NCBI GenBank assembly: GCA_903857255.1
Contig: CAIODY010000033.1
Location: forward strand, 1-37,550
From: an uncultured bacterium
GTDB taxonomy: Bacteria; Bacteroidota; Bacteroidia; Chitinophagales; CAIODY01
Length of the DNA: 37,550 nt
Direction of reading: 5' to 3'
In this document: one piece after another, positions 1-37,550 of the stretch
How positions within the stretch are numbered: the first letter of the stretch is position 1
Layout of the letters: every line of letters begins with the position of its first letter
Notes under the pieces: generated by a model
Told to the model about the DNA's origin: nothing
Seen by the model: the letters and a program-made list of their open reading frames with translations, nothing else
Database searches by the model: none
Program-made: the position numbers and the translations under genes

Positions 1-22
1 AGTTTTACGAAGCGATTAGTTC

Positions 23-145
23 TTATAAAGAACCTGCGCCCCACCATTCTCCAGCTTTAGTAGAAGTGGTAGTTGTACCGCCTTTTACTGTTGACATAGC
101 GTTGATGTTAATCAACTCTAACAATTGGATTGATGAATTTTTCAT
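23..145 (-). CDS. Small double-glycine leader peptide, RiPP/bacteriocin-like precursor (40 aa)
   Basis: This is a complete 40-codon reading frame, ATG at 145 to TAA at 23. The first 23 residues look like a Bacteroidota secretion leader: a Lys near the start, spaced hydrophobics (L8, L9, L11, I12, I14), then a V-K-G-G motif ending at G23. The predicted released part is 17 residues, Thr-rich at first and then A-G-E-W-W-G-A-G-S-L. It has no Cys, so a lanthionine product is unlikely. A near-consensus promoter lies 46 bases upstream. Double-glycine leaders of this type are normally cut by the C39 peptidase domain of a dedicated ABC exporter; none is in the window, but the gene points off its left edge. 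That it is a precursor peptide is inference from leader shape; the exact activity is unknown. A chance short frame remains possible, but the promoter and the GG position argue against it. Confidence 0.6.
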   Translation of the reverse strand: MKNSSIQLLELININAMSTVKGGTTTTSTKAGEWWGAGSL

Positions 146-191
146 GGGAGTTTTTTTGTTTTGGGAGTTATGAGTATTTTTTTGAACAGTG

Positions 192-223
192 CAAAGATAT
201 GTGTGGAAAAAGTGTGCCTACAA
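192..223 (-). promoter_or_regulatory. Bacteroidota-type promoter for the double-glycine peptide
   Basis: Read on the minus strand, TATCTTTG (199 to 192) matches the -7 consensus TAnnTTTG exactly, and a TTG (223 to 221) sits 21 bases upstream, within the usual spacing for the -33 element. Transcription would start near 185, leaving a leader of about 40 bases before the ATG at 145. Confidence 0.6.
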
Positions 224-259
224 GCTTTTTTAGTTTATTTTATTAACATTTTATCCACA
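202..259. other. DnaA-box-like pair in AT-rich intergenic DNA
   Basis: TTATCCACA, a perfect strong DnaA box, lies at 251-259 on the plus strand. TTTTCCACA, one mismatch from it, lies at 210-202 on the minus strand. They sit in the AT-rich spacer between the peptide gene and the kinase gene. One perfect 9-mer in a window this size can arise by chance and no replication-initiation genes are nearby, so this is a candidate DnaA binding site and not an origin call. Confidence 0.25.
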
Positions 260-311
260 TTTTCTACGAAATATCTCGTAAAAAATTAAGTAAAAACGCT
301 TAGAAAAACTG

Positions 312-2549
312 ATGAATAGTAAGGAAATAGTGCATTCTGTGAGTGAAATCATTGACGTGAAAGAGCGCATCAATTCCCTATTTGAAAAAGGTCATGCTTT
401 AATGAATAAAGAACCTTTGGTGGGGATTGAACTATCTGAATTCATCTTAAATGAAGCAAAACAATATGGCTATGCAGAAGGTGAAGCATTAGGATTTAAC
501 CTAAAAGCTTTATGCAATACAGTTTTAGGAAATCATGAAGTGGCAATAAGATGTTTTTCCAGTGCATTAACATCAGCTAACAAATCACTCAACAATAAGC
601 TGAAAGGCAATATCCTCAATAATTTGGGCTTGCTTTTCAATCAAATTGGTGACTTAGAAAAGTCATTAATTTTTTATACCGATGCTTATCAAATCTACGA
701 AAAAGGTGATGATGAAAGGGCTTTGTACACCATCATCATGAATATTGGTATCATTTACTTGCGTACAAAAAATTACAATTTAGGAATTGACTATTTAAAA
801 AAAGCTCAAGAATATTATCGTCGGGTAAAAAACAAAGTGAATGTTTGTTTGGTCGCAAACAACCTTGGTATGGGCTTTTTCACGATGGACAATTTAATAG
901 AAGCAAAAAAATATTTTACCGAAGCTGCCGAAGTATCAGAAGAAATTAACGATAAAATCAACGCTTGTCGCTCTTCGCTTTATTTAGGATTAATTTCTTT
1001 GAAAGAAAAAGATTTGAAAACTGCTGAAGAAAGTTTTCATAAAAGCATGACTATTTCGGTTGAGAACGACATGAAAGTAGCCAGAGTATTTAATTACAAA
1101 GGTTTTGCTCAATTGTATGCCGAGATGAAACAATTCGACAGAGCATTAGACCAGTTGAAATATGCGATGGATATTAGTGCTAAGCTCGAATTGCACGAAG
1201 AAGAAATTGAGATACTGCATTTGTATTCGGATATTTATAGCCAAATGGGCAATTTCGAAATGGCTTATAAAAAGTCAATCGAACATAAAGAGATGAAGGA
1301 AAAATGGTTGAATGACGAGAACGTTCGTAAAATTCAACAATTACAAATCTCCAATCAAATCCATCAAATTACTCGTGAGAAAGAATTAGCCGAGCAAGCA
1401 TCGGTTTCAAAATCGAATTTCTTGAGCAATATGAGCCATGAAATTCGTACGCCAATGAATGCTGTTTTAGGATTTTCAAATTTGCTGATTGATTCACCAA
1501 ATTTGAATGAAGAAGACCGAGCAAGTGTTTCAGCCATCAAACAATCTGCTGAAAATTTAATTCACATCTTAAATGAAATTTTAGATTTCAGCAAAATTGA
1601 AGCTGGTAAAATTGAATTTAAAAGTGAACCATTTAATGTGGAACGTGAAGCGAAAAAAGTTCAGCAAATGTTTGTGTTACAAGCCAAACAAAAGAATTTA
1701 GAAATCAATTTTAATATTGCTGACGATACGCCAAGAAACTTGCTGGGTGATTCATTCCGATTAGGACAAATACTCATCAACTTGACAGGTAATGCGATGA
1801 AGTTTACAGCAAAAGGCGGCGTTACTATTAATGTAAAAGCATTAGATACTTTAGATGGAAAAGTGAATATTCAATTTCAAGTGGTGGATACTGGAATTGG
1901 AATTGACAATGATAGATTGGAAAGAATTTTTGAAAGATTCAAACAAGCAAGTGCCGAAACTTCTAAATTTTTTGGTGGCACAGGTTTAGGTTTAGCTATC
2001 AGCAAACAGCTGGTTGAATTGCAAGATGGAACTATGGTAGTAACTGCAAACCCTGCTGGTGGTAGCATTTTCACGTTTGTTATTCCATATTTAATTGTTG
2101 ATGAAGCGCAATTAGCAGAGCAACAAAAATTGGTTGCACCAAAGCAAGAAATTTTTTACGAAACATTTCGCATGTTGGTAGCTGATGACAACCCTTTCAA
2201 TCAATTGATTGTAAAAAAATTGATGCAGAAACATTATTTCAATGCAATTGTTGAAGCGGTAGATAACGGCAAAGCTGCATTGAGCATGCTTTCCAGATTC
2301 AAGTACGATGTGTTTTTATGCGATGTAAAAATGCCAGATATGGAAGGAACTGAAGTGGCAGAAAGAATTCAAGAAGGCGGTGAGCATAAAGAAATGCCTA
2401 TCATTGCTTTTACGGCAGGCGTTACTGATGATGAAAAGAAACGTTGCAAAGATGCAGGCATGAAATTTTTCTTACCAAAACCATTTAGTAAAGAAGAGCT
2501 ATTTCAAATCCTTTTTGATGTTGGTGTAATAAAATCGCAGACTACTTAA
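312..2549 (+). CDS. TPR-domain hybrid histidine kinase with C-terminal receiver
   Basis: This is a 745-residue soluble signalling protein with no signal peptide or membrane segment. Residues about 20-330 form a run of tetratricopeptide repeats (recurrent A..Y...A-type helices such as NNLGLLFNQIGDLEKSL). A short coiled coil (about 340-365) leads into a HisKA domain with S-H-E-I-R-T-P and phospho-acceptor His376. A HATPase_c domain follows, with an N-box (NLTGNAMKF), D-T-G-I-G-I and G-G-T-G-L-G-L. The C-terminal receiver (about 632-745) has the acidic pair ADD, phospho-acceptor Asp671 in CDVKMPD, and the conserved Lys723 in LPKPF. It should sense through protein contacts made by the TPRs, autophosphorylate and pass phosphate to its own receiver; no output domain is attached. 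It is transcribed divergently from the small peptide gene, and its 3' end overlaps the convergent OstA-like gene by 8 bases. The family assignment is firm; the signal is unknown. Confidence 0.93.
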   Translation: MNSKEIVHSVSEIIDVKERINSLFEKGHALMNKEPLVGIELSEFILNEAKQYGYAEGEALGFNLKALCNTVLGNHEVAIRCFSSALTSANKSLNNKLKGNILNNLGLLFNQIGDLEKSLIFYTDAYQIYEKGDDERALYTIIMNIGIIYLRTKNYNLGIDYLKKAQEYYRRVKNKVNVCLVANNLGMGFFTMDNLIEAKKYFTEAAEVSEEINDKINACRSSLYLGLISLKEKDLKTAEESFHKSMTISVENDMKVARVFNYKGFAQLYAEMKQFDRALDQLKYAMDISAKLELHEEEIEILHLYSDIYSQMGNFEMAYKKSIEHKEMKEKWLNDENVRKIQQLQISNQIHQITREKELAEQASVSKSNFLSNMSHEIRTPMNAVLGFSNLLIDSPNLNEEDRASVSAIKQSAENLIHILNEILDFSKIEAGKIEFKSEPFNVEREAKKVQQMFVLQAKQKNLEINFNIADDTPRNLLGDSFRLGQILINLTGNAMKFTAKGGVTINVKALDTLDGKVNIQFQVVDTGIGIDNDRLERIFERFKQASAETSKFFGGTGLGLAISKQLVELQDGTMVVTANPAGGSIFTFVIPYLIVDEAQLAEQQKLVAPKQEIFYETFRMLVADDNPFNQLIVKKLMQKHYFNAIVEAVDNGKAALSMLSRFKYDVFLCDVKMPDMEGTEVAERIQEGGEHKEMPIIAFTAGVTDDEKKRCKDAGMKFFLPKPFSKEELFQILFDVGVIKSQTT

Positions 2550-4086
2550 ACATCGAAAATGTTGGTCGCAAGCCGCCACACCACTTAAAATTCTTCAAAT
2601 TCAATTGCTTGAAATTAAGATGTCGCATTGGATAAAATGTTGCGTCAGGCTGTTCGTAGAAATAAATTTTATCCATTTTCCCTTCTTTAAACTCAAAGCG
2701 CATTCGCCCAGCATTACTTTTATTTACACCTGTAAATGCTTTTTTAGAATCAGTTGAAAAGTAAACTGATTCAGCATTTCCTTCCACCAACATCTCGTGC
2801 AATTCATTTTCTTTGAAATAGCCAATGATGTTTTTACCAGCCACTTGATTAAATAATTTCGGATGCAAACGCTCAACAATCATGGCTTTTTGCATCATGG
2901 TTAAATGCTCAATTTTATTTCGTTTGGTATAAATAAAAATGGTATCGCCGCTTAATTGATTGCTACCCACCCATAAAATTGGTTGATAAAAAAGATGAAA
3001 AGCTGAATCAGAAAAATTATAAGTAGAAGAATCGCAAACTGCCTGAAACTTTCGGCTGTACATGCGTACATGATAATAAGCTAATAACAAACGATGTTTT
3101 ACCGTATCCATTTTTTTGATAGAATCTATTTGTACAAATGAAGTCAAAGTATCGGCATTGATGTATAAAGTATCTTTATCTAAAAGTGTTTGAAGAATTG
3201 GATTTTGAAATGTTTTTAAAAAATTTGTTTGTTGATTAAAATGTGCTTCGCCAGCTAAAATTCTGATTCGTTGCATCGAATCGAAAAAATTAACATCACC
3301 AAATGCTGCACCCAAGCTGGTTTTTGAGTTGAAATCAATTCTATCGGCTTTTACATCTTGTGTTTTTGAAATGATATGAGCATGATTGATAAATCTACTT
3401 TCACCAGTTGATAAAGCATAATAACCGCCTTCGCAATATACTTTTGTTGAGTCGGTAGTAATGTGCGTTGCACCAGTGAAAAAGTTGGTTCGGGTGTTTA
3501 CATTATACATAAATGAGTCAGCCATCAACGAATAATGTGGGTTGGTCAATTTTACTTTTTCTTTGAAATACGCATCGCCATTGCCTGCATGATAATAACC
3601 GATTTTACTGATGAGCAAAGTGCTATCATTCAACAATCTTCCGCCATCCAAATACCAACCAGTTTTTGTTTTTAAATCATAATCAATTCGTTCGGAAAGC
3701 AAAGTGCTTTTTGCCTTTTCTAATCGCACTTTTTGTTTGGCAATCAATTTTTTTTCATTGCCAAAATAATTCAACTCACGGCAATACAACGTGATGCTGT
3801 CGCCTTGTTTCAATTTTACATTACCATAAGCATCAACAGTGTTGCTCCAATCTTTAAAAAAAGCACTGTCGCACCACATCATCACATCACCTTGTTTTAA
3901 AATTACATTACCCGTTAATTTTTTCATATCGCCTTCGGAGCGGCGAACAAACTGCATTTCGTTCGAGTTTAAAATCTCAACAGTTTTGTCTTGCGCTTTT
4001 AAATTGGATGAAAGCAAACACAATAACAACAAACAAATTTTTATTGCATTTTTGAAAAAAGAAAGAAAATATTTTAGTGAAAACAT
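2542..4086 (-). CDS. OstA-like protein, LptA/LptD N-terminal-domain relative
   Basis: A 514-residue exported protein. I start it at the ATG at 4086, giving a classic signal peptide (K-rich start, hydrophobic stretch, then L-K-A-Q near residue 32). A slightly longer TTG start at 4095 would fall inside a promoter-like element. Residues about 35-200 contain repeated short beta-strand units (L-T-G-N-V-I-L-K-Q-G-D, A-Y-G-N-V-K-L-K-Q-G-D), the signature of OstA/LptA beta-jellyroll domains that bind lipid A-type molecules in the periplasm. The rest continues as beta-rich repeats of the form seen in Bacteroidota OstA-like proteins. It probably helps carry lipopolysaccharide or another lipid across the periplasm; this is inferred from the fold. 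No lptB or lptC lies nearby. It shares strand with the MFS gene 74 bases upstream and ends in an 8-base overlap with the convergent kinase. Confidence 0.82.
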   Translation of the reverse strand: MFSLKYFLSFFKNAIKICLLLLCLLSSNLKAQDKTVEILNSNEMQFVRRSEGDMKKLTGNVILKQGDVMMWCDSAFFKDWSNTVDAYGNVKLKQGDSITLYCRELNYFGNEKKLIAKQKVRLEKAKSTLLSERIDYDLKTKTGWYLDGGRLLNDSTLLISKIGYYHAGNGDAYFKEKVKLTNPHYSLMADSFMYNVNTRTNFFTGATHITTDSTKVYCEGGYYALSTGESRFINHAHIISKTQDVKADRIDFNSKTSLGAAFGDVNFFDSMQRIRILAGEAHFNQQTNFLKTFQNPILQTLLDKDTLYINADTLTSFVQIDSIKKMDTVKHRLLLAYYHVRMYSRKFQAVCDSSTYNFSDSAFHLFYQPILWVGSNQLSGDTIFIYTKRNKIEHLTMMQKAMIVERLHPKLFNQVAGKNIIGYFKENELHEMLVEGNAESVYFSTDSKKAFTGVNKSNAGRMRFEFKEGKMDKIYFYEQPDATFYPMRHLNFKQLNLKNFKWCGGLRPTFSMFK

Positions 4087-4092
4087 TGGCTG

Positions 4093-4100
4093 CAAAGCTA
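4093..4100 (-). promoter_or_regulatory. Possible -7 element for the OstA-like gene
   Basis: TAGCTTTG on the minus strand matches TAnnTTTG and ends only 6 bases before the ATG at 4086, so the transcript would be almost leaderless. No convincing TTG lies at the -33 distance. It may be fortuitous, and the gene could instead be read from the MFS promoter. Confidence 0.35.
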
Positions 4101-4160
4101 TTGAATTGAACTTTGTTTTTGAATAAGAAATGTGAGTTTAACGAATAGCTAACTTACATT

Positions 4161-5966
4161 TTAATGCGATTCAACTGCTGCCGAGTCGTAATCAATGCCG
4201 CGTTTTTTGAGCATATTTTTCACAACAAAAGCAAACAAAGCCAAATAAGCAAAGCAAATCACAGCTACCCAATACGATTGATGGATACCGATTCCAGGGG
4301 TATTAGCATGTGAAGTTTGAATTAAATCAGAAATTTTCCCTTGAATGGGTGGTATGATTGAACCGCCTAAAATCATCATCACTAAAAATGCTGCGCCTTG
4401 TGTAGTGTACTTCCCCAGCCCTGCTAATGATAAAGAAAAAATACTTGGCCACATGATGGAGCAAAATAATCCGCCACTTAAAAAAGCATAAACCGCTGTT
4501 TGACCAGTTGTGAATTCACCAATCAACATGGCTGCAATGCCCAGCAAACTGAATAACAACAAGGTTCTTGCAGGTTTTTCTTTACTGATAAAAAATGCAA
4601 TGATTTGAACAAAAACACAAACAACATACAAGTACAAAGGCTGCATATTTTTTTGTGCAATCGTGTTTACACCAATCACCACACCAAATGCAATAAGTGG
4701 AATAATAATGAGTAAAATATTTTTCAAACGCTTGGAAGGCTTGAAAACATTGATTGCACCAGCCCATCGCCCAATCATTAAGCTGCCCCAATACATCGAA
4801 ACAAATGGTGCAATTTGCGATGATTGATAACCACCGAATTGTTTTTGTTTCAGCAATTCACCCAAATTACTGCCTATCGCAACCTCAACTCCGACATAAA
4901 TAAAAATGGCAATCATGCCCAAAATCAAATGCGGATATTGCATTGCTCCCCAACCTGTTGGATTTTTTGAAGCCATAAATCCAGACAAAAACAATCCAAT
5001 GAAAATCACTGCCAATGCAGCCAATAAGCATTTTGTACGGAAGGTTTCTAAAGGAATTTTAATGGTAGAAATTTCCGCTTCACACTCCACTTTAGTTTTA
5101 GTTATTTGAAATAAATTTTCATTTTCAGACTCGTTTCTATTGCCAATTGTTTGGTTAATTATCTTATCGCAATTTTCAATTTTCAATTTCAAATTTTCTA
5201 TTTGCTTCGCTTCATCACTTTTATAACTATTAAAAATTGGAACATAACAAGCAACCAAAAGCAATGTTATCAAAACTAACATTCCTAAAGCCTTTGAAGC
5301 ATTTTCTTGTTTTTCAACAACGGCTTCATTTTTAATGTTTTTTGAAAAATGAAACAAAGCAGCAGCAGCCAAAAACAAAGTGCCAACTCCAGCATACAAC
5401 ATATTTACTTTGCCTAAACTCAATGATTGAATTTGTGCATCCGAAATTTCGGATGTTGTGCCAAATAATGCCAAACCCACAACAATAGGTCCAATCGCTG
5501 TTCCAAACGAATTGATACTGCCGCCTAAATTAATTCTGTTTGCACCAGTTGCAGGGTCGCCTAAAGAAATTGCAAACGGATTGGCAGCAGTTTGTTGCAA
5601 CGAAAAACCTAAAGCCACAATAAATAATCCTAACAACATGCCGCTAAATGAATTCATATTTACAGCCACAATCATTGTTCCTGCACCAATTGCGCTAAAC
5701 AACAAGCCATAAACAATACTTTTTTTATAACCCCATTTTGCCACCAAATCAGCGCCACCAAAGGCTCCGTAAGCAAACAAACCCAATGCACCAATAAAAT
5801 AAGCTAAGTAAAAAGCAAAATCAATGAGCTGACTTTGAAACTGGTCTAAACCAAAATAATGTTTGCAAAAAGGAATAAAAACACTGTTGCCAGCGGCAAT
5901 AAATCCCCAGAAAAAAAATACGGTAACAAGTGTTGCTAAACTTTTGTAGTTGGTGGGTGTACTCAT
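4161..5966 (-). CDS. Sugar MFS transporter, FucP/NagP-like, with a large central insertion
   Basis: A 601-residue polytopic inner-membrane protein of the fucose:H+ symporter group of the major facilitator superfamily. The first helix with F-F-W-G-F, the loop near residues 70-80 ([14 protein letters not shown]) and the conserved G[11 protein letters not shown] segment near 130 fit FucP/NagP-type sugar permeases. It is well above the roughly 410-440 residues usual for the group. The excess is mostly between residues about 220 and 335: an extra hydrophobic segment, a charged loop with a low-complexity K-I-E-N repeat (about 254-265), then another hydrophobic segment. It probably imports a sugar such as fucose, glucose or an amino sugar by proton symport; substrate cannot be read from sequence. 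It lies between the HEAT and OstA-like genes on the same strand with no sugar-catabolic neighbour, so context does not help name the sugar. Confidence 0.85.
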
Positions 5967-6000
5967 TAATCTCTATAATTTTAGTATGATTGTAAAAAAA

Positions 6001-6008
6001 CGAAAGTA
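6001..6008 (-). promoter_or_regulatory. Weak -7-like element for the MFS gene
   Basis: TACTTTCG on the minus strand differs from TAnnTTTG at one base and lies 34 bases upstream of the ATG at 5966. No clear -33 TTG is visible. Confidence 0.3.
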
Positions 6009-6063
6009 ATAAAAAATGAGATTTTTAGTAAGCTATTCTTTTGCTAAATATTCGGAAAAGAAA

Positions 6064-6579
6064 CTACTTCGTTTTTTTCAATGCCGCTTGATAAATCTTT
6101 TTGATGCTGTTTTTTTCTTCGTGGTGGCAAATATTTTCGATGGCTCGAATTAAATCGGCGTTGTGTTTTGATTTTAGTTTTACAATTTCACCCAGCGCAA
6201 ATGCAGCACTCCAGCGCACTACAGTGCCTTCGTGTTGGGCATTGATTAATAAATTCGTAATCGCCTTATCTAATTTTTTTGAAAATAAATGAGCAATGTT
6301 GCCCACCACTTTTGCCGATTCCCATTTTATTCGTGGTGATTTTGCTGTTAAATTTTCAATCGCAAATTGCCAACATTTTTCATTGCCAAATGATGGATTT
6401 TGTTTGGTAGCAAATTCTAACGATTCGATACAAGTAGCTTTGATAGGGTCTTTGGCGGTTTGTGCAAAGGCAATTAATTCATCTATACTGATAGATTTTT
6501 CCACCAACATTTTACAAAGCATTTCAGTTTTTGCTTTTGGTTTTAAATTTTTATCGGCAAATAATTCTGCAATTTTCAT
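6064..6579 (-). CDS. HEAT-repeat protein
   Basis: A 171-residue cytoplasmic helical protein. I start it at the ATG at 6579 (M-K-I-A-E-L-F). The frame stays open to a GTG at 6618, but a strong promoter motif (6613-6606) lies between the two starts, which favours the shorter form. Paired helices with P-R-I-K-W-E-S-A-K-V-V-G-N and V-R-W-S-A-A-F-A-L-G-E-I, about 40 residues apart, are typical HEAT units, a fold used for protein-protein scaffolding. The last helix is Lys-rich. No catalytic residues are apparent, so a binding or adaptor role is the most that can be said. It is transcribed away from the DUF1003 gene, and its own promoter lies in the 113-base spacer. Confidence 0.7.
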   Translation of the reverse strand: MKIAELFADKNLKPKAKTEMLCKMLVEKSISIDELIAFAQTAKDPIKATCIESLEFATKQNPSFGNEKCWQFAIENLTAKSPRIKWESAKVVGNIAHLFSKKLDKAITNLLINAQHEGTVVRWSAAFALGEIVKLKSKHNADLIRAIENICHHEEKNSIKKIYQAALKKTK

Positions 6580-6605
6580 TTTCAAAAAAGTATTGTTTTT
6601 GTTTT

Positions 6606-6639
6606 CAAATATAGCCACGAAGTGGTTTTTGAAAACAAA
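6606..6639 (-). promoter_or_regulatory. Promoter of the HEAT-repeat gene
   Basis: On the minus strand, TTTG (6639 to 6636) is followed after 22 bases by TATATTTG (6613 to 6606), a perfect -7 element. Initiation near 6600 gives a leader of about 20 bases to the ATG at 6579 and puts the alternative GTG (6618) upstream of the transcript. Confidence 0.6.
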
Positions 6640-6692
6640 TGGTTTTTCTATTTTTATCCTTTTAATTTTACAAAACTAAAACTTACGCTTTT

Positions 6693-7388
6693 ATGACTTT
6701 TCAAAAATGTATAGTTACTGGAAAAGAATTGCCGATGAGTCAATTGCATCAAGGCGATGATTTGCGACCAGCTTTATTTGATTTAATTAAAAAAGATTTT
6801 CCAAATTTTTCATCAAAAGATTTTATCAGCATTGAGCAACTGAATGTGTATCGAAAAAAATATTTAGAAGATATTATTTCCGAAAGTCAAGGCGCAGTAA
6901 GCACTTTGGAAAAAGAAGTAATTGAAAGCATTACGAAAGAAGAATTGCTTTCTGAAAATATTGATTTAACCACTAAAGAACAACGAACTTTTGGGCAAGA
7001 ATTTGCAGATAAAGTTGCATCGTTTGGTGGCAGTTGGACATTCATTATCATCTTCTTTTTACTACTTGCCATTTGGATTTCTTTCAACACCTTTTTATTG
7101 ATGAATAAAGGGTTCGACCCATATCCTTATATTTTACTCAATCTGATTTTATCGTGTATTGCAGCTATTCAAGCTCCAATCATTATGATGAGCCAAAACC
7201 GAAAAGAGGATAAAGACCGCATGCGCAGCGAACACGATTATAAAGTAAATTTAAAAGCCGAATTAGAAATCAGAATGTTGCACGAAAAACTCGACCATTT
7301 ATTGGCGCATCAAAATCAACATTTGTTTGAAATTCAACAATTGCAAACCGAATATTTTGAAGACATTTTAAAGACCATTAAAAAATAG
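6693..7388 (+). CDS. DUF1003 family membrane protein
   Basis: A 231-residue protein matching the DUF1003 family. It has an N-terminal C-I-V-T-G-K-E-L segment, a soluble helical stretch, then the family core from about residue 98 (G-Q-E-F-A-D-K-V-A-S-F-G-G-S-W) with two transmembrane helices (about 115-135 and 148-165) joined by a short loop containing F-D-P-Y-P-Y. The hydrophilic C-terminus begins with M-M-S-Q-N-R and continues as a charged helix likely to form a coiled coil (H-E-K-L-D-H-L-L-A-H). The biochemical role of the family is not established. It stands alone: divergent from the HEAT gene and 73 bases before the efflux adaptor, which has its own candidate promoter. Confidence 0.85.
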   Translation: MTFQKCIVTGKELPMSQLHQGDDLRPALFDLIKKDFPNFSSKDFISIEQLNVYRKKYLEDIISESQGAVSTLEKEVIESITKEELLSENIDLTTKEQRTFGQEFADKVASFGGSWTFIIIFFLLLAIWISFNTFLLMNKGFDPYPYILLNLILSCIAAIQAPIIMMSQNRKEDKDRMRSEHDYKVNLKAELEIRMLHEKLDHLLAHQNQHLFEIQQLQTEYFEDILKTIKK

Positions 7389-7437
7389 AATTAACAACAC
7401 CTTAAACCTTTTATAACCAGTCATTGTTTCGTTATTT

Positions 7438-7445
7438 TAATTTTG
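7438..7445 (+). promoter_or_regulatory. -7 element of the RND efflux operon
   Basis: TAATTTTG matches TAnnTTTG and lies 17 bases before the adaptor ATG at 7462, predicting a short leader. The nearest TTG upstream (7424-7426) is only 11 bases away, so the -33 partner is uncertain. Confidence 0.4.
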
Positions 7446-7461
7446 TAAAAATATTTTTTTG

Positions 7462-8523
7462 ATGTCGAAAACAGCATGGATAATTATTTCAGCATTAGTA
7501 ATTGTAGTTGGAATAATTATTTACACAAAAGTTAGTTCCTCTAAAACTGCCGCCAACATTGCATCGGCGGCTAATGCGCCAAAAGAAATTAAAGTTGGAG
7601 CATTCATCGTTCATCCACAAAATATCGAAAACAATATTGCTGCTTCGGGCAGTTTGTTAGCTTTTGAAGATGTGGATTTGCATGCAGAAGTGTCAGGCAA
7701 AATTGTCCAATTAAATTTGAATGAAGGCACTGCTGTGGCAAAAGGCACTTTGCTCGTAAAATTATTTGATGATGATTTGCAAGCACAATTAAAAAAGTTG
7801 GATGTGCAAAAAACGAGTGCCGAAAAAACCGCCGACCGCTTGCGCCAATTGCTTTCCATCAATGGTGTTGGGCAGCAAGAATATGATGATGCACAAACAC
7901 AGGTAAAATCTATTCAAGCCGATATGGATAATATAAAAGCGCAAATTTCTAAAACAGAAATTCGTGCGCCATTTAATGGCATTGTCGGTTTGCGAAATGT
8001 GAGTATGGGTGCATATTTAACACAAAACACTGTGGTGGCTACTTTGCAGCAGATTGACCAAATGAAAATTGATTTTACCATTCCCGAAAAATATTCCACC
8101 ACAGTTACAAAAGGAAATGTTTTACAATTTACTGTGGATGGCAGAAATGAAAATTTCAACGCAAAAGTTTATGCCATCGAACCAAAAATTGATGAACAAA
8201 CTCGAACAATAAAAGTGAGAGCATTGGTTCAAAACACAACAGCCAAGCTGCTTCCGGGCATGTATGCCAAAGTGGATGTGGGTTTAAAAAATATTGAGAA
8301 CGCATTGATGGTGCCTACACAATGTATCATTCCTGATGCAAGAAATAAAAAAGTAGTGGTGGTAAAAAATGGTATCGGCACATTTGTAAAAGTGGAAACT
8401 GGATTAAGAAATGAAGCGATGATTCAAATTACGAAAGGCGTTGAAATAGCCGATACCATTGTATCTACAGGTATTATGTTTGTGAAACCAAATGCAAAAT
8501 TGAAAGTCACTTCCATCCAATAA
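7462..8523 (+). CDS. RND efflux periplasmic adaptor (HlyD/AcrA family)
   Basis: A 353-residue membrane-fusion protein. The ATG at 7462 is chosen over an adjacent in-frame TTG at 7459. An N-terminal helix (about 4-22) anchors it in the inner membrane. It then shows the standard order: lipoyl half (about 65-90, with A-E-V-S-G-K-I-V-Q-L), a coiled-coil hairpin (about 95-160), the second lipoyl half (I-R-A-P-F-N-G-I-V-G), a beta-barrel with R-T-I-K-V-R-A and L-L-P-G-M-Y-A-K-V, and a membrane-proximal domain. It should connect the permease downstream to the outer-membrane channel, and it is the first gene of a three-gene unit. There are 12 bases to the permease start. No linked regulator is seen, so control is unknown. 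Confidence 0.93.
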   Translation: MSKTAWIIISALVIVVGIIIYTKVSSSKTAANIASAANAPKEIKVGAFIVHPQNIENNIAASGSLLAFEDVDLHAEVSGKIVQLNLNEGTAVAKGTLLVKLFDDDLQAQLKKLDVQKTSAEKTADRLRQLLSINGVGQQEYDDAQTQVKSIQADMDNIKAQISKTEIRAPFNGIVGLRNVSMGAYLTQNTVVATLQQIDQMKIDFTIPEKYSTTVTKGNVLQFTVDGRNENFNAKVYAIEPKIDEQTRTIKVRALVQNTTAKLLPGMYAKVDVGLKNIENALMVPTQCIIPDARNKKVVVVKNGIGTFVKVETGLRNEAMIQITKGVEIADTIVSTGIMFVKPNAKLKVTSIQ

Positions 8524-8535
8524 TCAAACAAAAAA

Positions 8536-11500
8536 ATGAGTTTATCTTCTCTTAGTTTGAAACGACCAGTGATGGCAATTGTATTGAACATCATCTTGGT
8601 TTTGTTTGGCGTTATCGGTTTTAAATTTTTGGGTGTTCGCGAATATCCTTCGATAGACCCACCAACCATCACGGTTGCAACGGGTTACAAAGGTGCAAAT
8701 GCGGATGTCATCGAATCGCAAATTACCGAACCACTTGAAAAAGCGATTAATGGAATTGAAGGAATCAGAACTATTTCATCTGCCAGTAATCTCGGCACAA
8801 GCGTTATCACTGTTGAGTTTACAGTTGACCACGATTTAGAATCAGCCGCCAACGATGTAAGGGACAAGGTTTCGCAGGCTGTGAAATTATTGCCCCAAGA
8901 TATTGATGCGCCGCCAGTGGTTACAAAAGCGGATGCTAACAGCGATGCCATTATTTCTATGACGGTTCGTAGCGACACAAAAAATGTGTTGGAACTTGAT
9001 GATTACGCCGAAAATGTGTTGTTGGATAGATTGCAAACCATACCGGGTGTGAGCAGTGTGCAAGTGTGGGGTCAGAAAAAATACGCCATGCGCTTATGGA
9101 TTGACCCGATGAAATTAGCCGCTTACAAACTGGCTTTCAGCGATATTCAAAATGCGTTGAACAACGAAAATGTTGAATTACCTGCTGGAAAAATTGATGG
9201 AAAAAATACCGAGTTGCTGATAAAAACTTTTGGCAGATTAACCACCGAAGATGATTTTAATAACCTGATTATTAAATCAACCAGTTCGCAAATCATTCGC
9301 TTGAAAGATGTAGCCACAGCGGTTTTAGGACCAGAAATAATTCAAACAACGATTAAACAATCAGGAATTCCGATGGTGGCTTTGGCATTGGTGCCGCAGC
9401 CTGGTTCTAATTATATTGAGATTGCAAAAGAGTTTTACAAACGCTATGATGCCATTCAAAAAGAAGTGCCCAAAGACATTCAATTAAACATTGCATTAGA
9501 TAATACAAAGTTTGTGAAACGCTCGTTGGAAGAGGTGGGCGAAACATTGGGTATCGCATTTTTACTCGTTATCATCATCATCTTTTTGTTTTTTAGAAAT
9601 TGGATGATTGCCATTCGACCGTTGATTGATATTCCTGTTTCGTTGATTGCCACCTTCTTTATCATGTACTTGGCTGGTTTTAGTATCAACATTTTAACAT
9701 TGCTGGCAATAGTGCTGGCAACGGGTTTGGTGGTAGATGATGGTATTGTGGTAACCGAAAATATTTTCAAAAAATTAGAAAAAGGTTTGAACAAACATGA
9801 TGCAGCCGAACAAGGCAGCAACGAAATTTTCTTTGCTGTTATCGCCACTTCAATTACGCTTGCGATTGTGTTTTTACCAGTGATATTTTTACAAGGATTT
9901 GTTGGAAGATTGTTCCGTGAGTTTGGTGTCGTGGTCGCAGCAGCAGTGTTAATTTCGGCATTTGTATCCTTAACCTTAACACCAGTTTTGAATGTGTTAT
10001 TAACTTCAAAAAACACATCGCATGGTTGGTTTTATAACAAGACCGAACCATTTTATGTTTGGTTAGATAATGCTTATCGAAGGTTACTACAACGCTTTAT
10101 GCGTAAGCGTTTTTCGGCATTTCCAATCATCGGTGTTTGTATTGTGTTAATCATTTTGTTTTTCAATTTGCTACCATCCGAATTGGCACCGATGGAAGAC
10201 AGAAGTTTGTTTCGCATGACGGTGATTGCGCCAGAAGGTACTTCGTATGATTACATGGAAAACTACATGGATAAAATCACAACTTTTGTTGCTGATTCTG
10301 TTCCCGAAAATCGTTTGTTGATGACCATTGTTGCGCCTTCATTTGCAGGAAGTGGTGCAGTAAATTCTGGAATAATTCGTGTGGCTTTGGTCGAACCAAC
10401 CGACCGCAAACGCAGTCAGAAAAAGATTGTAGAGTCGTTGAGCAAAAATTTATCGAAGCTCAATCAAGGAAAAGTTTTTGCCATTCAGGAGCAAACAATT
10501 TCGGTAGGAACGGCGGCAAAAGTTTCATTACCTGTGCAATTTGTTTTGCAAAATAGCGACTTTGAAAAACTAAGAACTACACTTCCAAAATTTTTAGAAG
10601 AGGCAAACAAGAGTAAAATTTTTGGCGCAGTGGATGTGAATTTAAAATTCAATAAACCCGAATTGCAAATTACGATTGACCGTGCAAAAGCAGCAGAGAT
10701 AGGCGTTTCAATGGCTGACATTGCTCAAACTTTACAATTTGCTTTAAGCGAAGGACGGCTTGGATATTTTATTATGAATGGGAAACAATATCAAGTTATC
10801 GGGCAAGTGGATAGAGAAGACCGTGATAAACCCTTGGATTTAGCGGCTTACACGGTGCGAAGCAAAAATGGTGATTTGGTGCAATTGGATAATTTAGTAA
10901 CGATGGTAGAGCAAAGTAATCCACCACAATTGTATCACTTCAATCGTTATAAATCAGCTACAGTATCGGCTTCGCTGGCTCCAGGCAAAACAATTGGCGA
11001 CGGCATCAACGAAATGAATCGTATTGCGAAGAAAACTTTAGACCCAACTTTTACCACTTCATTAAATGGCGCATCGAGAGATTTTTCTGAAAGTTCATCC
11101 AACACTTCATTCGCATTTATTTTGGCGTTGGTGTTAATTTTCTTGGTGTTGGCGGCGCAGTTTGAAAGTTTCATCGACCCGTTAATCATCATGATTACAG
11201 TGCCTTTGGCGATTGCAGGTGCATTATTGAGTTTATGGTTATTTGGTCAAACGCTAAATATTTTTTCAGAAATTGGTATCATCATGTTGATTGGATTAGT
11301 AACAAAAAATGGAATTTTAATTGTTGAATTTGCCAATCAAAAACGGGAAGCTGGCGAAGAAAAAATAGAAGCTGTAATTGATGCCGCAGCCTCACGTTTG
11401 CGACCAATTTTGATGACGACGCTAGCAACTGCATTAGGCGCATTGCCCATCGCATTAGCCTTAGGAAGTGGCGCACAGAGCCGTGTTCCATTGGGTATTG

Positions 11501-11598
11501 TGATTATCGGTGGTTTGTTGTTTTCATTAATTCTCACCTTGTTTGTTATTCCTGCGATGTATTCTTTCATGTCAAGAACTAAGAAAAAAAATGCGTAA
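8536..11598 (+). CDS. RND efflux transporter permease (AcrB/HAE1 family)
   Basis: A 1020-residue inner-membrane proton-driven pump, full length for the AcrB group. It opens with the usual first helix (L-K-R-P-V-M-A-I-V-L-N), followed by the porter domain (V-R-E-Y-P-S-I-D-P-P). Helix 4 carries adjacent Asp401-Asp402 in the G-L-V-V-D-D-G-I-V-V-T-E-N context, the proton-relay pair equivalent to AcrB D407/D408. The second half repeats the pattern: a large periplasmic loop (about 550-840), then helices with F-V-L-A-A-Q-F-E-S-F-type sequence and G-L-V-T-K-N-G-I-L-I-V-E-F. The GLVVDDGIVV form places it with hydrophobic/amphiphilic (HAE1) exporters and not with heavy-metal pumps. Its stop overlaps the start of the channel gene by 8 bases (ATGCGTAA). 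Substrates cannot be predicted. Confidence 0.95.
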   Translation: MSLSSLSLKRPVMAIVLNIILVLFGVIGFKFLGVREYPSIDPPTITVATGYKGANADVIESQITEPLEKAINGIEGIRTISSASNLGTSVITVEFTVDHDLESAANDVRDKVSQAVKLLPQDIDAPPVVTKADANSDAIISMTVRSDTKNVLELDDYAENVLLDRLQTIPGVSSVQVWGQKKYAMRLWIDPMKLAAYKLAFSDIQNALNNENVELPAGKIDGKNTELLIKTFGRLTTEDDFNNLIIKSTSSQIIRLKDVATAVLGPEIIQTTIKQSGIPMVALALVPQPGSNYIEIAKEFYKRYDAIQKEVPKDIQLNIALDNTKFVKRSLEEVGETLGIAFLLVIIIIFLFFRNWMIAIRPLIDIPVSLIATFFIMYLAGFSINILTLLAIVLATGLVVDDGIVVTENIFKKLEKGLNKHDAAEQGSNEIFFAVIATSITLAIVFLPVIFLQGFVGRLFREFGVVVAAAVLISAFVSLTLTPVLNVLLTSKNTSHGWFYNKTEPFYVWLDNAYRRLLQRFMRKRFSAFPIIGVCIVLIILFFNLLPSELAPMEDRSLFRMTVIAPEGTSYDYMENYMDKITTFVADSVPENRLLMTIVAPSFAGSGAVNSGIIRVALVEPTDRKRSQKKIVESLSKNLSKLNQGKVFAIQEQTISVGTAAKVSLPVQFVLQNSDFEKLRTTLPKFLEEANKSKIFGAVDVNLKFNKPELQITIDRAKAAEIGVSMADIAQTLQFALSEGRLGYFIMNGKQYQVIGQVDREDRDKPLDLAAYTVRSKNGDLVQLDNLVTMVEQSNPPQLYHFNRYKSATVSASLAPGKTIGDGINEMNRIAKKTLDPTFTTSLNGASRDFSESSSNTSFAFILALVLIFLVLAAQFESFIDPLIIMITVPLAIAGALLSLWLFGQTLNIFSEIGIIMLIGLVTKNGILIVEFANQKREAGEEKIEAVIDAAASRLRPILMTTLATALGALPIALALGSGAQSRVPLGIVIIGGLLFSLILTLFVIPAMYSFMSRTKKKNA

Positions 11599-12892
11599 AA
11601 TTTTCAAAATAATTATACTGATTTTAATTGCATCACCTGTATTTTCACAAGATGTACTCACCTTGAATCAGGCTGTGGAATTGGCTTTGAAGAACAATTA
11701 TGATATTGCGATTTTAAAAAACAAAGCGGAAATTGCCAGCATCAACAGCGATGCGACTGTTGCCAACTTCTTGCCCAAAGCAGGTTTGAGCTTGGCACAA
11801 AGTGCATCACTCAACAATTTGCATCAGCAACTTTCCAATGGAAGTGAAACGAAAAAAAATGGCGTAACAGGCAGCAACATCAATCCAGCATTGAATGTAA
11901 CCTGGACATTATTTGATGGCATGAAAATGTTTGCCACACAAAACAAATTAAAACGTGTGAAAGAAGTGGGCGAATTAAATTATCAAGACACGATACAAAC
12001 TATGGTGGCGTCAGCCATCACAGCCTATTTTGATGTAGTGAGTGCCAAGCAACAATTAAACGCATTGAACGATGCGATTAAAATTTCGGACGAAAGAGTG
12101 AAGCTGGCAGAAAAACAATTTCAGGTTGGTTATTCTTCAAAGGTAGATTGGTTGCAGGCTCGAGTAGATTTGAACGAACAAAAAAGTTTAATCATCAATC
12201 AAACAAAATTGATTGAACAAAAAAAAGCAGAGCTCAATCGCATTTTAGCACGTGCGCCAGAAACAAATTTTGAAACGACTGATTCAATTCCGTTTAATGA
12301 TGAGTTGAGTAAAATTACTGCCACAGAATTAGACTATAGAAATTTGCAAATGAAAGTGGCTGCAAAAAATGTCGAAGTGCAACGCTTTGCACGAAAAGAA
12401 ATTTTCTCCAACTACTTGCCACAATTAGCTATTGGCGGCAGTTACGGCTATAACCAAACAAAAAATAGTGCAGGTTTTACGTTGCTTAATCAATCACAAG
12501 GATTTAGTGAAGCGTTGAGTTTGAATGTTCCTTTGTTCAATGGAACGCTAACAAGAAAACAAGTGAAAGTGGCTGATATCAACGTGTTGAACGCCGAAAC
12601 TACTTACAATAAAATTCACTTGCTCACCAAAGTAAAATATTTCAAAGCGCAAAAAGATTACGAAAAAGCAGTGGAATCATTAAATTTGGAAGAAGAAAAT
12701 ATTTTGTTGGTAAAAGAAAATTTAGCCATTGCCACCGACCGCTATCGGCTTAGAGAAAGCACTGCTATTGAGTTGCGTCAAGCCGAGCAAAGTTATACCG
12801 ATGCGTTTACCAGATTAGTAACTGCACGATTTGCAGCCAAATCTGCTGAAACAGAATTATTAAGATTGATGGGCATATTGGTGAAAAACTAA
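11591..12892 (+). CDS. TolC-family outer-membrane efflux channel
   Basis: A 433-residue outer-membrane factor. The ATG at 11591 gives a clean signal peptide (M-R-K-I-F-K then a hydrophobic core, F-S-Q near residue 20); a longer reading from 11543 would add 16 residues lying within the permease gene. The mature start, L-T-L-N-Q-A-V-E-L-A-L-K-N-N, is the canonical TolC-family opening, repeated in the second half by long alpha-helical segments (K-I-S-D-E-R-V-K-L-A-E-K-Q-F-Q-V-G and L-A-I-A-T-D-R-Y-R-L-R). It should form the trimeric exit duct for the preceding adaptor and permease. The ATGCGTAA overlap with the permease suggests translational coupling. It ends the operon; a poly-T stretch follows without a clear hairpin. 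Confidence 0.93.
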   Translation: MRKIFKIIILILIASPVFSQDVLTLNQAVELALKNNYDIAILKNKAEIASINSDATVANFLPKAGLSLAQSASLNNLHQQLSNGSETKKNGVTGSNINPALNVTWTLFDGMKMFATQNKLKRVKEVGELNYQDTIQTMVASAITAYFDVVSAKQQLNALNDAIKISDERVKLAEKQFQVGYSSKVDWLQARVDLNEQKSLIINQTKLIEQKKAELNRILARAPETNFETTDSIPFNDELSKITATELDYRNLQMKVAAKNVEVQRFARKEIFSNYLPQLAIGGSYGYNQTKNSAGFTLLNQSQGFSEALSLNVPLFNGTLTRKQVKVADINVLNAETTYNKIHLLTKVKYFKAQKDYEKAVESLNLEEENILLVKENLAIATDRYRLRESTAIELRQAEQSYTDAFTRLVTARFAAKSAETELLRLMGILVKN

Positions 12893-12919
12893 CACCCATT
12901 TTTTTTCTTTTTGAAACAT

Positions 12920-12927
12920 TATCTTCG
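12920..12927 (+). promoter_or_regulatory. Variant -7 element before the flippase gene
   Basis: TATCTTCG differs from TAnnTTTG by one base and lies 9 bases before the ATG at 12937. The identical octamer occurs before accD (34954-34947), which raises its plausibility. No -33 element is evident. Confidence 0.3.
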
Positions 12928-12936
12928 CCAATTCTG

Positions 12937-14391
12937 ATGCGAAGCAAAAATCTACAATACAGTTTTGTAACAAATTTGTTGTTTTTAATTTCAATTAATT
13001 TAATCATCAAACCCATTTGGGTTTTTGTGATTGACAGAAATGCCCAACTACGCTTAGGTTTTGACCAGTATGGTGTTTACTATGCTTTGCTCAATATTAC
13101 TTATTTATTCGGCGTTATTTTAGATTTAGGATTAACCAGTTTTAATCAAAGAGAAGTAGCGCAAAACCACAATGCTTTCACCCGATTATTTGGGAATATT
13201 TTTTCAGTAAAATGGTTGTTATCCATCGCTTATATTTTGATTTGCATTTTTTTTGCTTGGCTCTGGAAATATGATGAACAGAAGATTTCATGGCTTTTAT
13301 GGTTAGTGGCTTCGCAAATTTTAGTTTCATTTATTGTGTTTTTTCGCAGCACATTATCTGCCATGCAATATTATTTTTTGGATAGTTTTTTATCCATTTG
13401 CGACAAAGGTTTAATGATTGTCATCATTGGTTATTTTTTATTTTTCGATAAAAAACAATTCAGCATTCAAACCTTTATCACTGGTCAGTTTGCGGCGTAT
13501 TTCATCACTTTTATCTTATCATTTTTCTTCGTTTTAAAATACAGAAAAACGGTAGAAAAACCTGCATTAAATGAGTTGAAAAACATCATCAAAAATGCAC
13601 GACCGTACACCATGTTGTTATTGTGGATGACCATTTATTTTCGATTAGATAGTGTGTTGGTTGAACGACTTTCTATTCATCAACCTCAAGAAGAATCGGG
13701 CATTTACGCTGCTGCTTACCGATTATTAGACATGATAAACATGTTCGCATTTTTATTTTCCATGTTGTTGTACCCCATGTTTAGTAAACTGATTGCGGAA
13801 AAAAAATCGTTGAACAATTTGATTCAACTTTCCTCTCCTCTCCTACTAAGCACCGCATGGATAGTTTGTTGCAGCATGTTCTTCGGAAAAATCGAATGGC
13901 TGCAATTGTTGTATCATCGCAATGATTTATACGCTGCGAATGTGATGGTTTTAGTAATTGCTTCCTTCTTTGGTGTTGCATTGCAGTACATTTATAGCAC
14001 AGCAGTTACGGCTTCAGGCAATTTAAAATGGCAGAACAAAGCAGCAGCAACCGCAGTTATTTTTAATGCAATTTCCAATATTATTTTCATCCCTAAATAT
14101 GGCGCAATGGCAGCAGCCATCAATGCTTTAATCACTTTAACAGGAATGGGAATTGCCAATTATTTTTTTGCTAAAAAAATTTTTCAGTTGCATTTTGATT
14201 TAAAGAAAATTTTGTGGTGGAGCATTTGGGCAATTTTTGTTCTGCTAATTATTTCATTTTCCAACTTCATTTCTTCTTCGTTTTTAATCAATCAATTTTT
14301 AATTATTCCTGTTTGTTTGTTATTGGGTTGGTTGATGAAAACTTTACCCATCAAGCATTTCATCAATACTTTAAAAGACAACAAAATTTAG
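12937..14391 (+). CDS. Oligosaccharide flippase, Wzx/MATE-like (MOP superfamily)
   Basis: A 484-residue protein with about 12-14 transmembrane helices and no signal peptide. The N-terminal part (F-V-T-N-L-L-F-L then G-F-D-Q-Y-G-V-Y-Y-A-L-L-N) and the mid-protein segment R-L-D-S-V-L-V-E-R-L resemble polysaccharide-biosynthesis flippases that move undecaprenyl-linked sugars across the inner membrane. The second half has a typical W-Q-N-K-A-A-A-T-A-V-I-F-N-A-I-S-N segment. The substrate is probably a lipid-linked glycan, but lipid II flippases belong to the same superfamily and cannot be excluded. It stands alone, with no glycosyltransferase within 20 kb on this strand. It is 44 bases after the efflux operon and 155 bases before the TonB receptor gene. 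Confidence 0.8.
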   Translation: MRSKNLQYSFVTNLLFLISINLIIKPIWVFVIDRNAQLRLGFDQYGVYYALLNITYLFGVILDLGLTSFNQREVAQNHNAFTRLFGNIFSVKWLLSIAYILICIFFAWLWKYDEQKISWLLWLVASQILVSFIVFFRSTLSAMQYYFLDSFLSICDKGLMIVIIGYFLFFDKKQFSIQTFITGQFAAYFITFILSFFFVLKYRKTVEKPALNELKNIIKNARPYTMLLLWMTIYFRLDSVLVERLSIHQPQEESGIYAAAYRLLDMINMFAFLFSMLLYPMFSKLIAEKKSLNNLIQLSSPLLLSTAWIVCCSMFFGKIEWLQLLYHRNDLYAANVMVLVIASFFGVALQYIYSTAVTASGNLKWQNKAAATAVIFNAISNIIFIPKYGAMAAAINALITLTGMGIANYFFAKKIFQLHFDLKKILWWSIWAIFVLLIISFSNFISSSFLINQFLIIPVCLLLGWLMKTLPIKHFINTLKDNKI

Positions 14392-14546
14392 TTCTCACTT
14401 TGTTGATTTTAAAAAAGGGCAAATTGAAATAGCTTGTTAAAATATTTTATCCGCATCTTCCATTTATTTTTCTATTCTATTTTATCTTTAAAAAGTTTAG
14501 CAAAACTTTCACATAACAATTGTTTTGAAACAGCGTTAGAAACTAC

Positions 14547-17057
14547 ATGAATCGTCAATTTTACAAAATATTTTTTCTACTGATTTGCTTTGCAAATTCA
14601 TTGGTTTTTGCACAACAAAAAGCAAAGGTTTTTGGTATTGTAAAAGATGAAAAAGGCAACATAATTGAAAACGCAACTGTCGTAATTCAAGGCACAACCA
14701 GTGGGTTAAAAACAAATGCTTCTGGCATTTATTTATTTGAGTTAGATGCTGAAAAGCCCATTGTGCTTACATTTTCATACATTGGGTTTGAATCACAATC
14801 CATCAACATCCAATTAAAATCAAATGAAGCAAAGCATTTAGACATCACTTTAAAAACCTACTCACACATCATCAGGCAAGTAAATATTCGCGACCAACAA
14901 GCTCGTGTGGAAGGCATGCAAACCGTTGACCCAAAAGTGTTTGAGCTAATGACCAACGCTAGCGGAAATATTGAAGGTGTTTTGAAAACATTGAATGGCG
15001 TTTCATCGAACAATGAATTGAGTTCGGAATATAATGTAAGAGGCGGCAACTACGATGAAAATTTAGTGTATGTGAATGACTTTGAAATTCATCGCCCGAT
15101 GTTAATTCAAAGCAGTCAGCAAGAAGGTTTATCCTTTGTAAACCCTGATATGGTCAGCAATTTGAAGTTTTCAGCTGGTGGTTTTCAAGCAAAATACGGC
15201 GACAAATTATCGTCCGTTTTGGATATAACTTACAAACAACCAAAACAATTTGGCGGCAGTGTTTCAGTTGGTTTATTAGGTCAATCCATCGAATTGGAAG
15301 GATGCAGCAGAAACAAAAAATTTACTTGGCTCACTGGTTTCAGAAATAAAACCAATCAAAGTTTGTTATCGAGCCAACAGACACAAGGTGAATACCGCCC
15401 AATTTTCAATGATGCGCAATTTTTTTCTACTTATCAATTCAGCAAAAAATTTGAGTTACAAGCCATTGGAAATATCAACTTAAACAAGTTTAGATTTGTG
15501 CCACAAAGCAGAGTTACATCATTTGGTTTAGTCAATCAAACCATTCGTTTACAAGTGCTTTTTGATGGCAGCGAAATTGACCAATTCAATAATGCCATGG
15601 GAGGTTTGGCAGCAATTTTTCATCCAAAAGAAAATGTAAAATTAAAATTTCAGGCATCAGCTTATACCTCACAAGAAGATGAAACTTACGACATCATTGG
15701 TCAGTATTTAATTGGTGAAGTACAAACCGATATTAGTCAGCCAAATTACAATCAAATCAAGTATCAATTGGGTGTAGGCACATCGCAAGATTATGCCCGA
15801 AATTATTTGAACAGCACTGTTTTAAATCTATCACACAGTGGTACGGTTTTTTATAAAAACAGTACATTGACTTGGGGTTTAAGTGCACAACAAGAAAACA
15901 TTCAGGACAATATTAAGGAATGGCATCGAAGCGATTCAGCAGGATATTCGCAACCTTATTCCGATACTGTTATCAATATGCAATCATATTTAAAAACTGC
16001 TGTAACACTACAATCCATGCGCTATTCGGGTTATTTACAAAATACATTTAACTTCACTGATACATCAAGATTGAAATTAAACATCGGCGCACGATTTAGT
16101 TATTGGGATGTGAATAAAGAATTTTTATTTACCCCTAGAATGCAAATTTCTTACATCCCCAAAAATTGGAAACATGATGTTCTTTTTCATTTAGGAACTG
16201 GTATTTACGACCAACCGCCATTTTACAAAGAGATGAGAGATTTGAATGGAAACATCAACACAAATATAAAATCGCAAAAATCTTATCAAGTTGTTTTGGG
16301 TAGCGATTATAATTTCAAATTATGGAATCGCCCATTCACCTTAACTTCCGAGGCTTACTACAAATATTTGTGGGATGTAATTCCGTATGAAATTGACAAT
16401 GTGAGAATAAATTATTTTGGAAAAAATGATGCCATTGCCTATGCTTATGGTGCTGATTGCAGGCTGATTGGTGAAGTGGTAAAGGATGCTCAATCGTGGA
16501 TTAGCATTAGCACTTTGAACACGAAAGAAAATTTAACAGATGATTTTTACACAGCACAATTAAATCCTGAACATCAAATTATCGACCCACGAATTTCAAG
16601 TTCATCACAAGATAAAAATGTTTTGAAAGACACCACCATTCATCCAGGTTACATTCCACGACCATCAGACCAAAGGGTCAATGTGAGCATTTATTTCAGC
16701 GATTATTTACCTAAGCATCCCAATTTTCAAGTTCATCTAAATTTATTATTTGGAAGTGGTTTGCCATTTGGTCCGCCCAATCACAATCGCTATCAAGATA
16801 CGCTACGGATGCCGCCTTACAGACGAGTTGATATTGGTTTTTCAGCAAAAATATTTGATGGCAAAAAAGAAAAGTATAAAAAAAGTTGGAAGCATAATGT
16901 GAAAACAATTTGGGCAACTTTAGAAATTTTCAATTTGCTAGGCGTTTCAAATACGGTGAGTTATTTGTGGGTGAAAGATATTAGCAACACCACTTATGCT
17001 GTACCAAATTACTTAACAGCAAGGCGTTTCAATCTTAAACTAACTTGTAAATTTTAG
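14547..17057 (+). CDS. TonB-dependent receptor with CarboxypepD_reg-like N-terminal domain
   Basis: An 836-residue outer-membrane receptor. The signal peptide ends near residue 22 (V-F-A-Q-Q). Residues about 26-110 form a carboxypeptidase-regulatory-like beta-sandwich (K-V-F-G-I-V-K-D-E-K-G-N then T-F-S-Y-I-G-F-E), common on Bacteroidota receptors. The plug follows (about 135-230) with N-E-L-S-S-E-Y-N-V-R-G-G-N-Y-D-E-N and G-G-F-Q-A-K-Y-G-D-K-L-S-S-V-L-D, then a beta-barrel to a C-terminus ending in aromatic Phe (L-T-C-K-F). No SusD partner is next to it, which argues against a polysaccharide-uptake pair; siderophore, cobalamin or peptide import is possible. The upstream 155-base spacer holds a small inverted repeat (14492-14509) but no good promoter match. 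The stop lies just ahead of the TamB-like gene. Confidence 0.9.
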   Translation: MNRQFYKIFFLLICFANSLVFAQQKAKVFGIVKDEKGNIIENATVVIQGTTSGLKTNASGIYLFELDAEKPIVLTFSYIGFESQSINIQLKSNEAKHLDITLKTYSHIIRQVNIRDQQARVEGMQTVDPKVFELMTNASGNIEGVLKTLNGVSSNNELSSEYNVRGGNYDENLVYVNDFEIHRPMLIQSSQQEGLSFVNPDMVSNLKFSAGGFQAKYGDKLSSVLDITYKQPKQFGGSVSVGLLGQSIELEGCSRNKKFTWLTGFRNKTNQSLLSSQQTQGEYRPIFNDAQFFSTYQFSKKFELQAIGNINLNKFRFVPQSRVTSFGLVNQTIRLQVLFDGSEIDQFNNAMGGLAAIFHPKENVKLKFQASAYTSQEDETYDIIGQYLIGEVQTDISQPNYNQIKYQLGVGTSQDYARNYLNSTVLNLSHSGTVFYKNSTLTWGLSAQQENIQDNIKEWHRSDSAGYSQPYSDTVINMQSYLKTAVTLQSMRYSGYLQNTFNFTDTSRLKLNIGARFSYWDVNKEFLFTPRMQISYIPKNWKHDVLFHLGTGIYDQPPFYKEMRDLNGNINTNIKSQKSYQVVLGSDYNFKLWNRPFTLTSEAYYKYLWDVIPYEIDNVRINYFGKNDAIAYAYGADCRLIGEVVKDAQSWISISTLNTKENLTDDFYTAQLNPEHQIIDPRISSSSQDKNVLKDTTIHPGYIPRPSDQRVNVSIYFSDYLPKHPNFQVHLNLLFGSGLPFGPPNHNRYQDTLRMPPYRRVDIGFSAKIFDGKKEKYKKSWKHNVKTIWATLEIFNLLGVSNTVSYLWVKDISNTTYAVPNYLTARRFNLKLTCKF

Positions 17058-17083
17058 GTGCAATAAAAAAGTTTTTAAAAATA

Positions 17084-20000
17084 TTGTTCATCATTCTTAT
17101 AGCGCTAAGCAGCATCACTGCTGCATTTACGTTATGGATTAGTCGCCCATCAACGCAAGCATGGTTGATACAAAAAACAACAAAAATATTGAGTGAACAA
17201 TTGAAGGCAGAAGTACACATTGGCAAAATTGATGCTGCTTTATTTCAAAAATTAATCTTGACTGATGTTTTGTTGAAGGACAAAAAAAATGACACTTTGC
17301 TTTTTGCACATCAATTATCACTAAGATTGACTGATGTTTTTTTACTAAAAAAAAATACTACATTAAGCTATATCGGATTCGATGGCGTTGTATTAAATGC
17401 TCACAAACTCAATAACGATAGCACTTTCAACTATCAATTTATTGTAGATGCCTTTTCTTCCAAATCAACAAAACAAGATTCATTGCATTGGAAATTGAAT
17501 TTCAGAATTGTTGAACTCGACAATATTGCATTGAATTACAACAACGAAGAAAAAGAAATTTTGCATGCTTCGCTGAAACATTTAAAGTTGAATATTGATG
17601 AATTGAATTTGAATAAAAAAATCTTAAATATTCATTCGTTGGAGATAGAAGAACCCAAAATTAATTTCAGCAAAAATGAAACTTTAGCAATAAAAAAAAC
17701 AACACAAATTGATTCTTCAAAAAATGGAACAACCCATAAAACATTTGACTGGAAAGTGTTTGCAGCTGATATTATTATTCGAGATGGAAACTTGACTTAT
17801 TGTTTGCAGCAAAATGATTCTACTCATTTCACTGAAAAACAATTCAACCCAAATGATTTTAAAATGGATGAAATCAATTTGAATGCACATGAAATTACTT
17901 TCAATCAAAATGATTTTATGGCTCAAATCAAAGAATTATCATTGAAAGAAAAATGCGGATTGCAATTAACCGCAGCAACAAATATCCATTTCCAAAACAA
18001 CACTTTACGACTCAAAAACCTTTTACTGACAACGCCTTTCAGCAATTTGCATGAAAACATCGAAATCAGTTTTGCAAAAAATAAAAAGGTAACGCTTGAA
18101 AATATTTCGTTCAATACCAAAATAAAAAGTAGCAGTTTTCACCCAAAAGATATTGAACATTTTGTAATAATTCCAACTTGGTTAAAGCCTGTAAACTTGG
18201 TTGGAGAACTGAAAGGGACACTTGCCAACTTGCGAAGTAAAGATGTAGAACTAACCATGGGCAACACTTTTTTCAAAGGTGAATTTGCAGTAACAGGTTT
18301 GCCCGATGTAAAAAACACTTTCATTGATTTCAAAGCTCAACAATTGTCATCAACCGGAAATGAAATTGCTAGCGACTTACCTGAAACCAAGCATCCAGAG
18401 CTATTGCAGCGCATGGGCGATTTATTTTTCACAGGTTCGTTCAATGGTTTTTTGAATGATTTTGTGGCAGAAGGAAAATTGAAAACTTCACTTGGTGATG
18501 TGAACTCAGATGTGAATATGAAAATCAGCAAGGACGAAAAATTGAGCTACAGTGGCTCTATTGCTGCTATTCAGTTCGATTTAGGAAAACTAACACAAGA
18601 TTCGTTGCTCGGAAAAATTTCCATTTCAGCCGATGTGAATGGAAAAGATTGGCTCAATCAAAACCCAGAAGTGAATGTGCAAGGCACTTTGCAGCAATTG
18701 GGCTATAACAATTATAATTATCAGAACATTGAATTGAATGGCTTATTTAAACAAAAACAATTTGATGGAAGCATCACTTCAACAGACCCAAATTTGAACT
18801 TTAGTTTTAAAGGTTCGGTAAATTTGAATGATTCATTGCCACGTTTTAATTTCAATTCGATTGTGCATAGTGTTGATTTGCAAAAATTAAATTTTTCTAA
18901 AAATGAATTCTGCATTTCGAGTGGAACCATTAATATCAATGCATTTGGCAACAATATTGACAATTTTTCTGGCGCACTTTCGGTTGATAATTTTCAATTT
19001 AATGTGCAACACAAAAACCATACGCTGAAAGAAATCAATTTAACTTCAACTAATACAAATGATGGCAAAAAATTAAAATTGCAAAGCGATTTTGTGGATT
19101 TAATGGTGGCTGGGGAATTTAATTATTCTGAATTGCCTATTGTTTTTCAGAATTTTCTGAATCAATATTTCCCAACTTACGTAAAAGCAAATGCTGAAAA
19201 AAACTATGCCCAACAGCGTTTTAATTTTAGCTGTACTATTAATGATAAAGAAAATTTATTGCCTTTACTGATTCCAAACTTTACATTAAAAGGCAACAAC
19301 ACAATTAATGGCTCGTTCAATTCTACCGATTCAAAAATGGCTCTGAAAGCCAATTTGAACGAATTAGATTGGAATGGAAAAACAGTAACACCTTTGACCA
19401 TTTTATTGGAAAGTAATTCTGAAAAATTGCTTGGCGATTTAGCTGCGAATAATTTATTGGTGAATGACAGCTTTAATATTCATGATTCGAAATTGCATTT
19501 TATTGCCAAGCACGATAGTTTGAATTTTGATTATGGCATGAAAGGAGATACTTCGGAATTTGCTTTTAATTTCAAAGGATTATCAACCATGCAACCAGAA
19601 AGCATTACAACACATTTTTCGCAATCAGATATTTTTGTAAAAGGCTATCATTGGTTGTTGCAAAAATCGAACGAAATCATTTTCACAAAAAGTTATTTTG
19701 ATTTGAAAGACGTTGAATTGACGAGTGGCGAACAAAAAATTGACATCAATTCTTTTGACGAAAATGAAAAGCATGATAATTTAAAAATCAATTTTTCAAA
19801 AGTAAAATTGGTAGAATTGATGACAATGTTAGGCGCTAAAAATGCTGATTTATCAGGCACTTTGAATGCTTCATCTACTTTAAAAAATTACAATTCAGAT
19901 TTAGCATTTGAAAGCAATATTGACTTTAAAAATTGCTTTGTGGGTAAAAATTTATTGGGCGATATTAATGGCAAAATCACTTTTCAAAATTCTGTACAAA

Positions 20001-21766
20001 AAATATTTAGCGATATTGAAATTCAACAAGATGACAATTCGGCGCATGTTTCAGGGTTTTATAATTTAAGTGATAGCACCAATTGCTTGAATTATTCGAT
20101 GGCTTTAAAAAGCTTCAACATTAATACCATTGAGCCTTTGATTAACGATATTCTTTCGCACAAACACGGAAATTTGAGTGGAACAATCGCATTAAATGGC
20201 AGCCCGAAACACCCGAAAATAGCCGCCGAAGTTGATTTGCGAAATGGTGGTGCATCTGTGAACTATTTGAATACACACTATGAATTTGATGATTTACATG
20301 CCATTTGCAAAAACAATATTTTGGTGTTTGATAAATTCAATATCCGCGATTCGTTCAATAATCCTGCGGCTTTCACGGGCAATATTGATTTGAATAACAT
20401 ACATCGTGTGTTGCTCGATTTGCATATTAATGCACCAAAATTATTGGTGATGAATACCGACATTACACAAAACAATATTTTTTTTGGCAAAGCTTATGCT
20501 GCTGGAATCATTGATATCACTGGTGTTACGTACAATTTAACCATTGCTGCAAAAGCAAAAACTTTGAAAGGCACTTCAGTAAATATTCCAATTACTGATG
20601 ACCGAGATATCAGCAAACATGATTTCATTCAATTTGAAACAAACACAAAAGATTCAACAAAAAACAAAAAAGATTATGTGGTTGATTTGGATGGAATCAA
20701 TTTAAAATTCGACATTGAAACCACAGCTGATGCAGAAGTGAATATCTTGATGGATTTGGTTTCGGGCGATTATATCAAAGGCAGAGGCAAAGGCGACATC
20801 AAGGTGGAATTCAGTACCAATAAGGCTTTTGGAATGTATGGCAATTACACCATGGAACGTGGCGAATATTATTTTACCTTGTTTAGCATACCGAAAAACT
20901 TCACCATTAACAATGGTAGCACCATCACTTGGGATGGCGATGCGTACAACGGAACATTAGATGTGGTGGGTACTTACGTAACTCGTGCAGCATTTTCAGA
21001 TTTAATTCCTGACCAAAAAGAAGAGGCTGCAAAAGCAAAAAACAAAGTGCCAGTGCAAGTGAAAATGATGCTGAAAGGCTCATTGAAAAAACCAGATATT
21101 GCATTTGATATTTCCCCAACCGACAATTCATCTACTGCCATAAATTTTACTGCGCTGCAACGTTTGCAAACTATTAAGACCGACCCGAATGAGTTGAATA
21201 ATCAAGTATTTGCGCTGTTAGCGATGAATAGTTTTATTGCTCCGCAAAATGTTGCTGGCTTCGATAATGCACTCACTTATAATTCAACTTACAAACAATC
21301 AGCTACTGATTTAGCTTCTACACAAGTAACTCGATTGCTCAACAATGCATTTTATAGAATTACAAAAGATGATAAAACGCAACTGAATTTGAATTACCGC
21401 TTGTACGACCAACAAAGCACTGATGTTGCAACGGCGCAAAGAAACCTTTCCCAATTTAATGTGAGCATCACCAAAAGATTTTTGAATGACCGCTTAACCG
21501 TTGATGTTGGCGGCGTTTACGATTATGGCGCAGTGAACATCAACAATAACAATGGTTTGTTTGGAGATTTCAATATTGAATATAATTTAACGAATGATGG
21601 TACTTTTAAAATAAGAGGTTTCAGGAAAACTGAATACGATGTTTTGTATGAAAGAAACAGAAACAGAACAGGAATTGGCTTGGCTTACAAAAAAGAATTT
21701 AATCATTTGGGCGAATTATTTTTGAGCAATAAGAAAAAGGAAAAACAAACTTTGAAGCAGCAATAA
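17084..21766 (+). CDS. tamB: TamB-like translocation and assembly module protein (DUF490)
   Basis: A very large (about 1560-residue) envelope protein. One N-terminal transmembrane anchor is followed by a long array of short amphipathic beta-strands and a C-terminal DUF490/TamB region (about 1150-1480; for example G-N-Y-T-M-E-R-G-E-Y-Y-F-T-L and I-T-W-D-G-D-A-Y-N-G-T-L-D). TamB-type proteins bridge the periplasm with a hydrophobic groove, aiding outer-membrane protein assembly and probably phospholipid transfer. The first conventional start is TTG at 17084, but the frame is open upstream to 17051 and encodes a natural-looking K-K-F-L-K-I-L run before it, so the true N-terminus is probably up to 11 residues longer and may use a rare ATA (17063) or ATT codon. 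No TamA-type partner is adjacent. It probably shares a transcript with the TonB receptor and the phosphatase. Confidence 0.85.
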   Translation: MFIILIALSSITAAFTLWISRPSTQAWLIQKTTKILSEQLKAEVHIGKIDAALFQKLILTDVLLKDKKNDTLLFAHQLSLRLTDVFLLKKNTTLSYIGFDGVVLNAHKLNNDSTFNYQFIVDAFSSKSTKQDSLHWKLNFRIVELDNIALNYNNEEKEILHASLKHLKLNIDELNLNKKILNIHSLEIEEPKINFSKNETLAIKKTTQIDSSKNGTTHKTFDWKVFAADIIIRDGNLTYCLQQNDSTHFTEKQFNPNDFKMDEINLNAHEITFNQNDFMAQIKELSLKEKCGLQLTAATNIHFQNNTLRLKNLLLTTPFSNLHENIEISFAKNKKVTLENISFNTKIKSSSFHPKDIEHFVIIPTWLKPVNLVGELKGTLANLRSKDVELTMGNTFFKGEFAVTGLPDVKNTFIDFKAQQLSSTGNEIASDLPETKHPELLQRMGDLFFTGSFNGFLNDFVAEGKLKTSLGDVNSDVNMKISKDEKLSYSGSIAAIQFDLGKLTQDSLLGKISISADVNGKDWLNQNPEVNVQGTLQQLGYNNYNYQNIELNGLFKQKQFDGSITSTDPNLNFSFKGSVNLNDSLPRFNFNSIVHSVDLQKLNFSKNEFCISSGTININAFGNNIDNFSGALSVDNFQFNVQHKNHTLKEINLTSTNTNDGKKLKLQSDFVDLMVAGEFNYSELPIVFQNFLNQYFPTYVKANAEKNYAQQRFNFSCTINDKENLLPLLIPNFTLKGNNTINGSFNSTDSKMALKANLNELDWNGKTVTPLTILLESNSEKLLGDLAANNLLVNDSFNIHDSKLHFIAKHDSLNFDYGMKGDTSEFAFNFKGLSTMQPESITTHFSQSDIFVKGYHWLLQKSNEIIFTKSYFDLKDVELTSGEQKIDINSFDENEKHDNLKINFSKVKLVELMTMLGAKNADLSGTLNASSTLKNYNSDLAFESNIDFKNCFVGKNLLGDINGKITFQNSVQKIFSDIEIQQDDNSAHVSGFYNLSDSTNCLNYSMALKSFNINTIEPLINDILSHKHGNLSGTIALNGSPKHPKIAAEVDLRNGGASVNYLNTHYEFDDLHAICKNNILVFDKFNIRDSFNNPAAFTGNIDLNNIHRVLLDLHINAPKLLVMNTDITQNNIFFGKAYAAGIIDITGVTYNLTIAAKAKTLKGTSVNIPITDDRDISKHDFIQFETNTKDSTKNKKDYVVDLDGINLKFDIETTADAEVNILMDLVSGDYIKGRGKGDIKVEFSTNKAFGMYGNYTMERGEYYFTLFSIPKNFTINNGSTITWDGDAYNGTLDVVGTYVTRAAFSDLIPDQKEEAAKAKNKVPVQVKMMLKGSLKKPDIAFDISPTDNSSTAINFTALQRLQTIKTDPNELNNQVFALLAMNSFIAPQNVAGFDNALTYNSTYKQSATDLASTQVTRLLNNAFYRITKDDKTQLNLNYRLYDQQSTDVATAQRNLSQFNVSITKRFLNDRLTVDVGGVYDYGAVNINNNNGLFGDFNIEYNLTNDGTFKIRGFRKTEYDVLYERNRNRTGIGLAYKKEFNHLGELFLSNKKKEKQTLKQQ

Positions 21767-21771
21767 AAATT

Positions 21772-22989
21772 ATGGCAGACAATCAAATAGCAGGAAAATT
21801 ATTACAATCGAAACAGTTGCAAATTGATTCGTTGCTGGCTTTAACTCGTGCCATTAACAACAATACAAAAGAGCATGAATTGTATGAACTGTATGAATTG
21901 TTTTTGCGAAATCAAATGCACGTTGGCGAAGTGATTTTGTATTATCATCGCGATTTGTGGGAGTGTGTTTTTCATTTTGGAATTGAAAAAGTTTATCCAA
22001 CTTATTTAGTAGAACATCAATTTATTTACAACAAAGAATTACGAAATTTAGAAGAAAAACCAATTGAGCAAATTGAAAATTTCAATTACTTAATTCCAGT
22101 ATTTCATAAAGAACAACCGTTAGCTTTTGCATTAATTAGTAAAGTGAATGCTGATGAATATGGCACGAAAGAAGAGAAACTAAAATTCATTCAAACCATT
22201 ACCAACATTATCATTTCAGCCATCGAAAACAAAAGATTGTTTAAGAAACAATTGGTGCAACAAGCTTATAAAAAAGAAATGGATTTGGCTCGGCAAATGC
22301 AAAAATTATTAATCCCTGCAAAGCTGCCACAAACTGAAAATGTAAAGATGAGTGCGGTGTATTTACCACACACCGAAGTAGGCGGCGATTATTATGATTT
22401 TGTGGAACTGAATGAAGGAAAAATTACTTTTTGCATTGCTGATGTTTCGGGCAAAGGTGTGCCAGCAGCGTTGTTGATGAGTAATTTCCAAGCCACTTTG
22501 CGAACGCTTGCTCAACAAAATTACACCACTGAAAAATTGATAAAAGCATTAAATGCAAGGATGTGTGAAGTAACCCAAAACGAAAGTTTTATCACACTTT
22601 TTTATGCAAAATACAATGCCGTTTCAAAAAAATTATTGTACGTCAACGCTGGGCACGTACCACCGTTTTTATGCAACAGCAAAGGCATTCAGCCTTTAAC
22701 TGATGGTACTACTTTGTTGGGCATGTTCAATGATTTGCCACATATAAAAGTGGGCGAAATTTATTTAGAAGAAGAATCAACTTTAGTTTTATTTACTGAT
22801 GGTTTAACTGATTTATTGAACGAACAAGATGAATTTTTTGATGTAGAAGGAGTGGAATTATTTTGCAAAAATTTTTACACATTAAACCCTGAAGATTTTA
22901 ATAATAAAATTTTAGAACGGTTGAATTCGTTTAAAGGAACCCGACAAAACACTGATGACGTAACAATTTTAACTTGTAAGTTGAAATAA
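21772..22989 (+). CDS. GAF-like/SpoIIE-type PPM serine phosphatase
   Basis: A 405-residue soluble regulator. Residues about 20-160 resemble a GAF sensor domain, and a linking helix runs from about 160 to 185. The catalytic PPM (RsbU/SpoIIE-type) domain then shows L-A-R-Q-M-Q-K-L-L-I-P, metal-binding Asp206 in G-G-D-Y-Y-D-F, Asp224 in A-D-V-S-G-K-G-V-P-A-A, Asp343 in L-F-T-D-G-L-T-D, and Asp395-Asp396 in N-T-D-D-V-T. The metal ligands are intact, so it should be active. Such enzymes dephosphorylate anti-sigma-factor antagonists in partner-switching pathways; no STAS antagonist or HATPase anti-sigma gene is visible here, so its target lies elsewhere. It starts 5 bases after the TamB-like gene and probably belongs to that transcript. 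Confidence 0.9.
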   Translation: MADNQIAGKLLQSKQLQIDSLLALTRAINNNTKEHELYELYELFLRNQMHVGEVILYYHRDLWECVFHFGIEKVYPTYLVEHQFIYNKELRNLEEKPIEQIENFNYLIPVFHKEQPLAFALISKVNADEYGTKEEKLKFIQTITNIIISAIENKRLFKKQLVQQAYKKEMDLARQMQKLLIPAKLPQTENVKMSAVYLPHTEVGGDYYDFVELNEGKITFCIADVSGKGVPAALLMSNFQATLRTLAQQNYTTEKLIKALNARMCEVTQNESFITLFYAKYNAVSKKLLYVNAGHVPPFLCNSKGIQPLTDGTTLLGMFNDLPHIKVGEIYLEEESTLVLFTDGLTDLLNEQDEFFDVEGVELFCKNFYTLNPEDFNNKILERLNSFKGTRQNTDDVTILTCKLK

Positions 22990-23028
22990 AATCGAAACAT
23001 AAAATTTCAAAAAACGTAAAAGAATTTA

Positions 23029-24051
23029 GTGAAAAAATGGCTCTTAAATATTTTAGTTTTCCTATTGTTTTGGATGCAAAATTCCAAAGCGCAGGATGTT
23101 CATTTTAGTCAGTATTTTACTTTGCCAATGCTCACCAATCCAGCTTATGCAGGCATTCACAACGAATCAAAAATTGGTTTGATTTATCGAAATCAATACA
23201 ACGCATTACCTTCGTCTTACATTTCTTATGGCGTTTGTTATGATGCGTATTCGCCCAAACTGCACGGTGGTATTGGGTTAGAAGTGGTAAAAGATGATGT
23301 AGGCAATGGAATTTTACAAAATCAACATGCAGCTTTTTCGTATGCTTATCAAAATGCCATCACAAAAAAAATTGCATTTAGTTTTGGTATGGAAGCCATT
23401 TGCAATTTCAACACCATCAATGTTTCGAAAATTGTAGTTTATGATATGCTTAGTCAGCAGACTGGTGATGTAATTCAATCATTACAGAATGTTGAAAATT
23501 TCAATTCAGCCACTTCAAAAATATTTATGGATGTGAATGCTGGCGGCGTAATTTTTAATGATAATTTTTATGCAGGATTTGGCATAACACATTTAGCAAA
23601 GCCCGATGATGCTTGGGTTGGCAGCCATATTGTGCCAATGCTTTTAAATTTGCAAGCTGGTTATTTGTTTCGCCCTAAAGATGTAAAAAAGCGAAATGAT
23701 ACTTGGTATTTTTCACCCAATATTTATTATTTGAATCAACAAAATATGCATGAGATTAATTTCACCGCATTAGCAGGATTAGGAAATGCACAAGCTGGAA
23801 TTGGCTACCGAAATGCCAGCAATGGTGATGCAATGATTTTTCATTTAGCATTTTTAAATGGAATTTTCCGAATCGGGTACAGTTATGATTTCAATATTTC
23901 TACAAAATATTTTTCACCCCGAAATGCTCATGAAATAAGCATTCAGTACATTTTCAAACGAAAAAAAAGAACTACTGGTGAAAATGATTGGAGCATTAAT
24001 GAAACAAATAACAAAAACCATCGTATAAAATGCCCTAATTTCTTTAGATAA
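23029..24051 (+). CDS. Type IX secretion membrane protein, PorP/SprF family
   Basis: A 340-residue outer-membrane protein. It starts with GTG at 23029 (G-T-G then K-K-W-L-L-N), giving a signal peptide cut near A-Q at residue 22. The mature N-terminus D-V-H-F-S-Q-Y-F-T-L-P-M-L-T-N-P-A-Y-A-G is diagnostic of PorP/SprF proteins, in which the Q-Y-F.....N-P-A-x-x-G motif precedes a beta-barrel. These proteins take part in type IX secretion and gliding, often anchoring surface adhesins or PorE-type peptidoglycan linkers. It lies 39 bases after the phosphatase and 76 bases before the gldJ-like gene, a sensible pairing. The C-terminus ends in a charged tail (K-R-K-K-R-T-T-G-E-N-D-W) beyond the barrel. 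Confidence 0.9.
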   Translation: MKKWLLNILVFLLFWMQNSKAQDVHFSQYFTLPMLTNPAYAGIHNESKIGLIYRNQYNALPSSYISYGVCYDAYSPKLHGGIGLEVVKDDVGNGILQNQHAAFSYAYQNAITKKIAFSFGMEAICNFNTINVSKIVVYDMLSQQTGDVIQSLQNVENFNSATSKIFMDVNAGGVIFNDNFYAGFGITHLAKPDDAWVGSHIVPMLLNLQAGYLFRPKDVKKRNDTWYFSPNIYYLNQQNMHEINFTALAGLGNAQAGIGYRNASNGDAMIFHLAFLNGIFRIGYSYDFNISTKYFSPRNAHEISIQYIFKRKKRTTGENDWSINETNNKNHRIKCPNFFR

Positions 24052-24068
24052 TTTTAAGAAAAGACCAT

Positions 24069-24076
24069 TATATTTG
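24069..24076 (+). promoter_or_regulatory. -7 element of the gldJ-like gene
   Basis: TATATTTG is a perfect TAnnTTTG match, 51 bases before the ATG at 24128. Upstream TTTA (24043-24046, spacer 22) is one mismatch from the -33 TTTG. The predicted leader is about 45 bases. Confidence 0.5.
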
Positions 24077-24127
24077 CCCGAATAGAATTTAATCATCAAT
24101 AAAAATCTCTTAACTAAAATTTTAGTC

Positions 24128-25627
24128 ATGAAATTTAATTTCAAATTGCTTTTTCCAGTTGCTGCATCTGCTTTGTTAGCTTCTTGTTCAGGTGGAAACG
24201 GCTCAACTGGTGCCGAAAAAGAATCGAGCTCAACAGGCTGGAGTTATAACGACCCTAAATGGGGGGGGTTTGAAGACCATGCTTATGAAGGGCAAGAAAC
24301 TGGTCCAGGCTTGGTTTTCATCGAAGGCGGCGCATTCACTATGGGTGCAGTTGAACAAGATGTAACAATGGATTACAACAATGTGCCAAGAACAGTTACG
24401 GTTTCATCATTTTATATGGATGAATGTGAAGTTTCAAACAAACAATATCGTGAATACTTATGGTGGTTGCAACATACCTACTCTGAATATCCAGCAGTAA
24501 TGTTAAAAGCTTTGCCCGATACTTTGGTTTGGCGTAATAAATTATCTTATAACGAACCTTATGTAGAAAATTATTTCCGTCACCCTGCTTATAAAGATTA
24601 TCCAGTAGTGGGTGTAAATTGGTTGCAGTCAGTTGATTTTGCTAAATGGAGAGGTAATAGAGTGAATGAGTTTATTTTAATTCGTGATGGTGTATTAGAC
24701 CACAGCCAAGCAACTTCTGCTGAAAATTTTCAGTCAGAAACTTATTTGTATGGGCAATATCAAGGAACAGTTAAGAAAAATAGAAAAGATTTCACAAGTA
24801 CTGATGGAAAAGGCGAAAGACCAGTACGTTTAGAAGATGGTGTACTTTTACCCGATTATCGTTTACCTACAGAAGCTGAATGGGAATATGCAGCCTTATC
24901 AAATATTGGTAACAATCCAGCAGCTGGTGAAGAAAACGATTTGCACCGCAAAATTTACACTTGGAATGGCTATGGTTTAAGAAGTTCGGGGGCAGGTGGT
25001 GAACAATGGCATGGTGCCATGTTAGCTAACTTCAAACGTGGAAGAGGTGATTTGATGGGAACTTCAGGTGGATTGAATGACGGTGCTGATTATACTGCAC
25101 CTGTAAAATCTTTCATGCCAAATGATTTCGGTTTGTATGATATGGCTGGAAATGTGAGCGAATGGACAATGGATGTTTATCGACCAATGTCGCCATTTGA
25201 TGTAAATGATGAAAACTCATTTCGTGGTAACGTTTATCAAACAAAAATGAAAAAAGAAGATGGTACCATTGAAGATAGAGATTCATTAGGCAGAGTGCGT
25301 TATAGAGCAGTTAGCGATAGCGAATTATTGACTCGTAGAAATTATCGCCGTGGTGATAACATCAATGTAAATGACGGCGATGATGCATCAGGCAGAAATG
25401 GTCAATATTCTTATGGCGTTTCATCTTTGATTAATAACCATACTCGTGTTTATAAAGGTGGCTCATGGGCTGATAGAGCTTATATGTTAGCACCTGGCAC
25501 ACGTAGATTCTTAGAAGAAGACCAAGCTACTGCTACTATTGGTTTCCGTTGTGCAATGGCTCGTTTGGGTAGCCCTGAAGGCAACAAATATCAAGCCGGT
25601 AAATCATTCCGTAGTAATAAGAAATAG
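24128..25627 (+). CDS. gldJ: GldJ-like type IX secretion/gliding lipoprotein (FGE-sulfatase fold)
   Basis: A 499-residue lipoprotein. The signal sequence ends in L-L-A-S-C with lipid-modified Cys20. The body is a formylglycine-generating-enzyme-like fold: G-L-V-F-I-E-G-G-A-F-T-M-G at about 58-70, then F-Y-M-D-E-C-E-V-S-N, Y-R-L-P-T-E-A-E-W-E-Y-A-A, D-M-A-G-N-V-S-E-W-T-M-D, G-G-S-W-A-D-R-A and a terminal I-G-F-R-C-A-M-A-R. GldJ and GldK share this fold; the T-G-P-G-L-V-F-I-E-G-G opening with D-Y-N-N-V-P-R-T-V fits GldJ better, and no gldL, gldM or gldN follows as would be expected for gldK. GldJ is needed for the type IX secretion core. A run of eight G (24261-24268) interrupts an otherwise AT-rich start. 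A strong terminator follows. Confidence 0.78.
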   Translation: MKFNFKLLFPVAASALLASCSGGNGSTGAEKESSSTGWSYNDPKWGGFEDHAYEGQETGPGLVFIEGGAFTMGAVEQDVTMDYNNVPRTVTVSSFYMDECEVSNKQYREYLWWLQHTYSEYPAVMLKALPDTLVWRNKLSYNEPYVENYFRHPAYKDYPVVGVNWLQSVDFAKWRGNRVNEFILIRDGVLDHSQATSAENFQSETYLYGQYQGTVKKNRKDFTSTDGKGERPVRLEDGVLLPDYRLPTEAEWEYAALSNIGNNPAAGEENDLHRKIYTWNGYGLRSSGAGGEQWHGAMLANFKRGRGDLMGTSGGLNDGADYTAPVKSFMPNDFGLYDMAGNVSEWTMDVYRPMSPFDVNDENSFRGNVYQTKMKKEDGTIEDRDSLGRVRYRAVSDSELLTRRNYRRGDNINVNDGDDASGRNGQYSYGVSSLINNHTRVYKGGSWADRAYMLAPGTRRFLEEDQATATIGFRCAMARLGSPEGNKYQAGKSFRSNKK

Positions 25628-25651
25628 TGATTTCTTTTATAAAAAAAAATG

Positions 25652-25690
25652 CAGCCTTGTTGAAAATTCAGCAAGGCTGTTTTACTTTTA
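25652..25690 (+). terminator. Intrinsic terminator after the gldJ-like gene
   Basis: An 11-base-pair stem (CAGCCTTGTTG / CAGCAAGGCTG, with one G-U pair) and a 6-base loop run from 25652 to 25679 and are followed directly by a T-rich tract. It ends the PorP-GldJ unit and separates it from the asparaginase gene. Confidence 0.85.
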
Positions 25691-25708
25691 CACATTCTCA
25701 TTTAAAAA

Positions 25709-26731
25709 ATGACTTCTAGAAGAAAATTTATTTTGCAGAGTGCGTTGGCGGCAAGTTCGTTTCCTTTTATTTTAAAGGCAACGGCAGCACATCATCCATC
25801 CACTAATTTCCCTTTGGTGATAAGCACTTGGGATGCTGGCGTAAAAGCTAACGCAAAAGCATGGGAATTTTTAAACAATAATAAACCTGCTTTAGATGCT
25901 GTTGAACAAGGTGTGATGGTGATTGAAAGTGAAGTAAATTGTTGTGTTGGATTAGGTGGAAATCCTGATAGAGATGGCTTTGTAACTTTAGATGCTTCTA
26001 TTATGAATCATTTAGGCGATTGCGGAAGTGTTGCGGCTTTAGAACAAATTGAACATCCAATTTCTGTTGCAAGAGCAGTGATGGAAAAATCACCGCATGT
26101 AATGCTGGTTGGGCAAGGCGCACAGCAATTTGCACTAGCAAATGGTTTTATTCTGAAACCAAAAGAATTATCAGCCGAAGCAGAAAAAAGTTATCAGTAT
26201 TGGTTAAAAAAATCAGAATACAGACCAATTATCAATGTTGAAAATAATGGCTACAAAAATAATCCGCCCAACAAATTAGATAATGGTCAATTCAATCACG
26301 ACACCATTGCTATGTTGGCATTAGATAATCTTCAAAATTTGAGTGGCTCATGCACCACAAGTGGTATGGGTTTTAAGTATCGTGGCAGAGTTGGTGATTC
26401 ACCAATAATCGGTGCTGGATTATTTGTTGATAATGAAATTGGTGCAGCCGCCGCAACTGGTCATGGCGAAGAAATTATTAGAATAGTAGGTAGTCATTTA
26501 GTAGTTGAATTCATGCGTCAAGGAAAATCGCCCGAAGCCGCTTGCAAGGCTGCAATTGAACGAGCAATAAAACTACGCGGTGATAAATTGAAAGATAAAC
26601 AAATCGCTTTCATTGCTGTAAACAAACATGGCGAAGCCGCAGGATATGCACTGCAAAAAGGTTTCAGCTATGCACTACAATCTCCGAAGCATAATAATGA
26701 ATTGATAGAAGCTAAATTTTTCTGGCAGTAA
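25709..26731 (+). CDS. N4-(beta-N-acetylglucosaminyl)-L-asparaginase-like Ntn hydrolase, Tat-exported
   Basis: A 340-residue glycosylasparaginase/isoaspartyl-peptidase family enzyme. The N-terminus has a twin-arginine signal (S-R-R-K-F-I at residues 3-8, then an A-rich hydrophobic stretch to about 27), so it should be exported folded. V-I-S-T-W-D-A-G and A-L-D-A-V-E-Q-G open the alpha chain. The self-cleavage site is H-D-T with nucleophile Thr199, followed by I-A-M-L-A-L-D. Further conserved segments are M-G-F-K-Y-R-G-R-V-G-D-S-P-I-I-G-A-G and A-A-A-T-G-H-G-E-E. The family cleaves the Asn-GlcNAc bond after N-glycan removal, fitting catabolism of glycoproteins in a saprophyte. It is monocistronic: a terminator lies upstream, and only 3 bases separate it from the convergent transporter gene. 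Confidence 0.88.
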   Translation: MTSRRKFILQSALAASSFPFILKATAAHHPSTNFPLVISTWDAGVKANAKAWEFLNNNKPALDAVEQGVMVIESEVNCCVGLGGNPDRDGFVTLDASIMNHLGDCGSVAALEQIEHPISVARAVMEKSPHVMLVGQGAQQFALANGFILKPKELSAEAEKSYQYWLKKSEYRPIINVENNGYKNNPPNKLDNGQFNHDTIAMLALDNLQNLSGSCTTSGMGFKYRGRVGDSPIIGAGLFVDNEIGAAAATGHGEEIIRIVGSHLVVEFMRQGKSPEAACKAAIERAIKLRGDKLKDKQIAFIAVNKHGEAAGYALQKGFSYALQSPKHNNELIEAKFFWQ

Positions 26732-26734
26732 TTT

Positions 26735-27535
26735 TTATTCATCCTTAATCGCTTGCTGTTTCATTTCAGTAGCCAAAGCACTTCCCAAATATTTTTCTAC
26801 CACATTGTGCACCAAATATAAAACTGGTGTCATCAAAATTGCCACCACAAATTTGTAAATATAATTTCCCACACAAATCGTCATCACCAAGCCAAAACTC
26901 CATTGCGATTCTGGCGGATAATTTGCCCAACGTGGGTACAAATAGAATGCAATAAACAGCACCACGAAACTATCTACCAACTGCGAAACTATTGTGCTGC
27001 CTGTGCTTCGCAGCCATATCAATTTTTCGCCAGTAATTTTTTTTATGCGATGAAAAATCACCACATCAACAACTTGACCAATTAAAAAAGCAGTTAGTGA
27101 GCCAATAATAATTCCTAAACCTTGTCCAAAAATTTGATTGTACGCAGCATTCATATCAGGCACCCCAACTGATTTTTTACTACCAATCCAAAACGAAGCA
27201 GGCGTTAACTTTATACCTATATACAACATCAAAAAAGCGTAAGCTAGCAAAACAACAGCCATGTAAGAAAGAAATTTTACACCCTTCTCACCAAAATATT
27301 CGTTGATGATATCTGTCATTACAAATACAACAGGCCACAACAAAACACCCACTGTTAAATTGAACGAAAAATCATTTCCGAAAATCTTCAAATCCATAGG
27401 ATGCAATCCCAATGAGCCTTCTAAGCTAAATAATTTTACGCCCATAAATTCAGCAATAATAGCATTGGCAATAAAAAACCCGCCCAACATTAAAAAAAGT
27501 CGGCTGCCTTTGTTGTGTACTGGAGAGGTAAGCAT
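26735..27535 (-). CDS. yhhQ: Queuosine precursor transporter (YhhQ/VUT family)
   Basis: A 266-residue inner-membrane protein with about six transmembrane helices. I start it at the ATG at 27535 (M-L-T-S-P-V-H-N-K-G). The longer frame from 27664 would overlap the oppositely oriented RNase Z gene by 41 bases and adds unrelated charged sequence. The family mark T-D-I-I-N-E-Y-F-G-E-K-G appears near residue 90, and S-T-I-V-S-Q-L-V-D-S-F-V-V near 180. The family takes up queuosine precursors such as preQ0, preQ1 or queuine for tRNA wobble-base modification; which one is imported cannot be told. It faces away from the RNase Z gene across an 88-base spacer and abuts the asparaginase gene tail to tail. 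Confidence 0.87.
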   Translation of the reverse strand: MLTSPVHNKGSRLFLMLGGFFIANAIIAEFMGVKLFSLEGSLGLHPMDLKIFGNDFSFNLTVGVLLWPVVFVMTDIINEYFGEKGVKFLSYMAVVLLAYAFLMLYIGIKLTPASFWIGSKKSVGVPDMNAAYNQIFGQGLGIIIGSLTAFLIGQVVDVVIFHRIKKITGEKLIWLRSTGSTIVSQLVDSFVVLFIAFYLYPRWANYPPESQWSFGLVMTICVGNYIYKFVVAILMTPVLYLVHNVVEKYLGSALATEMKQQAIKDE

Positions 27536-27623
27536 TCTAAAATATTTTTGTTCAAACAAAATACATCCAAAAAATGTTTCGGTTAATTTTTCTTTTGTTT
27601 CTTTATCTAAATAAATTTTTTGA

Positions 27624-28541
27624 ATGGAATTTGAGGTAACAATTTTGGGCAACAGTTCTGCCAATCCATCGTATGGCAGGCACTTATCAGCACAATTTAT
27701 TCATCATGGTAATGATTATTTTTTAGTAGATTGTGGCGAAGGCACACAAATGCAACTCAATGCTTTTGAACTAAAAAAAAGCAGAATCAATCAAATTTTT
27801 ATTAGCCATTTACACGGCGACCATTTCTTCGGATTGATAGGATTAATCAATACTTTCAGCCTTTTGAAGCGAACACAAATTTTGCAAATATTCTGTCATG
27901 AAGCTTTGCAAATTATTTTAGAGACACAATTAAAACATACTGGCGCAATTTTATCATTCCCGATTGAATATCATTTTTTACCAAACGAACATCAAACTAT
28001 TTTTGAGACCAAACACCTCACTGTTGAAGCCTTTCCCCTCTCCCATCGCATTGCATGTTGTGGATTTATTTTCAAAGAAAAAATTGGTGAACGAAAAATT
28101 ATTAAATCGCAAGTTGATAAATACAATGTGCCGATTGCTCAATTAAAAGATTTGCAACAAGGAAAAGATTTCGCAAAACCTAATGGTGAAATCATTGCAA
28201 ATGAGCTGCTGACAAGTGCTCCACTACCGCCAAAAAGTTATGCTTATGTAAGTGATACTTGCTATTTAGCATCCATCATTCCGATTATTCAACAGGCTAA
28301 TTGTTTGTATCACGAAGCAACATTTAAAAATGAAGATGCACAACGAGCTACTGATACATTTCATTGCACAGCTTCACAAGCCGCTACAATAGCCAAGTTA
28401 GCGAATGTGAAAAAACTATTGTTGGGTCATTTTTCAGCAAAATATAAAACCGAACAATTAGATGAATTGCTCATTCAGGCAAAAGAAATTTTTGCGGAAA
28501 GTTATTTATCAGCCGAAGGTTTAACTTTTAATATTGAATAA
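27624..28541 (+). CDS. rnz: Ribonuclease Z (tRNA 3'-end processing)
   Basis: A 305-residue metallo-beta-lactamase-fold nuclease, full length for bacterial RNase Z. The start shows V-T-I-L-G-N-S-S-A-N-P with V-D-C-G-E-G-T-Q. The zinc motif H-x-H-x-D-H is intact (His62, His64, Asp66, His67 in S-H-L-H-G-D-H-F-F-G). Later ligands are present in L-S-H-R-I, Y-V-S-D-T, H-E-A-T-F and L-L-G-H-F-S-A-K-Y. It cleaves tRNA precursors after the discriminator base, in line with the single tRNA in this window lacking an encoded CCA. It starts 88 bases from the divergent queuosine transporter, so both neighbours serve tRNA maturation. The sulfatase-like gene follows after 24 bases. Confidence 0.93.
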   Translation: MEFEVTILGNSSANPSYGRHLSAQFIHHGNDYFLVDCGEGTQMQLNAFELKKSRINQIFISHLHGDHFFGLIGLINTFSLLKRTQILQIFCHEALQIILETQLKHTGAILSFPIEYHFLPNEHQTIFETKHLTVEAFPLSHRIACCGFIFKEKIGERKIIKSQVDKYNVPIAQLKDLQQGKDFAKPNGEIIANELLTSAPLPPKSYAYVSDTCYLASIIPIIQQANCLYHEATFKNEDAQRATDTFHCTASQAATIAKLANVKKLLLGHFSAKYKTEQLDELLIQAKEIFAESYLSAEGLTFNIE

Positions 28542-28565
28542 AGTATTGAGATTTTTCCTTCTAAA

Positions 28566-30500
28566 ATGTTTCTTTGCAACATGAATTTTATGCTTGAAAA
28601 TTTTCGTCAGTTTTGGAAAAGATTTATTGTAAGTCTTTTATTTTTTTCATTGTGCCGATTGATTTTTGTTTTATTCAATCATGCGTCATTTCCTAATTTG
28701 AATTTCGGAAATGCACTTCAACTTTTTTTATTCGGAATTCGATTTGATATGGTGGCAGCTATGTACGTGAATGCTTTGATTTTATTGGCTTGCAGCTTAC
28801 CTGGAAATTTTATTTCAAAAAAATGGTATCAAAATTTCACACAAATTTTATTCGTAACACTGCACATTCCTGCATTAATTTTAGAATTGATTGACGTTGT
28901 ATTTTTTCCTTACAATTTAAAACGCTCCACCATCGCCATCACAAAAGTTGGAGATGAAGCAGCAGGACAATGGAAAACCTATGTAATTTCATTTTGGTAT
29001 TTATTTCTGATTTTGTTTTTACTAATTTATTTATTGAATTTCATTTCAAAAAAATGGATTTCAAAACATCAACATTACATTTCATTTTCAGCCATCAAAA
29101 ACTATTGGATAAAATGGTTGGTTGGAATTTTATTCAGCGTTGGGCTTTGTTTTTTAATGGTTCGTGGCGGATGGCAATACATCCCCATATCAGCCACTAG
29201 CGCAGGCGAAATGGTAGACGAAGAATTTACACCCATCATCACCAACACTACTTTTACATTTTTTCAATCTGCATTTTTGCCGCAAATTGATGCAAAAAAA
29301 TATTTCTCGGATGATACTTGCAAAAGCATTTTTACCAATCAAATTTATATTTCTAAAAATGATACACTCGAAAAAATATTACATCGCAAACCTAATGTGA
29401 TGATAATTATTTGGGAAAGTTTAGCAAAAGAATATGTGGGTTATTTCAATCATTATCCAAAAAGTTTTACGCCATTTTTAGATTCCATTTGTGAAAACTC
29501 TTTAGTTTGTACCAATGCGTTTGCCAATGCCAAACACAGCCACGAAGGCATGTGCGCTGTGATGGCAAGTATTCCATCATTGATGGATTTTTGCTTTTAT
29601 TATTCTTCGTATCAAAGCAACAGAATAAAAGGTGTGGCGGAATATTTAAAAGAAATGAATTACAGCACAGCATTTTTTCATGGTGGAAATAATGGCAGCA
29701 TGAAATTCAATTCATTCAGCAAATTGTGTGGCTTCGATAAATACTATGGTAGAAACGAATATCCTGAACCTGAAAAAGATTTTGATGGCACTTGGGGAAT
29801 TTGGGACGATAAATTTTTTCCGTTTGTTGCCGATAAAATGAATGACATGAAAGAGCCATTTTGCACAGGTTTATTCACACTTTCATCGCATCATCCCTAC
29901 ATTGTTCCGAAAAATTTTGAAGGAAAATTTCCGAAAGGACAAATTGAAATATTGCAAACAGTTGCTTACACCGATTATGCTTTGCAACAATTTTTTGCCA
30001 AAGCAAGCAAAATGAAATGGTTTGAAAACACTTTGTTTATCATCACAGGCGACCATACTTCACAAAATTTCAATCCGTTGTATAATAATACTGTTGGGGC
30101 TTTCAAGCTACCTTTGATTTTTTATATGCCTGGTAAATTGAAAGGTCAAATTGATTTCGCAACGCAACAAGTGGATATTTTACCAACTATTTTAGCATTG
30201 TGTGGCTACGAAGGAAATGCTGCAAGCTTTGGCAGAAGCGTATTGCAAGCCGATTCAAATTCAACCATTACAAGTTGGGTGAATGACAATTACTTAATTT
30301 GCAACAACAAATTGGGTGTAATTTTCAATGGAAAAATTGCCACCAATTGCTTTGCTTATAAAAAAGATACAGCCTGCAAAACCAATGTAGCTGTGCAATA
30401 CAGCAAAGCAACAGATGAACTAAGCACAAAAGTAAAAGCAGTAATTCAAACTTATAACAACGCCATGTTGTACAACAAACTATATCCATCAGCAAAATAA
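28566..30500 (+). CDS. LTA synthase/sulfatase-family membrane enzyme
   Basis: A 644-residue protein with about five N-terminal transmembrane helices (to about residue 210) and a periplasmic alkaline-phosphatase-superfamily domain. Metal and catalytic positions can be followed: Glu284 in I-I-I-W-E-S-L, likely nucleophile Ser325 in K-H-S-H-E-G (Thr in classic LtaS), F-F-H-G-G-N-N-G-S-M, L-S-S-H-H-P-Y and Asp496-His497 in T-G-D-H-T. This layout is that of phosphoglycerol or phosphoethanolamine transferases acting on glycolipids or periplasmic glycans. Lacking teichoic acid, a Bacteroidota cell would use it on other envelope polymers; the substrate is inferred. ATGs at 28581 and 28590 are possible alternative starts. 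One base separates its stop from the kinase gene, so the two are surely co-transcribed. Confidence 0.85.
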   Translation: MFLCNMNFMLENFRQFWKRFIVSLLFFSLCRLIFVLFNHASFPNLNFGNALQLFLFGIRFDMVAAMYVNALILLACSLPGNFISKKWYQNFTQILFVTLHIPALILELIDVVFFPYNLKRSTIAITKVGDEAAGQWKTYVISFWYLFLILFLLIYLLNFISKKWISKHQHYISFSAIKNYWIKWLVGILFSVGLCFLMVRGGWQYIPISATSAGEMVDEEFTPIITNTTFTFFQSAFLPQIDAKKYFSDDTCKSIFTNQIYISKNDTLEKILHRKPNVMIIIWESLAKEYVGYFNHYPKSFTPFLDSICENSLVCTNAFANAKHSHEGMCAVMASIPSLMDFCFYYSSYQSNRIKGVAEYLKEMNYSTAFFHGGNNGSMKFNSFSKLCGFDKYYGRNEYPEPEKDFDGTWGIWDDKFFPFVADKMNDMKEPFCTGLFTLSSHHPYIVPKNFEGKFPKGQIEILQTVAYTDYALQQFFAKASKMKWFENTLFIITGDHTSQNFNPLYNNTVGAFKLPLIFYMPGKLKGQIDFATQQVDILPTILALCGYEGNAASFGRSVLQADSNSTITSWVNDNYLICNNKLGVIFNGKIATNCFAYKKDTACKTNVAVQYSKATDELSTKVKAVIQTYNNAMLYNKLYPSAK

Positions 30501-30501
30501 A

Positions 30502-33500
30502 ATGACAAAGAAAAACACCTATTTACTACTCATTTTCATTGGCATTTTTCTGTGCAGTTTGTATGTAGAATTTAATTTCTTCAACGCATCAGTTTCAAAA
30601 AAAACGACTTCCCTTCAAAGTAAAATAAATGCAATTGAGCAGAAAGAAATTGCAATTGCAAATTCTTTATCTGAACAATATTTTAAATCAAAAAACATTA
30701 GAATAACCCTTGAAGGTGGCTTCAATTATGGCATTTACGAGCATGACAGCTTAATTAATTGGAATAATCCTAATGGTGTGCCACTACAACATATTGATTC
30801 GTTGCTACCCAATCATTCCATCCGTTTTTATAACAACGCTTACTTTTTAGTGTATAAAAAAGTGGTGAATAATCTCACTTATTTAATTTCTTATCCCATT
30901 TATTTTCATTACAATTTCCCCAATAAATATCTACGAAATGGTTGGAATAATTTTAAATTTTTAACCTCACTTGAGTTAGAAGAACAGCCCAACAAAAATG
31001 ATTATGACATTAAAAGCAGCGATGGCAGCACCTTATTCCATGTAAAAAACACAAATGACAAAAGCATTCACAATCATACTATTGAAGGCTTTTTCGTGAT
31101 AATTTATTTATTCATTTTCACGTTTCTTGCTTTTTTAATTTTTCAATTTCTGAAAAATATTTCGGCAAAAAAAACAAAATTATTTTTTGCTGGATTTGCG
31201 ATTTTATTGCTGATAGCAATTTTTTATTGCTGCAATTTATTGCAATATCCATTTAGCCTACATCAACTTGGTTGCTTTAATCCTGAAATTTACGCATCGA
31301 AATATATTAGTTCGTTAGGCAGTTTATTTTTCTTGATTTTGCTTTGGTTTGCCATTTGCACATTACTTACTAAATATTTACAACTCACTGAAAAGCTTGA
31401 TTTGATAAAGCTTTCAGCACTATACAGCTTTCAATTTATTTTCACTTACTACACTTGTGTAAGTTTGGTTAACGATTCTTCTATCAGTTTTTCGGTGTTT
31501 AATTATGATGATTTTAATCTGAATTCCGTTGTTGCTTTGCTGGCTTTGTGTTTGCAATTTGTCAATCTATTTTTATTGCTTTCCAGAAGCAATAATTTTT
31601 TTGAAAACAAAACCAATTTATGGATTGGATTAACTGTGGCAGTCATTTGCTTACTCTTTTTTGCATTTAGTTTTGATTATTTCTTAGAGCTAAATTTTAT
31701 TCTTACTAACAGTCAAATAATTTTATTGGGTGCTGGATTTATTGTGGCATATTATTTTTTGCAAAAAACATTCAAAAACAATTTCCTATTCTCAAATACA
31801 GCTATCATAGCCACTTTGGCATTATTTGGTGCATTTGTTTTAAATCAAAGTATTCAAAAAAAGGAACTGAACAATCAAATTTCTTTAGCCAATTATTTAG
31901 GCAAAGAACGTGATGAAGCCACTGAATTTTTATTTGATGATGTTTATCGAAAATTGGAGCAAGATAAATTTGTAACCAGTTATTTCAGCAATCAAACTTT
32001 TTACAAACAAGAGCTTTTAAACCATTTAAAGCAAAAATATTTCAATGGCTATTTCAATAAATACGATGTAAAATTGGCAGTTTATAAAAGCAATAATCTA
32101 TTTTATTGTGGCGATAAGAAATTAAAAGATACGCTTTTGCAAAAAGCTGATACAGTGTCGGATGGCTTGTTTTACTTCACCAATTCGCCTAATGAAACAA
32201 AATATGTAGGCAGGATTTTATTCAAAAACAGAAATGGTATAGTAGGGAAAATAATTGTTCAGTTTAGCAATCGGGCTTATAAAAAAGAAACAGTCTATCC
32301 CTCTTTAGTCTTGAATTTTAAATCGAGCAATGATGCAACTGCCGAACAAACTAATTATGCTATTTACAACAAAAACATTTTAAAAAAACAATCAGGCAGT
32401 TATCCTTTTCCATTCAATTTCGAATTAGATAGCAGCAAAAACTTAGCTTACATTGAAAATGATTATCATCATTTCATTACCACCACTTCATCTGGAAACA
32501 TAGTTTGGATAAGCACTTTAGACCACAGTACTTATCAATTTCTTTCATTTTTCTGTTTATTGATTATTGCAGTTTCGGGCATTTTGATATTGCGTTTAGC
32601 GTTATATCATTCGACAGATTTTATTTTTTTCAACCGAATGTCATTCAGAAATAAATTGCTAAGCATTGTTACAGCGTTGATATTTTTCACCTTATTTATC
32701 ACTGCATTTTTGTTTGTTTTTTATTCTAAAAAAGAATTGAACAATCTGCTTCATTTTAATTTGTCGAACAAAATTGAAAATGTACAAAAAGATATGCTGG
32801 TGAGCATGGTAAGTCTTTCATCAAAAAAATCATTTCATCATCACAATGAAAATTCGATGGAGGATATTATTCAGCATTTATCAATGGTTCACGATGTCGA
32901 TATTAACTTATTCGATTTAAATGGCAACCTCATTTCCTCGTCGCAAAATCTAATTTTCGAAAATAATATTTTAGCTCCTAAAATCAGATACGATGTATTA
33001 AAGGACATTGTAGTTAACAACAATTCCTTAATTTTTAAAGAAGAGAAAATTGGAACGCTCAATTTTTTATCAGCTTATGTACCCATTGCTGATGCCAAAA
33101 ACAGGGTTCAATACATTTTGAATGTGCCGTATTTTTTCAGAGAAAAAGAACTGACTGATAACTTCAACAACCTGATTATTTCACTCATCATTGTATATGT
33201 ATTGTTGATTTTGTTTGCGGTTTTGTTGTCCTATCTCATCTCGAATAATCTGACAAAATCATTTGAAATTATCAGCAAAAAAATGAGTGAATTAAAGCTC
33301 GGCAAAAAAAATGAATTGATTGAATGGAACAGAAATGATGAAATTGGTTCATTGGTAAATGAATACAATAAAATGATTTTGCAATTGGAAAATAGTGCTG
33401 AAAAACTGGCGCAAAACGAACGTGAATCAGCATGGAGAGAGATGGCGAAACAGGTGGCACACGAAATAAAAAATCCGCTAACGCCAATGAAATTAAGCAT

Positions 33501-34092
33501 TCAGATGTTGGAACGAGCAATTATAGAAAAACGAGAAGATGTGAATGACTTATCGCTTCGTGTATCAAAAACTTTGGTAGAACAAATTGATAATCTGGCG
33601 CAAATAGCTACACAGTTTTCTCAGTTCGCAAAAATTTCATCAGCCCATGCCGAACAATTTAACTTGATAGATTTATTAGAAAATGTTACATCGCTTTATG
33701 CCGAACAAAATCCTTCTATAAAAATTGAATTAATAAAAGAAGATGCAGAAGCATTTGTATTTGCTGACAAAAATCAATTTTTGAGTGTGTTTAATAATTT
33801 GGTTTTAAATGCGATTCAGGCAATTCCTGAAAACATTGAAGGTAAAATTGTGGTGGAAGAAAAAATAATTGACAACAAAATCAACATCAACATTAGTGAT
33901 AATGGAAGAGGAATTGAAGAAGATAAAATTGAACGAATTTTTGAACCCAACTTTACTACAAAATCAAGCGGAACAGGCTTGGGGCTTGCCATTGCGAAAG
34001 CTATCATTCAAAATGCTGGGGGAGAAATTACAGTAAAAAGTGTGTTAAATGAAAGAACGATTTTTGAAATCAGTTTACCTAAACATAGCTAA
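30502..34092 (+). CDS. Large polytopic sensor histidine kinase, NtrY-like
   Basis: A 1196-residue membrane kinase. It has an N-terminal helix (about 7-25), an extracytoplasmic domain (to about 195), a block of about eight helices (195-450), a second extracytoplasmic domain, a helix near 680-705, another at about 717-739, a third sensor region (to about 885), a last helix (about 890-912) and a HAMP domain. The kinase core follows: His987 in [15 protein letters not shown] (the NtrY-type H-box), N-box [17 protein letters not shown] and [10 protein letters not shown]. No receiver is fused and no response regulator lies next to it. Its position one base after the LtaS-like gene suggests it senses the same envelope process. 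Its 3' end overlaps accD on the other strand by 18 bases. Function beyond kinase is unknown. Confidence 0.9.
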
Positions 34093-34917
34093 CAATTTTG
34101 CCAATTGCGATTTTAATTGCTTGCGATTAACAATAAAATCTAAGAATCCAGTTTCTAATAAGAATTCAGAAGTTTGAAATCCTTCAGGCAAATCTTTTTT
34201 GATGGTTTCTTTAATTACTCTTGGTCCAGCAAAGCCAATCATTGCTTTGGGTTCGGCAATATTAAAATCGCCCAACATGGCATAGCTGGCAGTTACACCA
34301 CCAGTTGTTGGGTCGGTACATAATGAAATATAAGGCAAGCCTGCTTCGGTCATTAAAGTTAATTTGGCTGATGTTTTTGCCATTTGCATTAATGAAAATG
34401 CACTTTCCATCATTCGTGCGCCACCCGATTTGCTAATAATCATCAATGGCAATTTGTGTTGCAAACAATAATCAATACTTTTTGAAATCTTCTCTCCTAC
34501 TACACTCCCCATCGAACCACCAATGAAAGCAAAATCCATACAACACACTACCAAATCAAATCCCTCCACTTTTCCGTGTGCACTGCGCATAGCATCTTTC
34601 AATTTGGTCTTTTTAATTGTATCTTTTAGTCTCTGGTCATAAGGTTTTAAATCAACAAAATGTAAAAAGTCTTTTGCAATCATTTCGGGCATCAACTCTT
34701 TAAATTCGTTGTTATCGAAAATTATTTCAAAATATTCTTTCGAGCCAATACGACTGTGGAATTCACATTTGGGACAAACGTATAAATTGTCTTTCAAATC
34801 AACCATCGGTATTGCACTTTTGCAATCGGGGCATTTAAACCAAATGCCATCAGGTGCTTCTTTTTTTTCACGAGTGCTGGTAGTTATACCTTGTATTCTT
34901 CTTTTAAACCACGACAT
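34075..34917 (-). CDS. accD: Acetyl-CoA carboxylase carboxyltransferase subunit beta
   Basis: A 280-residue protein, the usual AccD length. The N-terminal zinc ribbon is intact: Cys29, Cys32, Cys48 and Cys51 (C-P-D-C ... C-P-K-C). The crotonase-like carboxyltransferase core carries [33 protein letters not shown] and G-F-A-G-P-R-V-I. With AccA it transfers CO2 from biotin to acetyl-CoA, making malonyl-CoA for fatty-acid synthesis in the cytosol. It stands alone on the minus strand behind a TATCTTCG element (34954-34947); a terminator isolates it from the upstream tRNA. The C-terminal 18 bases overlap the convergent kinase gene. Confidence 0.97.
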
Positions 34918-34946
34918 ACTTTAAGTTTTAAAAAAAATTTGAATGG

Positions 34947-34954
34947 CGAAGATA
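34947..34954 (-). promoter_or_regulatory. Variant -7 element of accD
   Basis: TATCTTCG on the minus strand, one base from TAnnTTTG, lies 29 bases before the ATG at 34917. It is the same octamer seen before the flippase gene. No clear -33 element is visible. Confidence 0.4.
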
Positions 34955-35020
34955 ACAACATTTTTTGGGAGAAGATTTTTCTTTGAATTAATCAACGAAA
35001 AGAAATGTTAGTTGCAAAAT

Positions 35021-35057
35021 AAAAAAAAGGGTTTCCACCTATTAAGAAACCCTTTTT
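35021..35057 (-). terminator. Intrinsic terminator of tRNA-Leu
   Basis: A 12-base-pair stem (AAAAAGGGTTTC / GAAACCCTTTTT) with a 10-base loop (35036-35045) is followed on the minus strand by a run of eight T. It begins 2 bases past the tRNA 3' end. T-runs on both flanks mean it could act in either direction. Confidence 0.85.
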
Positions 35058-35058
35058 G

Positions 35059-35142
35059 TGCCCGGGACTGGAATCGAACCAGCACATCCTTGCGAACGGC
35101 AGATTTTGAGTCTGCTGCGTCTACCAATTCCGCCACCCGGGC
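35059..35142 (-). tRNA. tRNA-Leu (anticodon CAA)
   Basis: An 84-base cloverleaf. The acceptor stem GCCCGGG (35142-35136) pairs with CCCGGGC (35066-35060), with discriminator A at 35059. The D-arm contains GGTAGACGC. The anticodon stem CAGA/TCTG encloses the loop CTCAAAA, giving anticodon CAA, which reads UUG. A long variable arm (CGTTCGCAAGGATGT region) confirms a class II leucine tRNA, and the T-loop carries GGTTCGATTCC. CCA is not encoded and must be added after cleavage. A -7 element precedes it and a terminator follows immediately. Confidence 0.97.
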
Positions 35143-35165
35143 AGAATATTTTTATTAGCGGGCTG

Positions 35166-35173
35166 CAAAAGTA
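35166..35173 (-). promoter_or_regulatory. -7 element of the tRNA-Leu gene
   Basis: TACTTTTG on the minus strand matches TAnnTTTG and lies 23 bases upstream of the tRNA 5' end, giving a short precursor leader. No -33 TTG at the usual spacing is evident. Confidence 0.5.
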
Positions 35174-35353
35174 GAAACATTCTTCTGAAAAAAAAATCCA
35201 GTGCAATTTTTTTTGTAAATTTCTTTTTGCAAAAAAAATAAAATTGTGATAGTGCGTTTCTGCAAAGATGCGTTAAATCATTTTTTTAAAAGAACAGAGT
35301 CCTCAATTTTGAACATTCAATTCTTCTAACGCTTATTTGCTTGGGAATATGAA

Positions 35354-35383
35354 TTTGGTGAAAGGATAAAATGTTTACCTTTG
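35354..35383 (+). promoter_or_regulatory. Promoter of the glycosyltransferase unit
   Basis: TTTG (35354-35357) and TACCTTTG (35376-35383) form a -33/-7 pair with an 18-base spacer. The ATG follows at 35403, so the leader is about 10-15 bases. The rest of the 260-base spacer between the tRNA and this gene holds only A/T homopolymer runs and no credible gene. Confidence 0.6.
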
Positions 35384-35402
35384 GAAAAAAACTAAAAAAA
35401 AC

Positions 35403-36560
35403 ATGAAAGTATTGATGCTGTTGGATAATGTGGGTACCAACGATAGAAGAGTTCAACGAGAATCGGAAGCATTGGCTGAAAATGGATTTGATATAACATT
35501 GGTTTGCTTGAAAGGAAAAAATTTACCCGAATCTGAAACCAAAAATGGTGTAAAAATTGTTCGATTATTTGATGGCGAACAATTGTTTGATGTGAAGAAC
35601 AGAAGCTATGCAAAAAATATTGCAGTAAAATTAGCGCAACAATTTTCCCCTGACTATTTACATACACACGACCGAGAAATGTTGCATGTAGCAAAATATT
35701 TTTTACCACTTCGACCTGCTGTAAAGCATATTCATGACATCCATGAAATGCACTTTAGCTTTCCTGTTATCAGTTCGGGGAGCGGTTTTATGATAAAAAT
35801 AAAATCGAGATTGGTGCATGAATTTAGAGTAATTCGTGAAAAAAGAGACAGCAAAATCATTACACACTTCATTACTGTAAATGAATCGTTGGAAGAAAAA
35901 TTACGCTTACATTATCAATTGCCCCAACAGGGTGTAGTGGTAAGAAATATTCCTGAAAAAATTAGCATTGCCAACAAAAGCAATATTATCAGAGAGAAAT
36001 TTAACATTCCCAATTCAACAAAAATATTGGTGTTTATTGGTTCAAATATTTATCGAAAAGTATTGAATTTAGAACAAGTGATAGATGAAGTTGGTAATCA
36101 ACCCAATTTGGCATTTGTATTTATTTGCCATAATAATTTGAATAAAAAATTGGTAGAAGAATATGTAAAATTGAAAAATTACACTAATGTTTATTTTCAT
36201 GGATTATTACCAATTCATGAAATTCAAGAACATCTTTCATCATGCGATGTAGGATTGGTACCAACTTGGAACAAGGTGAATCTTTCGTATTGGTATGCGC
36301 TTGACAACAAACTGTTTGAATACATGATGTCAGAAATCCCTGTATTAGCAACACAGCAACCCGAATACATAAAAATTGTTGATGGTTATAAAATTGGGGT
36401 TTGCGTAAATCCGGAAGAGCCAAATGCTTACTTAAATGGCTTGAATAAAATTTTGAAAGACTATGTAACTTATATCCCCAATTTAAAGAAAGCCAAAGAG
36501 GAACTCAATTGGGAAAATGAAAAATTAAAACTGATAAATCTTTATCAACAAATAGCTTAA
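35403..36560 (+). CDS. Glycosyltransferase family 4 (GT-B fold)
   Basis: A 385-residue cytoplasmic enzyme. The N-terminus M-K-V-L-M-L-L-D-N-V-G-T-N-D-R-R-V-Q-R-E-S-E-A-L is the standard opening of GT4-type Rossmann domains, and H-T-H-D-R-E near residue 93 fits the acceptor-side domain. The C-terminal half has K-I-L-V-F-I-G-S-N-I-Y-R-K, then Y-F-H-G-L-L-P-I-H-E-I, the C-D-V-G-L-V-P-T segment and the D-N-K-L-F-E-Y-M-M-S-E-I-P-V-L-A donor-binding region with the conserved E. It retains configuration at the sugar and probably builds a surface polysaccharide or glycolipid; donor and acceptor are unknown. A promoter lies directly upstream and the His-rich gene follows after 5 bases. Confidence 0.88.
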   Translation: MKVLMLLDNVGTNDRRVQRESEALAENGFDITLVCLKGKNLPESETKNGVKIVRLFDGEQLFDVKNRSYAKNIAVKLAQQFSPDYLHTHDREMLHVAKYFLPLRPAVKHIHDIHEMHFSFPVISSGSGFMIKIKSRLVHEFRVIREKRDSKIITHFITVNESLEEKLRLHYQLPQQGVVVRNIPEKISIANKSNIIREKFNIPNSTKILVFIGSNIYRKVLNLEQVIDEVGNQPNLAFVFICHNNLNKKLVEEYVKLKNYTNVYFHGLLPIHEIQEHLSSCDVGLVPTWNKVNLSYWYALDNKLFEYMMSEIPVLATQQPEYIKIVDGYKIGVCVNPEEPNAYLNGLNKILKDYVTYIPNLKKAKEELNWENEKLKLINLYQQIA

Positions 36561-36565
36561 TCAAT

Positions 36566-37534
36566 ATGGCACTTTTAGAATCGTACATTTCGCAATTAGA
36601 TAAAATTTTTAAAAATCAAAGCCGTCATGCGTCGCACAAAATTGCAGCACCGCTTGTTTTAGAAATGTGTAAAAACAAAGCGATTTTGTATGAAATCATA
36701 CGCAATAATTTGGTTGATGACAAATTATTTACCAATCAACAACATGGCCCTGTTATTGGGTTCGACATTGTAATTCAACGCGATTACACTTTTTCGGCGC
36801 ATGCTTTTTTTCCAGTTCCAAACCGTGCAGATAATATTTCACACAATTGGATTCATCATCATGACCATTCGCTTTTAACAACTGGAAATGCTTTTGGTGA
36901 AAAGGGTTACAAGTCAATGCTATTCAATATGGATTATCATTTAGACCCAACTACAAAAAAAGTAACCAATTTAAAAGTAACGAAAGAGTTTTCGCATCCG
37001 CTGCATAACATTGAATTTATTGATGCATTTGAGCCTCATGTGGTTTATTTACCTTCAGCATTAACCATCACTTATGCTTTGTGGAGCTTTGATTATTTAC
37101 CAAAATTAGATTTGTTGCGAAGCAACCCGTTGATAAAATTATTCAAATCGCCACTTAAAAAAATTATCAATATTTTCAAAATAGAAAAAGCTTTAGCAGT
37201 AGAAACAGAAACTGATGACAGGCAGTTTGCAACCGAGAATGGTGAATTTGTATGTGTTGGCAATTTGCAGTATATCCCTACTTCTAATGCTACTTACTTA
37301 CAAAATCTGTTTTATTTGCTACAACAAGTGAAGTTTGATGATGCAATTTTTTTATCAGAATTGAAAAAACGAGCTGCTGCAAAAGGAAGAAATGACGTAG
37401 TAGAGTTGATTGATAAATTAATGAATGGAATACCAATCAATGATGAAATGGACTATAATCAATTCAATTCAAAAGGGATGAATTTTACTTATGAATCTGT
37501 TTTGGAAGCCTCTAAAAAAATTAGTACCATTTAG
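36566..37534 (+). CDS. Unrecognised protein with His cluster, possible cupin-like metal site
   Basis: A 322-residue protein I do not recognise; there is no signal peptide or membrane helix. Residues about 60-180 are beta-rich and contain His93, a cluster of His97, His98, His99, Asp100 and His101, then G-N-A-F-G-E-K-G-Y, and later S-H-P-L-H-N and F-E-P-H-V-V-Y-L-P-S-A-L-T-I-T-Y-A-L-W-S. Spacing of the His pairs, a Glu and a late His before a Pro-containing strand recalls cupin-type metal-binding enzymes (cysteine-dioxygenase-like), but this is only a resemblance. The helical C-terminus (about 250-322) is separate and contains a K-K-R-A-A-A-K-G-R-N-D-V-V-E-L segment. The tight link to the GT4 gene suggests a role in making or modifying the same glycan or product. 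It ends 16 bases before the window edge. Confidence 0.7.
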   Translation: MALLESYISQLDKIFKNQSRHASHKIAAPLVLEMCKNKAILYEIIRNNLVDDKLFTNQQHGPVIGFDIVIQRDYTFSAHAFFPVPNRADNISHNWIHHHDHSLLTTGNAFGEKGYKSMLFNMDYHLDPTTKKVTNLKVTKEFSHPLHNIEFIDAFEPHVVYLPSALTITYALWSFDYLPKLDLLRSNPLIKLFKSPLKKIINIFKIEKALAVETETDDRQFATENGEFVCVGNLQYIPTSNATYLQNLFYLLQQVKFDDAIFLSELKKRAAAKGRNDVVELIDKLMNGIPINDEMDYNQFNSKGMNFTYESVLEASKKISTI

Positions 37535-37550
37535 GAGTATTTTTAATTCA

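Follow-up and report, generated by a model that had tools for sequence, protein, structure and literature searches.

A double-glycine peptide array beside a TPR-histidine kinase gene in Bacteroidota: a candidate peptide-signalling locus

A double-glycine peptide gene and its promoter

The window analysed here, 37,550 nucleotides from an uncultured member of the Chitinophagales, is the entire contig C33 of an assembly of 134 contigs, so its position 1 marks a genuine end of the contig and an assembly break. At this edge lies P1 (23..145, minus strand), which heads a tandem array of double-glycine precursor peptide genes. It runs over 40 codons from an ATG at 145 to a TAA at 23 and encodes the 40-aa product MKNSSIQLLELININAMSTVKGG / TTTTSTKAGEWWGAGSL, in which a 23-aa leader ending in VKGG (77..145, minus strand) precedes a predicted exported part, TTTTSTKAGEWWGAGSL, of 17 residues (26..76, minus strand) that features a Trp pair and no Cys. 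The first-pass annotation had described the gene, its leader and its tail in just these terms, though without naming the strand. V, M, I and L occupy positions -4, -7, -12 and -15 ahead of the double glycine at -2/-1, an arrangement of hydrophobic residues that is classical for leaders processed by C39 peptidases. Equivalent hydrophobic residues are present in all family copies from four relatives, of which G001 and G002 belong to the same genus as the window genome (G000), and G003 and G004 to a sister genus.

When a loose double-glycine leader expression was applied to the small ATG-initiated ORFs of the window, 3 of 121 matched, so this motif alone is weak evidence for a gene. Comparison with the nearest orthologue, P1 of G001, showed five synonymous and no nonsynonymous changes across the 17 leader codons up to the double glycine, and one synonymous and no nonsynonymous change across nine tail codons. 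This pattern looks like that of a translated gene under purifying selection, and the synonymous-only divergence, together with tandem paralogues in G001 and G002, ruled out a chance ORF. Homologous leaders and intact frames were found in close relatives, where the earlier annotation had proposed to look for them. Judged from its sequence, P1 is a real double-glycine precursor gene that was overlooked by annotation, as had been suspected. Searches of the P1-family precursors against Pfam and NCBIfam precursor models, a comparison that had also been suggested, returned no match.

A Bacteroidota-type promoter, TTG-N21-TATCTTTG (192..223, minus strand), precedes the P1 ATG by 46 nt, which bears out the prediction that the gene has its own promoter. 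The exact pattern TTG-N21-TAnnTTTG occurs only once more on either strand of the window, and the same signal is found ahead of the orthologous peptide genes in G001, G003 and G004. Between the peptide gene and a divergent kinase gene, positions 265-280 hold a palindrome-like sequence (CTACGAAAT..TCGTA), and the corresponding intergenic region in the sister genus (L033:5455-5482) contains an inverted repeat that resembles it but is longer (ATTAACTACGAAAA/TTTACGTAGTTAAT). These palindromes are suggestive of a possible operator. Farther along, the window encodes a TamB-like protein of 1560 aa (17084-21766), followed by a SpoIIE-phosphatase-domain protein (21772-22989), and then a PorP/SprF-like protein and an FGE-sulfatase-domain protein (23029-25627) that resemble type IX secretion or gliding components.

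A tandem array across contig breaks

Contig C54, from the same assembly, carries a second copy of the peptide gene right at its edge, where positions 2-119 are identical to window positions 18..135 (minus strand). These 118 identical bases of a tandem copy are sufficient to break a short-read assembly, which explains the break at position 1. Downstream of the C54 copy there is a 14-bp perfect inverted repeat plus T, followed by a convergent clpP. The complete locus is available from G001, a Chitinophagales metagenome-assembled genome (MAG), in which a leftward TPR kinase gene is followed by P1, P2 and P3 (43, 45 and 71 aa, all rightward), a terminator and a convergent clpP. The same type of neighbour, clpP, thus lies past the far end of the array in both genomes, and the order in the window genome is most probably that of G001, with C33 and C54 representing the two flanks and possibly further copies between them. 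The earlier expectation that any further precursors would lie beyond position 1 was therefore supported, whereas its counterpart for maturation and export genes was not, as the array leads to a terminator and the convergent clpP.

The G002 locus likewise lies at a contig break, where the terminal part of one copy precedes a 73-aa copy (L013:6428-6756 in G002:C485), making this the second MAG with a contig that ends inside such an array. Double-glycine peptide arrays of this sort therefore seem to break assemblies systematically, and they hide at the contig breaks of metagenome assemblies. Among the paralogues, the leader and the C-terminal part are conserved, while the middle segment varies in length from about 8 to 38 residues. 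Every peptide of the G001 array shares the GEWWGAGSL C-terminus of P1, and the complete G002 copy ends in GEWWGGGAL instead. The locus is found in two related genera of apparently freshwater Bacteroidota, where the isolate name points to a freshwater origin for G001.

The divergent TPR-histidine kinase and its sister-genus counterparts

The gene divergent from P1 (312..2549, plus strand) encodes a 745-aa protein with eight TPRs, HisKA and HATPase domains and a receiver. No hydrophobic membrane segment was found in this protein, which is predicted to be soluble. This kinase is the likely partner of the peptide array and the main clue to its function; the first-pass annotation had correctly read the leader as C39-type, but had missed both the array and the kinase. 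Peptide gene and TPR kinase gene are divergent neighbours in G000, G001, G003 and G004, so that in each of these genomes a propeptide gene adjoins a putative receptor gene, as in RRNPP systems. The TPR region was predicted as a continuous full solenoid (pLDDT 93.7), for which LGN was the best structural match (Z about 31). The model also aligned along its whole length with RapI (Z 26.8, 331 residues) and NprR (Z 25.8, 318 residues), both of which act in bacteria as short-peptide receptors. Many ligands are bound by TPR folds, and this modelled likeness would not by itself establish function. A reading of the kinase as part of a defence system was dropped, since PADLOC gave only a marginal TPR match.

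In the sister genus, the orthologous kinase is 41% identical to the window kinase and is again divergent from a double-glycine peptide gene, whose leader reads MQNHxPxAMLKVLSPEQMSTIKGGF... The peptide core contains two copies of DINDTVAAGK (G003) or DINETVMAGK (G004), giving the consensus DIN[DE]TV[AM]AGK, and ends in SFIDTVAAF; it is unrelated in sequence to the cores of the GEWWGAGSL genus. The two genera therefore multiply their product motifs differently, the window genus through tandem genes and the sister genus through internal repeats. Directly 3' of the peptide gene, both sister-genus genomes encode another TPR-histidine kinase, likewise soluble, along with a response regulator of the LytTR type (L033:5900-8415; L034:2467-4961). 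The position of clpP also differs: in the sister genus it adjoins the kinase, in the window genus the far end of the array.

Comparison of G003 with G004 revealed an uneven divergence of the two kinases. In the first kinase, the TPR region is 67% identical and the kinase-receiver part 97%, while in the second most of the TPR region is only about 17-32% identical and the kinase region 83-97%. Neighbouring genes are 88-100% identical (LytTR regulator 89%, clpP 100%, lepA 98%). No such gap was seen, at similar levels of kinase identity, between homologues of another family that lack such peptides, where TPR and kinase identities were 100/99, 88/84 and 74/78%, and between G000 and G001, whose peptide tail is unchanged, the TPR region is 98% identical. 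Pherotype loci of the agr/ComQXPA type feature a membrane sensor domain, and the divergence of the TPR region beside a constant kinase in G003 and G004 resembles such loci in that peptide and sensor apparently vary together while the kinase core remains constant; here, however, the sensor would be a soluble TPR domain rather than a membrane domain. The TPR differences between these two genomes are segmental, falling in TPR1-2 and TPR4B-6. Clustering on the concave groove was rejected, as the groove-lining A helices carry differences at 33 of 136 positions and the B helices at 49 of 120. Recombination or drift could therefore explain the TPR differences between G003 and G004.

Export, alternatives and proposed function

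The window genome encodes a single C39-peptidase ABC transporter (727 aa) on contig C71, followed by a HlyD-type adaptor and a small membrane-like protein. The export genes that had been expected beyond position 1 thus lie on another contig, and no modifying enzyme was found with them: neither the exporter of the window genome nor its orthologues in the four relatives have a precursor or modifying enzyme nearby. Exactly one C39 exporter is present in each of G000-G004, unlinked to the peptide locus, and a leader-only model gave strong matches in these genomes solely at that locus. G005, a family member that is 89% complete, has neither a C39 exporter nor a match to the peptides, such that exporter and peptide co-occur one-to-one across six genomes (G000-G005), a small number. 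This co-occurrence, which is the sole link to the exporter, and the leader pattern suggest that the peptides are likely to be exported by the unlinked C39 system, with predicted cleavage after the double glycine. The window also encodes a HlyD-like adaptor, an AcrB-type RND pump and a TolC-like outer-membrane channel in a row (7459-12892), and this channel could serve as an outlet for the unlinked C39/HlyD exporter.

The locus shares features with several known systems. With C39-processed double-glycine peptides, such as the ComC/BlpC pheromones and class II bacteriocins, it has in common the leader pattern, the short ORF and a genomic C39 ABC exporter with HlyD, but here the exporter is unlinked, there is no immunity gene and the precursors match no NCBIfam or Pfam model. 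As in RRNPP systems (Rap/NprR/PlcR/PrgX/Rgg), a propeptide gene lies directly beside that of a putative cytoplasmic TPR receptor whose solenoid aligns with RapI and NprR. In contrast to RRNPP systems, the TPR domain is fused to a histidine kinase and receiver, the peptide has a double-glycine leader where those carry a Sec or PptAB signal, the genes are divergent, the host is a Gram-negative member of the Bacteroidota and the ligand is putative. RRNPP receptors are defined as cytoplasmic TPR proteins of 250-500 aa (PMC10075063), and the present protein has TPRs and no membrane segment but reaches 745 aa with its kinase and receiver. By analogy with RRNPP receptors, the peptide would be predicted to bind in the TPR groove. 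Some Bacteroidales PCAT/RiPP clusters also have TPR or histidine kinase genes near their precursors (PMC10352776); these clusters resemble the locus in their double-glycine leaders, C39 exporter and nearby TPR or two-component genes, but carry radical-SAM or other tailoring enzymes and mostly linked exporters, neither of which was found at this locus.

Peptide signalling with unlinked C39 export is the best reading of the locus, although we place no more than even confidence in it. It draws on the gene, the array, the promoter, the leader pattern, the exporter co-occurrence, the pairing in two genera and the TPR divergence in the sister genus. The promoter-driven array would produce double-glycine precursors for the one C39-peptidase ABC transporter of the genome, which is encoded away from the locus and, together with its HlyD adaptor, would cut the leaders and export the peptides. 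Their conserved C-terminus (GEWWGAGSL, or the DIN[DE]TV[AM]AGK repeats and FIDTVAAF end of the sister genus) would be the signal, amplified by dosage, by which the cytoplasmic TPR-histidine kinase-receiver is modulated through its TPR solenoid, comparable to Rap/NprR-type receptors, and phosphotransfer would presumably provide the output. The peptide might meet the TPR domain either after re-uptake or as a cytosolic pool before export. The persistence of the divergent pairing despite only 41% kinase identity and unrelated cores would support signalling. Against it stand the predicted cytoplasmic location of both kinases, the best fold match of the model being LGN rather than a pheromone receptor, and a pairing known from four genomes of one family.

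A Cys-free, microcin-like array of class II-type bacteriocins, exported by C39 to act on competitors while the kinase just regulates production, is rather unlikely. Such peptides typically have double-glycine leaders and C39 exporters, and the precursors here are likewise tandem and diversifying, but the complete G001 locus contains no immunity-type gene anywhere between the kinase gene and clpP, the cores are very short (17-21 residues) and without net charge, the tail is invariant among paralogues, and peptides and sensor domains apparently vary together in the sister genus. We consider it improbable that these are RiPP precursors which an enzyme from another locus modifies, for example on Trp or Thr, ahead of C39 export. 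The Trp pair is conserved, the core is rich in Thr/Ser and PCAT exporters in Bacteroidales commonly serve RiPPs (PMC10352776); however, no modifying enzyme was found near the array or the exporters, in a search that covered SPASM radical-SAM enzymes rather than ATP-grasp, YcaO or non-SPASM radical-SAM ones, and the cores have no Cys and differ wholly between the genera. A dedicated SPASM partner was rejected, as the only such radical-SAM gene of the window genome adjoins a MiaB/RimO-like gene rather than a precursor or exporter, and SPASM genes are also found in G005, a genome without the peptides. Thioether rings need a core Cys, so the absence of Cys from every family member excludes lanthipeptides, in agreement with the earlier judgement.

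It is more doubtful still that kinase and array are neighbours with no functional link and that the peptides belong to an orphan family of exported products. Few genomes are involved, and the presence of both clpP and the kinase as neighbours means that the segment could be passively conserved, but the orientation and shared intergenic region have outlasted the divergence of kinases and cores, clpP has a different position in each genus, and the TPR divergence in the sister genus is abnormal.

The signalling locus proposed here appears to be confined to a narrow group. Among 398 genomes of the order, the g1 peptide model found no distant homologues outside its own genus, and a contig scan for this family matched only two same-genus genomes. 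The g2 model gave, apart from G002, weak matches only, mostly inside long frames. No clear further case of the kinase/peptide pairing was found beyond the family in the same 398 genomes; nine more distant TPR-kinases have no double-glycine peptide beside them, and those of another family (874-902 aa) no convincing one. Genetically encoded peptide quorum sensing has been described mainly in Gram-positive bacteria. A published large-scale survey of TPR-receptor/propeptide pairs was restricted to genomes of Firmicutes and viruses (PMC10075063), and a literature search that covered few subscription journals found no description of a double-glycine peptide paired with a TPR kinase in Bacteroidetes.

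Tentatively, and with a little less confidence than for signalling itself, we propose that in these Gram-negative Bacteroidota cytoplasmic TPR-histidine kinases read double-glycine peptides, which leave the cell through C39 transporters and are multiplied by tandem genes or internal repeats, and that the sensor domains of these kinases diversify together with the peptide in a pherotype-like manner. If true, this locus would provide a concrete, testable candidate for peptide communication in Bacteroidota, and many TPR-kinases of this phylum would deserve to be checked for unannotated peptide genes beside them.
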